The position numbers and the translations under genes are program-made. From Erythrobacter sp. WG (lineage in GTDB: Bacteria; Pseudomonadota; Alphaproteobacteria; Sphingomonadales; Sphingomonadaceae), in contig NZ_JAPFGY010000020.1 in assembly GCF_026586795.1 (NCBI RefSeq), forward strand, positions 1-64,000: a DNA stretch of 64,000 nt, read 5' to 3'. Every line of letters begins with the position of its first letter. The stretch's first letter is position 1. Positions 1-64,000 of this stretch are shown piece after piece. The notes under the pieces were generated by a model. It saw nothing but the letters and a program-made list of their open reading frames with translations. It was not told the DNA's origin and did no database searches.

Positions 1-1
1 G

Positions 2-361
2 GCGGTGCCGGTGGCGGCGGCGGCGCCGGCGGCAGCACCGGTGCTGGCGGCGCGTGGGGGCCTCGAGGCCCCGTTTGGTCCGGCCTTGACCCCTCGCAGC
101 CCCGGCGCAGCCCCGCTTCAGGGGGTGGTTGCGGCCAATGACACGGGGAGCGCGGGCAATGTTCCACGTGAAACACGCGTGATCCTGCGCGGGCTGCAAG
201 GGGGCGCGGCGGGCCCGCTGGCCGGCCCCGCGGCCTCGCGCACCCGGGGCCTCGGCACCCGCTTCCGCAGCGCCTCTTCGGGTGCGTCTTCCTCCTCTTC
301 CGCCGCCGCCGGGGCGGTGCCCGCAGCGCCCGCCGGGCCGCCTCCGGAGACCTATCGATGA
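2..361 (+). CDS. Type IV secretion VirB6/TrbL-like protein, C-terminal tail (5' end outside window)
   Basis: The frame is open to the left edge, so only the last ~119 residues are visible. They are low-complexity (Ala, Pro, Gly, Ser) with a basic stretch near residues 75-90. No conserved domain can be seen. The stop overlaps the virB9 start by the ATGA arrangement, so it is the upstream gene of the same operon. VirB6/TrbL inner-membrane channel proteins often end in such disordered tails and are encoded near virB9, hence the call; VirB8 or an unrelated protein is possible. A parS-like ParB site lies inside the coding sequence at 160-175. Confidence 0.45.
   Translation, partial: AVPVAAAAPAAAPVLAARGGLEAPFGPALTPRSPGAAPLQGVVAANDTGSAGNVPRETRVILRGLQGGAAGPLAGPAASRTRGLGTRFRSASSGASSSSSAAAGAVPAAPAGPPPETYR
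160..175. other. parS-like ParB binding site within coding sequence
   Basis: The 16 bases read TGTTCCACGTGAAACA, which fits the Bacillus-type parS consensus TGTTNCACGTGAAACA and differs by one base from the fully palindromic form found twice more in this window (24827 and 53361). It is read in frame as part of the VirB6-like tail (codons for N-V-P-R-E-T). ParB loads on parS and spreads to organise the origin region for segregation. Confidence 0.7.
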
Positions 362-1179
362 CCCGCGCCCTGTGGCTTGCCGGCCTTGCCCTGTGCCTCG
401 CGCCTGTATCAGGAGCGGCGGACAACCGGTTGCAAACGCTCGCCTATGATGCGGGCGCGGTGGTCCGAGTGGAGGGCCGGGTGAAGGTCCAGACGACGAT
501 CATGTTCGGCCCTGACGAGGTGATCGAGAATGTCGCGATCGGCGACAGCGCGGCCTGGCAGGTGCAGCCCAACAAGGCGCAGACGATCCTCTTCGTGAAG
601 CCGCTGGAGGTGGCGGCGCGGACCAACATGACGGTGGTGACCGACAAGCGCACCTATCTCTTCGATCTGGTGGCAAGCCCGAGGAATACGGCGCTGTACG
701 TGCTCAAGTTCCGCTATCCCGAGCTCGAGAAGGCTGCCGAGGAGGCGCGCCTCGCGGCGCTCGCCGAGGCCGAGGCGCAGGCCGCGCGGGCGGCCGCCGG
801 GTCGGCGGCGGGGGAGGGCGCGCCCGGTGCGTCGGGCGGTGCGGCGTCCGGCACCGATCCGGCCAAGCTCAACTTCGCCTGGGCGAGCGCGGGGACCGCC
901 GACCTGTTGCCGGTGCGCGCCTATGACGACGGGCAGGCGGTGTTCCTGACCTGGCCCGAGGGGGTGGCGGTGCCGGCGATCCTGGTCACCAACGAGGATG
1001 GCGAGGAGGGGCCGGTGAACTTCACCGTGCGCGGGGAGACGATCGTGATCGAGGGGGTGCCGCCCAGGCTGATCCTGCGCTCGGGGCGGGCGACGGCGAG
1101 CCTCGTCAACACTGCGCTCGGGGCGCCCTCGCTGCACAGCGCAGGGCTTGCCGCGCCGCGCGGGAAGGGCCGGAAGTGA
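358..1179 (+). CDS. virB9: Type IV secretion system protein VirB9 (TrbG/CagX family)
   Basis: 273 residues, normal for VirB9. It forms the outer-membrane ring of the T4SS core complex with VirB7 and VirB10. An N-terminal signal peptide is visible (residues 1 to about 21, ending at SGAAD). The N-terminal VirB9 domain shows the characteristic block around IGDSAAWQVQP followed by a beta-rich FVKPLEVAARTN stretch. A 40-residue Ala/Glu-rich linker near residues 125-165 precedes the C-terminal beta-sandwich domain. It starts on the ATGA overlap with the upstream gene and is followed 31 bases later by virB10, so the genes are probably one transcript. Confidence 0.88.
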   Translation: MTRALWLAGLALCLAPVSGAADNRLQTLAYDAGAVVRVEGRVKVQTTIMFGPDEVIENVAIGDSAAWQVQPNKAQTILFVKPLEVAARTNMTVVTDKRTYLFDLVASPRNTALYVLKFRYPELEKAAEEARLAALAEAEAQAARAAAGSAAGEGAPGASGGAASGTDPAKLNFAWASAGTADLLPVRAYDDGQAVFLTWPEGVAVPAILVTNEDGEEGPVNFTVRGETIVIEGVPPRLILRSGRATASLVNTALGAPSLHSAGLAAPRGKGRK

Positions 1180-1210
1180 TGCTGGGACAACGTCTTGTGG
1201 AGGAAAGCTG

Positions 1211-2365
1211 ATGCGGCTCGCGATGCGCCTGCCGGCGAAGAAGGGTGAGGGCGGCGAGGCCGGTGAGGCCGGTGTCGACCCGCGCACGCGTGAGAGCGCG
1301 GAGATCATCGACCTGGCGAGCCGCGCCGCCTTCCCGGTGGTGACCGAGCGCCGGGCGCGGGGCGAGGGGCTGCAGCTCGCCGCCGGGGTGGCGGTGGTCG
1401 GCCTGCTCGGCGCGGTGACCTTCTGGGCGATGAACGCCGCGCGCGTGCCCGCGCCGCAGACGATCGGCAATCCGGCGGTGAGCGCGCCGCAGGCCGGGGC
1501 CGCCGTGCCGGTGCCGGCGGGGCCCGTGCCTGCGCCCGAGCCGACCGGCGTGCCCGTGCCGCTCGCGCCGCAGGCCGATCCGGCGCCCGCGGCGGTCTAT
1601 GCGGTGAACCCTGGCAATGTGCCGGGCACGGCCGCCAATCCCTATGGCAGCCCGCAGTTGGTGTTCGATGCGAGCACCGCGCGCGGCATCCGCGCGGCCG
1701 AGGGTCCCGCGCCCGCGCCCGTGCCGGGTGCGCCGGGGGCGCCGGCCGGGAGCGGCGCGGCCGCGGCCTTCGCGAGCAGCATCGGCGGGGTCGGCGGCGC
1801 GCCCGCCCGGGCCCGCCCGATGCTCAATCCCGCCACCACCGTCACCGAGGGCACGCTGATCCCGGCGATCCTCGAGACCGCGATCAACACCGACGTGCCC
1901 GGGTATGTGCGCGCGGTGGTGAGCCAGGATGTCAGGAGCTTCGACGGCAAGCAGGTGCTGATCCCGCGCTCCTCGCGGCTCATCGGCCAGTACCAGGCGG
2001 GCGTGCAGCAGGGCCAGAAGCGCGCCTATGTGATCTGGACGCGGCTGATCCGCCCCGACGGCGTGTCGGTGGCGATCGCCTCGCCGGCGACCGCCTTCGA
2101 CGGCACCACAGGGCTCGCGGGCGACGTGAACTCGCACTTCTTCCAGCGCTTCGGCTCGGGACTGCTGCTCTCGGTGGTGGGAGGGCTCGGGGCGGTGGCG
2201 ACCGGCGGGATCGGCGGGGTGCTGGTCGCCGGCAGCGCGCAGAGCGCGGCCAATGCGGCGGTGCAGTCGAACGGCCAGATCAGCCCGACCATCCGGGTGC
2301 GCATGGGCGAGCCGATCCGGGTGTTCACCGCCCGCGACCTCGACTTCAGCGCGGCGGCGGGCTGA
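1211..2365 (+). CDS. virB10: Type IV secretion system protein VirB10 (TrbI family)
   Basis: 384 residues. VirB10 spans the periplasm and links inner-membrane energy components to the outer-membrane ring. Visible order: a short cytoplasmic N-terminus, one membrane segment at about residues 54-74, a long Pro/Ala-rich periplasmic linker (about 80-200), and a C-terminal TrbI beta-barrel domain recognisable by LIPAILETAINTD, then VLIPRSSRLIGQY and the antenna-like FFQRFGSGLLLSVVGG helix. The ATG at 1211 is chosen because GGAGGAAAG lies just upstream; an upstream GTG in frame at 1148 would overlap virB9 heavily. virB11 follows after 7 bases. Confidence 0.9.
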   Translation: MRLAMRLPAKKGEGGEAGEAGVDPRTRESAEIIDLASRAAFPVVTERRARGEGLQLAAGVAVVGLLGAVTFWAMNAARVPAPQTIGNPAVSAPQAGAAVPVPAGPVPAPEPTGVPVPLAPQADPAPAAVYAVNPGNVPGTAANPYGSPQLVFDASTARGIRAAEGPAPAPVPGAPGAPAGSGAAAAFASSIGGVGGAPARARPMLNPATTVTEGTLIPAILETAINTDVPGYVRAVVSQDVRSFDGKQVLIPRSSRLIGQYQAGVQQGQKRAYVIWTRLIRPDGVSVAIASPATAFDGTTGLAGDVNSHFFQRFGSGLLLSVVGGLGAVATGGIGGVLVAGSAQSAANAAVQSNGQISPTIRVRMGEPIRVFTARDLDFSAAAG

Positions 2366-2372
2366 GCGGCGG

Positions 2373-3410
2373 ATGAGCGCGGACATCCACCGCCTGGCGG
2401 CGGAGGAGGGCGGATCCGTGCCGCTCCCCTCCGAGCGCCCCGTGGAGCGTTCCGTCTATCTCGACGCCTACCTCGCGCCGTTCCGCCGCTGGCTCGAGCG
2501 CGACACGGTGACCGAGATCATGGTCAACCGCCCCGGCGAGGTGTGGATCGAGGATGCCGCCCAGCCGGGGATGCAGCGCATCCTCGCCCCCGAGATCGAC
2601 GACCGCCTGGTGCAGCGCCTCGCCGAGCAGGTCGCACGGGTCAGCCACCAGGGCATCAACCGCGAACACCCGCTGCTCGGCGCGACGCTCCCCGATGCGG
2701 GCGGCAGCGGCACCGCGCGCGTGCAGTTCTGCGGCCCGCCCGCCGCGCGGCGGCACTGGGTGATGGCGATCCGCCGCCACCGCCGCCTCGACCTGCCGCT
2801 CGATGCCTACGACACCGGCCCGCTGGTCCCCGCCGCGCCGCTCGCCATGCCCGACCCGCACGAGGCGCCGATCGCCTTCCTGCGCGCCGCGATCCGCGCA
2901 AGGGCCACGATCCTCATCTCCGGCGGCACCAGCACCGGCAAGACCACCTTCTTGAATGCCATGCTCGGCGAGATCCCCGCCCACGAGCGCGTGGTGCTGG
3001 TCGAGGACACCCCCGAACTCAAGCTCCCCGGCGCCAACGGCCTCGGCCTCGTCGCGGTCAAGGGCGACCTGGGCGAGGCCCGGGTCACCGCCAACGAACT
3101 CCTCCAGGCCGCCCTGCGCCTGCGCCCCGACCGCATCGTATTGGGCGAACTGCGCGGAGCCGAAAGCGTCAGCTTCCTGCGCGCCATCAACACCGGTCAC
3201 CCCGGCAGCTTCTCCACCATCCACGCCAACTCCCCCGAAAGCGCACTCGAACAACTCGCCCTCATGGTCATGCAAACCGGCATCGGCCTCACCAGACACG
3301 ACACCATCCAATACGCCGCAAACGTCATCGACATCATCGTCCAACTCGGCCGAAACAACCAAGGACAACGATCCATCACCAACATCACTCAAACCAAAAA
3401 TATCGCGTGA
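2373..3410 (+). CDS. virB11: Type IV secretion ATPase VirB11
   Basis: 345 residues, the usual size for this hexameric traffic ATPase, which powers pilus assembly and substrate transfer at the inner membrane. Walker A is GGTSTGKT at residues 184-191, Walker B is RPDRIVLGELRG, and the His box is TGHPGSFSTIHAN. The ATG at 2373 lies 7 bases after virB10; a longer in-frame extension upstream would run through virB10 and is rejected. The last 200 bases are unusually rich in A and C on the coding strand, unlike the G-rich virB9 and virB10. No relaxase or coupling protein follows, so this looks like the end of the secretion operon. Confidence 0.93.
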   Translation: MSADIHRLAAEEGGSVPLPSERPVERSVYLDAYLAPFRRWLERDTVTEIMVNRPGEVWIEDAAQPGMQRILAPEIDDRLVQRLAEQVARVSHQGINREHPLLGATLPDAGGSGTARVQFCGPPAARRHWVMAIRRHRRLDLPLDAYDTGPLVPAAPLAMPDPHEAPIAFLRAAIRARATILISGGTSTGKTTFLNAMLGEIPAHERVVLVEDTPELKLPGANGLGLVAVKGDLGEARVTANELLQAALRLRPDRIVLGELRGAESVSFLRAINTGHPGSFSTIHANSPESALEQLALMVMQTGIGLTRHDTIQYAANVIDIIVQLGRNNQGQRSITNITQTKNIA

Positions 3411-3567
3411 GACGAGCCAGGGCGACGTCGAGGCTCGGCCTGGTGCGGGACAACGCTGCCAAGGCCCGCAATCGGAGCAGGCTTTGCGCCGCCCCCTGCA
3501 ATCGCAGGCTTGCGCTTTGCGGTGACACGTCAGATGCAGGCGCCATCTCCAACGGGAATCAGACAGT

Positions 3568-4620
3568 TTGACGATTCATGTAAGGCCTGACCGGCAGCGC
3601 GCCGCGGCTGCCGACGCTGCGGTGCTCGACCCGCGCAGCCTCGTGTCTGCGCTGCGTCCCTTCACCAAGGTGAACACCGGGAGAAGCATCGGCGAGCTGG
3701 CAGTGACGCTTGTCCCGTTCTTCGCGCTCGTCCTCGCGATGCTCGTTGCGGTCAGTTCGGGATACGTCCTTGCTCTGGTGCTCGTGCCGGTTGCCGGGCT
3801 GCTGTTGCTGCGGACCTTCATCATCCAGCACGATTGCGGTCACGGCGCGTTCCTTGGCACGCGCACCGGCAACGATGCGCTCGGCCGCGCTCTGGGTGTC
3901 CTGACTTTCACCCCCTACGACTGCTGGCGCCGATCGCATGCGCTGCATCATGCGACCACCGGCAATCTCGACGCACGCGGCTTCGGCGATGTCGACACCC
4001 TGACGGTCCGCGAGTTCCGATCGCGTGGGCCGGTGCGGCGCGTGCTGTACCGCATCTATCGCCACCCGATCTTCCTTTTCGGGTTCGGCCCAGCCTACCT
4101 GTTCGTGCTGCGGCACCGGCTGCCGATCGGGCTGATGCGCGAAGGCAAGCGCTACTGGATCAGCGCGCTGGCGACCAATCTGGCGACGGGCGGCGTCCTG
4201 GCCGGGCTGATGGTCCTGTTCGGCATCGCTGCCACTGTGCTGGTTGTCGTCCCCACCCTGCTGTTTGCGGCGACGACCGGGGTGTGGCTGTTCTACGTCC
4301 AGCACCAGTTCGAACGCGCCCATTGGAACGGCGGCGAGGAATGGTCGTTCCACGAGGCCGCCTTGCATGGCAGCTCGCACCTCGACCTGCCGCAACCGCT
4401 GCGCTGGTTCACCGGGAACATCGGCATCCACCATGTGCACCACCTCGCCAGCCGCATCCCGTTCTACCGCCTGCCGGATGTCCTGGCGGCCTACCCGCAG
4501 CTGCGCGATCTCAATCGCCTGACGATCGGCGCGACCTTCAAGCCGATGACCCTCGCCCTGTGGGACGAGGACCAGCGCAGGCTGGTCTCCTTCCGGAAGG
4601 CCATCGGCACGTCATCCTGA
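3568..4620 (+). CDS. Membrane fatty acid desaturase (acyl-lipid omega-6/delta-12 type)
   Basis: 350 residues. Di-iron membrane desaturases insert a double bond in acyl chains of membrane lipids. The three histidine boxes are clear: HDCGH at residues 88-92, HALHH at 124-128 and HHVHH at 288-292. Hydrophobic segments lie between boxes one and two (none long), around residues 45-80 and around 190-245. TTG at 3568 is the first start after an in-frame stop at 3523; no good ribosome site is seen, so the start is tentative. It stands alone between the T4SS operon and an ABC-F gene. Substrate position cannot be told from sequence. Confidence 0.85.
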   Translation: MTIHVRPDRQRAAAADAAVLDPRSLVSALRPFTKVNTGRSIGELAVTLVPFFALVLAMLVAVSSGYVLALVLVPVAGLLLLRTFIIQHDCGHGAFLGTRTGNDALGRALGVLTFTPYDCWRRSHALHHATTGNLDARGFGDVDTLTVREFRSRGPVRRVLYRIYRHPIFLFGFGPAYLFVLRHRLPIGLMREGKRYWISALATNLATGGVLAGLMVLFGIAATVLVVVPTLLFAATTGVWLFYVQHQFERAHWNGGEEWSFHEAALHGSSHLDLPQPLRWFTGNIGIHHVHHLASRIPFYRLPDVLAAYPQLRDLNRLTIGATFKPMTLALWDEDQRRLVSFRKAIGTSS

Positions 4621-4697
4621 CCCGGCCGCGGCTTCTTCGGCCCTGGGGGAAGGGATTTCCTTTGGGGACGAGGGCATAGGATGCTACGGGCGCGCCC

Positions 4698-6563
4698 ATG
4701 CTCACCATCGACAACGTCACGGTCCGGCTCGGCGGCCGGCCCATCCTCGAGCGCGCCAGCGCGACCGTGCCGGTGGGCGCCCGCGTCGGCCTGATCGGCC
4801 GCAACGGCGCGGGCAAGTCGACGCTGATGAAGGCGCTGATCGGCGAGATCGAGCCCGACGACGGGGAGATTTCCAAGCCCTCGCGCGCGCGCATCGGCTA
4901 TATCGCGCAGGAAGCCCCGCATGGCTCGATGACCCCCGAGGAGGTCGTGCTCGCCTCCGCGACCGAACGTGCGGCGCTGCTCGCGGAGCTCGAGACCTGC
5001 ACCGACATGGACCGGATGGGCGACGTTCACGAGCGCCTGCTCGCGATCGACGCCTACTCCGCCCCGGCACGCGCGGCGAAGATCCTCTCCGGTCTCGGCT
5101 TCGACGAAGCCATGCAGCAGCGCCCCGTCGACAGCTTCTCGGGCGGATGGAAGATGCGCATCGCCCTGGCCGCCCTGCTGTTTTCCGAGCCCGACATCCT
5201 GCTGCTCGACGAGCCTTCGAACCACCTCGACCTCGAAGCGACGCTATGGCTCGAGAACTTCCTCAAGTCCTACCCCGCCACGCTGGTCGTCATCAGCCAC
5301 GAACGCGATCTGCTCAACAAGGTGGTGGATCACATCCTGCACCTGCAGGGCGGGCAGCTGACGCTTTATCCGGGCGGCTACGATGCCTTCGAGAAGCAGC
5401 GTGCGGAACGTGCCGCGCAGCTGGCCGCGGCCAAGGCCTCGCAGGAGGCGCAGGCCGCGCGGCTCAGGGATTACATCGCCCGCAACTCCGCCCGCGCCTC
5501 GACCGCCAAGCAGGCGCAGTCGCGCGCCAAGATGCTCGCCAGGATGCAGCCGATCGCGGCGCTGATGGAAGACCCGTCGCTCAGCTTCGATTTCCCCGAT
5601 CCGGCCGCGATGAAATCGCCGATGATCACGCTCGAACAGGCGGCGGTCGGTTATGGCGCGGCGCCGCCGATCCTCAAGCGGCTGAACTTCCGCATCGAGG
5701 CCGACGACCGCATCGCCTTGCTGGGGCGCAATGGCAACGGCAAGACCACGCTCGCCCGCCTCCTCGCTGCGCAACTCTCCCCCGCCGAGGGCGCGGTGAA
5801 CGCGCCGGGCAAGCTGAAGGTCGGCTACTTTACCCAGTACCAGGTGGAGGAGCTGGCGGGGGAGGACACCCCGCTCGATCTCATGAACCGCGCGATGGAG
5901 GGGCTTTCGCAGAGTGCGGTGCGCGCGCAGCTGGGGCGCTTCGGCTTTTCGGGCCCGCGCGCCCAGCAGCGGGTCGACAAGCTGTCGGGCGGCGAGCGCG
6001 CGCGGCTCGCGCTGGCGCTCATCACCCGCGACGCGCCGCATCTCCTGATCCTCGACGAGCCGACCAACCACCTCGACGTCGACGCGCGCGAGGCGCTGAT
6101 CCAGGCGCTCAACAGCTACACCGGGGCGGTGATCCTGATCAGCCACGATCGCCACATGGTCGAACTGACCGCGGACCGCCTGTTCCTCGTCGATGGCGGG
6201 ACGGCGCGCGAATATGACGGCAGCATGGATGACTACATCGACTTCATTCTCGGGCGGAGCCCGTCGAAGGGCCAGCGCGGTGGCGATGCGCGAGGCGGCA
6301 GCAAGGCCGGTGCCGCTGGCGCTGGCGACTGGCGCGCAGCGCAGGCCGCTTTCGGCAAGGCGGAAAGCGCCATCGCCCGGCTGACGTCCGAACTGGAGCG
6401 TCTGGATCAGGCGATCCTCGCCTGCGGAAGCGCGGCGGGCGACAAGGGAACGAAGATGCAAAGCTTGCTTACCGAGCGCGCCGCGGCCGCTGCCGCCCTC
6501 GCCGAGGCGGAGGAGACGTGGCTCGCCGCCGGAGCGCTCCTGGAGGCCGAACAGGCCGCCTGA
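4698..6563 (+). CDS. ABC-F family ATPase (YheS/Uup-like ribosome-associated)
   Basis: 621 residues with two ATP-binding cassettes and no membrane segment, the mark of ABC-F proteins that bind the ribosomal E site and affect translation. Cassette one: Walker A GRNGAGKST (34-42), signature SGGWKMRIALA, Walker B LLLDEPSNHLD. Cassette two: Walker A GRNGNGKTT (343-351), signature LSGGERARLAL, Walker B LILDEPTNHLD. Between them is the basic P-site tRNA-interaction linker, with many Ala, Gln and Arg residues. The C-terminal ~90 residues are a predicted coiled coil, as in Uup and YheS. It could equally be labelled Uup; the exact subfamily is uncertain. Confidence 0.9.
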   Translation: MLTIDNVTVRLGGRPILERASATVPVGARVGLIGRNGAGKSTLMKALIGEIEPDDGEISKPSRARIGYIAQEAPHGSMTPEEVVLASATERAALLAELETCTDMDRMGDVHERLLAIDAYSAPARAAKILSGLGFDEAMQQRPVDSFSGGWKMRIALAALLFSEPDILLLDEPSNHLDLEATLWLENFLKSYPATLVVISHERDLLNKVVDHILHLQGGQLTLYPGGYDAFEKQRAERAAQLAAAKASQEAQAARLRDYIARNSARASTAKQAQSRAKMLARMQPIAALMEDPSLSFDFPDPAAMKSPMITLEQAAVGYGAAPPILKRLNFRIEADDRIALLGRNGNGKTTLARLLAAQLSPAEGAVNAPGKLKVGYFTQYQVEELAGEDTPLDLMNRAMEGLSQSAVRAQLGRFGFSGPRAQQRVDKLSGGERARLALALITRDAPHLLILDEPTNHLDVDAREALIQALNSYTGAVILISHDRHMVELTADRLFLVDGGTAREYDGSMDDYIDFILGRSPSKGQRGGDARGGSKAGAAGAGDWRAAQAAFGKAESAIARLTSELERLDQAILACGSAAGDKGTKMQSLLTERAAAAAALAEAEETWLAAGALLEAEQAA

Positions 6564-6673
6564 GCATGAAAGGCCCGGCATGGATGCCAGGTTCGTGCCG
6601 CAGTCGTCCGCAGATCAGTCTCCGTCCCGCCGGTCAGGACCGGAGAGGACGGCGCGGCGCCAAGAACCGAAAT

Positions 6674-6750
6674 TGGTCGGGGAGAGAGGATTCGAACCTC
6701 CGGCCCCTGCCTCCCGAAGACAGTGCTCTACCAGGCTGAGCTACTCCCCG
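6674..6750 (-). tRNA. tRNA-Pro (CGG)
   Basis: On the minus strand the molecule starts CGGGGAG and ends CTCCCCG-A-CCA, a perfect 7-bp acceptor with encoded CCA. The D arm (GCTC...GAGC), anticodon stem CTGTC/GGCAG and T arm with TTCGAAT are all present. The seven-base anticodon loop is TTCGGGA, giving anticodon CGG. 77 bases. Confidence 0.95.
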
Positions 6751-6861
6751 ACCGTGTCGGCTCCGCGGGGTCAGATGTCCCTGCGGATCGAGGCAAGGCG
6801 CGCCCTATAGGCAGACCCGCAGCGGGTGGCAAGCGGGCAAATGCGCGCTATGGTCGAAGCC

Positions 6862-7830
6862 ATGAACCCCCGCACGAATCCGCTTGCCGCCGCCACGCCT
6901 CCCCACCCCGAACAGCAATATCTCGACCTGATGCGGCAGGTCTGGGAGACGGGCTCCGAGCGGATCGACCGCACCGGCGTGGGCACGCGCTCGATCGCGG
7001 GCGCGATGCTGCGATTCGACCTTGGCGGCGGGGCCATGCCGCTGCTCACCACCAAGCGCGTCTACTGGAAGACCGCGACGCGCGAGCTGCTGTGGTTCCT
7101 GACCGGCGAGACCAATATCCGCCCGCTGGTGCTGCAGGGGGTGAAGATCTGGAACGAATGGCCCCACGCGCGCTACGTGCGCGAGACGAGCGATGCGATC
7201 AGCCTCGATGATTTCGTCGCCCGCATCGCCCAGGACGAAGCCTTCGCGCGGCGCTGGGGCGATCTGGGGCCGGTCTATGGCAAGCAGTGGACCAGCTGGC
7301 CGACCTACCGCTATCGCCCCGACGGGCTCTACGAGAAAGGCGAGGGGATCAACCAGGTCGCCGCTGTCGTTGAATCGCTGCGCACTAGCCCCGGCAGCCG
7401 CCGCCACATCATCGAGGGCTGGAATGTCGCCGAGCTCGACCGGATGGCCCTGCCGCCGTGCCACAAGACCTACCAGTTCCATGTCGCGGGCGAGGGTGAG
7501 GAGGCGCGCCTCAACTGCCTCCTCTACCAGCGCAGCTGCGACGTCGCGCTCGGCCTTCCGTTCAACCTGTGGTCGGCGGCGCTTCTCACCCGGATGATCG
7601 CGCAGCAGGTGGGGATGGAGCCGGGCGAGCTGGTGTGGATGGGCGGGGACGTCCACCTCTACCTCAACCATGCCCATCTGATCGAGGAACAGCTGCGCCG
7701 GCAGCCGCAGGGCCATCCGCGGCTCGCCATCACGAGGCTGCCCGAAACAATTTTCGGATATACGATCGAGGATTTCGTGGTGCATGATTACGCACCGCAG
7801 CCCCCGATCAGCGCCCCCGTTGCGGTATGA
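6862..7830 (+). CDS. thyA: Thymidylate synthase
   Basis: Makes dTMP from dUMP with methylene-THF as methyl donor. 322 residues from this start; this is the longer form with an extra ~50 residues before the active site, as in Lactobacillus casei rather than E. coli. The nucleophile is the Cys in LPPCHKTYQF (about residue 200). RSCDVALGLPFN, the dUMP-binding block, and the conserved WMGGDVHLY are present. In-frame ATG or GTG codons at 6826 and 6841 would add 7-12 residues; no clear ribosome site decides between them. tRNA-Pro diverges upstream. Confidence 0.95.
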   Translation: MNPRTNPLAAATPPHPEQQYLDLMRQVWETGSERIDRTGVGTRSIAGAMLRFDLGGGAMPLLTTKRVYWKTATRELLWFLTGETNIRPLVLQGVKIWNEWPHARYVRETSDAISLDDFVARIAQDEAFARRWGDLGPVYGKQWTSWPTYRYRPDGLYEKGEGINQVAAVVESLRTSPGSRRHIIEGWNVAELDRMALPPCHKTYQFHVAGEGEEARLNCLLYQRSCDVALGLPFNLWSAALLTRMIAQQVGMEPGELVWMGGDVHLYLNHAHLIEEQLRRQPQGHPRLAITRLPETIFGYTIEDFVVHDYAPQPPISAPVAV

Positions 7831-7850
7831 TGGCTTGGCCCTCACCGTGC

Positions 7851-7879
7851 TTGACCGCTTTCGGGCGGTGAAATAAAAA
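7851..7879 (+). promoter_or_regulatory. Sigma-70-type promoter of the branched-chain dehydrogenase operon
   Basis: TTGACC at 7851-7856 and TAAAAA at 7874-7879 are separated by 17 bases, an ideal spacing. It lies 65-90 bases before the E1 alpha start. The spacer holds a short inverted repeat (ACCGC...GCGGT) and an ATACGTAT palindrome follows, either of which might be an operator. No known operator is recognised. Confidence 0.5.
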
Positions 7880-7944
7880 TACGTATACAAGCAATGATCG
7901 CACCCGCACCTCGCGGCCCTGCGAGCACGGGAGAGCGCGAGCCC

Positions 7945-9240
7945 ATGGCCGATCCGGCACAACCGTCCGACAGCAACCGACCGGCGCTCGCGCTGCACGT
8001 GCCCGAGCCGAAATACCGGCCCGGCGACAAGGCCGACTTCTCGCATATCGATATCGGACAGCCCGGCGACCAGCCGCGACCCGACGAGGCGACGCACCCG
8101 AGCGCGATGGCGGACCTCGCTTACGGCCTCGTGCGGGTGCTCGGCGACGACAACCGGGCGCACGGCCCTTGGAACCCGCGCCTCTCGCCCGACACCCTGC
8201 GCGCGATGCTCGGCCACATGGCGATGGTGCGCGCCTTCGACGAACGGATGTTCCGCGGCCAGCGCCAGGGCAAGACCAGCTTCTACATGAAGTGCACCGG
8301 CGAGGAGGCAACCTCGATCGCGCCCGCCATGGCGCTCGCGCATGACGACATGATCTTCCCCTCCTACCGCCAGCAGGGGATCCTGATCGCGCGCGGCTAT
8401 CCGCTGATCGAGATGATCAACCAGATCTATTCGAACAAGGCCGACAAGCTGAAGGGCCGCCAGCTGCCGATCATGTATTCGAGCCGCGAGCACTCCTTCT
8501 TCTCGATCTCGGGCAATCTCGCGACGCAGACCCCGCAGGCAGTGGGCTGGGCGATGGCGAGCGCGATTCGCGGCGACAGCCGGATCGCGGCGACCTGGGT
8601 GGGCGAGGGCTCGACCGCGGAGGGCGACTTCCACTCAGCCTGCACTTTCGCCGCGGTCTACAACGCGCCCGTCATCCTCAACGTCATCAACAACCAGTGG
8701 GCGATCTCGAGCTTCAGCGGCTTCGCGGGGGCCGAGCGCACGACCTTTGCGGCGCGCGGGCTCGGCTACGGGATCGCAGCGCTCAGGGTCGACGGCAACG
8801 ATGCGCTCGCCTGCTATGCGGCGGCCGAATGGGCGGCGAACCGCGCGCGCGGCAACCACGGACCTAGCCTCATCGAATACTTCACCTACCGCGCGGAAGG
8901 CCACTCCACCTCGGACGATCCGAGCGGCTACCGCAGCGCGCAGGAGCGCGAGGAATGGCCGCTGGGCGATCCCGTGACGCGCCTCAAGAACCACCTCATC
9001 GCGATCGGCGAATGGGACGAGGAGCGCCACGCGGCGATGGACCTCAAGTGCGCCGAAGAGGTCAAGGCCACCACCAAGGAGGCCGAGAAGAACGGCATCC
9101 TCGGCCACGGCCTCCACCATCCCTTCCACACTATGTTCGAGGACGTCTACGAGGAGCTGCCCTGGCACCTCGAGGAGCAGGCCGCCCAGGCGATCCGCGA
9201 GCGCATCGCCAAGTTCGGCACCGAAAGGCCCTTCGGATGA
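7945..9240 (+). CDS. bkdA1: Branched-chain 2-oxoacid dehydrogenase E1 component, alpha subunit
   Basis: 431 residues. With the beta subunit it decarboxylates 2-oxo acids from Val, Leu and Ile on thiamine diphosphate. The thiamine-diphosphate fold shows GEGSTAEGD and the NNQWAIS block; phosphorylation-loop-like YRAEGHSTSDDPS is present. An N-terminal extension of about 80 residues before the conserved helix (LGHMAMVRAFDERMF) is typical of the bkd type rather than PDH. An in-frame ATG at 7894 would add 17 residues; 7945 is preferred for the GGGAGAGCG just upstream. It overlaps the beta gene by ATGA. Regulation is probably from the promoter at 7851. Confidence 0.9.
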   Translation: MADPAQPSDSNRPALALHVPEPKYRPGDKADFSHIDIGQPGDQPRPDEATHPSAMADLAYGLVRVLGDDNRAHGPWNPRLSPDTLRAMLGHMAMVRAFDERMFRGQRQGKTSFYMKCTGEEATSIAPAMALAHDDMIFPSYRQQGILIARGYPLIEMINQIYSNKADKLKGRQLPIMYSSREHSFFSISGNLATQTPQAVGWAMASAIRGDSRIAATWVGEGSTAEGDFHSACTFAAVYNAPVILNVINNQWAISSFSGFAGAERTTFAARGLGYGIAALRVDGNDALACYAAAEWAANRARGNHGPSLIEYFTYRAEGHSTSDDPSGYRSAQEREEWPLGDPVTRLKNHLIAIGEWDEERHAAMDLKCAEEVKATTKEAEKNGILGHGLHHPFHTMFEDVYEELPWHLEEQAAQAIRERIAKFGTERPFG

Positions 9241-10292
9241 GCGAGACCGTAGCAACCGTGGGCGAAGCCGTGCTCGCAGAACGCCGCCTCAACATGATCG
9301 AGGCGATCAACGAGGCGCTGGGCATCATGCTCGAGCGCGATCCTGACGTGATCATCATGGGCGAGGATGTGGGCTATTTCGGCGGCGTGTTCCGCGCGAC
9401 CGCTGGCCTTCAGGCGAAATACGGCAAGACCCGAGTGTTCGATACGCCGATCAGCGAATGCGGGATCATCGGCGTGGCGGTGGGGATGGGCGCCTATGGC
9501 CTGCGCCCCGTGCCCGAAATCCAGTTCGCCGACTACATCTACCCCGGCCTCGACCAGCTGATCTCCGAGGCCGCGCGCCTGCGCTACCGGTCGGCGGGCG
9601 ACTACATCGCGCCGCTCACCGTGCGCTCGCCCTTCGGCGGGGGCATCTTCGGCGGCCAGACCCACAGCCAGAGCCCGGAGGCGCTGTTCACCCACGTGGC
9701 GGGGCTGAAAACCGTGATCCCGGCGACTCCCCACGATGCCAAGGGCCTGCTGATCGCCGCCATCGAGGACAATGACCCCGTCATCTTCTTCGAGCCCAAG
9801 CGCATCTACAACGGGCCCTTTTCGGGCTTCTACGACAAGCCGGTCGAGCCGTGGAAGAAGCACCCCGATTCTGTCGTGCCCGAAGGCTACTACAAGATCC
9901 CGCTCGGCAAGGCGCGCACCGTGCGCGAGGGCGAGGCGCTGACCGTGCTTGCCTATGGCACGATGGTCCATGTCGCCGAGGCGGTGTGCCAGGCCAAGGG
10001 GGTCGATGCCGAGATCCTCGACCTGCGCACCCTCGTGCCGCTCGACATCGAAGCGATCGAGGCCTCGGTCGAGAAGACCGGCCGCTGCCTGATCGTCCAC
10101 GAGGCGACCCGCACCTCCGGTTTCGGGGCGGAGCTTTCCGCGCTCGTCACCGAACGCTGCTTCTACCACCTCGAAGCGCCCGTGGAACGCGTCACCGGCT
10201 TCGACACGCCCTATCCCCACAGCCTCGAATGGGCCTATTTCCCCGGCCCGGTCCGCATCGGCGAGGCGATCGACAAGCTTCTGAAGGACTGA
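9237..10292 (+). CDS. bkdA2: Branched-chain 2-oxoacid dehydrogenase E1 component, beta subunit
   Basis: 351 residues. This is the transketolase-like pyrimidine-binding plus C-terminal domain that completes the E1 heterotetramer. Seen: MGEDVGYFGGVFRATAGL (activating Glu region), GLRPVPEIQFADYIYPGLDQ, and FFEPKRIYNG. The C-terminal transketolase domain begins around residue 210 with EALTVLAYGTMVHV. The ATG at 9237 is nested in the stop of the alpha gene, indicating translational coupling. The acyltransferase gene follows after 7 bases. Confidence 0.92.
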   Translation: MSETVATVGEAVLAERRLNMIEAINEALGIMLERDPDVIIMGEDVGYFGGVFRATAGLQAKYGKTRVFDTPISECGIIGVAVGMGAYGLRPVPEIQFADYIYPGLDQLISEAARLRYRSAGDYIAPLTVRSPFGGGIFGGQTHSQSPEALFTHVAGLKTVIPATPHDAKGLLIAAIEDNDPVIFFEPKRIYNGPFSGFYDKPVEPWKKHPDSVVPEGYYKIPLGKARTVREGEALTVLAYGTMVHVAEAVCQAKGVDAEILDLRTLVPLDIEAIEASVEKTGRCLIVHEATRTSGFGAELSALVTERCFYHLEAPVERVTGFDTPYPHSLEWAYFPGPVRIGEAIDKLLKD

Positions 10293-10299
10293 CCTCACG

Positions 10300-11670
10300 A
10301 TGGCCAAGTTCACATTCAACATGCCCGACGTGGGCGAGGGCGTCGCCGAGGCGGAGGTCGTCGAGTGGCACGTCAAGGTTGGCGACCGCGTGGAGGAGGA
10401 CCAGCACCTCGTCGACGTGATGACCGACAAGGCGACGATCGATATCGAGAGCCCGGTTTCCGGCACCGTCACCGCGCTGGCCGGCGAGGTGGGCGACACC
10501 ATCGCGATCGGCGCGATGCTGCTGGTGATCGAGACCGAGGGCGAGGTGTCCGGAGCGGAAGCCGAAGCCGCGGCCGAGCAGGTCGAGGACGAGATGTCGG
10601 ATGCGCCCGTTCCTGCGGAGGTGGCCGAGCGGATCGAGGTGGAGACTTCGGACGCGGGCGACCAGGAAGATGCAGCGGCGCTGGTCCCATCAACCCCCGT
10701 TCGCCCTGAGCCTGTCGGAAGCGAAGCTGACCCGCAGGGGCAACGGCCGTCTTTCACTTCTGAAGAAAAGAACGGTGCATCGACTGGCTCGCCACGAACG
10801 GAAGTGAAGGTGCTGGCGAGCCCCGCCGTCCGCCAGCGCGCCAAGGACCTCGGCATCGACCTTGCCCAAGTGAAGCCCGCCGCCGACGGGCGCGTGCGTC
10901 ATGCGGACCTCGACGCCTTCCTCGCCTACAACGGCGGCTTCGGGGCTGCGGGCGTGAGCCGCGCCGACGAGGCGATCAAGGTCATCGGCCTGAGGAAGCG
11001 CATCGCCCAGAACATGGCCGCGGCCAAGCGCCACATCCCGCACTTCACCTATGTCGAGGAGTGCGACGTCACCGACCTCGAAACCCTGCGCGCGCAGCTG
11101 AACGAGGGCAGGGGGGACCGGCCCAAGCTCACCATGCTGCCGCTGCTGATCACCGCGATCTGCAAGACCATCCCGCAGTTCCCGATGATCAATGCGCGCT
11201 ACGATGACGAAGCGAATGTCGTCACCCGCTACGGCAGCGTGCATCTCGGCATGGCCGCGCAGACCGATGCGGGCCTGATGGTCCCGGTGATCCGCGACGC
11301 GCAGGGAAAGAACCTGTGGCAGCTCGCCCGCGAGATCGGCCGCCTCGCCGAGGCCGCGCGCAGCGGCAAGGCGACATCGGAGGAGCTGTCGGGCTCGACG
11401 CTCACGATCACCTCATTGGGCCCCCTCGGCGGGGTCGCGACCACGCCGGTCATCAACCGCCCCGAGGTCGCGATCATCGGCCCCAACCGCATCGTCGAGC
11501 GCCCGATGTTCGTCGCCGACGGCATGGGCGGCGAGCGCATCGCCAAGCGCAAGCTCATGAACATCTCGATCTCCTGCGACCACCGCGTGGTCGACGGACA
11601 CGATGCGGCGAGCTTCATCCAGGCCGTCAAGACGCTCATCGAGACGCCGGCGTTGCTGTTGGTTGGTTGA
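10300..11670 (+). CDS. bkdB: Branched-chain 2-oxoacid dehydrogenase E2 (dihydrolipoamide acyltransferase)
   Basis: 456 residues, the core of the complex, passing the acyl group from lipoyl-lysine to CoA. Order: one lipoyl domain (1-80, lipoylated Lys44 in VMTDKAT), an acidic linker, the peripheral subunit-binding domain (about 170-208, starting VLASPAVRQRAKD), then the catalytic domain ending with SISCDHRVVDGHDA. Residues 133-167 in the linker are not family sequence: they are translated from a palindromic repeat at 10697-10801, read in frame without a stop. No E3 (lipoamide dehydrogenase) gene is in the window, so E3 must come from elsewhere. Confidence 0.92.
   Translation: MAKFTFNMPDVGEGVAEAEVVEWHVKVGDRVEEDQHLVDVMTDKATIDIESPVSGTVTALAGEVGDTIAIGAMLLVIETEGEVSGAEAEAAAEQVEDEMSDAPVPAEVAERIEVETSDAGDQEDAAALVPSTPVRPEPVGSEADPQGQRPSFTSEEKNGASTGSPRTEVKVLASPAVRQRAKDLGIDLAQVKPAADGRVRHADLDAFLAYNGGFGAAGVSRADEAIKVIGLRKRIAQNMAAAKRHIPHFTYVEECDVTDLETLRAQLNEGRGDRPKLTMLPLLITAICKTIPQFPMINARYDDEANVVTRYGSVHLGMAAQTDAGLMVPVIRDAQGKNLWQLAREIGRLAEAARSGKATSEELSGSTLTITSLGPLGGVATTPVINRPEVAIIGPNRIVERPMFVADGMGGERIAKRKLMNISISCDHRVVDGHDAASFIQAVKTLIETPALLLVG
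10697..10801. repeat. Palindromic repeat inserted in frame in bkdB (type C)
   Basis: 105 bp (35 codons). The ends are inverted: CCGTTCG at 10697 and CGAACGG at 10801, and just inside GAGCCTGTCG pairs with CGACTGGCTC at 9 of 10 positions. A short inner hairpin with A/T-rich loop lies in the middle. It resembles the intergenic type with a CCCTGAGCCTGTCGAAG core that I know from sphingomonad genomes. Here it encodes part of the E2 interdomain linker. Confidence 0.7.
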
Positions 11671-11788
11671 TGGGAAAATATCCGCCGAGGGCGGTGCGAG
11701 GGGCGTTGACAGTCCTCACACCCGGCCCTAATGGCGGCGCTCCACGAGCGGGACGGGATCGCCGGATCGCTCGGAAAGGACAAGATGC

Positions 11789-11865
11789 GCGGGTGTAGCT
11801 CAGTCGGTTAGAGCGCCGGCCTGTCACGCCGGAGGTCGCGGGTTCGAGCCCCGTCACTCGCGCCA
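11789..11865 (+). tRNA. tRNA-Asp (GTC)
   Basis: The acceptor GCGGGTG pairs with CACTCGC (one G-T), followed by G and encoded CCA. D arm, anticodon stem CCGGC/GCCGG with loop CTGTCAC (anticodon GTC) and T arm GGTTCGAGCC are complete. 77 bases. It lies downstream of bkdB and has its own terminator. Confidence 0.96.
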
Positions 11866-11900
11866 CTTGTTCCCTGAGGGAAGGCCTTGAAGGCCGGTAA

Positions 11901-11926
11901 AAGGCGGGCGTTCAGTCCGCCTTTTT
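11901..11926 (+). terminator. Intrinsic terminator after tRNA-Asp
   Basis: AAGGCGG and CCGCCTT form a stem around a 9-base loop and are followed by TTTTTC. The same bases, read on the other strand, encode the Lys-rich end of the DUF2842 protein, so the element may stop transcripts converging from both sides. Confidence 0.7.
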
Positions 11927-12163
11927 CTTTGCCTGGGCCCCCGCAGGCGCGCTCCAGCGGCCGGTCTCCATCCAGATCAGGAAGCGCTTGAGCGGCAGCA
12001 GCCACACGAGGCCGAGCACCACGTAGACGGCCGTCTGCGCAAGCCCGCTCCAGCCCCCGATCAGCCCGGGCGCATAGCGCGCGATCACCACGCCATAGAC
12101 CATGAGGCCGATGAAGAGGGCGATGATGCCGAAGGGGATTCGCCAGGTCGGGGTCTCGCGCAT
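11912..12163 (-). CDS. DUF2842 family small membrane protein
   Basis: 83 residues with two hydrophobic helices (about residues 8-30 and 40-60) separated by a short glycine-rich loop and a Lys-rich tail. It matches the alphaproteobacterial DUF2842 pattern of a short TWRIPFG start and a WLLPLKRFLIWMETGRW end. Function is unknown. The start is the ATGA overlap with the cyclo-ligase stop, so it is translationally coupled to it. Confidence 0.75.
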   Translation of the reverse strand: MRETPTWRIPFGIIALFIGLMVYGVVIARYAPGLIGGWSGLAQTAVYVVLGLVWLLPLKRFLIWMETGRWSAPAGAQAKKKAD

Positions 12164-12741
12164 CAGAGGCTTCCGTAGATCCGGGTGGGGGTGACGACCG
12201 CGTCGAGGGGCACGTCGTGCGGCTCGGTGGGAAGCGTCTCGCAGGCCTGCGCGTCCCATGCGAGGCCAACGGCGAGCGCGGGGCGTTGTTCCGCAAGCCA
12301 GCGGTCATAATGCCCGCCGCCCTGCCCGAGCCGCGCACCATCGGCGGTGAAGCCGACGAGCGGCACGAACAGCACGTCGGGCACCAGCGCCTCGGCATCG
12401 GCGGAGGGCTGGAGGATGCCGAAAGGGCCGACCTCGAGATCGTCCTGAGCGTAAGGGTCGGTGTGGTGGCGGAAGGTCATGCCTGCGTCGCGGGCGGCGA
12501 AGTGGGGAAGGGCGATGGTGTGCCCGGCATCGCGGAAGAAGCGCGCATAGGCCGCCGCGGGCGCCTCGAAGGGTCCGGCTTGGTAGAGGCCGATCACCGC
12601 TTCGGCGGGGATCCGCGCGAGCAGCGGGGCGGGCGGGCGGTGGAACATCAGCGCGCGCAGGTTGTTTGGTAGCGCATCGACGTGCGCCTTGCGCAAGGCA
12701 CGCAGGTGCTTGCGCAAGGCGGCTTTGGTGAGGTCGGTCAT
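12163..12741 (-). CDS. fau: 5-formyltetrahydrofolate cyclo-ligase
   Basis: 192 residues. Converts 5-formyl-THF to methenyl-THF with ATP. Conserved segments: the basic N-terminal helix LRKHLRALRKAH, the ligand-binding GLYQAG region, and the nucleotide-binding block ARLGQGGGHYDRWLA followed by VGLAWDAQ. Start ATG at 12741 fits the family length; a longer in-frame reading upstream would run through repeat sequence and is rejected. It follows the 6S RNA locus in the same orientation, the order zapA - 6S - fau known from many proteobacteria. Confidence 0.92.
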   Translation of the reverse strand: MTDLTKAALRKHLRALRKAHVDALPNNLRALMFHRPPAPLLARIPAEAVIGLYQAGPFEAPAAAYARFFRDAGHTIALPHFAARDAGMTFRHHTDPYAQDDLEVGPFGILQPSADAEALVPDVLFVPLVGFTADGARLGQGGGHYDRWLAEQRPALAVGLAWDAQACETLPTEPHDVPLDAVVTPTRIYGSL

Positions 12742-12792
12742 GGGGTTTCGGGTAGCCCCCCGCTGCCGATGCGGCAAGCATGACCGCCGCTC

Positions 12793-12840
12793 GCCCCTCC
12801 ACCATCCTGCCGATGGTCCCCCTCCCCCGAAGGGGAGGAC
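12793..12840. repeat. Half copy of type A palindromic repeat
   Basis: GCCCCTCCACCATCCTGCCG runs into GATGGTCCCCCTCCCC and ends in AAGGGGAGGA, matching the right half of the elements at 17093, 43561, 48022 and 50790. The left half is missing. Bases 12841-12912 that follow are a string of small hairpins (GGGCC/GGCCC, GGCCG/CGGCC), probably a further decayed repeat. Confidence 0.6.
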
Positions 12841-12939
12841 TGAATCGGGCCAAAGGCCCGCAAGGCCGAACGGCCGCCCGCAGGGGTGGCCCGAAGGGCC
12901 GGGCCCCCGGAGGAACCGCATCGCGGAGGCGTTGCGGAA

Positions 12940-13105
12940 ATCAAGGAAGTGGCGGAACCACCATGGGTCGTTTGCACTCGAAATCCTCTGACGCCTAACG
13001 TCAGGTGGGCGCCGTGTACCCGAGCCTCCCGGACGAACCGACAGACAGGGGCAGGGACAACTCCCATGGATTGCTTATAGCCTCAGGGATATTCAATCGG
13101 CTCGT
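12940..13105 (-). ncRNA. ssrS: 6S RNA (ends approximate)
   Basis: 6S RNA binds sigma-70 RNA polymerase and mimics an open promoter. It lies between zapA and fau, its usual position. Read on the minus strand, GGTTCGTCCGGGAGGC near the middle parallels the E. coli 6S segment GGTCCGTCCGAGAAGC, and TCCCTGAGG upstream parallels CCCTGAGCC. CCATGGG near the 5' side and CCCATGG near the 3' side can pair in a long closing stem. Both ends are estimates; a covariance-model search was not possible here. Confidence 0.62.
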
Positions 13106-13131
13106 GCCGGGCAGTCCCGCCGCCGATCAAT

Positions 13132-13641
13132 CTAGGCGCTTGGCAGCGCCGCTTCAAGCGCGGCCGCGCTCGCCTCGGCCTGCGCGGCGAGGGCTTCGAG
13201 CCGGGCGGCGAGGTCCTCGTCCTCGGTAGCGGTGGCAGGCGGTCCGCCAAACAGGTCGAATTGCGGCGTGATCGGCGCGAGCGGCGGGGGGGGCGCGGCG
13301 CGGGCCGCAGCCACCGCTGCCGCGTCCCTAGCCTCGGCCGCCTCCTCCCGCGCTGCCGCCAACTCCGCCTCGAGCCGGGCGATGCCAGCGCGCAGGGCAT
13401 CGGCCTCGCTGGTGTCGGGCTCGGCGAAGGCGGCGACGCGCTTCCTTGCCTGGTCGAGCTCGTCGGCCATGAACAGCGCGGCGAACAGCAGGTTCTGCGC
13501 CTCGAGCGGCGCGCGCGATTGGCCGAGCTGGGCATATTTGTCGGCGATCATCGCGCCCAGCGCGCGGATATGCGCCTCCTGCCCGTCGGCGCAGGCCACG
13601 GTGTAGGTCTTGGGGCCGATGCTGAGCGTGACGGTGCTCAT
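13132..13641 (-). CDS. zapA: Cell division protein ZapA
   Basis: 169 residues; ZapA bundles FtsZ filaments at the division ring. The N-terminal ~95 residues are the ZapA domain: a beta strand (VTLSIGPKTYTVACADGQE), then the helix AHIRALGAMIADKYAQLG and the long coiled-coil helix. The C-terminal 70 residues are Ala/Glu-rich and Pro-rich, longer than in E. coli (109 residues) but usual in Sphingomonadales. Starts on an ATGA overlap with the small coiled-coil gene upstream. Confidence 0.85.
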   Translation of the reverse strand: MSTVTLSIGPKTYTVACADGQEAHIRALGAMIADKYAQLGQSRAPLEAQNLLFAALFMADELDQARKRVAAFAEPDTSEADALRAGIARLEAELAAAREEAAEARDAAAVAAARAAPPPPLAPITPQFDLFGGPPATATEDEDLAARLEALAAQAEASAAALEAALPSA

Positions 13642-13862
13642 CCCTCGTGGCCCTCCAGCTGCTCGAGGAGATCGTCGAGTTCGCGTAGACTTTCAGCGAC
13701 TTGCTCGCGAAGTTTCTCATGCACGTTGACGAGTTCGACGACCTTGCCCGATCCCCCGCCGCTGCGCAGCTCGGTGCCGCCAGCGCCCGCGCGCGCGGCG
13801 TCGATGCGCGCCATGGCGCTCTCGATACGGGCCAGGGCGGCAGCGATGCGGTCGGCGGTCAT
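13638..13862 (-). CDS. Small coiled-coil protein upstream of zapA
   Basis: 74 residues: two heptad-rich helices (about 1-24 and 43-70) separated by a Gly/Ser loop, with no membrane segment. The ATG at 13862 is chosen because reading further upstream gives non-coding-like sequence. Coupled to zapA by ATGA. Small coiled-coil genes (for example DUF4164) commonly precede zapA in alphaproteobacteria, so a division-related role is an inference from position only. Confidence 0.6.
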   Translation of the reverse strand: MTADRIAAALARIESAMARIDAARAGAGGTELRSGGGSGKVVELVNVHEKLREQVAESLRELDDLLEQLEGHEG

Positions 13863-14081
13863 GCGCGCAGGAATACCAACAGAAAAGTGGCCGCGCAAAG
13901 GCTTGGCGGGGGCTGTTGATAAGTGGCTCGGCGCGGCGGGCGCCGTCCCTTCCGGGGAGACCCTGCTGCGCGTGGTTGACCTCCCACGAAGCCTCGGCAA
14001 TGGCACGGCGCACCGCGGCAGGGGTCGAATCGCCTGGACTGGCCCAGATCAGAGGCTTCCGCCGCGAGCAGGAGATCATCC

Positions 14082-16064
14082 GTGCCGACGAGCATCGACG
14101 CCGCCCGCCTCCAGCCGATGGCCAATGCCATCCGCGCGCTCGCGATGGATGCGGTGGAGGCGGCCAATTCGGGCCATCCCGGAATGCCGATGGGCATGGC
14201 CGACGTGGCGACGGTGCTGTTCACCGGCCACCTCAAGTTCGATCCTGCCGCGCCCAAGTGGGCCGACCGCGACCGCTTTGTGCTGTCGGCGGGGCACGGC
14301 TCCATGCTGATCTACAGCCTCTTGTACCTCACCGGCTACGCCGCGCCGACGATCGAGGACATCAAGGGCTTCCGCAAGCTGACCTCGCCGTGCGCGGGTC
14401 ACCCTGAGAACTTCCTTCTCGACGGCGTCGAATGCACCACCGGGCCGCTGGGGCAGGGCCTCGCGATGGCGGTGGGCATGGCGATGGCCGAGCGGCACCT
14501 AAATGCGGTCTATGGCGATGATCTCGTCAATCACCGCACCTGGGTGATCGCCGGCGACGGGTGCCTGATGGAAGGCATCAACCACGAGGCGATCGGGCTC
14601 GCCGGGCACCTCGGCCTCGGGCACCTCAACGTGCTGTGGGACGACAACCGCATCACCATCGACGGGGCGACGGACCTGTCGACCTCCGAGGACATCAAGG
14701 CCCGCTATGCCGCGACCGGGTGGCACGTCACGGAGTGCGACGGCCATGACTTTGCGGATATCGAGCGCGCGCTCATGGAAGCGAAGGCCGATCCGCGCCC
14801 TTCGCTGGTCGCCTGCCGCACGGTGATCGGCAAGGGCGCTCCCAACAAGCAGGGCACCAGCGCGACCCACGGCGCGGCGCTTGGCGCGGCGGAAGTCGCC
14901 GCGGCGCGCGAGACGCTGGGCTGGACGTCCGAGCCCTTCGTGATCCCGAGCGAGATCCTCGCCGACTGGCACGCCGCCGCCGAGCCGGGCCGTGCGGCGC
15001 ACGGGGCCTGGGCGGGCAGGCTTGAAGCCTCACAGCACAAGGCGGAGTTCGAGCGGCGCATGGCGGGCGACCTGCCGGAGGACTTCAGCCTCGACGCGCA
15101 CATCGCATCGCTGATCGCAAGCCCGCAGAAGATCGCCACCCGCAAGGCTTCGGAAATCGCCCTGGGCGCGATCAACCCGCAGCTTCCCGACACGATCGGC
15201 GGCAGCGCCGACCTCACCGGCTCGAACAACACGTTGGCGGGCGGGATCGGCACCTTCTCCAAGGACGATTATGCGGGCCGCTACGTCTACTACGGTATCC
15301 GCGAGTTCGGCATGGCCGCGGCGATGAACGGCATGGCGCTGCATGGCGGGGTGATCCCCTATGGCGGCACCTTCCTCGTCTTCACCGACTATGCCCGCGG
15401 CGCGATCCGCCTCTCGGCGCTCCAGCGCGCGCGGGTGATCTACGTGATGACCCATGATTCGATCGGGCTGGGCGAGGACGGGCCCACGCACCAGCCGATC
15501 GAGCACCTCGCATCGCTTAGGGCGATGCCGAACCTCCTCGTGATGCGCCCCGCCGATGCCGTCGAGACCGCCGAGTGCTGGGACCTCGCGCTGAGGCAGA
15601 AGGATCGGCCGAGCGTGCTGGCGCTGACCCGCCAGAACCTGCCGCAGCTGCGCACCGAGGCTTCCGAGAACCTCTCGGCCAAGGGCGGCTACCGCCTCAA
15701 GGGTGCCGAAGCGGCGCGCAAGGTCGTGATCCTCGCCACCGGTTCGGAGGTCGAGCTGGCGTTGGCCTGCGCCGCCCAGCTCGAAGGGCAGGGCGTGGGC
15801 GCGGACGTCGTCTCGATGGTCTCGACCGAGCTCTTCGACGAGCAGCCGGACGCCTACCGCGCCGAACTCCTGCCCGAAGGCGCGCTGATCGTTGCGATCG
15901 AGGCGGCGAGCACCTTCGGGTGGCAGCGCTACACCGGCACGCAGGGCCTCGCCATCGGCCTCGACCGTTTCGGCGCCTCGGCCCCGGCGGGCGATCTGTT
16001 CGCCCATTTCGGCTTCACCGCGGACAAGATCGTGCCGCAGATCCTGAACAAACTGAACAATTAA
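14082..16064 (+). CDS. tkt: Transketolase
   Basis: 660 residues, full length. Transfers two-carbon units between sugar phosphates in the pentose phosphate pathway on thiamine diphosphate. Visible: the N-terminal SGHPGMPMG and GHGSMLIYSLLYLTGY, the cofactor motif with GDGCLMEGINHEA and DDNRITIDG, and the central pyrimidine domain with VYYGIREFGMAAAMNG and DSIGLGEDGPTHQPIEH. Starts at GTG 14082 with CAGGAGA at the right distance. First gene of a tkt-gap-pgk cluster. Confidence 0.95.
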   Translation: MPTSIDAARLQPMANAIRALAMDAVEAANSGHPGMPMGMADVATVLFTGHLKFDPAAPKWADRDRFVLSAGHGSMLIYSLLYLTGYAAPTIEDIKGFRKLTSPCAGHPENFLLDGVECTTGPLGQGLAMAVGMAMAERHLNAVYGDDLVNHRTWVIAGDGCLMEGINHEAIGLAGHLGLGHLNVLWDDNRITIDGATDLSTSEDIKARYAATGWHVTECDGHDFADIERALMEAKADPRPSLVACRTVIGKGAPNKQGTSATHGAALGAAEVAAARETLGWTSEPFVIPSEILADWHAAAEPGRAAHGAWAGRLEASQHKAEFERRMAGDLPEDFSLDAHIASLIASPQKIATRKASEIALGAINPQLPDTIGGSADLTGSNNTLAGGIGTFSKDDYAGRYVYYGIREFGMAAAMNGMALHGGVIPYGGTFLVFTDYARGAIRLSALQRARVIYVMTHDSIGLGEDGPTHQPIEHLASLRAMPNLLVMRPADAVETAECWDLALRQKDRPSVLALTRQNLPQLRTEASENLSAKGGYRLKGAEAARKVVILATGSEVELALACAAQLEGQGVGADVVSMVSTELFDEQPDAYRAELLPEGALIVAIEAASTFGWQRYTGTQGLAIGLDRFGASAPAGDLFAHFGFTADKIVPQILNKLNN

Positions 16065-16079
16065 GCAGGAGAACCTCCC

Positions 16080-17087
16080 ATGGCTACCAAAGTCGCCATC
16101 AACGGCTTCGGCCGTATCGGCCGTCTCGTCGCCCGCGCCATCCTCGAGCGCACGGACCACGATCTCGACCTCGTCGCGATCAACGACCTCGCGGACGCCA
16201 AGGCCAATGCGCTGCTGTTTGCCTTCGATTCAGTCCATGGCCGCTTCAACGGCGAAGTAACTGCCGATGGCGACGCAATCATCGTCAATGGCAAGCGCAT
16301 CGCGGTGACCAAGGAGCGCGATCCCGCCAACCTGCCGCACGCCGCCATGGGCGTCGACATCGTGCTCGAGTGCACCGGCTTCTTCCAGTCGGACGAGGCC
16401 TCGCGCCCGCACCTTGCCGCCGGGGCCAAGCGCGTGGTGATCTCCGCGCCCGCGACGGGCGTGTCCAAGACCATCGTCTATGGCGTGAACCATGAAACGC
16501 TGACCGCCGAGGACGTGATCATCTCCAACGCGAGCTGCACCACCAACTGCCTGGCGCCGGTCGCCAAGGTGCTGAACGACGCGATCGGGATCGAGCGCGG
16601 TTTCATGACCACGATCCACTCCTACACCAACGACCAGCGGATGCTCGACCAGATCCACTCGGACCTGCGCCGCGCCCGTGCGGGTGCGCAGAACATGATC
16701 CCGACCACCACCGGCGCCGCCCGCGCGGTCGGCCTGGTTCTGCCCGAACTGAAGGGCAAGCTCGACGGCTCCTCGGTGCGCGTGCCGACCCCGAACGTGT
16801 CGATGGTCGACCTCGTCTTCGTCCCCTCGCGCGACACCACCGCCGAGGAGATCAACGCGGCGCTCAAGGCGGCGGCCGAGGGCCCGATGAAGGGCGTGCT
16901 CGACTACACCGACCAACCGCTCGTCAGCTCGGACTTCAACCACTACCCCGCCTCCTCGACGGTCGACAGCCTCGAGACCTCGGTGATGGAAGGCAAGCTC
17001 GCCCGCGTCGTCAGCTGGTACGACAACGAGTGGGGCTTCTCGAACCGCATGATCGACACCGCCGGGGTGGTGGCGAAGTTCCTGTAA
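16080..17087 (+). CDS. gap: Glyceraldehyde-3-phosphate dehydrogenase, type I
   Basis: 335 residues. Oxidises glyceraldehyde-3-phosphate with NAD and phosphate. Rossmann start [15 protein letters not shown], the active-site Cys in [12 protein letters not shown] and the C-terminal [13 protein letters not shown] are intact. CAGGAGAACCTCCC precedes the ATG. It lies 15 bases after tkt and 148 bases before pgk, the gap being filled by a palindromic repeat. Confidence 0.97.
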
Positions 17088-17092
17088 GCTCA

Positions 17093-17222
17093 TCCTCCCC
17101 TCCAGGGGAGGGGGACCATCCGCAGGATGGTGGAGGGGCACCCGCCACTGTTCGGATCATTCGAGGGTGCCCCTCCACCCCGCGCGTCCCGCGCGCGGTC
17201 CCCCTCCCCCGGTGGGGGAGGA
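17093..17222. repeat. Type A palindromic repeat between gap and pgk
   Basis: About 130 bp beginning TCCTCCCC and ending GGGGAGGA, with paired arms GGACCATCCGCAGGATGGTG and GCCCCTCCACC inside. It fills almost the whole gap-pgk spacer and ends 13 bases before the pgk start, so its GGGGGAGGAACGG end may act as the pgk ribosome-binding region. Confidence 0.75.
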
Positions 17223-17235
17223 ACGGAAGTGAGCG

Positions 17236-18438
17236 ATGCCGAAGTTCAAGACCCTCGATGATCTCCCCGCCGATCTCACCGGCGAGGTCGCGCTTGTCCG
17301 CGTCGATCTGAACCTGCCGATGAAGGACGGCTCGGCGACCGACGTGACCCGGGTCGAGGCGGTCAAGCCCACCATCCTCGAACTCGCCGGGCGCGGGGCC
17401 AAGGTTCTGCTGCTCGCGCATTTCGGCCGGCCCGGCGGGCAGCGTTCCTCCACCCTTTCCACCAGCATGGTGGTGGGCGACGTCGAGCGCGTGCTGGGCG
17501 AGGAGATCATGTTCATCCCCGAGATCGCCGGCCCCGTCGTCGCGCAGTCGGTCGGCATCCTCGGTCCGGGCGATATCGGCCTCCTCGACAACACCCGCTT
17601 CTGGCCGGGCGAGGAGGCGAACGATCCCAACCTTGCCCAGGCGATCGCCGCGCACGGGACGCTCTACGTCAACGACGCCTTCAGCGCCGCGCACCGCGCC
17701 CATGCGACCACGGAAGGCCTCGCGCACTTCCTGCCGGCCTATGCCGGGCGCGCGATGGAGGCCGAACTGAAGGCATTGGATGCCGCCCTCGGCTCGCCGC
17801 AGACGCCGGTCGCCGCCGTGGTCGGGGGCGCCAAGGTCTCGACCAAGCTCGCCGTGCTCGAACATCTGGTCGGCAAGGTCCAGCACCTCATCATCGGCGG
17901 CGGCATGGCCAACACCTTCCTTGCCGCGCGCGGGGTGAATGTCGGCAAGAGCCTGTGCGAGCACGATCTTGCCCCCACCGTCGCCCGCATCATGGACGAG
18001 GCCGATGCGAAGGGCTGCACCGTCCACCTCCCCTATGACGTGGTGGTCGCCAAGGAATTTGCCGCGAATCCGCCGTCCCTCAGGGTCTGCAACGTCCACG
18101 AGGTGGCCGAGGACGAGATGATCCTCGACGTGGGCCCGACGGCAGTCGAGGCGCTCGCCGACGTGCTCAAGACCTGCCGCACTTTGGTGTGGAACGGGCC
18201 GCTCGGCGCCTTCGAGACGCCGCCCTTCGACGCTGCCACCGTGGCGCTGGCGCGCACCGCGGCGGCGCTGACTCTGGAGGGCTCGCTGATCAGCGTCGCG
18301 GGCGGCGGGGACACCGTCGCCGCGCTCGCGCAGGCGGGGGTGACGGACGACGTCACCTATGTCTCGACCGCGGGCGGCGCCTTCCTCGAATGGATGGAAG
18401 GCCGCGTTCTGCCCGGCGTCGCCGCGCTCGAGGCCTGA
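17236..18438 (+). CDS. pgk: Phosphoglycerate kinase
   Basis: 400 residues. Transfers phosphate from 1,3-bisphosphoglycerate to ADP. N-terminal VALVRVDLNLPMKDG, the substrate-site AHFGRPGG, LLDNTRFWPGEE, VVGGAKVSTKL, and the C-terminal nucleotide-binding VAGGGDTVAAL with FLEWMEG are all present. The ribosome site lies in the end of the preceding repeat. The small SnoaL-like gene starts 5 bases after the stop. Confidence 0.96.
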   Translation: MPKFKTLDDLPADLTGEVALVRVDLNLPMKDGSATDVTRVEAVKPTILELAGRGAKVLLLAHFGRPGGQRSSTLSTSMVVGDVERVLGEEIMFIPEIAGPVVAQSVGILGPGDIGLLDNTRFWPGEEANDPNLAQAIAAHGTLYVNDAFSAAHRAHATTEGLAHFLPAYAGRAMEAELKALDAALGSPQTPVAAVVGGAKVSTKLAVLEHLVGKVQHLIIGGGMANTFLAARGVNVGKSLCEHDLAPTVARIMDEADAKGCTVHLPYDVVVAKEFAANPPSLRVCNVHEVAEDEMILDVGPTAVEALADVLKTCRTLVWNGPLGAFETPPFDAATVALARTAAALTLEGSLISVAGGGDTVAALAQAGVTDDVTYVSTAGGAFLEWMEGRVLPGVAALEA

Positions 18439-18443
18439 TCGGC

Positions 18444-18890
18444 ATGGCGGTGAGCGAAGCCGAGATCGAGGCGCTGGCACTGGGCGCGATGCGCGCCTGG
18501 GTGGCGGGCGACGAGAAGGCGATGAAGAAGCTCACCAAGCGCGACTTCATGTGCATGGTCGGCACCCGTCCGCCGCAGCTGCTCGACCGCCCGAGCTTCC
18601 TTGCCGCGATGGCCGAAGGCTTCGCCTGCCGGTCCTTTACCTTCCGCGAGGTGCTGGTGCGCACCCACGGCACTTCGGCGTGGTTCGTCGCCGCCGCCGA
18701 ACTGAAGCTGGGGCTGGGCCGCGAGGAATGGGCGGGGCAGTTCCTCGTCAGCGACCTGTGGAAGCTGGGCAGCTGGGGCGGCAAGCACAAGCTCGCCGAG
18801 CGCAGCATCGCGGTGCTCGATCCGGACGAGGACCGCGCGCGCGCGATCCAGCGGCTTCAGCTGTGGAACAAGGGGGGCAAGCGCCGATGA
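18444..18890 (+). CDS. SnoaL/DUF4440-like small protein
   Basis: 148 residues, soluble, no signal peptide. Pattern of an alpha helix with WVAGDEKAMKKL, then DFMCMVGTRPPQLLDR and alternating strands suggests the NTF2-like (SnoaL/DUF4440) cone fold. Catalytic function is unknown. It sits between pgk and the thioesterase gene and overlaps the latter by ATGA, so it is co-transcribed with the glycolytic genes. Confidence 0.6.
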   Translation: MAVSEAEIEALALGAMRAWVAGDEKAMKKLTKRDFMCMVGTRPPQLLDRPSFLAAMAEGFACRSFTFREVLVRTHGTSAWFVAAAELKLGLGREEWAGQFLVSDLWKLGSWGGKHKLAERSIAVLDPDEDRARAIQRLQLWNKGGKRR

Positions 18891-19339
18891 GCGAGGCGGT
18901 CGAGACCAGCTACGGGATGCTCTCCGTCATGCAGGAGGGCGAGTTCGCCGGGTGGCGTTACTGGCAGGGCGACCCTTACGAGACGCGCTCGGGACCCTTC
19001 TACTATCGCCGCGAAGATGACGGCTCTTACACCAGCGCCTTCCGTGCGGAAGACCGCCACATGAACGGCGGCGGCTTCATGCACGGCGGCTGCCTGATGA
19101 CCTTCGCCGACTTCGCGCTCTTCGCCATCGCGACCGATGTGTTGAATGGCGACCACGCGGTGACGCTCAACCTGTCGGGCGATTTCCTCGGCTCGGTCCC
19201 GCCCGGAGCGCTGGTCGAAGCGCGCGGTGAAGTCACGCGCGGCGGGGGCAAGACGATCTTCGTGCGCGGGTTGGTGACAGGCGACGGGCAGCCGGCGCTG
19301 AGTTTCACCGGGATCATCCGGCGCCTGTCGAAGCGCTGA
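18887..19339 (+). CDS. PaaI-like hotdog-fold thioesterase
   Basis: 150 residues. The hotdog pattern HMNGGGFMHGGCLMTFADFALFA contains the HGG motif and the acidic residue used by the 4HBT/PaaI group to hydrolyse acyl-CoA thioesters. It is followed by a beta-sheet with LNLSGDFLGSVPPGALVEARGEV. The N-terminal ~35 residues (GWRYWQGDP) are an extension. Coupled to the preceding small gene by ATGA. Substrate cannot be inferred. Confidence 0.8.
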   Translation: MSEAVETSYGMLSVMQEGEFAGWRYWQGDPYETRSGPFYYRREDDGSYTSAFRAEDRHMNGGGFMHGGCLMTFADFALFAIATDVLNGDHAVTLNLSGDFLGSVPPGALVEARGEVTRGGGKTIFVRGLVTGDGQPALSFTGIIRRLSKR

Positions 19340-19408
19340 TATCTCGCGCCGGAATCTCGCAGTTGCAGCATCCGCAACGGCTCGCTAAGGCCCGCTCCGA
19401 AGCTGCTG

Positions 19409-19422
19409 TGCATACCTATGCA
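19409..19422. promoter_or_regulatory. Inverted repeat upstream of the aldolase gene
   Basis: TGCATA-CC-TATGCA is a perfect inverted repeat 56 bases before the aldolase ATG, in the 138-base gap after the thioesterase gene. It could be an operator; nothing known matches it. Confidence 0.3.
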
Positions 19423-19477
19423 TAGAGGGCGAGGGGCCGCACCTCACATCACATTCGCGACTTGGAGAACGCTTGCC

Positions 19478-20362
19478 ATGAACACCCAGGAAATGACGAC
19501 CCGCATCGCCACCGGCCAGGGGTTCATCGCCGCGCTCGACCAGTCGGGCGGCTCGACCCCCAAGGCGCTGCGCGGCTACGGGGTGGAGGATTCCGAGTGG
19601 TCGGGTGACGAGGAAATGTTCGCCCAGATCCACGCGATGCGCGCCCGCGTCATCACCGCGCCCTCCTTCGCCAGCGGCAAGGTGATCGGCGCGATCCTGT
19701 TCGAGAAGACGATGGACGGAATGGTCGACGGCAAGACCACCGGCGATGCGCTGAAGGCGCGCGGGATCGTGCCCTTCATCAAGGTCGACGAGGGGCTGGC
19801 CGACGAGGCGGACGGCGTGCAGCTGATGAAGCCGATGGTGAAGCTCGCCGCGCTACTCGAGAAGTCGGTGGCGGCGGGGATGTTCGGCACCAAGATGCGC
19901 TCGGTCATCAAGAGCGCGAACCCCGCCGGGATCGCCGCCGTGGTGGCGCAGCAGTTCGAGGTGGGCGCCGAGATCATCGCCGCCGGGCTCATGCCGATCA
20001 TCGAGCCCGAATACGACATCACCGCCGAAGACCGGGCCGAGGGTGAAGAGATCCTCCTCGCCGAGATCCTGAAGCATCTCGACGCTCTGCCCGAGGGCCA
20101 GCAGGTGATGCTCAAGCTTTCGATCCCCGCGAAGGCCGGTCTCTACACTCCGCTGGTCAGCCACCCCAAGGTGCTGCGCGTCGTGGCGCTGTCGGGCGGC
20201 TTCTCGACCGACGAGGCCTGCGAGCGTCTTGCCCAGAACCCCGGCATGATCGCGAGCTTCAGCCGCGGGCTCTTGCAGGACCTACGCAAGCAGCAGGACG
20301 ACGCCGAGTTCGACGCGGTGCTCGGCAAGGCGATCGACCAGATCGCCTGCGCGAGCGTGTAA
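19478..20362 (+). CDS. fba: Fructose-bisphosphate aldolase, class I (bacterial type)
   Basis: 294 residues. Cleaves or forms fructose 1,6-bisphosphate by Schiff-base chemistry without metal. Matches the short bacterial class I enzymes: ALDQSGGSTPKAL near the start, ILFEKTMDG, FIKVDEGLADE, MPIIEPEYDI, and VMLKLSIPAK, whose first Lys (about residue 213) is the expected Schiff-base lysine. ATG at 19478 is preceded by CTTGGAGAACGC. Its own promoter probably lies in the 138-base spacer. Confidence 0.92.
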   Translation: MNTQEMTTRIATGQGFIAALDQSGGSTPKALRGYGVEDSEWSGDEEMFAQIHAMRARVITAPSFASGKVIGAILFEKTMDGMVDGKTTGDALKARGIVPFIKVDEGLADEADGVQLMKPMVKLAALLEKSVAAGMFGTKMRSVIKSANPAGIAAVVAQQFEVGAEIIAAGLMPIIEPEYDITAEDRAEGEEILLAEILKHLDALPEGQQVMLKLSIPAKAGLYTPLVSHPKVLRVVALSGGFSTDEACERLAQNPGMIASFSRGLLQDLRKQQDDAEFDAVLGKAIDQIACASV

Positions 20363-20366
20363 CGTC

Positions 20367-20771
20367 TCAGCGCGGCTCGTAGACGAAGCGGTAGGCCTCC
20401 CTCGGCGTCGGCGTGCCCGCTTCGGGCGAGGGGTTGCCGGCGACGAGGGCGAACGTGCCGCCGCGGGTGGGGTAGGGCTCGCCTAGGACGAGGTCGCTCG
20501 TCTGGTTCCAGCCCTGACCCTCGATCCGCGTGCGCACCACCAGCCGCCCGGCCCAAACGCACCGCGCGTTGACGGGGCAGCGGCTGTCCTCGACCACCTC
20601 GAGCGGCGTCGCCACGAGGCTGCAGACCGTCACCGGCTGCCCCAGGGCGACCGCGCTGCCGGGTGGCGGGACCGCTGCGCTCTCAGGGCGCGCGGGATCG
20701 GGGATGATCGTGCAGGCCCCCAGCAGGGCGGCGAGCACGGTGGGGGCGAAAAGGCGGGCGTGCTTGGTCAT
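20367..20771 (-). CDS. Putative lipoprotein of unknown function
   Basis: 134 residues. N-terminal signal peptide with a lipobox (ALLGAC, Cys at about residue 20) marks a lipoprotein. The mature part is about 110 residues, with paired cysteines (VCSLVA, EDSRCPVNARC) and a WAGRLVVRTRIEG strand. Similar small secreted proteins with a PxNxxCxWxG core are common but uncharacterised. Transcribed convergently with the aldolase gene and divergently from thiE. Confidence 0.7.
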   Translation of the reverse strand: MTKHARLFAPTVLAALLGACTIIPDPARPESAAVPPPGSAVALGQPVTVCSLVATPLEVVEDSRCPVNARCVWAGRLVVRTRIEGQGWNQTSDLVLGEPYPTRGGTFALVAGNPSPEAGTPTPREAYRFVYEPR

Positions 20772-20850
20772 GCCCCGCTTTGGCGGCCCCGCGCCTGAGT
20801 GCCGCCTGAACAGGTGACAGGCGTGCGACAAGCCACTAGCGAGACGCGCC

Positions 20851-21492
20851 ATGACCCAGACCCAGCTCTACCTCATCTCGCCCCTCGACGTGGGCGGCGA
20901 CTTCCCCCGGCGGCTCGAGCGCGCGCTCGCGGCAGGGGCGCGGCGGCACGGCGATCTCGTCACCGCCTTTCAGTTCCGGGTGAAGAACCTCGACCAGCAC
21001 GAGGCCGCGCGGCTCGCCGAGCCCCTGCAGGCGATCTGCGCGGCGCACGACGTCGCCTTCATCGTCAACGATTCGATGGCGCTGGCGAAGCGCCTCAAGG
21101 CCGACGGGGTGCATCTCGGGCAGGAGGACGGCTCGCCCAAGGAGGCGCGCGAGGCACTGGGGCGCGAGGCGCAGATCGGCGTCACCTGCCACGCCAGCCG
21201 CCACTTGGCGATGGAAGCGGGCGAGGCCGGGGCGGATTACGTCGCCTTCGGGGCGTTCTTCCCCTCCGCCACCAAGGACAAGGGCCCGGATGCCGAGCGC
21301 CCGCTGCCCGAGCTGCTCGCGTGGTGGACTCAGCTCTTCGAGATCCCCTGTGTCGCGATCGGCGGCATCACCCCGCACAACTGCACGCCGCTGGTCGAGG
21401 CTGGCGCGGATTTCCTCGCGGTCAGCCATGCCGTGTGGGGCGGGGACGAGGTCGCCGCGATCGAGGCCTTCGCCGAGGTCATGCGCGGGTGA
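20851..21492 (+). CDS. thiE: Thiamine-phosphate synthase
   Basis: 213 residues. Joins hydroxymethylpyrimidine diphosphate and thiazole phosphate to make thiamine phosphate. The TIM-barrel markers are FQFRVKN (QxRxK motif), FIVNDSMALA, DGVHLGQED, GVTCHAS, DYVAFGAFFPSATK and CVAIGGITP. No thi-box riboswitch is seen upstream, which is unusual for thiamine genes, and no other thi gene is adjacent. Confidence 0.92.
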   Translation: MTQTQLYLISPLDVGGDFPRRLERALAAGARRHGDLVTAFQFRVKNLDQHEAARLAEPLQAICAAHDVAFIVNDSMALAKRLKADGVHLGQEDGSPKEAREALGREAQIGVTCHASRHLAMEAGEAGADYVAFGAFFPSATKDKGPDAERPLPELLAWWTQLFEIPCVAIGGITPHNCTPLVEAGADFLAVSHAVWGGDEVAAIEAFAEVMRG

Positions 21493-21550
21493 CCCCCCTC
21501 CGCGCGCGCGCGGCCAACCTCGGTTAGAGCGCGGCAAGCGGCAAGCGCGG

Positions 21551-22537
21551 ATGCCACCGGCTCCCATCCCTTGCGAGACACGCGTGATCCACGACATCAT
21601 CATCGTCGGCGCCGGCCCCGCCGGCCTCACCGCCGCGCTCTATGCCGCGCGCTTCCTGCGCACGACGCTCGTCATCCACGACAGTTCGGCGCGCGCCGCG
21701 CAGATCCCGCTGACCCGCAACGTGCCCGGCCACGAGGGCGGCATCGCCGGGCCCGAACTGCTCGAGCGCATGACCCGTCATGCCGCGACCTACGGGGCGC
21801 GCTTCCTCGAGGCGCGCGTCACCGGGGCGGCGCGCGAGGGCGGGCTGTTCCGCCTCGCCGATGCAAGTGGCACCATCCACACCGCGCGCGCGGTGATCCT
21901 TGCCACCGGGGTCCGGCACAACCAGCCGCCGCTGCCCGAGGACCTCCACCAGGCCGCAGTCGAGGCTGGCGTGCTGCGCTACTGTCCGATCTGCGACGGC
22001 TTCGAGCACCGGGACGAGCGCATCGCCGTGCTCGGCTGCGACGTGTCCGGCGCGGCTGAGGCGCTGTTCCTCGCGGGCTATTCGGACGACGTGACTTTGC
22101 TGCCGCGCCGCGACGTGGCGCTCAACCCCGAGGAGGAAGCCGATCTCGAACGGGCGGGCATCCATGTGCTGCACGATCCGGTCACGCGCTTCGAGCCGAG
22201 GGAGCGCGAGATCCTGCTCCATTGCGAGGGCCGCGAGGCGCCGCTCGCCTTCGACGTGCTCTACCCCGCGCTCGGCTCCACCCCGAGGAGCGATCTGGCC
22301 GGAGCGCTCGGTCTGGAGCTGACAGGGGAGGGCAAGGCGCCCGGCAATGGCCCTTTCGGCACCGAGGTTCCGGGGCTCTACGTCGCGGGCGATCTCGTCG
22401 AGGGGCTCGACCAGATCAGCGTCGCGATGGGCCACGGCGCCATCGCCGCGACGCGGGCGCACAACTGGCTGCGCGAACGGGACGGCGAGACGGTCGAGGA
22501 GGTGCTCGGCGACGACATCCGCCGCGCCCGGTCCTGA
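21551..22537 (+). CDS. Thioredoxin-reductase-like FAD/NAD(P) oxidoreductase
   Basis: 328 residues from this ATG. FAD-binding GAGPAGLTAALYAAR at the N-terminus, the redox pair in RYCPICDGFEH, an NAD(P) Rossmann segment after it (IAVLGCDVSGAAEA) and the C-terminal GLYVAGDLVEGLDQISVA that closes on FAD. Compared with TrxB, the sequence after the CxxC differs and glutathione/thioredoxin specificity cannot be assigned. GTG at 21584 would give a protein starting directly at the FAD motif and is equally plausible. Lies about 60 bases after thiE. Confidence 0.85.
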   Translation: MPPAPIPCETRVIHDIIIVGAGPAGLTAALYAARFLRTTLVIHDSSARAAQIPLTRNVPGHEGGIAGPELLERMTRHAATYGARFLEARVTGAAREGGLFRLADASGTIHTARAVILATGVRHNQPPLPEDLHQAAVEAGVLRYCPICDGFEHRDERIAVLGCDVSGAAEALFLAGYSDDVTLLPRRDVALNPEEEADLERAGIHVLHDPVTRFEPREREILLHCEGREAPLAFDVLYPALGSTPRSDLAGALGLELTGEGKAPGNGPFGTEVPGLYVAGDLVEGLDQISVAMGHGAIAATRAHNWLRERDGETVEEVLGDDIRRARS

Positions 22538-22559
22538 ACGGCCCTGCGCGGCGCGCAGG

Positions 22560-22985
22560 TCAGCCGATATTGCCGATCCGCGTGCAGACCAGCTTGCTGT
22601 CGGTCCCGTCGGGGTTGAGCTTCTGCAAGGTGTTCTCTCCGCGCACCCGGAAGCGCTGGTCCTTCTTGGGGCCGCGGGTGAAGACCACCTCGGTGCCGCG
22701 CAAAAGGTAGATACCGCGCCCGCCGCCGGGGCTGCGGTAGCTCGAGGCGGTGCTGATCAGGAAGCCTTCCTCCTCGATCGGCTCGAAGGCCGGGCCCCCC
22801 GCGTCGCCGGGCAGGGCGCATTCCCAGGTGCCGTGCGGCAGGATGCCCAGCGTCCCCCCGGTCGGCGCGCCGGGGCGCGGCTGCGGGCGCGAGGCCTTGC
22901 GGTCCTGCGCGTGGCTCTCACCCGGCGCGGCGGCGGCGATCCCGGCGGCAAGGGCGAGGAGGAGGAGCACGGTGCGGGTTCTCAT
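22560..22985 (-). CDS. Secreted protein of unknown function
   Basis: 141 residues with a signal peptide (cleavage near ESHAQ, residue 26), a Pro/Arg-rich stretch, then a compact domain with HGTWECALPGD and a terminal LVCTRIGNIG, giving two cysteines likely to form a disulfide. No domain is recognised. Convergent with the TrxB-like gene and divergent from efp. Confidence 0.65.
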   Translation of the reverse strand: MRTRTVLLLLALAAGIAAAAPGESHAQDRKASRPQPRPGAPTGGTLGILPHGTWECALPGDAGGPAFEPIEEEGFLISTASSYRSPGGGRGIYLLRGTEVVFTRGPKKDQRFRVRGENTLQKLNPDGTDSKLVCTRIGNIG

Positions 22986-23159
22986 GGGCGAATCGATACC
23001 AGCCCCGGGCCTGCCTTGCCATGGAATTAACCCTGTTCCTGCCCCCGCTTGCCGCGCGGGGCGGGCTCGGCTATGGGCGCGCATCATTTGCGGGCGCACC
23101 CCTTGCTGGCGGCGCGCCCTTCCACGCTCTTTCCACTCCCGAAGAAGGCCCATCGCCCC

Positions 23160-23723
23160 ATGAAGATCAGCGGCGTCGATATCCGCCCCGGCAACATTCT
23201 CGAATATGAAGGCGGCATCTGGAAGGTCGCCAAGATCCAGCACACCCAGCCGGGCAAGGGCGGGGCCTATATGCAGGTCGAGATGAAGAACCTGCAGGAC
23301 GGCCGCAAGACCAACGTGCGCTTCCGCAGCGCCGACACGGTTGAGCGCGTGCGGCTCGACACCAAGGACTTCCAGTTCCTCTATGCCGAAGGGGACGATC
23401 TCGTCTTCATGGACAACGACACCTACGAGCAGATCACCCTGCCGGGCGACCTTCTGGGCGATGCACGCCCCTTCCTCCAGGACGGGATGCAGGTGGCGCT
23501 GGAACTGTGGGACGAGAAGCCCATCAGCGTCGAACTGCCCGCGCAGGTCGAGGCCACCATCGTCGAGGCCGATGCCGTGGTGAAGGGACAAACCGCCTCG
23601 TCGAGCTACAAGCCCGCGATCCTCGACAACGGCGTGCGCATCATGGTCCCGCCGCACATCGGCAGCGGCACACGCATCATCGTCGACGTCTACGAGCAGG
23701 CCTATATCGGCAAGGCCGGCTGA
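23160..23723 (+). CDS. efp: Translation elongation factor P
   Basis: 187 residues. Rescues ribosomes stalled on polyproline. Three beta-barrel domains (about 1-65, 66-128, 129-187); the tip loop reads [10 protein letters not shown] with Lys33, the residue that is beta-lysylated in EpmA-type bacteria. The third domain carries [14 protein letters not shown] and the conserved C-terminal [12 protein letters not shown]. The ATG at 23160 matches the family start exactly. Confidence 0.97.
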
Positions 23724-23738
23724 GCGCCAAGCTCCGAT

Positions 23739-23879
23739 CGTGTCGAGCGAAGTCGAGACACACGGCACCAGCAAGCGCCCAACCGCGTTCGTGCCGAGCC
23801 CCTACCCCGTTCGTGTCGAGCGTAGTCGAGACACAATAGCGCCGTGACACCGCCTCTCGACTGCGCTCGAGGCGAACGG
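23739..23879. repeat. Type B palindromic repeats (one partial, one full) between efp and suhB
   Basis: A partial unit with GTGTCGAGCGAAGTCGAGAC lies at 23741-23762. The full unit is 23807-23879: CCGTTCGTGTCGAGCG...CGCTCGAGGCGAACGG with inverted ends and an inner CGAG/CTCG stem. It ends 15 bases before the suhB start. The same element is at 46499-46564. Confidence 0.75.
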
Positions 23880-23894
23880 CAGAGAGTTGAAACA

Positions 23895-24713
23895 ATGGCA
23901 GCCATATCCGGCCTCATCCGCGTCATGGAGCGCGCCGCGCGCAAGGCGGGCGGGCGTCTGCGGCGCGATTTCGGCGAAGTCGAGCACCTGCAGGTCTCCC
24001 GCAAGGGCCCGGCCGATTTCGTCAGCAAGGCCGATATGCGCGCCGAGCGCACGATCTATGACGAACTTTCCGCCGCCCGTCCGGGCTGGGGCTTCGTCAT
24101 GGAGGAGGCGGGCGTGATCGAGGGCGATCCGGGGATGCCGCGCTGGATCGTCGACCCGCTCGACGGCACCAGCAACTTCCTCCACGGCATCCCGCACTTC
24201 GCCATCTCGATCGCCGCGCAGGAACCGCGCCCTGACGGCAAGGGCTGGGGCGATGTCGTCGCCGGGGTCGTGTATCAGCCGATCACCGACCAGACCTTCT
24301 GGGCGGAGAAATCGCGCGGGGCTTGGCTCCACGATGCGCGCCTGCGCGTCTCGGGCCGCTCGCGGCTCGGCGAGGCGCTGGTCGCGACTGGCATTCCCTT
24401 CGCGGGCCACGGCGATTTTGCGGAGTGGACGCGGATCTTCGGCGCGATCGGCCCCGAGGTCGCGGGTATTCGCCGCTTCGGTTCGGCGGCGCTCGATCTC
24501 GCCTATGTGGCGCAGGGGCGCTTCGACGGCTTCTGGGAAAGCGGCCTTTCCGATTGGGACACGGCGGCCGGCTGCCTGCTGGTGCGCGAGGCGGGCGGCT
24601 TCGTCACCGACTTTCGCGGCCGCTCGGAAGCGATCCACTCGCAGCAACTGCTGGCGGCGAATGACGCGCTGCATTCCAAGCTCCACAAGCTGCTGGCGGG
24701 CGCGCTGCGCTAG
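23895..24713 (+). CDS. suhB: Inositol-1-monophosphatase family protein
   Basis: 272 residues. Mg-dependent phosphatase of the IMPase/SuhB family. The metal-binding motifs are EEAG (about residue 72), WIVDPLDGTSNF and WDTAAGCLLVREAGG, all intact. The N-terminal helix and ADFVSKAD segment also fit. Substrate may be inositol phosphate or another small phosphate; the SuhB antitermination role is known only in E. coli. Preceded by a type B repeat ending close to the start. Confidence 0.9.
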   Translation: MAAISGLIRVMERAARKAGGRLRRDFGEVEHLQVSRKGPADFVSKADMRAERTIYDELSAARPGWGFVMEEAGVIEGDPGMPRWIVDPLDGTSNFLHGIPHFAISIAAQEPRPDGKGWGDVVAGVVYQPITDQTFWAEKSRGAWLHDARLRVSGRSRLGEALVATGIPFAGHGDFAEWTRIFGAIGPEVAGIRRFGSAALDLAYVAQGRFDGFWESGLSDWDTAAGCLLVREAGGFVTDFRGRSEAIHSQQLLAANDALHSKLHKLLAGALR

Positions 24714-24768
24714 GCCGGGGAAGGGTGGGCTTCTTCCTGCGCAAAGTGGTCGCCAGACCTCGGCTTGC

Positions 24769-24812
24769 CCCCCTCCAGACCCCCTCCAGGCCCCCTCTAG
24801 ACCCCCTTCAGG
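24769..24812. repeat. Iterated C-rich tract next to parS
   Basis: Four tandem degenerate units of about 11 bases (CCCCCTCCAGA, CCCCCTCCAGG, CCCCCTCTAGA, CCCCCTTCAGG) immediately precede the parS at 24827. A G-rich tract with repeated GGTCTGGGCGGGG lies beside the other intergenic parS at 53361. Confidence 0.65.
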
Positions 24813-24826
24813 CAGCGCCAAATCGA

Positions 24827-24842
24827 TGTTTCACGTGAAACA
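24827..24842. other. parS centromere site (perfect)
   Basis: TGTTTCACGTGAAACA is the exact 16-bp palindromic ParB site. It lies in the non-coding space between suhB and tRNA-Leu. ParB nucleation here would position the origin domain with ParA. Confidence 0.92.
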
Positions 24843-24893
24843 TCGTTGAAGCGCGGCGGCGACCCGGCTAACAGCGCCCGGCCTGCACCCTGT

Positions 24894-24978
24894 GCCCCTG
24901 TGGTGGAATTGGTAGACGCGACCGACTCAAAATCGGTTATCGAAAGATGTGCCAGTTCGAGTCTGGCCAGGGGCACCA
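24894..24978 (+). tRNA. tRNA-Leu (CAA)
   Basis: Acceptor GCCCCTG pairs with CAGGGGC; A and CCA follow. The anticodon stem ACCGA/TCGGT encloses CTCAAAA (anticodon CAA). A long variable arm (about 13 bases around TATCGAAAGATG) and T arm CAGTTCGAGTCTG identify a class II leucine tRNA. 85 bases. Confidence 0.95.
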
Positions 24979-25185
24979 CCTTCCTCTGAAATCGCGATTT
25001 TTCGCTTCCGGCGCGGCGTGCGCTGGAACAGTGAGCGGCGCTCGCGGATTAATGGCTTGCGCCGTTGGCCAATCCGGGATCGTCATGCGATGACAGCACC
25101 GGCCGACAAACACGGCTGTTGGCACGAAGGGGACGCGCCCTTCGGGCCATTGTAAACGCGATCCAAGAAGGATTGACCGACCGTA

Positions 25186-26952
25186 ATGACGCTCCCCCAA
25201 TGGCTGTCGATCGCGATCTTGACGGGGATGATGGTGCTCTTCGTGTGGGGACGGTTCCGCTACGATGTCACCGCGGTGATCGCGTTGCTGGCTGCGCTGG
25301 CGGTGGGGATCGTCTCGCCCGAGGAAGCCTTTACCGGGATGTCGGATGACATCGTGGTGATCGTCGGATCGGCGCTGGTCGTTTCGGCCGCGATCCAGCG
25401 GTCGGGCGTGGTCGAGGCGCTGCTTGCCAGAGTTGCGCAATTCACCCGCACCGTGCCCTCGCAGCTGACCTTGCTGATTACCTCGGTCGGCGTGCTGTCG
25501 GGCATGATCAAGAACGTGGGCGCGCTGGCGATGATGATGCCGGCGGCATTCCAGCTTGCCAAGAAGAGCGAGACCAGCCCTTCGGTTTACCTCATGCCCA
25601 TGTCCTTCGCCTCGCTGCTGGGCGGCCTGACCACGCTGGTCGGCACGTCGCCCAACATCATCGTCAGCCGGGTGCGCGAGGACATGACGGGGCAGCCTTT
25701 CGGGATGTTCGATTATCTTCCCACCGGCCTCGGCCTGCTGGTGATCGGACTGGTCTTCCTGCGCCTCACCTACCGTTTGCTGCCCGCCGATCGCAAGCCG
25801 GCGGCCTTGCTGGGCGAGGCGCTCGACATCTCCGATTACGTGACCGAGGCCTCCGTGTCCGAAGGCTCGCAGGCGATCGGCGAGACGATCGCCGAATTTG
25901 TTGCGCGCCACGAAGATACGGTGGAAATCACCGGCCTTCTGCGCGGCGGTGTCCCGGTCGAGGTGACACCCGGTGGCGCAATTGAACCGAACGACCTGTT
26001 GATCCTTGGCGGTGACCCGGATGCGCTGGAGCGTGTGATTGCGGGCGATCGCCTGATTCTGACCGGTGCAGGAACGCCCGGGCTGGAAAAGGGCGACGGG
26101 GTCGGCGTGCTCGAAGCGGTGATCAAGCCGGATTCGGCGCTCGTAGGCCGGACGGCGGGGCGGCTGCAACTGCGCGAACGCTTCGGCATCAATCTCATCG
26201 CTGTCTCGCGTGCGGGCGAAAACCTGTCGCGGCGGATCGGCCAGACGGTGCTGCAACCCGGCGACGTGATAGTGTTGCAGGGATTGACGGCGCAACTGCC
26301 CGATCGTCTGGCCAAGCTCGGCGCGCTGCCGCTGGCGCAGCGCGACATCCGCCTTGGCGCATCGCGCCGCGGCCTGCTGCCGGTCGCCATTCTCGCCGCC
26401 GCGATCATCTCGACCGCGAGCGGACTCGTTCCGGTTGCGATCGCCTTTTTCGCGGCCGCCGCGCTGATGGTGATCACCGGCACCTTGCCGATCGACGAGG
26501 CCTACGAATCGATCGAATGGCCGATCCTCATCATGCTCGCTGCGCTGATCCCGGTCAGCGCCTCGCTGCAATCGACCGGCGCGGCCGACATCATCGCCAA
26601 AGAACTCGCCGCGATCGCAACCCAGCTACCGCCGTGGGGTGCCGTCGCCCTGATCCTGATTGCCGCGATGGCGGTGACGCCCTTCCTCAACAACGCCGCC
26701 ACGGTGCTGGTGATGGCACCGATCGCCGTGGTGTTCTCGCAGGAGCTCGGGTTCCGGCCCGAACCGTTCCTGATCGCGATTGCGGTGGGGGCCGGGTGCG
26801 ACTTTCTCACGCCGATCGGGCACCAGTGCAATACGCTGGTGTTCGGGGCGGGCGGTTACAAGTTCGGCGATTATGCGCGGCTCGGCGCGCCGCTTTCGCT
26901 GCTAGTGATCCTGGTCGGCACGCCGCTCATTCTGTGGTCCTGGCCGCTTTGA
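25186..26952 (+). CDS. SLC13-type permease with two RCK/TrkA-C domains
   Basis: 588 residues. N-terminal and C-terminal blocks of about five to six membrane helices each flank two cytoplasmic TrkA-C (RCK_C) regulatory domains at roughly residues 205-365. Motifs: GGLTTLVGTSPNIIVS (sodium/substrate hairpin, SNT-type) in the first half and TPFLNNAATVLVMAPIA in the second. Such proteins import anions such as sulfate or dicarboxylates; the substrate is not clear here. 207 bases between tRNA-Leu and this start hold no recognised feature. Confidence 0.85.
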   Translation: MTLPQWLSIAILTGMMVLFVWGRFRYDVTAVIALLAALAVGIVSPEEAFTGMSDDIVVIVGSALVVSAAIQRSGVVEALLARVAQFTRTVPSQLTLLITSVGVLSGMIKNVGALAMMMPAAFQLAKKSETSPSVYLMPMSFASLLGGLTTLVGTSPNIIVSRVREDMTGQPFGMFDYLPTGLGLLVIGLVFLRLTYRLLPADRKPAALLGEALDISDYVTEASVSEGSQAIGETIAEFVARHEDTVEITGLLRGGVPVEVTPGGAIEPNDLLILGGDPDALERVIAGDRLILTGAGTPGLEKGDGVGVLEAVIKPDSALVGRTAGRLQLRERFGINLIAVSRAGENLSRRIGQTVLQPGDVIVLQGLTAQLPDRLAKLGALPLAQRDIRLGASRRGLLPVAILAAAIISTASGLVPVAIAFFAAAALMVITGTLPIDEAYESIEWPILIMLAALIPVSASLQSTGAADIIAKELAAIATQLPPWGAVALILIAAMAVTPFLNNAATVLVMAPIAVVFSQELGFRPEPFLIAIAVGAGCDFLTPIGHQCNTLVFGAGGYKFGDYARLGAPLSLLVILVGTPLILWSWPL

Positions 26953-27157
26953 CGGCAAGATCGATTTCCTACGCCATGCTGGCTGTGCCATCATAGGCGG
27001 ATGATCGTGCAAAGGCTCCTTCCTGTTCATTGCGCCCTCTTGCGCCACGTGGAGGGCGCGGGGGTCGCAGGGGGCAGTGCAGTTTTCGCTTTCAGGACAG
27101 TGTCTCAAGTGTCTCATCATTCAGGGATGGGTGCGCCAAGGTGAAGGGAGTGATGCA

Positions 27158-28480
27158 ATGCGGATGATGGGCAGGCTGGCGGCGGCGAGCGTGCTGGCGC
27201 TGGGGATGGCGGCACCGGCGGCCGCGGACGAACTGCGCGATGCGGTGGCGGCGCAGATGCCCGATCTCAATGCGCTCTACCGCGATCTGCACGCCCACCC
27301 CGAACTGAGTTTTCAGGAGGTCGAAACCGCCAAGAAACTCGCCGCCCGGGCGCGGGCGATGGGCTTCAAGGTGACCGAGGGCGTCGGCAAGACCGGCGTG
27401 GTTGCGGTGATGGAGAACGGCCCCGGCCCGGTGCTGCTGCTGCGCGCCGACATGGACGGATTGCCAGTGGTCGAACAGACCGGGCTGCCCTTCGCCTCTA
27501 AGGTCCGCGCCGTCGCCCAGAACGGCACCGAAACGGGCGTGATGCATGCCTGCGGGCACGACACCCACATGACTGCATGGATCGGCACCGCCAAGCTGCT
27601 GAGCGAGCGCAAGGCCGAATGGTCGGGCACGCTGGTGATGATCCTCCAGCCCGCCGAGGAGATCGGACTGGGCGCCAAGGCGATGATCGACGACGGGCTC
27701 TACACGCGCTTTCCCAAGCCCGACTATGTGCTCGCCTTTCACGACGCGGCTCAATATCCCGCCGGGCAGATTGGCTACACCAAGGGCTTCGCGCTCGCCA
27801 ATGTCGATAGCGTCGATGTGACCGTGCCGGGGGTGGGCGGCCACGGCGCCTATCCGCACACGACGAAGGACCCGGTGGTGATCGCGTCCTCGATCGTCAT
27901 GCGGCTGCAGACGCTGGTGAGCCGCGAGCTCAACCCCAACGATCCGGCGGTGGTGACCGTGGGCAGCTTCCAGGCCGGGGCCAAGCACAACATCATCCCC
28001 GACGAGGCGCGGCTCCAGATCACGGTGAGGAGCTACAGCGACGAGACGCGGAAGCACCTGCTCGACGGCATTGCCCGGATCGCGCGCGGCGAGGCGATTG
28101 CGGCCGGGATGCCGGAGGACAAGCTGCCGCGCGTGGCGGTGCAGGAACCCTATACGCCCGCGACCTACAACACGCCCGAGTTCACCGACCGGGTCGCCGC
28201 CGGGCTTAAAGCGCGCTTCGGCGAACGGGTCGCGGAGGTGCCGAGCGTGATGGGCGGGGAGGACTTCAGCCAGTTCTACAGGGCCGACAAGGCGAATGTG
28301 CAGTCGCTCATTTTCTGGGTCGGCGGGGTGCCGCAGAGCCAGTGGGAACGCGCGCAGAAGGGGGAAATCGAACTGCCCTCGCTGCACTCGCCGTTCTGGG
28401 CGCCCGATGCGCCGGTGGTGATCGCCACGGCCACCGAGGCGATGACCTCCGCGGCGCTCGGGATCATGGCGAAGAAGTAG
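27158..28480 (+). CDS. Secreted M20D-family amidohydrolase/peptidase
   Basis: 440 residues. Signal peptide (cleavage after APAAA, about residue 22). The Zn-peptidase markers of the amidohydrolase (hippurate/IAA-amino acid hydrolase) branch are present: HAHPELSFQE, LRADMDGLP, HACGHDTHM and QPAEEIGLGAKAM, then a dimerisation domain with GGHGAYPHTTKDPV and the C-terminal MGGEDFS. It acts in the periplasm. The ATG at 27158 has GAAGGGAG before it; an in-frame upstream ATG would spoil the signal peptide. A strong terminator follows. Confidence 0.9.
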   Translation: MRMMGRLAAASVLALGMAAPAAADELRDAVAAQMPDLNALYRDLHAHPELSFQEVETAKKLAARARAMGFKVTEGVGKTGVVAVMENGPGPVLLLRADMDGLPVVEQTGLPFASKVRAVAQNGTETGVMHACGHDTHMTAWIGTAKLLSERKAEWSGTLVMILQPAEEIGLGAKAMIDDGLYTRFPKPDYVLAFHDAAQYPAGQIGYTKGFALANVDSVDVTVPGVGGHGAYPHTTKDPVVIASSIVMRLQTLVSRELNPNDPAVVTVGSFQAGAKHNIIPDEARLQITVRSYSDETRKHLLDGIARIARGEAIAAGMPEDKLPRVAVQEPYTPATYNTPEFTDRVAAGLKARFGERVAEVPSVMGGEDFSQFYRADKANVQSLIFWVGGVPQSQWERAQKGEIELPSLHSPFWAPDAPVVIATATEAMTSAALGIMAKK

Positions 28481-28529
28481 GACTGCCCTCCGGCAGCCTG
28501 AGCAAGGCCGGGAGCGGAGGAAAACAATT

Positions 28530-28576
28530 CGGCCGCCGGATCGCACCCGATCAGGCAACGTTCCGGCGGCCGTTTC
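28530..28576 (+). terminator. Hairpin terminator after the amidohydrolase gene
   Basis: CGGCCGCCGG at 28530 and CCGGCGGCCG at 28563 form a 10-bp perfect stem followed by TTTC. The loop (23 bases) contains a smaller ATCG...CGAT hairpin. Confidence 0.6.
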
Positions 28577-28614
28577 TCCTCCCCAGGAGAACTGTGAAAC
28601 GGGTTTCCCGCGCC

Positions 28615-28800
28615 TCAGGTGCCCGAGGGCACGTAGGTGCCAAGGCGGTGGTGGAGCGCGTTGATCTTGGCCAGCTCTTCGCGGTCCTCGGTGTTGCGGG
28701 CGTGGCTCTCGAGTGCGCGGCGCAGGAGCTTCATGTCGGCGGTCGAGAGCAGCGCACGGGCGCGGGCGGGCTCGGTCTTGGGGGTGTCGGTATCGGTCAT
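28615..28800 (-). CDS. Small hypothetical protein
   Basis: 61 residues, acidic and basic mixed, mainly helical (LLSTADMKLLRRALESHARNTEDREELAKINALHHRLG). A good GGGAGAGTGAC ribosome site precedes the ATG. It lies 110 bases downstream of isocitrate lyase in the same orientation and may be co-transcribed. No domain recognised. Confidence 0.55.
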   Translation of the reverse strand: MTDTDTPKTEPARARALLSTADMKLLRRALESHARNTEDREELAKINALHHRLGTYVPSGT

Positions 28801-28910
28801 GTCACTCTCCCTGGGTGGTGTCACCCGCCGTCCTTAGGCGGTTCGGGCGGCTCCCGGAAGGCCGGATTGTCCGGTCCTCCCGGGATTCTCTCCCAACCCT
28901 CGCGAGGCGC

Positions 28911-30509
28911 TTACGCGGCCTCGAACTGGTTCATCGTGTTGTGGATGCCGCCCGCTTTGAGCGCGGCTTCGCCGGCGAAATACTCCTTGTGATCGTCACC
29001 GATGTCGGAGCCCGACATGTTCTGGTGCTTCACGCAGGCGATGCCCTGACGGATCTCCTCGCGCTGCACGTTCTTGACGTAGCCGAGCATCCCCGCCTCG
29101 CCAAAATACTCGCGGGCAAGGTTGTCGGTGCTGAGGGCTGCGGTGTGGTAGGTCGGCAGGGTGATGAGGTGGTGGAAGATGCCCGCCCGCGCAGCGGCGT
29201 CGCGCTGGAAGGTGCGGATCTTCTCGTCGGCCTCGTCCGACAGTTCGGTGCCGTCGTAGTCGACGCTCATGAGCTTCGCGCGGTCATAGGCCGACACGTC
29301 CTTGCCCGCCGCTTCCCAGGCGTCGAACACCTGCTGGCGGAAGTTCAGCGTCCAGTTGAAGCTGGGCGAGTTGTTGTAGACGAGCTTGGCGTTCGGCACG
29401 ACTTCGCGGATGCGGTCGACCATGCCGGCGATCTGTTCGACGTGGGGCTTCTCGGTCTCGATCCAGAGCAGGTCGGCCCCGTTCTGGAGCGAGGTGATGC
29501 AATCGAGCACCACGCGGTCCTCGCCCGTGCCGGGGCGGAACTGGTAGAGGTTCGAAGGCAGACGCTTGGGGGCGAGCAGCTTGCCGTCGCGGCTGATGAA
29601 GACCTGGCCATTGGTGATGTTGGCCGGATCGACTTCATCGGCATCGAGGAAGCTGTTGTACTGGTCGCCCAGATCGCCCGGCTCCTTCGAGAAAGCGATC
29701 TGCTTGGTCAGGCCGGCGCCGAGCGAGTCGGTGCGGGCGACGATGATGCCGTTGTCGATGCCGAGTTCGAGGAAGGCATGGCGGCAGGCGCGGATCTTCT
29801 GGAGGAAGTCCTCGTGCGGCACGGTGACCTTGCCGTCCTGGTGGCCGCATTGCTTTTCGTCCGAAACCTGGTTCTCAATCTGGAGCGCGCAGGCGCCCGC
29901 CTCGATCATCTTCTTGGCGAGGAGGTAGGTCGCCTCGGCATTGCCGAAGCCCGCATCGATGTCGGCGATGATCGGCACCACGTGGGTTTCGTAATTGTCG
30001 ATCGCGTTCTCGAGGCGCTTGGCTTCGACCGCGTCACCAGCCTTGCGAGCGGCGTCGAGCGCGCGGAACATCATGCCCAGCTCGCGGGCGTCGGCCTGCT
30101 TCAGGAAGGTGTAGAGCTCCTCGATCAGCGCGGGCACCGAGGTCTTCTCGTGCATCGACTGGTCGGGCAGCGGGCCGAATTCGCTGCGCAGCGCGGCGAC
30201 CATCCAGCCCGAGAGGTAGAGGTAGCGGCGCTTGGTCGAGCCGAAGTGCTTCTTGATCGCGATCAGCTTCTGTTGCGCGATGAAGCCGTGCCAGCAGCCC
30301 AGCGACTGGGTGTACTGCGCGGGGTCGGCGTCATAGGCGGCCATGTCGGCGCGCATGATCTTGGCGGTGTACTTGGCGATGTCGAGGCCGGTGGCGAAGC
30401 GGTTCTGGATCGCCATGCGCGCGGCGCTCTCGGGATCGATCGCGGCCCAGCTCGGCCCGTTGGCGGTGACGATCTCGCGCATCCGGGCGATGGTGTTCTG
30501 GTAGGTCAT
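28911..30509 (-). CDS. aceA: Isocitrate lyase
   Basis: 532 residues, the long Pseudomonas-type form. Splits isocitrate to glyoxylate and succinate in the glyoxylate shunt. The catalytic loop is KQCGHQDGKV rather than the KKCGH of the E. coli type, which is normal for this branch. Metal and substrate residues are in IADIDAGFGN and ARTDSLG. The ATG at 30509 has GGAGAAGCAC before it. Divergently transcribed from an ScfR/RamB-like regulator, which suggests control by that protein. Malate synthase is not in the window. Confidence 0.95.
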   Translation of the reverse strand: MTYQNTIARMREIVTANGPSWAAIDPESAARMAIQNRFATGLDIAKYTAKIMRADMAAYDADPAQYTQSLGCWHGFIAQQKLIAIKKHFGSTKRRYLYLSGWMVAALRSEFGPLPDQSMHEKTSVPALIEELYTFLKQADARELGMMFRALDAARKAGDAVEAKRLENAIDNYETHVVPIIADIDAGFGNAEATYLLAKKMIEAGACALQIENQVSDEKQCGHQDGKVTVPHEDFLQKIRACRHAFLELGIDNGIIVARTDSLGAGLTKQIAFSKEPGDLGDQYNSFLDADEVDPANITNGQVFISRDGKLLAPKRLPSNLYQFRPGTGEDRVVLDCITSLQNGADLLWIETEKPHVEQIAGMVDRIREVVPNAKLVYNNSPSFNWTLNFRQQVFDAWEAAGKDVSAYDRAKLMSVDYDGTELSDEADEKIRTFQRDAAARAGIFHHLITLPTYHTAALSTDNLAREYFGEAGMLGYVKNVQREEIRQGIACVKHQNMSGSDIGDDHKEYFAGEAALKAGGIHNTMNQFEAA

Positions 30510-30603
30510 GTGCTTCTCCTGTCCATCCTGGGGAGGGTGAGTCCGATCCCGTGACTCGCCACTGGATATGTCGCGATGTGCCGTGGTGCGGCGCAGCATG
30601 ACA

Positions 30604-30678
30604 GGGAAACTTACAGAAAATCGTGTCGCTATACGGACAATTGCCCGCGATCTTGTGTCAATCTGTAATTAAGTTTAC
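30604..30678. promoter_or_regulatory. Divergent aceA/scfR control region with inverted AAACTTA half-sites
   Basis: AAACTTA occurs at 30606-30612 and, inverted (TAAGTTT), at 30670-30676, 57 bases apart. ACTTACAG (30609) and CTGTAATT (30663) extend the symmetry. The sites flank the middle of the 177-base intergenic space and are good candidates for the regulator's own operator. The core resembles the AAACTTTGCAAA motif reported for RamB, the actinobacterial relative of ScfR. This is inference. Confidence 0.4.
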
Positions 30679-30686
30679 AAGGTCGC

Positions 30687-32054
30687 ATGAGCGACACCCT
30701 CCTTGCCGGACCTGCCCTGCGCCGCCTGCGCAAGCGTGAAAGCCTCACCCAGGCGGCGATGGCCAGCCTGCTGGGCATCTCGCCCTCCTACCTTAACCTC
30801 ATCGAGCGTAACCAGCGCCCCTTGTCTGCGCGTGTGCTGGTGCAGGTGATCGAGCGCTTCGACTTCGACCCGCGATCCCTGCGCGAGGACGATGCGATCG
30901 GCGGACTCGACGGCATGGTGCGCCGCCTCGCCGACAAGCGCTTCGGCGACCTCGGGATCGATCGGGAGGAGGTGCAGGAGTTTCTCGCAGCGGCCCCGCA
31001 GATCGCGGCTGCCTTCGCGCGCCTTTACGACAAAGGCGGCGGTGCAGGCGGCGGCGAGCGACTTGTCCTCGAAGATGCCGAGGTGGCCGTGCGCCGTGCG
31101 GTCGAGCGTTGGCAGAATCACTTTGCCGATCTCGATCATGCTGCCGAACACCTTGCCGACGAGCTGCGCCTGTCGCGCGGGGAGATCAGCGCGGCGCTTT
31201 CCGAGCGCCTGCGCGAGAAGCACCAGCTCTCGGTCCGCGTGCTGCCAGCCGAGGTCATGCCCGGGCAGGTTCATCGGCTTGATCTGCACGCGCGCCAGCT
31301 CCAGCTCTCCGAGATGCTGCCCGGCGCTGCGCGGCGGTTCCAGATCGCGCGTCAGGTCGGCATTCTGGAAATGCGCGAGGGGATCGAGACGATTGTCGCG
31401 GGCGCGAACCTCGCCGCCGCCGAGGCGCGCGATGCCTTGCGCGAACACATTGCTGATTACCTCGCCGGCGCGCTGCTGCTGCCCTACCGCCGCTTCCTGC
31501 GCGCCTGCGAGGCGACCGGATACGACCTTGCGGTCCTCCAGCGCCGCTTCGCGGTCAGCTTCGATCAGGTTGCCGAGCGGCTGACAACGCTCGGGCGGGT
31601 CGGCGAGCGGGGCCTGCCCTTCTTCATGGCGGTGATCGACCGGGCCGGGCGGATGACCCGCTTCACCGCCGGCGGAAGCGGCGCGCTCTACCCTCTGGAG
31701 GGGGCGCGCTGGCCGGCCTGGGTGCCCTACGCCGCGTTCGAGCGGCCGGGCACGGTGCTGACCCAGGCGGTGACCTTCGGCGAGGGGGAGGGGGCGGCGC
31801 GGCACTGGTTCACCATCACCCGCACCGTAGATGGCGACGGTGTGATGTGCGCAGGTCGCCGTGCGGTGGTGCTGGGGCTCGAGGCGCGGTTTGCGGGCGA
31901 TCTCGCTCACGCGCGAGGCGTCTCGCTCGACCGGGCCGATGCGGTGCCGCTTGGCACACCTTGCCTCAGGTGCGGGAGGTCGGAATGTCTGACCCCAGCA
32001 CCGGCGCGGCTCGCCGGGACGCTCCCGCGCCTGCGACCCGCTTCCGAACGGTGA
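30687..32054 (+). CDS. ScfR/RamB-type transcriptional regulator
   Basis: 455 residues. N-terminal XRE helix-turn-helix (RRLRKRESLTQAAMASLLGISPSYLNLIER, about residues 9-38). This is followed by an IrrE/ImmA-type peptidase-like domain with the helical region ending IADYLAGALLLPYRRF, where the catalytic HExxH is replaced (REHIADY). The C-terminal DUF2083 domain carries cysteines in PCLRCGRSEC. This architecture is the short-chain fatty acyl regulator family, which senses acyl-CoA or acetate metabolism and controls isocitrate lyase. The divergent aceA supports that role. Confidence 0.85.
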   Translation: MSDTLLAGPALRRLRKRESLTQAAMASLLGISPSYLNLIERNQRPLSARVLVQVIERFDFDPRSLREDDAIGGLDGMVRRLADKRFGDLGIDREEVQEFLAAAPQIAAAFARLYDKGGGAGGGERLVLEDAEVAVRRAVERWQNHFADLDHAAEHLADELRLSRGEISAALSERLREKHQLSVRVLPAEVMPGQVHRLDLHARQLQLSEMLPGAARRFQIARQVGILEMREGIETIVAGANLAAAEARDALREHIADYLAGALLLPYRRFLRACEATGYDLAVLQRRFAVSFDQVAERLTTLGRVGERGLPFFMAVIDRAGRMTRFTAGGSGALYPLEGARWPAWVPYAAFERPGTVLTQAVTFGEGEGAARHWFTITRTVDGDGVMCAGRRAVVLGLEARFAGDLAHARGVSLDRADAVPLGTPCLRCGRSECLTPAPARLAGTLPRLRPASER

Positions 32055-32173
32055 AGACGTATCCGTCAGAATTTCCGCGTGTTCGTAACTCGATGCAGCA
32101 AGAACGCACGGGCATGAGCGGGCACTGATGCCGCCCATGACGTCGACCACGGGACGGCCTGCCGGCGGGTTAG

Positions 32174-32190
32174 TGTAAAGTTTACCGACA
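32174..32190. promoter_or_regulatory. Palindrome upstream of the sugar transferase gene
   Basis: TGTAAAGTTTACCGACA contains the inverted repeat GTAAA-G-TTTAC followed by CCGACA, 59 bases before the start codon of the first gene of the PEP-CTERM-type cluster. It resembles, as I recall it, the conserved box reported upstream of PEP-CTERM/exopolysaccharide genes, a likely PrsR site. It also resembles the RamB core AAACTTTGCA. No -24/-12 promoter could be seen with confidence. Confidence 0.45.
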
Positions 32191-32248
32191 TTTCACCTCT
32201 CGCGGGTAATCCGATGACCTTGCAAGGTTGACCGGACACCCCGCGCAT

Positions 32249-33634
32249 ATGATCCGCCTGTTCAAGCACTACATCCCGCACGCCGTGCTGCTGCTCGGCT
32301 TGCTCGACCTGTGCCTGCTGGTCCTGGCGGTCGAGACCGCCTGGCAATGGCGCATCCATCAGATCGGCATGGGGCCGACGCCGGTTGCCGAGCGGGCCTT
32401 CGCCCTGTTCGGCACGGCAGGGGTGATCTGGCTCGCGATGATCGCGGTCGGTGTCTACGGTCCCAACGCGCTGAGGTCCCTGCGATTTGCCGGTGCGCGG
32501 GTGCTGGTGGCGATCAGCCTCGGCATCATCGCTCTGGCGTTCATCGATTTCGTCATCCCCAGCGACTGGTTCTGGCGCTCGACCCTGCTCTACACCATGG
32601 GTCTGGCGATCCTGGTGCTGATTGCAGACCGCCTGCTGCTCAATTCCTTCCTCGGCTCCTCCGCCTTTCGTCGCCGCGTGATGGTTCTGGGCGCGGGGGA
32701 CCGGGCGCAGCGCTTGCGCGAACTGGGCGAGAAGCCGGAGAGCGGCTTTGCCATCGTCGCCTATATCGCCATGAGCGAGGACCAGCGGCGGGTGGAGGAG
32801 GCGATCCCGCGCGCGGCGATCCACGATCTCGGCCGCTTCGTCGAAAACCTCGGCGTCTCCGAGGTGGTACTCGCGCTTCAGGAGCGCCGCAACGCGCTGC
32901 CGCTGAAGGATCTGCTGCGGATTAAGACCAAGGGCGTCCACGTCAACGACTTCTCGAGCTTCATCGAGCGTGAGACGGGCAAGATCGACCTCGACACGGT
33001 CAATCCTTCGTGGCTGATCTTCTCGGACGGCTTTTCCAGCAGTCGGATGTTCTCAAGCGCGGTCAAGCGCATATTCGACATCACCGCGAGCCTCGTCCTG
33101 CTCACGCTGACGCTGCCGATCATCGTCCTCTTCGCGCTGCTCGTGAAGCTGGACAGCAAGGGACCGGCCTTCTTCCGCCAACAGCGGATCGGGCTCTATG
33201 GCGAGCCCTTCACGATCGTGAAGCTGCGCTCGATGCGCACCGATGCCGAGAAGGACGGTGCCAAGTGGGCCGAGAAGGACGATCCGCGCGTCACCCGCCT
33301 CGGACGCTTCATCCGCAAGGTCCGCATCGACGAACTGCCCCAGACCTGGAGCGTCCTGAAGGGCGAGATGAGCTTCGTCGGCCCGCGACCCGAGGTGCCG
33401 TCCTTCGTCGAGAGCCTCGAAGAGGAGATCCCCTTCTACGGCGAGCGGCACATGGTGAAGCCGGGGATCACCGGATGGGCGCAGATCAACTATCCCTATG
33501 GCGCTTCGGTCGAGGACAGCCGCTGCAAGCTCGAATATGATCTCTACTACGCCAAGAACTACACGCCCTTCCTCGATTTCGTGATCCTGCTCCAGACCTT
33601 GCGGGTGATCCTCTGGCCTGAGGGGGCGCGGTGA
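32249..33634 (+). CDS. EpsB-type undecaprenyl-phosphate sugar phosphotransferase (PEP-CTERM system)
   Basis: 461 residues. Starts exopolysaccharide repeat units by moving a sugar phosphate to undecaprenyl phosphate. Several N-terminal membrane helices (about residues 10-130), a Rossmann-like CoA-binding fold with VMVLGAGDRAQRLRELG, then a further helix and the bacterial sugar transferase domain with KLRSMRTDAEKDGA, RIDELPQTWSVLKGEM and SFVGPRPE, ending PGITGWAQINYPYG. This matches the transferase that accompanies prsK and prsR. Preceded by the palindrome at 32174 and overlapping prsK by 4 bases. Confidence 0.88.
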   Translation: MIRLFKHYIPHAVLLLGLLDLCLLVLAVETAWQWRIHQIGMGPTPVAERAFALFGTAGVIWLAMIAVGVYGPNALRSLRFAGARVLVAISLGIIALAFIDFVIPSDWFWRSTLLYTMGLAILVLIADRLLLNSFLGSSAFRRRVMVLGAGDRAQRLRELGEKPESGFAIVAYIAMSEDQRRVEEAIPRAAIHDLGRFVENLGVSEVVLALQERRNALPLKDLLRIKTKGVHVNDFSSFIERETGKIDLDTVNPSWLIFSDGFSSSRMFSSAVKRIFDITASLVLLTLTLPIIVLFALLVKLDSKGPAFFRQQRIGLYGEPFTIVKLRSMRTDAEKDGAKWAEKDDPRVTRLGRFIRKVRIDELPQTWSVLKGEMSFVGPRPEVPSFVESLEEEIPFYGERHMVKPGITGWAQINYPYGASVEDSRCKLEYDLYYAKNYTPFLDFVILLQTLRVILWPEGAR

Positions 33635-35757
33635 CCACGGCGCAGACGCTTGCCGCGCTGCTGGGCCTGTTCGCCTGGGCGGCAGGGGCGTGCCTCAGCA
33701 CCCTCGCGCTCGCCTGGCTGTGGCGTTACGGCGAGCGCAGCCGGCCGGATCGCACGGGGCTCATGGTTGCCGCTGCGGCAAGCGGCGCCTGGTGTGCTCT
33801 TTCGGCAGCGCTCGGCCCGGATCACGACGCGGCGAGCATCGCGGCGGTGGTCCGCAACCTGGCACTCGTCGCCACGATCTTCAGCCTGTTCGCCGCCGAC
33901 GGCCGTAGCGAGAGCCTGCTTCCGGTGCGGCCCGTCATCATCGCGATCGTGATGGTGCAGCTCTTCCAGCCGGTGGTGCTGTTCGCCGGGCATCGCTTTG
34001 CCGGCAATCCCGATGTCGCAGAGGCGGTGTTCACCGCGCGATTGCTGATCGATATGCCGGTGGCGATCGGTGCGCTGATGCTGCTTCACAATCTCTATGC
34101 CGGCGCCGACAATGCGCTGCGCCCGGTGCTGCGCTGGACCGGCGTGGCGCTGGCCGGGATCTTCGCCTACGATCTCAACCTCCACGCTCTTTCCTACCTC
34201 GGCGGCGAGGTGCCGACGGCGCTGCGCGACCTGCGCGGCTTGTTCGCCGGTGTCATGACCTTCCTCTCTGCGCTCGGGATGAATGCTGCGGGCCCGCGCG
34301 TGCAGTTCAGCCCGTCGCGCGCGGTCACCTTCCGTACGCTCTCGCTGCTGCTGATCGGAGCCTATCTTTCTGCCTTGCTGCTGGTGACCAAGGCGATCGA
34401 TCTGATCGGCGGCGATGCGACGCGTGGCGGTCAGGCGGTCTTCGCCGCGGTCGGTATCCTTGCCGCCGCGCTCGCCTTGCCTTCACCGCGCGTGAGGGGC
34501 TGGCTGCGGGTCACGGCGTCCAAGCACCTGTTCCAGCACCGCTACGACTACCGGCAGGAATGGCTGCGGTTCACCCGCACCATCGGGCGTGCCGGATCCG
34601 GCAATGCGAGCCTCGAGGAGCGCGCCGTCCAGGCGCTTGCCGACATCACCGAAAGCCCGGCGGGCCTGCTGCTGATGCCGAGCGAGGAAGCCCGGCTCGA
34701 ACTCGTCGCCCGCTGGAACTGGCCGACCATCGCCGTCCCGGCCATCGCCGGGGAGTACCGCCTTTCGAGCCTGATGGAGCAACACAATTTCGTTCTTGCC
34801 TTGGACGAGGTGAGGCGCGGCGTCGACCACCACGGCGAGACATCCGAGGTGCCGGCCTGGCTCGCCGAGGCCGAGGACGCCTGGGCGCTTGTGCCGCTGA
34901 TCCATTTCGATCGGCTCGTCGGCGTGATCGTTCTCGCGCGCCCGCGCACCGCCCGTCAGCTCGATTGGGAGGACTTCGACCTGCTGCGCGTCGCCGGCCA
35001 GCAGCTCGCCAGCTACCTTGCCGAACAGGCCGGGCAACAGGCGCTGATGGATGCGAGCCGCTTCGACGAATTCAACCGCCGAATGGCCTTCGTGATGCAT
35101 GACATCAAGAACCTCGTCAGCCAGCTCTCGCTGCTCGCCGCCAATGCCGAGAAGCACGCCGACAATCCGGCGTTCCGCGCCGATATGCTGGTGACGCTGC
35201 GCAATTCGGCCGACAAGCTCTCCGCGCTTCTGGCCCGGCTGGGGCGGTATGGTGCGGGCCAGGTGAGCGATTTTGCGCCGATCGAGCTGGTGTCGCTTGC
35301 CCGGGACGTGGCTGCGCGCTTCGCCGGGGTTCACCCGGTGGCGCTGACCCGCGATGCGCCGGTCACTGTGATGGGCAACCGCGACGGACTGGAACAGGCC
35401 CTGATCCACCTCGTCCAGAACGCCATCGACGCAAGCGCGCCTGCCATGCCGGTGTTCCTCGACGTGACCGTGGAGGGGCTGCATGGCGCGATTGAGGTGG
35501 TCGATTCGGGCAAGGGCATGAGCCCCGAGTTCATCCGCACCGGCCTGTTCAAACCCTTTGTGTCATCGAAGAACGGCGGGTTCGGGATCGGTGCCTTCGA
35601 GGCGCGCGAACTGATCCGAGCGATGGGCGGACGTCTGACGGTGGAGAGCCGCGAGGGGCTCGGAACGCGATTCGCCGTGGTCTTGCCGATCACCGAGGCG
35701 GCCCGTCTGCTCGCGACACGCGGACCGGACGAAATTGCAGCGCAGGAGATGGCGTGA
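33631..35757 (+). CDS. prsK: PEP-CTERM system sensor histidine kinase PrsK
   Basis: 708 residues. About eight N-terminal membrane helices (residues 1-290), a GAF-like sensory region (about 340-450), then the H-box FVMHDIKNLVSQL and ATPase motifs HLVQNAIDAS and DSGKGM. Phosphorylates PrsR and regulates extracellular polysaccharide and PEP-CTERM proteins. GTG start overlaps the transferase stop, and its stop overlaps prsR. Confidence 0.88.
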   Translation: MTTAQTLAALLGLFAWAAGACLSTLALAWLWRYGERSRPDRTGLMVAAAASGAWCALSAALGPDHDAASIAAVVRNLALVATIFSLFAADGRSESLLPVRPVIIAIVMVQLFQPVVLFAGHRFAGNPDVAEAVFTARLLIDMPVAIGALMLLHNLYAGADNALRPVLRWTGVALAGIFAYDLNLHALSYLGGEVPTALRDLRGLFAGVMTFLSALGMNAAGPRVQFSPSRAVTFRTLSLLLIGAYLSALLLVTKAIDLIGGDATRGGQAVFAAVGILAAALALPSPRVRGWLRVTASKHLFQHRYDYRQEWLRFTRTIGRAGSGNASLEERAVQALADITESPAGLLLMPSEEARLELVARWNWPTIAVPAIAGEYRLSSLMEQHNFVLALDEVRRGVDHHGETSEVPAWLAEAEDAWALVPLIHFDRLVGVIVLARPRTARQLDWEDFDLLRVAGQQLASYLAEQAGQQALMDASRFDEFNRRMAFVMHDIKNLVSQLSLLAANAEKHADNPAFRADMLVTLRNSADKLSALLARLGRYGAGQVSDFAPIELVSLARDVAARFAGVHPVALTRDAPVTVMGNRDGLEQALIHLVQNAIDASAPAMPVFLDVTVEGLHGAIEVVDSGKGMSPEFIRTGLFKPFVSSKNGGFGIGAFEARELIRAMGGRLTVESREGLGTRFAVVLPITEAARLLATRGPDEIAAQEMA

Positions 35758-37124
35758 TGGCTGCCGACAGAAGACCCGTCCTGCTGGTGATCGAGGATGA
35801 TCCGGGTCTTCAGGCCCAGCTCAAATGGGCTTACGACGATTTCGAGGTGGTGATCGCCAGCGACCGCGACAGCGCGATTGCCGCGCTGCGCGCCGAGGCG
35901 CCGGGCGTGGTCACGCTCGATCTCGGCCTGCCGCCCGATCCGGACGGAACCACCGAGGGATTCGCCGTGCTCGATGCGATCATGGCCTTGAAGCCCGACA
36001 CCAAGGTGATCGTCGCCAGCGGTCATGGCGCGCGCGAAAGCGCGCTCGCGGCCATCGCGCGAGGGGCCTACGACTTCTACCAGAAGCCGATCGATATCGA
36101 CGCGCTCGGCCTGATCGTGCGCCGCGCCTTCAATCTTCGCGCCATCGAGGAAGAGAACCGCCGCCTCGTCGCCTCCTCCAGCGCCGACAAGACCGTGCTC
36201 GGCCGGATGATCACCGGGGCCCCCGAAATGGTCAAGGTCGCACGCACCATCGAGCGCGTGGCGCGCACCAGTGTCTCGGTCATGCTGCTCGGTGCGAGCG
36301 GGACGGGGAAGGAGTTGCTCGCCCGCGGGCTCCACGAGGCGAGCGACCGGGCGGGCGGACCTTTCGTCGCGATCAACTGCGCCGCGATCCCCGAGACCCT
36401 GCTGGAAAGCGAACTGTTCGGGCACGAGAAAGGCGCCTTCACCGGGGCGGTCAAGACCACCGAAGGCAAGATCGAGAGCGCTGACGGGGGCACGCTGTTC
36501 CTAGACGAGGTGGGTGACATCCCCCTGCCGCTCCAGGTCAAGCTGCTTCGTTTCCTTCAGGAGCGCACCATCGAACGGGTCGGCGGCCGCAGGGCGATCG
36601 CCGTCAACACGCGCATCGTGTGCGCCACGCACCAGGATCTCGAGAGCATGATCGGCGCGGGCGCCTTCCGCGAAGATTTGTTCTACCGCCTCGCGGAGAT
36701 CGTTGTCCGCATCCCCGGCCTTGCCGAGCGCCACGGCGATCCGGTGCTGCTCGCCAAGGCCTTCCTCAAGCGTTTCGCCGCCGAGATGAATCCCACCGTC
36801 ACCGGCTTTGCGCCCGATGCGCTGGCCGCGATCGACGCGCATGACTGGCCGGGCAATGTGCGCGAGCTGGAGAACCGCGTGAAGCGGGCCGTCATAATGG
36901 CGGACGGCAAGCTGGTCAGCGCGGAGGATCTGGACCTTGATGCGAAGGAGGAGGAGCACGCCGACGTCCTCAACCTCAAGGCCGCGCGCGAGGCTGCCGA
37001 TCGCCGGGTGATCCGCCACGCGCTGTCTCGCAGCGAGGGCAACATCTCGAGCACCGCCAAGCTGCTCGGGATCAGCCGCCCGACGCTGTATGACCTTTTG
37101 AAGCAGTATGACTTGCAGACCTAG
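35754..37124 (+). CDS. prsR: PEP-CTERM response regulator PrsR (sigma-54-dependent activator)
   Basis: 456 residues. Receiver domain with acidic pocket EDD and phosphoacceptor Asp56 in VVTLDLGLPPD. The AAA+ domain has Walker A LGASGTGKE, the GAFTGA loop that contacts sigma-54, and GGTLFLDEVGDI. A Fis-type C-terminal HTH ends in LLGISRPTLYDLLKQYDL. GTG at 35754 or ATG at 35757 are both possible. Genes it controls should carry -24/-12 promoters. Confidence 0.9.
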   Translation: MMAADRRPVLLVIEDDPGLQAQLKWAYDDFEVVIASDRDSAIAALRAEAPGVVTLDLGLPPDPDGTTEGFAVLDAIMALKPDTKVIVASGHGARESALAAIARGAYDFYQKPIDIDALGLIVRRAFNLRAIEEENRRLVASSSADKTVLGRMITGAPEMVKVARTIERVARTSVSVMLLGASGTGKELLARGLHEASDRAGGPFVAINCAAIPETLLESELFGHEKGAFTGAVKTTEGKIESADGGTLFLDEVGDIPLPLQVKLLRFLQERTIERVGGRRAIAVNTRIVCATHQDLESMIGAGAFREDLFYRLAEIVVRIPGLAERHGDPVLLAKAFLKRFAAEMNPTVTGFAPDALAAIDAHDWPGNVRELENRVKRAVIMADGKLVSAEDLDLDAKEEEHADVLNLKAAREAADRRVIRHALSRSEGNISSTAKLLGISRPTLYDLLKQYDLQT

Positions 37125-38604
37125 GAGCCTCGCCGGACTGGCGGCGTCGGCACTTGTGCTGTTGGCAGGCCTGACCGGCTGCTCGAACTCGCCGGACAAT
37201 CCCGCGCACAGGGATGCCGCCATGCGCCCCGCAAGTCTTGGCAAACTGCTCGAGGATTCCGATGCGGCCTTGGTACGTGGCGACCTTGCCGATGCCGGGC
37301 GCACGCTCGATACCGCGCGCAGCCTCGCGCCCGAAAACCCTGACCTGTGGCTTGCGATCGCCCGCTTGCGGCTGCGCGGCGGCGAGCATCTGACCGCGCT
37401 CGAGGCGGCCGACCGTGCGCTTGCCCTCGGTCCCGATCACGGTCCTGCCTTACTGCTGCGCGCCTTGATGGTCCGCGACGCGCACGGGTTCGCCGAGGCA
37501 CGCCGCTGGTTCGAGGCGGCGGTCGAGGCCGATCCGCAAAACCCCGACATCCGGGCAGAATACGCTGCCGCCCTCGGCGATGCTGGCGAAGCCCAAGCGA
37601 TGCTAGCGGCGGTGCGCGAGCTCGCGGACCTCGCTCCGGAAGATCCGCGCGTTTTCTATCTCCAGGCTGTCCTCGCAGAACGCGGCGGCAGGGACACGCT
37701 CGCCCGCAGCCTGCTGGCACGCAGCGGCATGGCGACGCGCGGGGTGCCGGCGGCCCTGCTCCTCGATGCGCTCATCGACCTGAGACAAGGCAACGCCGAA
37801 AGCGCCGCCGCAACCCTCGATGGCCTCGCTGGCCGCCAGCCCGGCAATACGCGGGTGCGCGAGCTGCTCGCGCACGCCTTGCTTGCCGGCGGTCATCCCG
37901 ATGCGGTGATCGCGCGGTTTGGCGAGGATGCAGGACGGCCCGAGGCGTCCCCCTATCTCGTGATGCTGGTGGCCCGTGCGCATGAAAAGATCGGGGATCG
38001 CGCCGCTGCCGCTCCGCTTCTGGCGAAGGCTTACGGAGCGCTGCGCACCGCCCCTGCCGTGCTGGCCCCGCGCAGCGGCTTGCCCTTGCCGAGCATGGAA
38101 GCACGGCAGGCGCTGATCGCAAACGACTTTGCCGGAGCGCGCAGCCGGGCCGAGGCGCTGCGCGCGCGGTTGCCCGCTTCGGCCGATGTTGCGAGTCTGA
38201 CCGGAGACGTGCTCCTCGGCACGGGCGACGTGCGCGCAGCGCTCGGCGCCTATGCGCGTGCATCGGAGGCACGGCGTCCCTGGCCGCTGACCCGCAAGCT
38301 TGTGTGGGCCCATACCCGCATGGGCGATGACGTTACAGCGGGTTCACTGCTCGCCGAGCACGCCGCCGGCGAGCCCGAGACGGCGAGCGCGCTAATTGCA
38401 CTCGCAAGGCGCCAGGCGGAGCGCCGCGACTGGCGCAGTGCGGCGCTGCTGCTCGATCATGCCGTGGCGCTCGGCGCGGGACATGATCCGGCGCTGCTCG
38501 CATCGAGGCTGCGCGCGGCACGGGCGCTCCGCGATGCGACGGCGGCCAGCCGCTTCGCCGCGCTTCTAGCCGAGGCGCGTCCACACCCGCTCGCCGCGCC
38601 ATAA
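37108..38604 (+). CDS. prsT: PrsT-like TPR-repeat lipoprotein of the PEP-CTERM cluster
   Basis: 498 residues. Lipoprotein signal with lipobox LTGC (Cys at about residue 25). The rest is alpha-helical TPR/Sel1-type repeats, recognisable as repeated W/L/G/Y-A-P patterns (for example GDLADAGRTLDTARSLAPENPDLW, then ALEAADRALALGPDHGPALL). TPR lipoproteins of this kind are found in exosortase/EpsB clusters and are thought to help export of polysaccharide. The start overlaps the end of prsR by 17 bases. No exosortase gene follows. Confidence 0.72.
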   Translation: MTCRPRSLAGLAASALVLLAGLTGCSNSPDNPAHRDAAMRPASLGKLLEDSDAALVRGDLADAGRTLDTARSLAPENPDLWLAIARLRLRGGEHLTALEAADRALALGPDHGPALLLRALMVRDAHGFAEARRWFEAAVEADPQNPDIRAEYAAALGDAGEAQAMLAAVRELADLAPEDPRVFYLQAVLAERGGRDTLARSLLARSGMATRGVPAALLLDALIDLRQGNAESAAATLDGLAGRQPGNTRVRELLAHALLAGGHPDAVIARFGEDAGRPEASPYLVMLVARAHEKIGDRAAAAPLLAKAYGALRTAPAVLAPRSGLPLPSMEARQALIANDFAGARSRAEALRARLPASADVASLTGDVLLGTGDVRAALGAYARASEARRPWPLTRKLVWAHTRMGDDVTAGSLLAEHAAGEPETASALIALARRQAERRDWRSAALLLDHAVALGAGHDPALLASRLRAARALRDATAASRFAALLAEARPHPLAAP

Positions 38605-38649
38605 ACCACGCCTCTCGACAAGCATGGCCGGGGCGGGCAGGGCCGGGCG

Positions 38650-39630
38650 ATGTCCCAGCCCGCCGCCGCATCGCGCTTTCCCATCCTCCGCGACCCGATG
38701 ATCGCCGTGCTGGTGGTTGCGACGGCGCTCGCGCTCGTCCTGCCCGCAGCCGGCGAGGCGCGGGCGACGGCGACGAATGTCTCGAACGGGGGCATCTTCA
38801 TCCTCTTCCTGGTCAACGGGATACGCATCCGCCGCAGCGAGATTGCCCGTGGGCTCGCCAACTGGCGCTATTTCGGGCCGCTGACCCTGTTCGTCTTCGG
38901 CGGCATGACCCTCATTGGCCTCGGCTTTGCGAGGCTCGCCGCGCCGATCCTGCCGCCGCTCGTCGCGGTCGGTTTCATCTATCTCGGCAGCCTGCCATCG
39001 ACGGTGCAATCGGCGACATCCTATACCAGCCTTGCGCGCGGTAATGTCGCGCTCGCGGTCGTAGGGGCGGCGCTCATCAACATCACGGGCGTATTCGTGA
39101 GCGCCCCGATCTTCGCTGCGGTCGGCGGCGGCGCGGCGGGCGAGATCGGCAGCGATGCCATCGTCCGTATCGGCCTCATCCTCATCCTGCCCTTCGTTCT
39201 CGGACAGGTCCTCCAGGACCGGGTGATCGACCGGCTTGCTGCGCATCGCGAGTCGATCGCCTGGCTCGATCGCGCCATCATCGGCATCGCGGTCTATGTC
39301 GCCTTTTCCGGCGCGGTCGAGCAGGGTCTGGCGACGATGTTCGCGCCCCAAGACTGGCTCGCGCTGATCGGGCTGGTGCTGGCGATGCTGGGAGTGGCGG
39401 TGGCATGCGCCTGGGGTCTCGCCGGGATCATCGGCCTGCCGCGCCCCGACCGCATCGCCTTCCTTTTCGCCGGCTCGCAGAAGAGCGTCGCCACCGGCGC
39501 CCCGCTTGCCGCGATCCTGTTCGGCGCGACGAACGCGGGCTTCGTCATCGCCCCGCTGCTGCTCTACCACCTCGCGCAGCTGGTGCTCGCCGCGCCGCTC
39601 GCGCAGCGCCTCGCCAGCGGCACGGACTAG
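38650..39630 (+). CDS. Bile acid:sodium symporter (BASS) family transporter
   Basis: 326 residues with ten predicted membrane helices. SBF-like fold signatures: [16 protein letters not shown] in helices 1-2, [21 protein letters not shown] (the sodium-binding crossover, with the T-S/T-x-N pattern) and [17 protein letters not shown] in the second half. Similar to the YfeH-type group. Convergent with panB, with a 4-base overlap of the stops. Substrate unknown. Confidence 0.82.
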
Positions 39631-40499
39631 GCCTTGGGCTGATAGGTCTGGTCGGCGGTCGGGAAGCTGCGCGCGCGCACTTCCTCGGCGTAGCGCGCGA
39701 CGGTTCGGTCGATCACGCCCGCGATATCCTCGTAGCGCTTCACGAAGCGCGGGACCCGCTCGAACATGCCGAGCATGTCCTCGGTGACGAGCACCTGCCC
39801 GTCGCAGCGGGCCGAGGCGCCGATGCCGATGGTCGGGCAAGAGACCGCCTGCGTGGCGGCGATGGCGATCGGTTCGACGACGCCCTCGATCACGATCGCG
39901 AAGGCCCCCGCCTCGTCCAGCGCCCTTGCGTCGGAGACGATCTTCTCCGCCTCGGCGTCCGAGCGGCCCCGCGCACCATAGCCGCCGAGCACGTTGACCG
40001 CCTGCGGGGTGAGGCCGACATGGCCCATCACCGGGATGCCGCGCTGCGCAAGGAAGGCGACCGTCGGCGCCATCGCCGCGCCGCCCTCGAGCTTCACGGC
40101 GGCCGCGCCGGTCTGCTTCAAGAGATAAGCGGCGCTCTCGAAGGCCTGTTCGGACGAGGCTTCATAGGAGCCGAAAGGCATATCGACCACGACCACCGAG
40201 TGGTAGCTCCCACGCACCACCGCCGCCCCGTGGTTCGCCATCATCTCGAGCGTGACGGGGACGGTCGAAGGCAGGCCATAGATTACCTGACCGAGCGAGT
40301 CCCCGACCAGCAGCAGGTCACAATGCGCATCCAGAAGCTGCGCCTGACGGGCGGTGTAGGCGGTGAGCATCACCAGCGGCTCCCCTGTCTCGCCGTCGGT
40401 CTTGCGGGCACGGATCGCCGGGACCGTCAGCCGCCGCATCGGCTGCGGGGTGGGGTTGGCACGGCTCGTGCTGGTATCGAGCTGGAAGGTCGTGGACAT
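39627..40499 (-). CDS. panB: 3-methyl-2-oxobutanoate hydroxymethyltransferase
   Basis: 290 residues. Makes ketopantoate for pantothenate and CoA from the valine precursor and methylene-THF. The barrel carries [13 protein letters not shown] (Mg-binding Asp), [25 protein letters not shown] and the catalytic Glu in AIVIEGV. The ATG at 40499 fits the family. No panC or panE is nearby. Confidence 0.95.
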
Positions 40500-40693
40500 G
40501 GCACGGGGGTCTAGCGCCTGCGAGCCTTGGGGGAAAGCCCGCGCATTGCCGCTTGTCTTGCGAGCATATGACGCTAGCGTTGCGCCCGTTCGATCGCACG
40601 GGGGAGATACCATGCGATCCATGGGAGACCAATTCAGATGTTTCTTGATCCGGTAAAGCCGCGCGCCGCGACGGCGTGCAGGGGGACTTGCTG

Positions 40694-42253
40694 ATGGCCA
40701 CAAGACCGAACCGCTCGATCGCCGAGCGGATGTTCGCGCGCAAATCCATCGCCCAGGTCCAGCGCGAGACCGAGACGAGCGAATTGAAGCGCACGCTGGG
40801 CAAGTGGAACCTCCTGCTGCTGGGCGTGGGCTGCATCATCGGGGCGGGCATCTTCGTGCGCACCGGCAGTGCCGCGGCGCTTCACGCAGGGCCGGCGGTT
40901 CTGCTGAGCTTCGTGGTTGCCGGGATCGTGTGCGCCTTTGCCGGCCTGTGCTATGCCGAGCTGTCCTCGACCCTTCCGGTGTCCGGCTCGGCCTACACCT
41001 ACGGCTACACCACGCTGGGCGAGTTCGTCGCCTGGACGATGGGCGTGCTGCTGCTGCTCGAATACGGGATTGCGGCGGCGGTCGTCGCGGTGGGCTGGGG
41101 CGGCTATGTCGTCAGTCTGCTCGCGGATTTCGGCTTGCAGATACCAGCCGTCTTGACGGGACCCACCGGTCACCAATTGCTGCGCGACGGCGTGCCGGTG
41201 CTGGTTGACGGTCAGCCGGTGGTGACGATCTTCAACCTCCCCGCGTTCCTGATCTGCATCGCGCTGTCGCTGCTGCTGGTGGTGGGCGTGTCGGAAAGCG
41301 CCAAGGTCAACAACATTATCGTCGCCATCAAGGTGAGCGTGCTCGCCGCCTTCATCGGGGTCGGCGGGATGATCGTGCTCGCCAATCTGCCCGAGCTCGT
41401 CTCGACCAACTGGACGCCGTTCATCCCGGAAAATACGGGCGACGGAGAGTTCGGAGTCAGCGGGATCATGCGCGCGGCCTCGATCGTGTTCTTCGCCTAT
41501 ATCGGGTTCGAGGCGGTGTCGACCGCTGGGCAGGAGGCCAAGGATCCGGCCAAGGATATGCCCTTCGGCATCATCGGCAGCCTCGTGGTCTGCACGGTGA
41601 TCTATATGCTGGTCGCCGCGATCATGACGCTGCTGGTGCCCTACAACACCTTGAACGTGCCCGATCCGGTCGCGGTCGTGGTCGACGCCTTCGGCCCGCA
41701 GTGGGGCTGGCTCGCCAAGATCATCAAGATCGGCGCGATCATCGGCCTCACGTCGGTGGTGCTGGTGTTGATGTACGGCCAGACCCGCATCTTCTACACC
41801 ATGGCGCGCGACGGGTTGCTGCCGCGGGTCTTTTCCAAGGTGCACCCCAAGTACCAGACGCCGTGGATCAACACCCTGCTGGTCGGGCTGATCACCGCGC
41901 TGGCGGCGGGCTTTCTCGACATCAACCTGCTAGGCGATGCGACGTCGGTCGGCACGCTTGCGGCCTTCGCGATCGTCTGCCTTTCGGTGATCTACCTGCG
42001 CCGCGCCGCGCCGGAACTGCCGCGCGGGTTCAAGGTGCCTTTCTACCCGGTGCTCCCGGTGCTCGGCATCCTGTCCTGCGCATATCTGATCACCACGGTG
42101 CCGGGCCACGTGCTGGTCGCGTTCCTCGCCTATCTGGCGATCGGTCTGGTGATCTACTTCGCCTATGGCATTCACACTTCGAACCTTCAGACCGGACGGG
42201 ACCAGGACGAGGCGCCGGACATGGGCGAGTTCCCCGGGCCGGTCGTAGATTGA
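40694..42253 (+). CDS. APC-family cationic amino acid permease
   Basis: 519 residues, twelve to fourteen membrane helices. Substrate-backbone motif [17 protein letters not shown] in helix 1 and [25 protein letters not shown] in helix 6 mark the cationic/general amino acid permease branch (YfnA/CAT type). A long extracellular loop lies between helices 3 and 4. The ATG at 40694 is chosen by family alignment; the 194 bases upstream hold no confident promoter. Confidence 0.9.
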
Positions 42254-42337
42254 CCTGAAGCAAGGGGCGCTGCGTTTCGTGGGCGCGGGGAGCGACAGCT
42301 TCCCGCGCCCTTTGCATTTGTCATGCGCGCGATGTTG

Positions 42338-42352
42338 GAACATAATGCGAAC
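42338..42352. promoter_or_regulatory. SOS (LexA) box at imuA
   Basis: GAAC-ATAATGC-GAAC is a perfect alphaproteobacterial LexA box (GAAC-N7-GAAC). It overlaps the -10 element CATAAT of a promoter with -35 TTGTCA at 42318, 17 bases apart. The imuA ATG is only 3 bases downstream, so LexA would block the start region and the transcript may be leaderless or start internally. Confidence 0.85.
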
Positions 42353-42354
42353 AA

Positions 42355-43134
42355 ATGAGTCGTTCGCCCATGCCTTCCTCGTCCTTCAGACCCTCGCCCG
42401 CGCGCGTCCTGGCTCGCTCCCTGCCCGAGGCGCGTTGGCGGCCGGGCCTTGCCGCGCAGCCCTTCCACTCCGAGATTTTCGCCCCCGCCACCGAGGCGAG
42501 CGGGGCGGGGCTGGCGCTGGCACTGGCGCGTGACGCCTTGACGTCATCGGCAGAAAGCGGAGCGGTGGAGGATACCCGCCAGATCCTCTGGGTGCAGGAC
42601 AGGCAGGCGATCAAGCGCGGCGGCCGGCCCTGTCTTGCCGGGCTCCCGCGCGAGTGGCGTCACCGGGTGATCCACGTCGCCGCCGCCACGCCCGAGGACG
42701 CGCTCTTTGCGCTGGAAGAGGGCGTGCGCTGTCGTGACCTCGCCTGCGTGATCGGCGAGATCGCGGGCAACCCCAAAGCGCTGTCCTTCACCGCCTCGCG
42801 CCGCCTCAGTCTCGCGGCCGAGCGGCACGGGGTCAGGCTGTGGCTGGTGCGATTGGATGCCGAGCCCGACCTCTCCTCGGCGCGAATGCGTTGGCGAGCC
42901 CGCGCCGCGCCGTCGCCGCCGCCGCGCTGGAACGCGGCCGCTCCCGGCAACGCCACCTGGCATGGCGAACTGTTTCGTGCCCGTGCCCACGCGCCGGGCG
43001 AATGGACGCTGAGCGATGACCACACACACCTTGCCATCGCCCGCGATACCGACGGCGATTTTGCCGCGCCGGATTCTGTCCGTCTGGCTCGCGCGACTGT
43101 CGGTCGATCGCTGGCGGCTGTCGCACGCGCCTGA
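42355..43134 (+). CDS. imuA: ImuA-type mutagenesis protein
   Basis: 259 residues. ImuA is a RecA-like accessory that works with ImuB and DnaE2 in damage-induced mutagenesis. Visible: the start of the domain with WRPGLAAQPFHSEIF, an ALLALARD-type helix, ILWVQDRQAIKRGGRPCLAGL, then a helical ALFALEEGVRCRDLACVIGEI and a C-terminal WHGELFRARAHAPGEWTL. A second ATG at 42370 is possible. Preceded by an SOS box and overlapping imuB by about 120 bases. Confidence 0.82.
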   Translation: MSRSPMPSSSFRPSPARVLARSLPEARWRPGLAAQPFHSEIFAPATEASGAGLALALARDALTSSAESGAVEDTRQILWVQDRQAIKRGGRPCLAGLPREWRHRVIHVAAATPEDALFALEEGVRCRDLACVIGEIAGNPKALSFTASRRLSLAAERHGVRLWLVRLDAEPDLSSARMRWRARAAPSPPPRWNAAAPGNATWHGELFRARAHAPGEWTLSDDHTHLAIARDTDGDFAAPDSVRLARATVGRSLAAVARA

Positions 43135-44776
43135 AGATCGCCCCGCTGCCGAGGCAGCGCCTACCGCGCTGATCCTCGAGACGGCGCATGGCCCGCGCAT
43201 AACCGCCGCCAACGACGCCGGACTTGCCGCGGGTGCGCGGGCAGGGATGCTGCTCGCCGATGCGCGCGCGCTGTGCCCCGAACTCGCCGCCGTGCCGGGC
43301 GATCCGGCGGGCGATCTCGCGGCGATCGAGAAGCTCGCCGTGTGGGCGCAGCGCTGGGGGCCGTGGAGCGCGCTCGATCCGCCCGACGGCGTGCTGGTCG
43401 ACGTCACCGGCGCCGCGCACCTCTTCGGCGGCGAGGAGACGCTCCTCGCCGATGTCGTGCGCGCCTTCGCCGCCCGCGGCCTCACCGTGCGCGCCGCCCT
43501 CGCGCCCACCGCCGGAGCGGCTTGGGCGCTGGCGCATTACGGTCGGGGCGCGGCGATTATTCCTCCCCTTCAAGGGAGGGGGACCACCGAAGGTGGTGGA
43601 GGGGCGGGCGACCGCGATCCGAAAGCTGGGGCATCGGGGCAACGCCGCACGCCCCTCCACCATGCTGCGCATGGTCCCCCTCCCCCGACGGGGGAGGATG
43701 ATATGCTCCGCCTCCTTGCTGATCTGCCGGTGGCCGCCTTGCGCCTCGACGACGACGTGCTGACCGTGCTGCGCCGCCTCGGGATCAAGCGCCTCGGCGA
43801 ACTCGCGGGGGTGACCGGGGCGGGGGAGGACGACCTTGCCCGGGAGGCCGCCGCGCGCGATGCGCTGCGCCGCCGCTTCCGCAATCGCTCCTCGCCCGCT
43901 GCCAATCCGCTGCTGCGCCTCGACCAGCTGCTGGGCAAGGTGCCCGAACCGCTGCTGCCGGTCGTCGCCCGCCCCATGCCGATGGTCCAGCGCCGGCTCG
44001 CCGAGCCGCTGCGCCATCGCGCGCCGCTGGATCACGTGGTCGAGGACCTCGCCGGCGACATGGGGCGTGCGCTCGAGGCGCGGGGCGAGGGGGCGCGGCG
44101 GCTCGAACTGGCGCTGTGGCGCGTGGATGGCGAGGTGCTGATGCGCCGCATCGAGCTTGCTGCCGCGACCCGTGAGGCTGCTCACATCACCCGCCTCTTC
44201 GCCAAGCGGCTCGACGATATCGATGCGGGCTTCGGGATCGAGACCGTCCAGCTGCGCGCCAGCTGGAGCGAGCCGCTGGCCCTCACCCAGGCCGATCTCG
44301 ACGCGGCGGCCGAGGAGCACGGCACCGCGCTTGCTGCCTGCATCGACCGGCTGACCGTGCGCCTCGGCCCACGCGCGGTGACCCGCCCCGTCGCCCGCGC
44401 CAGCCATCTGCCCGAGCGCGCGCAGGCCTGGCAGCCGCCGCTCGATCCCGTGCCGCCCCAACAAGGCGCGCTCGCCTTCCACACCCGCCCGCTGAAGCTG
44501 CTCGACCGGCCCGAACCGATTGCGGTGCTCTATGCCTCGCCGGACGGCTTCCCCCAGCGCTTCCGCTGGCGGGGAACGGTGCGCGAGGTGGTGCGGGTCG
44601 AGGGGCCGGAGCGGATCGCGCCCGAATGGTGGCGCGAACGCTCGACCACGCGGCTGCGCGACTATTACCGCATCGAGGACCAAGCGGGCGCGCGCTACTG
44701 GATCTATCGCCGTGGCATCGCCGGCGACGGGCGGGGCGGGGTGCCCGACTGGTTCCTGCAGGGCCTGTTCGCCTGA
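43016..44776 (+). CDS. imuB: ImuB, Y-family polymerase-like mutasome protein with an in-frame repeat
   Basis: 586 residues. ImuB looks like a Y-family polymerase but lacks the acidic catalytic residues; here too the first motif reads ILSVWLARLSVDRW with no DxD. It bridges ImuA, beta clamp and DnaE2. The palm-like GVLVDVTGAAHLFGGEETLL and little-finger parts (LELALWRVDGEVLMRRIELA) are present. Residues about 182-227 (PPLQGRGTTEG..., then LHHAAHGPPPPTGED) are not family sequence: they are translated from a 138-bp palindromic element. Removing them restores a continuous family sequence. A close alternative start is not seen. Confidence 0.85.
   Translation: MTTHTLPSPAIPTAILPRRILSVWLARLSVDRWRLSHAPEDRPAAEAAPTALILETAHGPRITAANDAGLAAGARAGMLLADARALCPELAAVPGDPAGDLAAIEKLAVWAQRWGPWSALDPPDGVLVDVTGAAHLFGGEETLLADVVRAFAARGLTVRAALAPTAGAAWALAHYGRGAAIIPPLQGRGTTEGGGGAGDRDPKAGASGQRRTPLHHAAHGPPPPTGEDDMLRLLADLPVAALRLDDDVLTVLRRLGIKRLGELAGVTGAGEDDLAREAAARDALRRRFRNRSSPAANPLLRLDQLLGKVPEPLLPVVARPMPMVQRRLAEPLRHRAPLDHVVEDLAGDMGRALEARGEGARRLELALWRVDGEVLMRRIELAAATREAAHITRLFAKRLDDIDAGFGIETVQLRASWSEPLALTQADLDAAAEEHGTALAACIDRLTVRLGPRAVTRPVARASHLPERAQAWQPPLDPVPPQQGALAFHTRPLKLLDRPEPIAVLYASPDGFPQRFRWRGTVREVVRVEGPERIAPEWWRERSTTRLRDYYRIEDQAGARYWIYRRGIAGDGRGGVPDWFLQGLFA
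43561..43698. repeat. Type A palindromic repeat in frame inside imuB
   Basis: 138 bp (46 codons) from TCCTCCCC to GGGGAGGA. Left arm GGGACCACCGAAGGTGGTGG and right arm CCACCATGCTGCGCATGGT follow the same plan as the intergenic copies. No stop codon occurs in the host frame. Confidence 0.82.
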
Positions 44777-44824
44777 GGGTCTTGCTCAGCATTCATTTAC
44801 CCAGTTTGTGCAATAACTCGCAAT

Positions 44825-45157
44825 ATGAACCTCGATTCCATCCCGCGCTCCTCCGAAAGGCGGCCGCTGAGCATGACGGTGAAGAGTCGTGTCAGCTCGC
44901 GGGTGGTCTATGTGGATCTCGTCGACATCTCGGAAGGCGGCTGCAAGCTGCGCGGAAAGCTCGGCTTTGCCGAAATGGGCGATCGGGTGGCCATGAAGGT
45001 GGGCGGGATCAATGCCCCGCTCGGGATCATCGCGTGGGTGGACGGAAATTACGCCGGCGTGGCCTTCGAAGGCGCGATGCATCCGGCGGTGCTCGACTTC
45101 CTGTGCGAGAACCGCGGGGCCGGACCCGACAGCCCGCAGCTGCGCCGCATCATCTGA
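44825..45157 (+). CDS. PilZ-domain protein
   Basis: 110 residues, one PilZ domain. PilZ proteins bind cyclic di-GMP. The pattern SSERRPLSMTVKSR corresponds to the RxxxR motif in a weakened form (ERRPLS), and DISEGGCKLRGKL is the D/NxSxxG strand. It lies 48 bases after imuB in the same direction and just before the second SOS promoter. It could be co-transcribed with imuAB. Confidence 0.78.
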   Translation: MNLDSIPRSSERRPLSMTVKSRVSSRVVYVDLVDISEGGCKLRGKLGFAEMGDRVAMKVGGINAPLGIIAWVDGNYAGVAFEGAMHPAVLDFLCENRGAGPDSPQLRRII

Positions 45158-45208
45158 TCGCACCGGCGGTGCGGCTTGCACGCTTTGCATTTGGCAGGCA
45201 GAGCGTGA

Positions 45209-45223
45209 GAACATATATGGAAC
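45209..45223. promoter_or_regulatory. SOS (LexA) box before the radical SAM gene
   Basis: GAAC-ATATATG-GAAC has the same spacing and nearly the same spacer as the imuA box. A -35-like TTGGCA lies upstream at 45191 with the -10 TATATG inside the box, 17 bases away. The radical SAM start is 23 bases further. Both promoters also share CTTTGCATTTG about 20 bases before the box. Confidence 0.82.
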
Positions 45224-45245
45224 GCGAAAGGCGTTTCCGGTTCCC

Positions 45246-46484
45246 ATGGTCCAGCACACTCTCCGCCAGAAGCTTGCGATCCTCGCCGACGCGGCGAAGT
45301 ACGACGCCTCCTGCGCCTCCTCGGGAACGGCGAAGAAGAACTCGCTCGGCGGGAAGGGCATCGGCTCGACCGAGGGCATGGGCATCTGCCACGCCTATGC
45401 GCCGGATGGGCGCTGCATTTCGCTCCTGAAGATCCTGCTAACCAACCACTGCATCTTCGATTGCCACTATTGCATCAACCGCAAGAGCTCGAACGTCGCC
45501 CGCGCGCGCTTCACGCCGCAGGAAGTGGTCGATCTCACGCTGAACTTCTATCGTCGCAATTACATCGAGGGGCTGTTCCTCTCCTCGGGCATCGTCAAGA
45601 GCGCGAACCACACGATGGAGCAGCTCGTCGAGGTCGCCCGGATCCTGCGCGAGGAGCACGACTTTCGCGGCTACATTCACTTGAAGACCATTCCCGAGGC
45701 CGATGCGGAGATCATCCATCAGGCCGGGCTCTATGCCGACCGCGTGTCGATCAATGTCGAGCTGCCGACCGATACCGGGCTGACGCGGCTCGCCCCGGAC
45801 AAGAATGCAGGGCAGATCGAAGGCGCTATGGGGCGTACGAAGGAACGCATCCTCACCGCCAAGGACGAGAGGAAGAAGTTCCGCCACGCCCCCCGCTTCG
45901 CGCCTGCGGGCCAGTCGACCCAGATGATCGTCGGCGCCGACGATGCCAATGACGCGGCGATCATCGGCAAGGCGAGCCGGCTTTATGACAGCTTCGGCCT
46001 GAGGCGCGTCTACTACAGCGCCTTCTCGCCGATCCCCGATGCGTCCGCCGTGCTGCCCTTGAAGAGCCCGCCGCTGCTGCGCGAGCACCGGCTGTATCAG
46101 TCGGACTGGCTGATGCGCTTCTACGGCTTCGCGCCCGGGGAGGTGGCGGACGCGGCCGAGGCGGACGGCAACCTGCCGCTCGATATTGACCCCAAGCTGG
46201 CCTGGGCGCTGAAGTTCCGCGCAAGCTTCCCGGTCGACGTCAACCGCGCGCCCCGCGAGCTGCTGCTGCGCGTGCCGGGGCTCGGCACCAAGGCAGTCGC
46301 GCGCATCCTTGCCGTACGGCGGCACCGCAGCTTGCGATTGGAGGATGTCGCACGGCTGACGGCTTCGGTCGCCAAGGTGCGGCCCTTCATCTGCACCGTC
46401 GACTGGCGCCCGACGCTACTGACCGACCGCGCCGATCTGAAGGGGCTTGTCGCCCCGAAGGTCGAGCAGCTGGAGCTGTTCTGA
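45246..46484 (+). CDS. Putative DNA modification/repair radical SAM protein
   Basis: 412 residues. CxxxCxxC for the 4Fe-4S cluster is CIFDCHYC at residues 69-76, then the radical SAM barrel. A C-terminal helix-hairpin-helix (ELLLRVPGLGTKAVARILAVRRHR) suggests DNA contact. It is the family commonly paired with a UdgX-type gene and annotated as a putative DNA repair radical SAM protein; its reaction is not established. ATG at 45246 is downstream of the SOS box. No ribosome site is obvious. Confidence 0.85.
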   Translation: MVQHTLRQKLAILADAAKYDASCASSGTAKKNSLGGKGIGSTEGMGICHAYAPDGRCISLLKILLTNHCIFDCHYCINRKSSNVARARFTPQEVVDLTLNFYRRNYIEGLFLSSGIVKSANHTMEQLVEVARILREEHDFRGYIHLKTIPEADAEIIHQAGLYADRVSINVELPTDTGLTRLAPDKNAGQIEGAMGRTKERILTAKDERKKFRHAPRFAPAGQSTQMIVGADDANDAAIIGKASRLYDSFGLRRVYYSAFSPIPDASAVLPLKSPPLLREHRLYQSDWLMRFYGFAPGEVADAAEADGNLPLDIDPKLAWALKFRASFPVDVNRAPRELLLRVPGLGTKAVARILAVRRHRSLRLEDVARLTASVAKVRPFICTVDWRPTLLTDRADLKGLVAPKVEQLELF

Positions 46485-46498
46485 TGATTGCCTCCATC

Positions 46499-46564
46499 CG
46501 TTCGTGTCGAGCGAAGTCGAGACACGCTGGGCCACAGCCTCTCGACTTCGCTCGAGGCGAACGG
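46499..46564. repeat. Type B palindromic repeat between radical SAM and UdgX genes
   Basis: 66 bp from CCGTTCGTGTCGAGCG to CGCTCGAGGCGAACGG, an almost perfect palindrome with GAAGTCGAGAC/CTCGACTTC inside. It ends 18 bases before the udgX ATG; the GAACGGAGGGCGAGG overlap could serve as its ribosome site. Same family as 23807-23879. Confidence 0.8.
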
Positions 46565-46581
46565 AGGGCGAGGTGACCGCG

Positions 46582-48021
46582 ATGCAGAACGTCGCCATCG
46601 CCTCGCACTACGCCGTCCATCTGCCGGCGCCCGACGACTTCGCGGCGTGGCGCGAGCGGGCGCGGGGGCTTGTCCAGTGCGATGTGCCGCCCGATCGCGT
46701 CTCGTGGATCGAGCCTGGCGGCACGGGCGACCTCTTCGCCGTCGAGGGCCCCGCGCGCCGCGAGAAGCGGCTGCCGGTCCCCCCCGCCGACGCTCCGTCG
46801 GTGCGCGCCAGCAAGCGCTTCCTCGAGGTCGCCAAGAGCGCCGCGCTCCACTCGGACCCGGCGCGCTTCGGCCTCCTCTACCGCGTGCTGTGGCGGCTCC
46901 AGCGGTTCCCGCGCCTGATGGAGGACAAGGCCGACCCCGACGTTCGCCGCCTGGAGGAGCTCGCCAAGGCGGTGCGCCGCGACGCGCACAAGATGCACGC
47001 CTTCGTGCGCTTCCGCGAGGTCGAGGAGGAAGACGGCACCCCGCACTTCGTCGCCTGGTTCGAGCCCGATCACCACATCATCCGCGCCGAGGCGGCCTTC
47101 TTCATGCGCCGCTTCGCCAATATGCGCTGGTCGATCCTCACCCCGCGCGGCAGCATCCACTGGGACGGTGAGACCATGCGCGAGGGTCCTCCCGCCCGGC
47201 GTTCCGACGCGCCGTCGGGTGACCCGGTCGAAGACCTGTGGCGCTCCTACTATGCGGCTATATTCAATCCCGCGCGATTGAAGGTGGCCGCGATGCTGTC
47301 GGAGATGCCGAAGAAGTATTGGAAGAACCTGCCCGAGGCCGAGCTCATCCCGCAGCTGATCGCCGGGGCGCAGGCGCGGGAGGCGCAGATGGTGTCATCG
47401 GGGAGCCTCGACAGGGGCGAGCGGCCCGCCACGCTGGAGGGCATCGACACGGCGATCCACGCCTGCCGGATGTGCCCGATCGGCGAACTCGACAACCGCG
47501 CGGTGATGGGCGAGGGCGCTCTCGGCGCGCCGCTGATGATCGTCGGCGAGCAGCCGGGCGACCATGAGGATCGGGCCGGGCGGCCCTTCGTCGGGCCGGC
47601 GGGGCAGCTCCTCGGCGAATATCTCGAGCGCGCCGGGATCGACCGCAGCCAGGCCTACGTCACCAATGCGGTCAAGCACTTCAAGTTCGTGTGGAAGGGC
47701 AAGCGCCGGCTGCACCAGTCGCCGGGCGCCAAGGAGATCGACACCTGCCGCTGGTGGCTCGAGGCCGAGCGCAATCTGGTCCAGCCCCGCCTCGTGCTGG
47801 CGCTCGGCGCCTCGGCCGCACGCGGCCTGCTCGGCAAGACGGTGAGCATCACCAAGGCGCGGGGGCAGCCCATGCGCCTCGAGGACGGCACCGAGCTGTG
47901 GATCACCGCCCACCCCTCCTACCTGCTGCGCCTCGAAGGCGAGGCGCGCGAGGAACAGGCGCGCCTCTTCGCCGCCGACCTCGCGGCGGTGAGGGAGCGA
48001 CTCCGGGAGCTGGCGCGATGA
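46582..48021 (+). CDS. udgX: UdgX-family uracil-DNA binding/glycosylase, fused to an N-terminal SAM-linked domain
   Basis: 479 residues. The N-terminal ~270 residues match the protein family that partners the radical SAM gene (often a separate or fused domain); the C-terminal ~200 residues are UdgX. Seen there: CRMCPIG, GEQPGDHEDRAGRPF, and the R-loop KRRLHQSP whose His forms a covalent link to the abasic sugar in the mycobacterial enzyme. ATG at 46582; a GTG 9 bases upstream is possible. It lies immediately before a type A repeat and dnaE2. Confidence 0.88.
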   Translation: MQNVAIASHYAVHLPAPDDFAAWRERARGLVQCDVPPDRVSWIEPGGTGDLFAVEGPARREKRLPVPPADAPSVRASKRFLEVAKSAALHSDPARFGLLYRVLWRLQRFPRLMEDKADPDVRRLEELAKAVRRDAHKMHAFVRFREVEEEDGTPHFVAWFEPDHHIIRAEAAFFMRRFANMRWSILTPRGSIHWDGETMREGPPARRSDAPSGDPVEDLWRSYYAAIFNPARLKVAAMLSEMPKKYWKNLPEAELIPQLIAGAQAREAQMVSSGSLDRGERPATLEGIDTAIHACRMCPIGELDNRAVMGEGALGAPLMIVGEQPGDHEDRAGRPFVGPAGQLLGEYLERAGIDRSQAYVTNAVKHFKFVWKGKRRLHQSPGAKEIDTCRWWLEAERNLVQPRLVLALGASAARGLLGKTVSITKARGQPMRLEDGTELWITAHPSYLLRLEGEAREEQARLFAADLAAVRERLRELAR

Positions 48022-48127
48022 TCCTCCCCCACCGGGGGAGGGGGACCATGCGAAGCATGGTGGAGGGGCGGACGCGGCTCGTCTCTCCACCACCCTTCGG
48101 GTGGTTCCACTCCCCTGAAGGAGAGGA
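48022..48127. repeat. Type A palindromic repeat between udgX and dnaE2
   Basis: 106 bp, TCCTCCCC to GGAGAGGA, with GGACCATGCGAAGCATGGTG and CCACCACCCTTCGGGTGGT inside. It abuts the udgX stop on the left, and its end (AAGGAGAGG) is 5-10 bases from the dnaE2 GTG, so it supplies the dnaE2 ribosome-binding site. Confidence 0.8.
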
Positions 48128-48132
48128 TTGAG

Positions 48133-51100
48133 GTGCCCGACGCCCCGCTCACCCCCGACAAGCGCACGCTCCGGATCGACCCGGAGGACGTCACCCCGCC
48201 CGAGCGCGCGCCCTTCGTCGAGCTGGGCCTCGCGAGCTGTTTCAGTTTCCTGCGCGGCGCCTCGGACGCGGTCGACCTGGTGCTGGCGGCGCACGCGTTG
48301 GGCTACGACGCGATTGCGATCGCCGACGTCAACTCGATGGCGGGCGTGGTGCGCGTCCACACCGAGGCGAAGACGCTGAAGATGCGCCCGGTGATCGGCT
48401 GCCGGATCGAGACGGTCGAGGGCCTCGCGTTTCTCGCCTACCCCGAGGACCGCGCCGCCTATGGCCGCCTGTGCCGCTTGATCAGCGCCGGGCGGATGCA
48501 GACCCTCTCGGGCGAATGGCAGGACAAGGGGGCGTGCGAGATCGATCTTGCGATGCTCGCCGCGCATTGCGAGGGAGTCCAACTGATCCTGCTACCGCCC
48601 GATGACCTGAATGGCGTGTTCACCATCGCGGTGCCGAGCAACGTCATCCCCCTCCCGCTTGCGGGAGGGGTTCGGGGTGGGAGCGAGCGCAGCGAGCCTG
48701 AAGACAGGCCCACCCCCGACCCCTCCCGCAAGCGAGAGGGGAGGCATATCCCCAGCCCCTTCGGCCCCACCGACTTAACCGTCCATTTCGCAGATCTTCT
48801 CCCCCATCTGACCCGCCAACTGCCGACCCTGCGCCACCTCGCCGCCGCCTATCTCTATCGCGGCGACGACATCGCGCGGATCGAGCGATTGGACGCTCTC
48901 GCTCGGGCGAACGGCCTTGGCCTGCTCGCCACCAACGACGTCCATTACCATGCGCCCGAGCGCCGCGCGCTCCAGGACGTGATGACCGCGATCCGGCACA
49001 AGACCACCGTCGCCAAGGCCGGCCACCTGCTCCACCCCAATGCCGAGCGGCACTTGAAGAGCCCTCAGCAGATGCAGCGCCTCTTCGCCCGCTGGCCCCA
49101 CGCGATCCGCGCCGCCCGCGAGGTGGCGGATCGCTGCCGCTTCAGCTTGGACGAGCTGCGCTACGAATACCCGGAGGAGATCTACCCCAACGGCCAATCC
49201 CCGCAGGCCTACCTTGAGAGCGAGGTCTGGGCCGGGGCCGCACGGCGCTACCCCCACGGCCTCCCCGACACCGTGCGCCAGACGCTCGAGCGCGAGCTCG
49301 CCCTGATCGCCAAGCTCGACCTTGCCCGCTACTTCCTCACCATCAAGGACATCGTCGATTTCGCGCGGGGCTGCGATCCGCCGATCCTGTGCCAGGGGCG
49401 GGGGAGCGCCGCCAACTCGGCGGTCTGCTACGTCCTCGGCATCACCTCGGTCGACCCTGCCAAGCACCAGCTGCTGTTCGATCGCTTCATTTCGGAAGAA
49501 CGCAAGGAGCCGCCCGACATCGACGTCGATTTCGAGCACGAGCGGCGCGAGGAGGTGATCCAGTACATCTACCGCAAATATGGCCGCCACCGCGCGGGGC
49601 TGTGCGCGACGGTGATCCACTACCGCCCGCGCATGGCGATCCGCGAGGTAGGGAAGGCCATGGGCCTCTCCGAGGACGTCACCGCCGCGCTCGCGCGGAC
49701 CGTGTGGGGCGGGTGGGGCAACGAGCTCACCGAGAAGCACGCCGCCGAAACCGGCATGGACGTGACCGACCCGCACTTGCGCCGCGTCCTCAAGCTTACC
49801 GAGCAGATGATCGGAATGCCCCGCCATCTCGGCCAGCACGTCGGCGGCTTCATCCTCACCGAGAGCCCGCTGATCGAGACGGTGCCGGTCGGCAACGGGG
49901 CGATGCCCGAGCGAAGCTTCATCGAGTGGGACAAGGACGACATCGACGCGCTCGGCATCCTCAAGGTCGACGTGCTGGCGCTGGGGATGCTGACCTGCAT
50001 CCGCAAGTGCCTCGACCTCCTGGGCGCGCACCACGACCGGCCGCTGACCCTCGCCACCGTGCCGCGCGAGGACCCGGAGACCTACGCGATGCTCAGGAAG
50101 GGCGACTCGCTCGGGGTCTTCCAGGTCGAAAGCCGGGCGCAGATGAATATGCTGCCGCGCCTGCGCCCGCGCGAGTTCTACGACCTCGTTATCCAGGTCG
50201 CGATCGTGCGGCCGGGTCCGATCCAGGGCGACATGGTGCACCCCTACCTGAAGCGCCGCCGCGGTGCCGAGCCGGTGCAGATCCCCGCTCCCGCGCCCGA
50301 GCACGGTCCCCCCGACGAGCTCACCAGCATCCTCGGGCGCACCTTGGGCGTGCCGATCTTCCAGGAACAGGCGATGAAGATCGCGCTGGATGCCGCGAAG
50401 TTCTCCAGCCTCGAGGCCAACCGGCTGAGGAAGGCAATGGCGACCTTCCGCAGCCGCGGGATGGTCGACGAGCTTCAGGACATGATGGTCGAACGCATGG
50501 TCGCGCGCGGCTACGACCGCGACTTCGCGCAGCGCTGCTTCAACCAGATCAGGGGCTTTGGCGAATACGGCTTTCCCGAAAGCCACGCGGCGAGCTTCGC
50601 GCAGCTCGTCTACGTCTCGAGCTGGCTCAAGTGCCACTATCCGGCGGCCTTTGCTGCCGCGCTCCTCAATTCGCAGCCGATGGGCTTCTATGCGCCCGCG
50701 CAGATCGTGCGCGATGCGCGGGAGCACGGGGTGGCGGTGCTGCCGGTGGACGTGAACGCGAGTCTCTGGGACTGTACCTTGGAGCGCAATCCTCCCCCAA
50801 TGGGGGAGGAGGACCATGCGCAGCATGGTGGAGGGGCGGGCGGCGGCTCGCCCCTCCACCACCCTTCGGGTGGTCCCCCTCCCCGTACCGGGGAGGATCG
50901 CTCACACGCCCTGCGCCTCGGCTTGCGCCAAGTCGACGGTCTGCCCGAACACGTCGCCGCCGCGCTGGTGGCCGAGCGCGAGGAGCGCGGGCCCTACCGC
51001 GACGTCGCGGACCTGCGCGAGCGGGCGCGCCTCTCGCCGGCGCATATCGAGCGGCTCGCCAGCGCCGATGCCTTCACCTCATTGGGCCTCTCGCGGCGGC

Positions 51101-51798
51101 AGGCGCTGTGGAATGCGCGCAGCCTCGTGTCCATGCCCGATCTCCCGCTGTTCCGCGCCGCCGGGGTGCGCGAGGAGGGGAGCGAGCGTGCTGCCATTCG
51201 GCTTCCCGCCATGCCGCTCTCCGAGGAGGTGGTGGCCGATTACCAGACCACCCGCCTCAGCCTGAAGGCGCACCCGATGGCCTTCCTGCGCGCCGATCTC
51301 GGGGCACGCGGCTTCGTGCGCGCCTGCGACCTCAGGGCGCGCAAGTTCCGCTCGATGGTGCAGGTCGCGGGCGTGGTGCTGATCCGCCAGCGACCGGGGA
51401 GCGCCAAGGGGGTGTGCTTCATCACTCTCGAGGACGAGACCGGGGTCATCAACCTCGTCGTCTGGCCCGACCTGAAGGAGAAGCAGCGCCGCGTGGTGAT
51501 GGGTGCACGGCTGATGGAGGTGCGGGGGCGCGTCGAATATGACGACGAGGTAATCCATGTGATCGCGCAGCACATGACCGACGCCACACACCGGCTGCAT
51601 ATGCTCTCCGACGACCTGCTTTCCGCGCCGCTCGCCCGCGCCGACCATGTCAATGCGCCGCTCTCGGGCCGCAAGCCCCCGCAGGACCGCGAGGCGCTGC
51701 GCCCGCGCGACCTGATCGACGAACTGATCCCACCGCACAACGTCACCGGCCACCCGCGCGATCACCGTATCCTGCCGAAATCGCGCGATTTCCACTGA
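48133..51798 (+). CDS. dnaE2: Error-prone DNA polymerase DnaE2 with two in-frame repeat insertions
   Basis: 1221 residues, longer than the usual 1050-1100. The error-prone C-family polymerase acting with ImuA and ImuB. PHP domain at the start (FVELGLASCFSFLRGAS), catalytic Asp residues 462, 464 and 466 in PPDIDVDFEHERR, and an OB-fold near the end (AGVVLIRQRPGSAKG). Residues 172-203 and about 886-921 are read from palindromic repeats at 48647-48742 and 50790-50897 and are not family sequence. GTG start with ribosome site in the preceding repeat. The stop overlaps the extensin-like start. Confidence 0.92.
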   Translation: MPDAPLTPDKRTLRIDPEDVTPPERAPFVELGLASCFSFLRGASDAVDLVLAAHALGYDAIAIADVNSMAGVVRVHTEAKTLKMRPVIGCRIETVEGLAFLAYPEDRAAYGRLCRLISAGRMQTLSGEWQDKGACEIDLAMLAAHCEGVQLILLPPDDLNGVFTIAVPSNVIPLPLAGGVRGGSERSEPEDRPTPDPSRKREGRHIPSPFGPTDLTVHFADLLPHLTRQLPTLRHLAAAYLYRGDDIARIERLDALARANGLGLLATNDVHYHAPERRALQDVMTAIRHKTTVAKAGHLLHPNAERHLKSPQQMQRLFARWPHAIRAAREVADRCRFSLDELRYEYPEEIYPNGQSPQAYLESEVWAGAARRYPHGLPDTVRQTLERELALIAKLDLARYFLTIKDIVDFARGCDPPILCQGRGSAANSAVCYVLGITSVDPAKHQLLFDRFISEERKEPPDIDVDFEHERREEVIQYIYRKYGRHRAGLCATVIHYRPRMAIREVGKAMGLSEDVTAALARTVWGGWGNELTEKHAAETGMDVTDPHLRRVLKLTEQMIGMPRHLGQHVGGFILTESPLIETVPVGNGAMPERSFIEWDKDDIDALGILKVDVLALGMLTCIRKCLDLLGAHHDRPLTLATVPREDPETYAMLRKGDSLGVFQVESRAQMNMLPRLRPREFYDLVIQVAIVRPGPIQGDMVHPYLKRRRGAEPVQIPAPAPEHGPPDELTSILGRTLGVPIFQEQAMKIALDAAKFSSLEANRLRKAMATFRSRGMVDELQDMMVERMVARGYDRDFAQRCFNQIRGFGEYGFPESHAASFAQLVYVSSWLKCHYPAAFAAALLNSQPMGFYAPAQIVRDAREHGVAVLPVDVNASLWDCTLERNPPPMGEEDHAQHGGGAGGGSPLHHPSGGPPPRTGEDRSHALRLGLRQVDGLPEHVAAALVAEREERGPYRDVADLRERARLSPAHIERLASADAFTSLGLSRRQALWNARSLVSMPDLPLFRAAGVREEGSERAAIRLPAMPLSEEVVADYQTTRLSLKAHPMAFLRADLGARGFVRACDLRARKFRSMVQVAGVVLIRQRPGSAKGVCFITLEDETGVINLVVWPDLKEKQRRVVMGARLMEVRGRVEYDDEVIHVIAQHMTDATHRLHMLSDDLLSAPLARADHVNAPLSGRKPPQDREALRPRDLIDELIPPHNVTGHPRDHRILPKSRDFH
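48647..48742. repeat. Type D palindromic repeat in frame inside dnaE2
   Basis: 96 bp (32 codons) from TCCCCCTCCCGCTTGCGGGA to CCCTCCCGCAAGCGAGAGGG. The inner part contains GTTCGGGGTGGG and CCCACCCCCGAC. It differs from type A in its core but shares the CCTCCC/GGGAGG ends. It sits between the PHP and the polymerase parts of dnaE2. Confidence 0.75.
50790..50897. repeat. Type A palindromic repeat in frame inside dnaE2
   Basis: 108 bp (36 codons), TCCTCCCC to GGGGAGGA. GGACCATGCGCAGCATGGTG at the left and CCACCACCCTTCGGGTGGT at the right match the 48022 copy almost exactly. It lies in the C-terminal region before the helix-hairpin-helix-like DGLPEHVAAALVAERE. Confidence 0.82.
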
Positions 51799-52523
51799 TG
51801 CCGGGTCCCACGCGCTCATCCCGGCGGCCTCTCGCCGCCCTTCGCGGGCCGCTGTTTGCGCTGGCCCTGCTGGTCGCGGGCATCCTCGCCTGGCAGTGGC
51901 TGCTCGAGCATCCGCAGCACAACCCCTGGGCGCCGCTCGACCTCAACGATCCGCCGGGCCTGGCGACCCGGGCGAAATTCGCGCAGCTAAAGAATGACTT
52001 GGCCGAGTGCCGCGCGGTGCTCGCGCGCAGCGAGATCGCCTTTGCCGCCCTGCCGGCGGCGGGGGAGGGGGAGTGCGCAAGGCCCGATCGCACTCGGCTC
52101 GGCGATTTTCCGCTCGCGCCCGACACGCCGCCCGTCACCTGCCCGGTGGCGATCGCGCTCGAGCTGTGGCGGCGCGACAGCGTTGCACCGGCGGCGCGGG
52201 AGATCCTGGGCAGCGACCTTGCCCGGATCGAGCATCTCGGCGCCTACTCCTGCCGCCGCATCTACGGCCGCGGGGAGGGCAACTGGAGCGAGCACGCCAC
52301 CGGCAATGCCATCGACATTGCCGGCTTCGTGCTGGAAAATGGCAAGCGGATCAGCGTCTTGCGCGACTGGCCGGGCGATGGACCCGAGGCCCGCTTCCTG
52401 CGCGCGGTGCGCGATGGGGCCTGCGCCAGCTTCGCGACGGTGCTCTCTCCCGATTACAACGCCGCCCACGCCGATCACTTCCATCTCGACCAGGACGCGC
52501 GCTGGTCGGGCGTGTGCCGCTAG
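51798..52523 (+). CDS. Extensin-like C-terminal domain protein
   Basis: 241 residues. One N-terminal membrane segment (about residues 18-36), then the extensin_C (DUF) domain of bacteria: FALPAAG-type strand, PVTCPVAIALELW, a central HLGAYSCRRIYG, HATGNAIDIAGF and the C-terminal AAHADHFHLDQ. The HATGNAIDIAG and HADHFHLD motifs resemble metal ligands of D-Ala-D-Ala-type peptidases, so a role in cell-wall processing is possible but unproven. TGATG overlap with dnaE2. Confidence 0.8.
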   Translation: MPGPTRSSRRPLAALRGPLFALALLVAGILAWQWLLEHPQHNPWAPLDLNDPPGLATRAKFAQLKNDLAECRAVLARSEIAFAALPAAGEGECARPDRTRLGDFPLAPDTPPVTCPVAIALELWRRDSVAPAAREILGSDLARIEHLGAYSCRRIYGRGEGNWSEHATGNAIDIAGFVLENGKRISVLRDWPGDGPEARFLRAVRDGACASFATVLSPDYNAAHADHFHLDQDARWSGVCR

Positions 52524-52551
52524 CGAAAAGCGCCGCCAAGTCAGCGGCTTG

Positions 52552-53241
52552 TCAAGCGGCCTCGAGCGCGTAGCCGGCCGAGCGGACGGTGCGGATCGGG
52601 TCCCTTGCGCCCTCGACGGTGATCGCCTTCCTCAACCTGCGGATGTGGACGTCGACGGTGCGCAGTTCGATGTCGGAGCCGGTGCCCCACACCCCGTCGA
52701 GGAGCTGGCCCCGGCTGAACACCCGGCCGGGGCTTTCCATGAAGAACTTCAAAAGCCGGTATTCGGTCGGCCCCAACTGCAGCGGACGGCCGCGGCGCTG
52801 GACCTTGTGGGCAACCGGATCGAGCTTCAGATCGCCTACCTCGATCGTTTCGCCCGCTAGCGCCGGGCGGATGCGGCGCATCACGGCCGCGACGCGCGCC
52901 AGCAACTCCCTGGGAGAGAAGGGTTTTGTGAGGTAATCATCGGCGCCGGTCTCGAGCCCGCGGACCCGGTCGTCCTCGGCCTCGCGGGCGGTCAGCATGA
53001 TGATCGGCACGTGTGCGGTCTCCTTGTCGCGGCGTAAGCGGCGGCACACCTCGATCCCGCTGGTGCCCTCGATCATCCAGTCGAGGATGATGAGATCGGG
53101 CGTCTCCTCCGCAGCGAGCACCAGCGCCTCGTCCCCGTCGCCGGTGCAGCGGACCGAATATCCTTCGTTCTGAAAGCGATATTCGAGCAGTTCCGACAGG
53201 GCGGGATCGTCTTCGACGAGCAGCAGTTTGGCGGCGGACAT
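52552..53241 (-). CDS. phoB: Phosphate regulon response regulator PhoB
   Basis: 229 residues. OmpR-type activator. Receiver with acidic pocket EDD, phosphoacceptor Asp54 in LIILDWM and LTKPF; winged-helix DNA-binding domain with GPTEYRLLKFFMESPGRVFSR and the recognition helix TVDVHIRRLRKAI. Separated from phoU by a 256-base gap holding parS, so possibly with its own promoter. Confidence 0.93.
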   Translation of the reverse strand: MSAAKLLLVEDDPALSELLEYRFQNEGYSVRCTGDGDEALVLAAEETPDLIILDWMIEGTSGIEVCRRLRRDKETAHVPIIMLTAREAEDDRVRGLETGADDYLTKPFSPRELLARVAAVMRRIRPALAGETIEVGDLKLDPVAHKVQRRGRPLQLGPTEYRLLKFFMESPGRVFSRGQLLDGVWGTGSDIELRTVDVHIRRLRKAITVEGARDPIRTVRSAGYALEAA

Positions 53242-53360
53242 AGGTGGATGCTCTCCTTGGCCCGGCACGCGCGGGCGGTGCTGCGGCCTATGTGTCACTC
53301 GCGCGACAGTTTGATGAAACGCCGCGCGCGAGCTTTACAACAGCCCCGACCGCACCGCCA

Positions 53361-53376
53361 TGTTTCACGTGAAACA
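53361..53376. other. parS centromere site (perfect)
   Basis: TGTTTCACGTGAAACA, identical to the site at 24827. It lies between phoB and phoU. Downstream the 120 bases are G-rich with repeated GGTCTGGGCGGGG, parallel to the C-rich tract beside the first site. Confidence 0.92.
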
Positions 53377-53445
53377 CCGCAGGAACGGCCCGCAAGGGCG
53401 GGTCTGGGCGGGGGCAAAGGCGGGCTGGCGGGGGTCTGGGCGGGG

Positions 53446-53472
53446 TCTGGCCCGCCGCAAGGCCGGGCCAGA
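53446..53472 (-). terminator. Hairpin between phoU and phoB
   Basis: TCTGGCCCG and CGGGCCAGA form a 9-bp stem with a 9-base loop, 26 bases after the phoU stop (read on the minus strand). No T-run follows, so it may only slow transcription or stabilise RNA. Confidence 0.35.
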
Positions 53473-53497
53473 CACCCCCCTGCCGCGCATCGCCCCT

Positions 53498-54166
53498 TCA
53501 GCGGTCGCCTTCGGGCGGATAGACCCCGGTGGCGGCGAAGTGGACCATCTCGGCGACGTTGGTCGCATGGTCGCCGATCCGCTCGATGTTGCGGGCCACG
53601 AACAGGAGTTGCGCCGCGCTCGAGATGGTCGAGGGGTTCTCGACCATGTAGCTGACGAGGTTGCGGAAGATCGAGTTGTAGAACCCGTCGACCTTGACGT
53701 CCGTGGCAATCACCTCTCGCGCCATGTCGGGGTCGCGTGCGGCATAGGCGGTGAGCACGTCGTGGACCATCTCGCCCGCCAGTTCGCCCATCGCCGGTAG
53801 CAGCGTCAGCGGCTCGAACCGGGCGCGGCCCTCGATCATGTTGGTGCGCTTGGCGATGTTCTTCGAATAGTCCCCGATCCGCTCGAGCACGCCGCCGATC
53901 TTGAGCGCGGCGATCACCTCGCGCAGATCGTCCGCCATCGGCGCGCGCAGGGCGATGATCCGCACCGCGAGCTTGTCGACCTCGACCTCGAGCGCGTCGA
54001 TGCGCTTGTCGCGGGCGACCACCTGCTCGGCCAGCGTCTCGTCGCCGCGAACGAGCGCGTCGAGGGATTCCGCGATCGCCACCTCGGCGAGGCCCCCCAT
54101 CTCGGCGATCAGCCCGCGCAGGCGGGTGATGTCTTCGTCGAATGCCTTGACGGTGTGTTCAGCCAT
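53498..54166 (-). CDS. phoU: Phosphate transport regulator PhoU
   Basis: 222 residues. Two PhoU three-helix bundles, each with the metal-binding pattern (ERIGDYSKNIAKRT around residues 87-100 and ERIGDHATNVAEMV near 195). It restrains PhoR signalling and Pst transport. The ATG is nested in the pstB stop. Only the reading frame from the ATG at 54166 is family sequence. Confidence 0.95.
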   Translation of the reverse strand: MAEHTVKAFDEDITRLRGLIAEMGGLAEVAIAESLDALVRGDETLAEQVVARDKRIDALEVEVDKLAVRIIALRAPMADDLREVIAALKIGGVLERIGDYSKNIAKRTNMIEGRARFEPLTLLPAMGELAGEMVHDVLTAYAARDPDMAREVIATDVKVDGFYNSIFRNLVSYMVENPSTISSAAQLLFVARNIERIGDHATNVAEMVHFAATGVYPPEGDR

Positions 54167-54933
54167 CAGCCGTAACGTCCTGTGATATAGTCCTTCGTCC
54201 GCTCCTCGATGGGATTGGTGAAGATTTCCGAGGTGGGACCATACTCGACCATCTTGCCGAGGTGGAAGAATGCGGTGCGCTGGCTGACGCGTGCGGCCTG
54301 CTGCATCGAGTGGGTGACGATCACGATCGCGTAGCGGCCGGACAGCTCGTCGATCAGCTCCTCGATCTTGGCAGTCGCGATGGGATCGAGGGCGCTGGCC
54401 GGCTCGTCCATCAGGATCACCTCGGGATCGACCGCGATGGCGCGGGCGATGCACAGGCGCTGCTGCTGCCCGCCCGAGAGCGCGGTGCCCGAATCCTCGA
54501 GCCGGTCCTTGACCTCGTCCCACAGCCCCGCGCGGGTCAGCGAGCGTTCGACGATCACGTCGAGATCTGCCTTCTTTTCGGCAAGGCCGTGGATCTTGGG
54601 CCCGTAGGCGATGTTCTCGTAGATCGACTTGGGGAAGGGGTTGGGCTTCTGGAACACCATGCCGACGCGCGCGCGCAGCTGGACCACGTCCATCCGGCTC
54701 CCGTGGATGTCCTCGCCGTCCAATTCGATGAGGCCCGTCACCTTGGCCGCGCCGATCGTGTCGTTCATGCGGTTGAAGCACCGCAGGAAGGTGGACTTGC
54801 CGCAGCCCGAGGGGCCGATGAAGGCGGTCACGTAGTCGGGCGAGATGTCGATCGACACGTGGTCGATGGCGCGCTTTTCGCCGTAATAGACGCAGACGTC
54901 GCGCGCGCGGATCTTCGCGCCTTCGTCAGCCAT
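54166..54933 (-). CDS. pstB: Phosphate ABC transporter ATP-binding protein PstB
   Basis: 255 residues. Walker [11 protein letters not shown]-loop [10 protein letters not shown], signature [13 protein letters not shown] and [12 protein letters not shown] are all present; the FPKSIYEN region is typical of PstB. ATG at 54933 chosen; GTG codons at 54948 and 54954 (the latter overlapping the pstA stop as GTGA) would add 5-7 residues and are also plausible. Confidence 0.94.
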
Positions 54934-54950
54934 GTCGGGATGGATCACAG

Positions 54951-56240
54951 TCACCAGCGTTTCTCGAACTTGTTGCGAAGGTAGATGGCAAGGCCGTTCA
55001 TGGCGAGCAGGAACACCAGCAGCACGATGATCGCCGCGCTGGTGCGCTCCACGAAGCCGCGGTCGATCTCGTCCGACCACAGGAAGATCTGCATCGGCAG
55101 CACCGTGGCGGGTGAGGTGAAGCCGTCGGGCGGGGTAGCGACGAAGGCGCGCATCCCGATCAGCAGCAGCGGCGCGGTCTCGCCCAGCGCGCGGGCCATG
55201 CCGATGATGGTGCCGGTCAGCATCCCCGGCAGCGCGAGCGGCAGGACGTGGTGGAACACCACCTGCACCGGCGAGGCGCCGATCGCCAGCGCGCCGTCGC
55301 GGATCGAGGGCGGGACCGCCTTGATCGCGTTCCTCCCGGAAATGACGATCACCGGCATGGTCATCAGTGCCAGCGTCATCCCGCCGATGATCGGCGCCGA
55401 GCGCAGGTTGGGGAAGACCGACAGGAACACCGCAAGGCCCAGCAGGCCGAAGATGATCGAGGGCACCGCGGCGAGATTGTTGATCGACACCTCGATGATG
55501 TCGGTCCAGCGGTTCCTCGGCGCATATTCCTCGAGATAGAGCGCCGAGAGCACACCGACCGGGAAGGCCAGCACCAGCGTCACCAGCATGGTGAGGATCG
55601 AGCCCTTGAGCGCGCCCCAGATGCCGACCGCCTGCGGGCTGGTGGCGTCCGAGCGCGAGAGGAAGCCCCAGTCCCAGTTGCGCGCGAGCTTGCCGGCATC
55701 GGCGAGGCGCTTGGCCAGCGCCTGCATCTCGGCGGCGCCTTCGCCCTGAAGGCCCGAGGCGAGGGCGGAACTGGTCGGAAGGTGGAAGACCCGGGTGCGC
55801 TGGATGAGCGAGGGATCGGCGGCGAGCGCCGCGGCGACGTCGCGCCAGGCCTCGGGGGAAAGCTGCGCGGCGGCATCGGCCCCGAGCTGCTCCTCGGCAA
55901 GGCCGAAGACGATCTCGGGCAGGCCTTGCATCTCCAGCGTCTGCATCGCCGTGGGCGCGGTCAATGAGGTAGCATCGCCGCTGATGCCAGTCGCCGGAAA
56001 ATCGACGCTGACGGCGAGCTCGGCGCGCTGGAAGCCGCCGATGCCGTTCAGCAGCATCGTGCCGAGCAGGAACACCAGCACCGCGACCGAGAAGATGACC
56101 GCAGACAGGCCGATCAGGCGGAAATTGCGTTCCTGCCGGTAGCGCTTGGCGAGCCGCGCCTCGAAGGCGGCGGTGCGTGTCGGGCCAAGCGACTGCGGCG
56201 CGGCGGGGACCGGGGCGGTGTCCATTGGAACGCTGCTCAT
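54951..56240 (-). CDS. pstA: Phosphate ABC transporter permease PstA
   Basis: 429 residues, longer than the E. coli 296. One N-terminal membrane helix and a periplasmic region of about 160 residues precede the usual permease core (from about residue 205: [19 protein letters not shown]), with the EAA-type loop [23 protein letters not shown]. The large periplasmic segment (about 75-190) is known in the alphaproteobacterial form. The ATG overlaps the pstC stop. Confidence 0.92.
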
Positions 56241-57622
56241 TCGTAGGCCTCCCGGAAGCGCTTGACCACGCGCAGGGCGATGAAGTTGAGAGCGAGCGTC
56301 ACCATGAACAGCACGAAGCCCAGGGCAAAGGCGCTGAGGGTGGCGGGGTGATCGGTGCTCTGCTCGCCGGTGAGGAGCTTGACGATCTGGACCGTGACGG
56401 TCGACATCGGCTCCAGCGGATTGACGGTGAGATTGGCGGCGGGCGAGGCGGCCATGACCACGATCATCGTCTCGCCGATCGCGCGGCTGACCGCGAGCAT
56501 GATCCCGGCGACGATGCCGGGCAGGGCCGCCGGGAACAGCACGCGGCGGATCGTCTCGGACTTGGTGGCGCCCATCGCCAGGCTCCCGTCGCGCATCGCG
56601 CCCGGCACGGCGGCCATCGAATCGTCCGCCATCGACGAGACGAAGGGGATGATCATCACCCCCATGACGAGCCCCGCGGCAAGCGCGCTCTCGGTCGAGG
56701 CGCTGGTGATGCCGACGGCGACGGCGGCGTTGCGGATCAGCGGGGCGAGGGTGAGCGCGGCGAAATAGCCGTAGACCACCGTGGGCACGCCCGCGAGCAG
56801 CTCGAGCAGCGGCTTGACCCAGGTGCGCACGCGCGGGTCGGCATATTGGGTGAGATAGACCGCGCTCATCAGCCCGAGCGGGATCGCGACGATCATGGCG
56901 ATGATCGCGCCGATGAAGATCGTCCCCCAGAACAGCGGCACCGCGCCGTAGCGGCTCGGGTCGACCGCGTCGGGGCTCGCCATGGTGTCGGGCGCCCACT
57001 TGATGCCGAGCAGGAAGTCGACCGGCGAGATCATGCCGAAGAAGCGCACCGTTTCGAAGACGAGGCTGGCGAAGATGCCGAGCGTCGTCAGGATCGCCAC
57101 CAGCGAGGCGATGAGGAGAATGCTCATCACCGTGCGTTCCACCCGGGTGCGCGCGCCGAACTGCGGCTTCAGGCGCAGGAAGGCGAGCGCGCCGCCCGCC
57201 AGCGCGATCAGCAGGGTGACCAGGATGCCGATGGTGTTGTAGCGGTCATAGGCCTGGCGGAACGGCTCGATCAGCGGCTCGGCCTCGTCGTTGAAGACGC
57301 CCGGCGCCTGTCCCAGCGCCACCGCCCGCGCTTCGCCGAGGAAGGCGTCGCGCTCGAAACCGAAGGCGGGCAGGCCCTCGGCGGCCGGGGAGGCGAGCAC
57401 CGATTGCTGGATCAGGGCGGGCGCGATGATGCCCCAGGCGACGACGAACAGCAGCACCGGGATCACCACCCACAGCGCCACATACCAGGCGTGATAGATC
57501 GGCCGCGAGGCCGTCCGCTCGCTCGCGCTGCCCGACTGGAAGCTCCACGCCTTGGCGCGGCCGGCCAGCCAGCCGACGAGGCCGAGGCCCATGGCAATCA
57601 GGATCAGCGTGATCGGCGACAT
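56237..57622 (-). CDS. pstC: Phosphate ABC transporter permease PstC
   Basis: 461 residues. Extra N-terminal membrane helices (about residues 1-60) and a domain up to 170, then the core with [18 protein letters not shown], a [17 protein letters not shown] helix and the EAA loop [27 protein letters not shown]. In the alphaproteobacterial type, the N-terminal part is longer than in E. coli. The first gene after the Pho box at 57734; no pstS lies between phoR and pstC. Confidence 0.92.
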
Positions 57623-57733
57623 TCGGGGGACCTGTGATTTCCTGCCGGACGGGCGTGGGCGAAGGCTGTGGATGGTCTGACCGGCCCTGCCCGCACCCCA
57701 CGGCCCATCACCTCATGGCGCGCGGATGCGCAA

Positions 57734-57755
57734 GTTTTAAGACAGTCCTGTGACA
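57734..57755 (-). promoter_or_regulatory. Pho box before pstC
   Basis: Read on the minus strand, TGTCACAGGAC is followed directly by TGTCTTAAAAC, two 11-base direct repeats that fit the PhoB site (CTGTCAT with 4-base spacers). It abuts the phoR stop (57756) and lies about 110 bases before pstC. It implies phosphate-starvation control of pstC onward. Confidence 0.7.
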
Positions 57756-59009
57756 TTATCCGGAATCCGCACGCAGTGGCGCCGGATCCGGGTCCGCGGC
57801 GCTCCCCGCTTCGCCGGCGGCAAGCGCGTCGGCGGCAGGGGCGCGGGGCAGGCGCACCACCACGCGCGTCCCCTTGCCGAGTTCGCTGGTGATGTCGAGC
57901 CGCCCGCGGTGGCGTTCCACGATGTGCTTGACGATCGCAAGGCCAAGGCCCGTCCCGCCCGAGGCGCGGCTACGCCCCGGATCGGTGCGATAGAACCGGC
58001 GGGTGAGATGCGGGATCTGCTCGGGCGCGATACCCTCGCCTTCGTCCGCCACGGCGATCCGCGCAAGGTCCCCCTGGGCGATATCGAGCACCACCGTCAC
58101 CGGCCGCTCGGCCGCGCCGTATTTCATGGCATTGTCGACGAGGTTGCGCACCACCTGCTCAAGCTGCTGCGTGTCGCCGAGCACCAGCGGCTCGCTCGTG
58201 ATGTCGAGCACCAGCCGCTCCAGCCGGTCGGGCCCGGCGGCATCGCGCGCGGCGCGCTCGACCAGCGGGGCGAGGTCGATCCGGGTCGTGGGCAGGTCGT
58301 GCTTTTCCGCCTCGACCCGGCTCAGGCTCATGAGGTCGCTGACCAGCGCCTGGAGCCGCTTGGCCTCGCGCTCGATGATGCCGAGGAACTTCCGCGCCAG
58401 CGGGGTGTCGATCTCGCCCTCGCCCTCCTGCAGGGTCTCGACATAGCCGAGAATCGCGGCGAGCGGCGTGCGCAGCTCGTGGCTGGCATTGGCGACGAAA
58501 TCGGTGTGCGCCCGGCTGATGTCGGCCTCGGCGGTCTGGTTGATGAATTCGAGCATCGCCAGTCGCCCGTCGAGCGCCTGACGATTGATCTGCCAGATGT
58601 CCCCGCGCCGCACCAGCCCGCGCACGATCGCCTCGCCTTGCCGGTCCTCGTTGACCAGCGAGATCGCCTCGGGCTGGCGCAGCGCCACGCGCGCGTCCTG
58701 GCCGATCACGTGCGGCCCGAGCATCCGCCGTGCCGCGCGGTTGGCGAGCGCGATGGTGTCGCGGTCGGTGATGAGGAGGGGAATCGAGGAATTCTCGATG
58801 AGGTCGCGGATCGCATCGAGGCTCAATGGCTGCTTGGTCTTGGCCTTGGGCGGTTCGGGCGGGCGCCCGGCGGCGACCAGCAGCGAGCCGATCCAGACGG
58901 TCAGCACCGCAAGCGCGATCACCACGTCGGTGCCGAGCATCAGCAGCGCCACGAAGGTCACCGCCGCAAGCGCAATGCCGGCCACGGGGATGTTCTGGCT
59001 GCTGCCCAT
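57756..59009 (-). CDS. phoR: Phosphate regulon sensor histidine kinase PhoR
   Basis: 417 residues. Two N-terminal membrane helices (about 5-45), a PAS domain (about 75-170) with LITDRDTIALANRAA, then the H-box FVANASHELRTPLAA, N-box NLVDNAMKYG, and G-boxes VADEGEGI and GGTGLGLAIVK. Autophosphorylates and controls PhoB. ATG at 59009 is preferred; earlier reading runs into the tRNA-Glu terminator. A Pro/Ala-rich tail closes the protein. Confidence 0.93.
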   Translation of the reverse strand: MGSSQNIPVAGIALAAVTFVALLMLGTDVVIALAVLTVWIGSLLVAAGRPPEPPKAKTKQPLSLDAIRDLIENSSIPLLITDRDTIALANRAARRMLGPHVIGQDARVALRQPEAISLVNEDRQGEAIVRGLVRRGDIWQINRQALDGRLAMLEFINQTAEADISRAHTDFVANASHELRTPLAAILGYVETLQEGEGEIDTPLARKFLGIIEREAKRLQALVSDLMSLSRVEAEKHDLPTTRIDLAPLVERAARDAAGPDRLERLVLDITSEPLVLGDTQQLEQVVRNLVDNAMKYGAAERPVTVVLDIAQGDLARIAVADEGEGIAPEQIPHLTRRFYRTDPGRSRASGGTGLGLAIVKHIVERHRGRLDITSELGKGTRVVVRLPRAPAADALAAGEAGSAADPDPAPLRADSG

Positions 59010-59070
59010 GACGGCGGCCCTTACAGGCTGAGGCGGGGCGTGGGAAGGGCGGGCACCGCGCGCGGGCAGC

Positions 59071-59106
59071 AAAAAGGGCGGCGAGGCCGAAGCCTGCCGC
59101 CCTTGT
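59071..59106 (-). terminator. Intrinsic terminator after tRNA-Glu
   Basis: On the minus strand GGGCGGCAGGC and GCCTCGCCGCCC pair around TTCG and are followed by TTTTTG. It lies 18 bases after tRNA-Glu and upstream of phoR. Confidence 0.75.
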
Positions 59107-59123
59107 TGCAACCCATCCGAGGA

Positions 59124-59198
59124 TGGTGACCCCTACGGGAATCGAACCCGTGTTTCAGCCGTGAAAGGGCCGCGTCCTAACCGCTAGACGAAGGGGCC
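59124..59198 (-). tRNA. tRNA-Glu (TTC)
   Basis: Minus strand: acceptor GGCCCCT pairs with AGGGGTC, then A and CCA. D arm TCTAGCGGTTAGGA, anticodon stem with CTTTCAC loop (anticodon TTC) and T arm ACGGGTTCGATTCCCGT are complete. 75 bases. Confidence 0.95.
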
Positions 59199-59281
59199 GT
59201 CGCGGTTGCGAGAGCGCGCCTTTAGGGGGGTGCTTCGGGACGGTCAAGCCCCGAGTTGCGCAAAAAAGTGCCGCGCCCGCT

Positions 59282-61087
59282 TCAGTCGGCGAAGGCTGCG
59301 TCTTCCAGCTGCAATTCGGCGGCCGGGCGGCTGCCCCAGTCGTCGATCTTCGCGCGGCCGGCGAGGTGGAAGCGGCGGCCCTGATGGCGGTGGAGGAGGG
59401 TCTGGCCCATTTCGGTCTCCGCCGCACGGAAGGCGATCGCCTTGAAGCTGCGGCCGTCCCCGCCGCTGGCAACGACGCGCACGTGATCCTTGCCGACGAT
59501 CTCGGCCTTGACGATCCTGACCGGGCCGACCGCGACGCGCGGCGCGGGCCAGCCGACGCCGTAGGGCCCGGCCGCTTCCAATGTCTCGACCAGCGCCGGA
59601 GTCAGCCCGCCGGGCGCCAGCGCGAGATCGAGCAGCACCGCCGCCCCGGCGCGGGCACGTTCCACCTCGCGCGCCAGGCGTTCGTCGAGGAAGCCCGCGA
59701 AATCCGCGAGGCGCGCCGCATCGATGGTCAACCCCGCTGCCATCGCGTGCCCTCCGCCCGCGACCAGCAGTCCGGCCTCGCGCGCGGCGATGATCGCCGC
59801 GCCTAGGTCTACCCCGCTGATCGAGCGCCCGGAGCCCTTGCCCTGCGTCTCGTCCAGCGCGATCACCACGGCGGGCTTGCCGGTCTTCTCCTTGATGCGC
59901 CCGGCGACGATCCCGATCACGCCCGGATGCCAGCCATGCCCGGCGAGCACCTGCACCGCCATGTTGTGCTGGCCTGCGAGCTGCGCCTCGGCGGCCTCCT
60001 GCACGGCGGCCTCGATCGCGCGGCGCTCTTCGTTCAGCTGCGAGAGCTGCGCGGCGATGGCGCGGGCTTCCTCCGGGTCGGTGGTGGTCAGCAGGCGCAC
60101 GCCCAGGGTCGATTCGCCGATCCGCCCGCCGGCGTTGATGCGGGGGCCGAGCGCGAAGCCCAGATCGCTGCATTGCGGTGCGCGGGCGAGGCGGCTTGCA
60201 TCCATCAGCGCCGCCATCCCGATCCGCTCGCGCCGGGCAAGCACTTTCAGCCCCTGCGCCACGAAGGCGCGGTTGAGGCCGTGGAGCGCGGCGACGTCGG
60301 CGACCGTGCCCAGGGCGACGAGGTCGAGCAGGCCCATCAGGTCGGGCTCGCGGCGATGCGCGCCGAACCAGCCGCGCGCACGCAGGGTGCGCACCAGCGC
60401 CACGCCGAGCAGGAAGGCGACGCCCACGGCCGCAAGGTGGCCGTGCGCCGCGCCCGCGTCGCTCTCGTCGAGGCGGTTGGGGTTGACGAGGGCATGGGCT
60501 TCGGGAAGCTCGGCGGCGCATTTGTGGTGATCGACCACGATAACGTCGACCCCGACGGCCTTGGCCATCGCCAGCGCCTCGTGCGCCATCGCCCCGCAAT
60601 CCACCGTGACGATCAGCTGCGATCCGCCTTCCGCAAGCCGCACCAGCGCCTCGCCGGAAGGGCCGTAACCTTCGAGCAGGCGGTCGGGGATGTAGTAGGC
60701 GGCCTCCAGCCCCAGCTGGCGCAGCAGCTCGACGAGCAGCGCCGCGCTGGTCGCGCCGTCGACGTCGTAATCGCCGTAGATCGTCACCCGCTCGCCGGCG
60801 AGAACGGCCGCGGCAAGGCGCTCGGCGGCGGCGTCCATGTCGCGGAAGGTGGAAGGGTCGGGGAGGAAGGCGCGCAGGGTGGGCGCGGCGTGGCGGGCAA
60901 GATCGTGCTCGGCGACGCCGCGGGTCAGCAGCAGCTGGTCGAGGATCGAGCGGTCGAGGCCTCCCATGCCGGCATCCGCGCCCAGCTCCATGTTGCCCCC
61001 GCGCCAGCGCCACGCCTTGCCCGACAGGGAGCGCACGACGCCGAGCACCGGTGCGATGGGCGGAGAGGCGAGGGGACGGGCGGCCAT
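59282..61087 (-). CDS. recJ: Single-stranded-DNA-specific exonuclease RecJ
   Basis: 601 residues. 5'-3' exonuclease of recombination and mismatch repair. DHH-family motifs: YGDYDVDGATS, VTVDCG, VVDHHK, and LDLVALGTVADVA in the DHH domain; the DHHA1 motif GGHAMAAGL in the second domain; an OB fold at the end. The ATG at 61087 is the family start; upstream in-frame ATGs belong to the divergent gene region. Confidence 0.94.
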   Translation of the reverse strand: MAARPLASPPIAPVLGVVRSLSGKAWRWRGGNMELGADAGMGGLDRSILDQLLLTRGVAEHDLARHAAPTLRAFLPDPSTFRDMDAAAERLAAAVLAGERVTIYGDYDVDGATSAALLVELLRQLGLEAAYYIPDRLLEGYGPSGEALVRLAEGGSQLIVTVDCGAMAHEALAMAKAVGVDVIVVDHHKCAAELPEAHALVNPNRLDESDAGAAHGHLAAVGVAFLLGVALVRTLRARGWFGAHRREPDLMGLLDLVALGTVADVAALHGLNRAFVAQGLKVLARRERIGMAALMDASRLARAPQCSDLGFALGPRINAGGRIGESTLGVRLLTTTDPEEARAIAAQLSQLNEERRAIEAAVQEAAEAQLAGQHNMAVQVLAGHGWHPGVIGIVAGRIKEKTGKPAVVIALDETQGKGSGRSISGVDLGAAIIAAREAGLLVAGGGHAMAAGLTIDAARLADFAGFLDERLAREVERARAGAAVLLDLALAPGGLTPALVETLEAAGPYGVGWPAPRVAVGPVRIVKAEIVGKDHVRVVASGGDGRSFKAIAFRAAETEMGQTLLHRHQGRRFHLAGRAKIDDWGSRPAAELQLEDAAFAD

Positions 61088-61172
61088 GCGCGGCTGCTTA
61101 GCGCAAAGGCGCAAGTGCCGACAGATGCTCGGCATTGACAATCGACAGGCGCGCGCGGCAGCCTCGTCGCCC

Positions 61173-61658
61173 ATGCCGACCGCGCGTCTCCTGATCCTCT
61201 GGCACAGCCGCACCGGCGCGAGCGCGGCGCTGGCGCGCGCGGCGGCCGAGGGGGCGGGGGAGGCGGCGTGGCTGGTCGCGGCCGCCGAGGCCGAGCCCGC
61301 GATGCTGCTGGAGGCGGGCGGCTACCTGTTCTGCTGCCCGGAAAACCTCGGCGGCATGACGGGCGCGATGAAGGAGCTGTTCGACCGCGCCTACTACCCG
61401 ATGCTCGGACAGGTCGAGGGCCGCGCCTATGCGACGATCATCGCCGCGGGTTCCGACGGGGAGGGCGCGCAGCGCCAGATCGACCGGATCGTGACGGGAT
61501 GGCGCCTGAAGCGGGTCGCGCCGCCGCTGATCGTCAACTTGGGCGCGCAGACCCCGGAGGCCATCGCCGCCCCCAAGTCCGTGCCCGCATCCCGCCTCGC
61601 CGAGGCGCAAGCGCTGGGCGCGGGGCTCGCCGAGGGCCTGGCGATGGGGGTGTTCTGA
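61173..61658 (+). CDS. Flavodoxin/NADPH-dependent FMN reductase-like protein
   Basis: 161 residues. Flavodoxin-like fold: LLILWHSRTGASAALA corresponds to the FMN phosphate-binding loop (HSxTG), YLFCCPENLGGMTGAMKELFDR is the FMN-binding YGSPxYxG-like segment of the NADPH-dependent FMN reductase type, and AAGSDGEGAQRQIDRIV closes the site. Probably an FMN-containing reductase. Divergent from recJ by 85 bases. Confidence 0.75.
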   Translation: MPTARLLILWHSRTGASAALARAAAEGAGEAAWLVAAAEAEPAMLLEAGGYLFCCPENLGGMTGAMKELFDRAYYPMLGQVEGRAYATIIAAGSDGEGAQRQIDRIVTGWRLKRVAPPLIVNLGAQTPEAIAAPKSVPASRLAEAQALGAGLAEGLAMGVF

Positions 61659-61660
61659 GA

Positions 61661-62557
61661 ATGCTCCAGAATGGGGCAGCCCCTCCCTTTGGGGACTCGA
61701 CGCTGGCGGTCAAAGAGGCCAAACGTAAGCCTTCGTATTTCGTAGATAACCGCCAAGGTTCGAGGGGGGCCGCGACCATTCCATCGTCGCAGCGCGCTCA
61801 GGATGCCCAGTTGCACCTGCTGTTTGCCCCCGGCAAGCGGCCGGACCGGCGCGCGCTTGCCACCTTCGTGGCGCAGCGGCCGATGGTCGGCATCAGCCAC
61901 GACCCCGTGCCCGAAAGCGCGCCCCATGCCGAGACGCTGTGGCCCGGGCAGCAGCACTGGCTGGAGCTTCTGTCCGACGGGCTGACCTTCGATCTCGCGG
62001 GGCTTGCCCCCGGTCCGGAATGCCCCTTCCCGGCGCTCGTCCACCGCTTCGATCTTGCCGCAATGCCGCAGGCCGATGACGTCGAGGTGCTCGCCCTGCG
62101 CCCCGGTCCGCACCTCACCGCCGGGGGAAGCACCATGCCGGTGATGCGCGCGCTGCTCGGGCTCGCCTGCGAGCTGGTGCGGCATTTCGATGCGCTCGTC
62201 GCGGTGGGCTGGGGCCCGACGAAAAGTGCCATCGGGCGGCGCTTCTTCGAGAGCGTGGCCGCCGCCTGGCTGGAGGGCGGGCCCTTCCCGGCGCTCGGCC
62301 TCACCGCCTTCGGGGCGACCGCCGACGGCGCGCTCGAGACCACGGGCCTTGCCTTCTGGATCGGGCAGGAGCTGCGCATCGAGCCGCCCCTGAGCAACGA
62401 CCGGGTCGCCGCCACCCGGCTCGGCATCCGGCTCGTCAATCATCTCGTGCTGCGGGGCGGGCTCGACGCGGACGAGCGCATCATCGCGCCCGACGGCACG
62501 CCCCTGGTGCTGCGCCCCTCGCCCATGCGCGATCGTGTCAGCGTGCAGCGGGAGTAG
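61661..62557 (+). CDS. Protein of unknown function (possible DUF4261-like)
   Basis: 298 residues, soluble and without a signal peptide. The middle contains a GLACELVRHFDALVAVGWGPTK stretch, then EGGPFPALGLTAFGATADGALETTGLAFWIGQEL, which could be a DUF4261-type alpha/beta domain. The first ~45 residues (QNGAAPPFGDSTLAVKEAKRK...) are of low confidence and an internal start is possible. It lies 3 bases before the AHH-type gene. Confidence 0.55.
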   Translation: MLQNGAAPPFGDSTLAVKEAKRKPSYFVDNRQGSRGAATIPSSQRAQDAQLHLLFAPGKRPDRRALATFVAQRPMVGISHDPVPESAPHAETLWPGQQHWLELLSDGLTFDLAGLAPGPECPFPALVHRFDLAAMPQADDVEVLALRPGPHLTAGGSTMPVMRALLGLACELVRHFDALVAVGWGPTKSAIGRRFFESVAAAWLEGGPFPALGLTAFGATADGALETTGLAFWIGQELRIEPPLSNDRVAATRLGIRLVNHLVLRGGLDADERIIAPDGTPLVLRPSPMRDRVSVQRE

Positions 62558-62559
62558 CC

Positions 62560-63078
62560 GTGCCGCCGGGGGGTCGCGACAGGGTCCGCACGCAAATCGC
62601 CTTCGGCGCGGTCAACACGCGCGGGAGCGAGGGCTACGACCCCGCGCTCCAGCGCCACCATCTGCTGCCGCGCCAGCTCCTCTCGGAACGCTGCTTCGGC
62701 CGGATGTTTGCCGCGATCGGGCGCGAGAGCGTCGGCTTCGACGATTTCCGCCGCAACGGCCTGCTGCTGCCCGCGCGCGAGGATGCCAGCTTGCGCACCG
62801 GGATGCCGCTCCACCGCGGCCCGCACCACCGCTACAACGCGGTGGTGATCGCCCGCGTCGGCCGGATCGAGGCGCGCTGGTCGGCACAGCGCGCCATTGC
62901 ACCCGAAGCGGCACTGGCCGAGGCGCTGCTGCGGCTCCACCTGTTGCAGGGCGCGCTGCGGCGGCAGTTGCTGGCCGAGCGCCGGCGGATGCTGCTGAGC
63001 AGCAAGGACCCGATCGGCACCGGCTTCGACTTCACCGAGCTCGATGCGATGGCCGAGGCGCTATGGGCGGCGGAGTAG
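62560..63078 (+). CDS. AHH/HNH-type nuclease-like protein
   Basis: 172 residues. The pattern QRHHLLPRQLLS, then GFDDFRRNGLLLP and GMPLHRGPHHRYN is the AHH branch of the HNH/EndoVII fold, where paired histidines bind metal and cut nucleic acid. It begins at GTG 62560 with CGGGAG before it. Such domains usually occur at the C-terminus of polymorphic toxins, but here the gene is solitary and small with no secretion signal. Function unknown. Confidence 0.65.
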   Translation: MPPGGRDRVRTQIAFGAVNTRGSEGYDPALQRHHLLPRQLLSERCFGRMFAAIGRESVGFDDFRRNGLLLPAREDASLRTGMPLHRGPHHRYNAVVIARVGRIEARWSAQRAIAPEAALAEALLRLHLLQGALRRQLLAERRRMLLSSKDPIGTGFDFTELDAMAEALWAAE

Positions 63079-63081
63079 AGC

Positions 63082-64000
63082 CTACTCGGCCGCTTCGGCC
63101 ATCGCTGCCCACGAGGTGAAGCCCGAATTGGCGAGCAGCTGCGCGCGCGCGGCGTGATATTCGCGCTCGAAGCGGGCGACGAGATCCTCGACCGTGCCGA
63201 CTGCCTTGATCGTGCCGATCCCTTGCCCTGAGCCCCAGATGTCCTTCCACGCCTTGGCCTTGGTGTTGCCGCCGCTGCCGAAGTTCATCTTGCTCGGATC
63301 GCTCTCGGGCAGGTTATCGGGGTCCATCCCCGCCGCCTCGATGGATGACCTGAGGTAGTTGCCGTGCACCCCGGTGAAGAGGTTGGTGTAGACGATGCCT
63401 TCCGAGGAACCTTCGACGATGCCATTCTTGTAGCCGTCGGCGGCGTTCGCCTCCTTGGTGGCGATGAAGGCGCTGCCGCAATAGGCGAAGTCGGCGCGCA
63501 AGGCTTGTGCGGCAAGGATTGTTGCCCCGTGCCCGACCGCGCCCGAGAGCGCGACGAGGCCGTCGAACCACTCGCGGATTTCCTGCATCAGCGCGAAGGG
63601 CGAGAGCGCGCCCGCGTGCCCGCCGGCCCCTGCGGCGACAGGGATGAGCCCGGTCGCGCCCTTCTCGATCGCCTTCATCGCGAAGCGGTTGTTGATCACG
63701 TCGTGCATCGTGATCCCGCCCCAGTTCTTCACCGCCTGATAGACCTCCTCGCGCGCGCCCAGCGAGGTGATGACCATCGGCACCTGCCACTTCTCGCAGG
63801 TCGCCATATCGGCCTCGATGCGGTCGTTGGTCTTGTGGACGATCTGGTTGACAGCGAAGGGCGCGGCCGGGCGGTCGGGGTTCGCGCGGTTGTGCTGGCT
63901 GAGTTCCTCGGTGATCTGGTGGAGCCATTCGTCGAGCTGCGACTGCGGCCGCGCGTTCAGCGCCGGGAAGCTGCCGATGATTCCCGCCTTGCACTGCGCG
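63082..64000 (-). CDS. Nitronate monooxygenase-family flavoprotein (5' end beyond window)
   Basis: At least 305 residues; the start is beyond the right edge. TIM-barrel FMN enzyme of the nitronate monooxygenase/2-nitropropane dioxygenase family: FAVNQIVHKTNDR, PMVITSLGAREEVYQAVKNWGG, a GATGLIPVAAGAGGHAG FMN-phosphate loop, PFALMQEIREWFDGLVALSGAVG, and ADFAYCGSAFIATKEA. Often oxidises nitroalkanes; the actual substrate is unknown. The C-terminus is complete. Confidence 0.85.
   Translation of the reverse strand, partial: AQCKAGIIGSFPALNARPQSQLDEWLHQITEELSQHNRANPDRPAAPFAVNQIVHKTNDRIEADMATCEKWQVPMVITSLGAREEVYQAVKNWGGITMHDVINNRFAMKAIEKGATGLIPVAAGAGGHAGALSPFALMQEIREWFDGLVALSGAVGHGATILAAQALRADFAYCGSAFIATKEANAADGYKNGIVEGSSEGIVYTNLFTGVHGNYLRSSIEAAGMDPDNLPESDPSKMNFGSGGNTKAKAWKDIWGSGQGIGTIKAVGTVEDLVARFEREYHAARAQLLANSGFTSWAAMAEAAE

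Follow-up and report, generated by a model that had tools for sequence, protein, structure and literature searches.

The GTAG and CGTC superfamilies of REPs, described in a paper whose author is reportedly Di Nocera, and the Rickettsia palindromic elements (RPE) are among the closest parallels to the elements reported here. Like these elements, RPE are short in-frame palindromes in protein genes, with several families per genome and with hosts that include TruB and DNA repair genes (passages in PMC3733652 and PMC10969869). In-frame REPs in repair genes are not new, since parts of a 2013 paper report them in DnaE2, UvrA, RecB and other genes, with TruB and tRNA synthetases as hosts in the sphingomonads E. 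litoralis and S. alaskensis (PMC3733652); the first-pass annotation of the DNA analysed here knew of no description in sphingomonads. What is new is that families A, B and C have copies that enclose DUF559 or GIY-YIG endonuclease genes.

The window, that is, the whole stretch of 64,000 nucleotides from Erythrobacter sp. WG that was analysed, contains the following features (repeats are given without strand).

12785..12835, family A half element (repeat comparison)
17093..17222, family A element away from imuB and dnaE2 (repeat comparison)
23733..23843, family C repeat pair (genome pattern match)
42355..43134, plus strand, imuA-like gene (weak NCBIfam ImuA match of 24.3 bits, the cut-off being 150; nothing in Pfam)
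43016..44776, plus strand, imuB, mutasome Y-family-like polymerase subunit (ORF; Pfam IMS, IMS_C and DUF6504)
43561..43698, family A palindrome inside imuB, in frame, 138 bp or 46 aa (fold z -7.2)
46495..46570, family C palindrome of the GTGTCGAGCGAAGTCGAGACAC type, between a radical-SAM gene and a UdgX-fusion gene (fold z -8.1; genome pattern match)
48022..48127, family A element that immediately precedes the dnaE2 start, absent from the first-pass annotation
48133..51798, plus strand, dnaE2 (ImuC, error-prone DNA polymerase III alpha; NCBIfam NF004225, 1403.6 bits)
48647..48742, family B palindrome in dnaE2 loop 1, in frame, 96 bp (fold z -8.5; hairpin directly past the PHP match)
50790..50897, family A palindrome in dnaE2 loop 2, in frame, 108 bp (fold z -8.2; hairpin within the HHH_6 match)

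The three in-gene elements had been noticed in the first pass, and their coordinates, lengths (138, 96 and 108 bp) and open host frames are all borne out. They had been treated as a single set; all three are indeed palindromes, of two families rather than one, A (43561-43698 and 50790-50897) and B (48647-48742). When folded as single-stranded DNA, each is more stable than all of 200 shuffles, and their architecture is that of a short spacer flanked by two inverted units, that is, the inverted pair of REP-like units by which REPINs are recognised. Among 14 complete family A elements, the one upstream of dnaE2 and the one at 50790 form a mutual best pair, and an Rfam scan of the window at gathering thresholds returned tRNAs and 6S RNA and nothing else. 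The open host frames carry little weight as evidence, because of the six possible frames 5, 5 and 6 are free of stops in the three elements, and 57-66% of random windows drawn at matching lengths show no stop in a randomly chosen frame; stop avoidance as a sign of selection was therefore rejected. The copies are too few for claiming a single preferred reading phase. Read by eye, a common right-hand phase in 4/4 gene copies of family A, and a common frame in 7/9 of family C, are suggestive observations.

Taken as a whole, these elements are very probably small non-autonomous mobile palindromes, members of genome-wide families whose in-frame copies are tolerated as loop insertions. Such palindromes would copy themselves into many places in the genome, and most insertions in genes would be lost while in-frame ones at exposed loops would survive, so that recurrence in the same genes would reflect tolerance and not targeting of the mutasome. 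In the least certain part of this scheme, to which we give about even weight, the nuclease-bearing copies would be parent elements, and the nuclease would promote copying by cutting either the element's hairpin or the target, with repair to follow.

In each of families A, B and C, a small endonuclease gene lies between the inverted arms of a copy; it is of the DUF559 type in A and B and of the GIY-YIG type in C (Pfam PF04480 and PF01541). The same arms thus occur with and without a gene, which is how MITEs are recognised, the gene-bearing copy being the putative parent. One B and one C case lie in this genome, and among the fixed-spacing inverted pairs that were read, a nuclease is enclosed in 9/9 of family A (one of which, L441, has one weak arm) and in 5/5 of family D, a family with CGTC and CCA ends and 0 matches in the window's genome. 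Case L164 is assigned to family B (the A signature matched too), and the second, 22-residue match within the nuclease ORF of L003 (flank score 8.5) was left out of the gene count. Among the loci that are not fixed-spacing inverted pairs, L451 has a GIY-YIG gene and L450 and L452-L454 have no nuclease. The association extends to plasmids of other genera, where inverted palindromic flanks are found at 16/22 sampled nuclease genes versus 0/33 control CDS, at a cut (score of at least 18) that was set after the scores had been seen and on which L464 falls exactly; the other 6/22 nucleases are under it. CGTC-type palindromes flank GIY-YIG genes. Palindrome type follows the DUF559 tree (7 label changes, against a mean of 11.1 and a minimum of 8 in 200 shuffles), and in the GIY-YIG tree types are separated no better than at random (4 changes, against a shuffled mean of 5.6). 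As for a Y1 transposase, the own genome has no PF01797 match, and 5/14 control genomes are positive.

Association with flanks is no proof that the element is moved by the nuclease. Nevertheless, the nuclease-enclosing copies, the plasmid flanks and the lack of a Y1 transposase match in this genome together make a nuclease-carrying parent element the best candidate, on sequence grounds, for mobilising the palindromes. A wider version, which we hold tentatively and put slightly short of even, is that bacteria widely harbour mobile palindromes that are moved by small embedded endonucleases (DUF559 for CCTCCCC-type and GIY-YIG for CGTC-type palindromes) and not by transposases, gene-less copies being their MITEs, and that repeated landing in the same exposed loops diversifies proteins of repair and translation, DnaE2, TruB and UvrC among them. 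The nuclease gene could instead be a homing-type passenger that invades existing palindromes, whose spread would be due to replication slippage or to an unseen transposase. Homing and restriction enzymes are found among GIY-YIG and restriction-like folds, and palindromes far outnumber nuclease copies, both of which favour a passenger. However, the fixed spacing and shared arms seen in several genomes fit a unit that moves whole, and the DUF559 nuclease clade matches palindrome type, so that we consider a passenger a serious contender while leaning against it. In any case, a nuclease gene inside the same arms is a directly testable candidate for the spreader of these palindromes.

The first-pass annotation also raised biased insertion or selection in the mutasome, an idea of mutator function also voiced in a passage of PMC3733652. 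According to this explanation, the mutasome would be a preferred or selected target, in which an insertion in ImuB or DnaE2 persists owing to its effect on mutagenesis; the presence of three elements in two partner proteins speaks for it, as does the occupancy of dnaE2 loop 1, the highest among the loops of five genes compared. The rest of the genome speaks against it. At least 15 in-frame insertions are found in 13 proteins, including UvrC, LigA, LigD, ValS, IleS, GlyS and TruB, and 12 of these are in at least 11 proteins other than ImuB and DnaE2, on which ground mutasome bias was rejected. In nine of the 13 host proteins insertion was judged from family models only and not from orthologues, and sites within ~50 to 100 codons of gene ends would escape this count. 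Loci L214, L414, L418, L420 and the L424 plus-strand frame were left uncounted, as were long frames that span elements but are poor in third-position GC, all judged by eye to be shadow frames or gene starts.

The genus points the same way. Loops were compared by searching 61 genomes, 44 to 56 of which were used per gene after exclusion of those with partial genes or contig edges, and palindrome types were separated by signature patterns (the doubtful calls of G007 in truB, of G039 in uvrC and of family A in G059 were set aside). Judged from these sequences, the two loops of dnaE2 are recurrent landing sites. Together they hold eight palindrome types, which are not eight proven unrelated families because several (D, E, E2 and G) look CGTC-like. 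Loop 1 is filled in 21/48 genomes (types B, D, E2, F and G, with G052 assigned by eye) and loop 2 in 5/50 (types A, F, I and J). Loop 1 has changed state at least 14 times on the dnaE2 tree and 16 times on the DnaE1 tree, and sister genomes carry different types, part of which pattern may be due to inheritance or exchange of dnaE2 alleles, since B, G and E2 share flanking residues across species. A fold z of -3 is reached by only 7/17 loop-1 and 5/10 loop-2 expansions, and none of the control expansions is palindromic (0/6 for DnaE1 and 0/9 for the dnaE2 C-terminal loop), which is why the DnaE1 expansion at aa 323 (6/56) and that of the dnaE2 C-terminal loop (9/50) were rejected as palindrome sites. 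By contrast with the mutasome idea, imuB is filled in only 1/44 genomes, and the tRNA-modification gene truB has a higher occupancy (10/54) than dnaE2 loop 2; the uvrC loop is filled in 6/55.

The position of the inserts in AlphaFold models also weighs against a mutasome target, since most of each insert has very low confidence and lies between ordered elements, two being at hairpin tips. In ImuB, pLDDT is <50 at 193-196 and 200-219, ahead of helix 226-234; in DnaE2, it is <50 at 173-208 (loop 1, between strands 162-167 and 213-218) and at 890-917 (loop 2, between strands 882-885 and 925-928). Placement in exposed or disordered loops thus holds for ImuB and DnaE2, the two proteins modelled, with low pLDDT read as disorder. 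The pN/pS of imuB (0.18-0.24) is close to the median of 0.21 for other genus pairs, and that of dnaE2 (0.13-0.15) is slightly higher than in other pairs, whose median is 0.12 and whose quartiles are 0.115-0.133. We regard a preferred mutasome target as improbable. The loop survey finds DnaE2, TruB and UvrC hit repeatedly at the same loops, which speaks for structural tolerance rather than a mutator role and provides a natural inventory of where a DNA polymerase accepts insertions.

That the extra residues belong to the native protein, without any insertion, is very improbable and is already contradicted for imuB and dnaE2 loop 2. Orthologue comparison upholds insertion, as claimed in the first pass, at all three sites: the imuB gap is 43 aa in the window versus a median of 1 in relatives, and expanded in this genome only (1/44 in the genus, 1/96 in a wider set), while in genus orthologues loop 2 is 41 aa versus a lower quartile of 6, and loop 1 is 47 aa versus a lower quartile of 16 (or, in a wider frame, 64 aa versus 7 in Rhodobacterales). 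Furthermore, loop residues vary among species and match repeats at other sites, those of A and B within this genome and those of D in other genus genomes. The first-pass annotation would have taken the same residues at the same place in orthologues of many unrelated genera as native sequence; insertion stands for imuB and loop 2 in this respect but is partly called into question for loop 1, where some loci of Novosphingobium and of other Erythrobacter have family-B-like residues at this position, which means that this insertion may be older or shared. Inspection of the flanks by eye established no target duplication, the nearest relatives having diverged too far to supply an exact empty site.

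Least probable of all is that these are REP/REPIN elements driven by a tyrosine transposase (RAYT), for although REPINs have an inverted dimer architecture that these elements resemble, the missing PF01797 match in the own genome led us to reject RAYT mobilisation.

How, then, do these elements compare with known systems? They share with REPIN/RAYT systems non-autonomous inverted pairs and a rarer gene-bearing unit, but here a DUF559 or GIY-YIG nuclease takes the place of the Y1 transposase. With MITEs they share short length, inverted ends and forms with and without a gene, whereas the candidate elements here come without a demonstrated transposase or target duplication. Family D resembles CGTC REPs in its CGTCATG head, TCCA end and inverted pairs, and PMC3733652 likewise reports intragenic copies in DnaE2, TruB and tRNA synthetases. 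In contrast, families A, B and C have no CGTC head (by eye, A and B lack the combination of CGTC head, 8-9 bp stem and CCA tail that marks CGTC REPs), and CGTC-type palindromes flank GIY-YIG genes here, while Table 1 of that paper gives no transposase association for CGTC. The likeness to RPE proposed in the first pass holds for in-frame, tolerated, mobile-type insertions of comparable effect and fails for mutasome specificity. An in-frame palindromic repeat that orthologues lack, the hallmark of RPE, is found in imuB, dnaE2, uvrC and truB, and in the other hosts as judged by family models. Compared by description, the differences from RPE are that (i) these are GC-rich sequences in a free-living sphingomonad, (ii) one and the same loop receives different palindrome types in different species and (iii) nuclease-bearing copies are found.

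The first-pass annotation gave correct positions and lengths for three palindromes inside the SOS mutasome genes imuB and dnaE2, and their folding is far stronger than that of shuffled sequence (DNA parameters; 0/200 shuffles as stable for each). They belong to two families, A in imuB and in loop 2 of dnaE2, and B in loop 1, these loops being two length-variable sites of that gene. Family A has ends TCCTCCCC and GGGGAGGA and an inner unit GGGGGACCATGCGCAGCATGGTGGAGGGG, and family B is of the CTCCCGCTTGCGGGAGGGG type.

43016-44776, + strand, imuB (family-model matches)
43561-43698, 138 bp, family A element in imuB, fold z -7.2
46495-46570, palindrome of a third family, C
48022-48127, further family A element, abutting the dnaE2 start
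48133-51798, + strand, dnaE2 (family-model matches)
48647-48742, 96 bp, family B element in dnaE2 loop 1, fold z -8.5
50790-50897, 108 bp, family A element in dnaE2 loop 2, fold z -8.2

The family A pattern matches six times in the window and never in 100 shuffles, and the whole genome (3.31 Mb) holds 20, 26 and 73 pattern matches for A, B and C, respectively, reversed-pattern controls for the three giving none over its full length. The same annotation stressed that no stop interrupts the host frame; the frames are indeed open, but this carries little weight because 57-66% of random windows of the same length are open in a random frame. Family A elements are clustered, with five of ~19 inside 39 kb of the window (12785-50897; in simulations, a cluster of this kind arises anywhere with probability 0.0009), and another contig of this genome, C3, has five more family A matches, two of which flank one DUF559 gene. 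In a comparison of 14 complete family A elements, those at 48022-48127 and 50790-50897 are each other's closest relatives, which suggests local copying just before and inside dnaE2. The interval between imuB and dnaE2 (45246-48021) contains two genes, one of the radical-SAM repair type (TIGR03916) and one in which DUF4130 is fused to a UdgX-type domain.

Judged by aligned orthologous sequences, the three elements are insertions. The orthologue alignment that had been proposed as a check finds the imuB gap expanded in 1/44 genus genomes, the window's own, and in 1/96 of a wider set including named genomes. The genus search matched imuB in 55/61 genomes (G023 through repeat-encoded residues only) and dnaE2 in 61/61 (the matches in G033, G034 and G058 reaching only the level of its paralogue dnaE1). 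Aligned DnaE2 copies have three strongly length-variable loops: loop 1 is expanded in 17/44 genomes, seven of the 17 being significantly palindromic (fold z <= -3), loop 2 in 10/50, five of them significantly palindromic, and a C-terminal loop in 9/50, none of which is palindromic. The replicative paralogue DnaE1 (C35:13159-16692 in the window's genome) has one 26-aa expansion at aa 323 in 6/56 genus genomes, not palindromic.

The same loops have received different palindromes. By repeat signatures, which also tell apart types D to J, loop 1 is occupied in 21/48 genomes, by B, D, E2, F or G (one genome was assigned by eye), and loop 2 in 5/50, by A, F, I or J. Sister species carry different types at loop 1. 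At least 16 changes of state at loop 1 are needed on the DnaE1 tree, and at least 14 on a dnaE2 tree built with the loops left out, versus a shuffled mean of 19.9. Because flanking residues, read by eye, are shared within types B, G and E2, part of the loop 1 pattern reflects inheritance or exchange; a cautious lower bound counts a single insertion for each type at each loop, giving five at loop 1 and four at loop 2. Similarly, a truB loop (aa 149-200) holds A, D, E or H in 10/54 genomes, and one in uvrC (aa 482-528) is filled by B, C or F in 6/55.

The mutasome had been read as tolerating such elements, or as a target of biased insertion or selection. A special place for the mutasome is not supported, in-frame elements being present in 11 further proteins of this genome. 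In all, inspection of the matches to the three families gave 15 in-frame insertions in 13 proteins, of ~107 distinct elements (adjacent pattern matches joined by hand). The hosts are imuB and truB (A), dnaE2 (A and B), glyS (A and C), uvrC (B), and, for C, valS, ileS, carA, ligD, ligA and genes for a NirA/sulfite-reductase-like protein, a biotin carboxylase and a carboxyltransferase; identities come from NCBIfam or Pfam, and for glyS and the eight other family C hosts the insertions are judged from family models. In the carA insertion (L417 near 3263), a second palindrome type is apparently nested in family C (peptide PEPAEG).

AlphaFold models (mean pLDDT 83.4 for ImuB, 77.1 for DnaE2 residues 1-1200) predict ordered flanks around inserts that mostly fall below pLDDT 50: residues 173-208 in DnaE2 loop 1 (between strands 162-167 and 213-218), 890-917 in loop 2 (between strands 882-885 and 925-928), and 193-196 and 200-219 in ImuB (ahead of helix 226-234). 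DnaE2 segments elsewhere, among them 1000-1045 and the C-terminus, are also below 50. Against the six nearest relatives, pN/pS is 0.18-0.24 for imuB (median of other pairs 0.21) and 0.13-0.15 for dnaE2, slightly above the 0.12 median of other pairs; no decay is visible by this measure in either gene, and a young insertion would leave little time for any.

What may move the palindromes, to go by gene arrangement, is endonucleases enclosed by the same arms. A Y1 transposase had no match in the window's own genome. Genus-wide matches listed include inverted pairs of fixed spacing (~404-406 or 379 bp for A, 375 bp for D), which enclose a DUF559 gene in 9/9 family A pairs read (one with a weak arm) and a GIY-YIG gene in 5/5 family D pairs read. 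The window's genome has three such genes:

C3:43176-43610 (L003:1538-1963), DUF559 gene inside inverted family A copies
C17:40523-41100 (L165:1025-1438), DUF559 gene inside inverted family B copies
C33:34731-35132 (L417:1479-1829), GIY-YIG gene inside inverted family C copies

Pfam confirmed PF04480 and PF01541 on five representative nucleases. Inverted flanks of 19 nuclease ORFs, at loci nearly all picked by their repeats (L363 was not), score 19.5-48; scores at 3000 random places have their 99th percentile at 14.5 and reach 38.5 at most. In the DUF559 tree, 11/12 family A-labelled proteins form one clade with L455, which has similar arms (SH-aLRT 98); L164, labelled both A and B, lies outside it. 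Agreement with palindrome type in the GIY-YIG tree is no better than chance.

An independent test used 22 places picked by hand from the plasmid records matched (35 DUF559, 33 GIY-YIG, some in both). Inverted flanks reach 18, a cut-off chosen after the scores were seen and exactly equalled by L464, in 9/13 DUF559 and 7/9 GIY-YIG cases, including one cyanobacterial and two Deinococcus records (L458, L470, L473), versus 0/33 control genes (maximum 12.5) and 0.2% of random places in one 45-kb plasmid stretch. Below it are L459 (8.5), L469 (12.5), L471 (9), L472 (12.5), L475 (7.5) and L476 (16.5); three of these, L469, L472 and L476, nevertheless score above the 99th percentile for shuffles of their own sequence. 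The sufB/sufC intergenic site is used by different nuclease types, a DUF559 gene on a Sphingomonas plasmid (L461) and a GIY-YIG gene in Azospirillum (L465), both with inverted palindromes.

The finding is real, and this kind of feature is already known. PMC3733652, which includes E. litoralis and S. alaskensis, describes in-frame REPs, names DnaE2, UvrA, RecB, TruB and tRNA synthetases, and proposes neutral loop insertion or, alternatively, mutator effects; it places REPs in same-category genes at different sites, except Xanthomonas recB, and its Table 1 gives no transposase for CGTC repeats. RPEs are summarised in PMC10969869, and PMC12306157 lists an Erythrobacter genome. No title or abstract among the matches listed from non-subscription literature links DUF559 or GIY-YIG to palindromic repeats. 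As far as could be seen, two points go beyond print: different palindrome types repeatedly use the same loops and, more importantly, the arms of these palindromes also enclose endonuclease genes.
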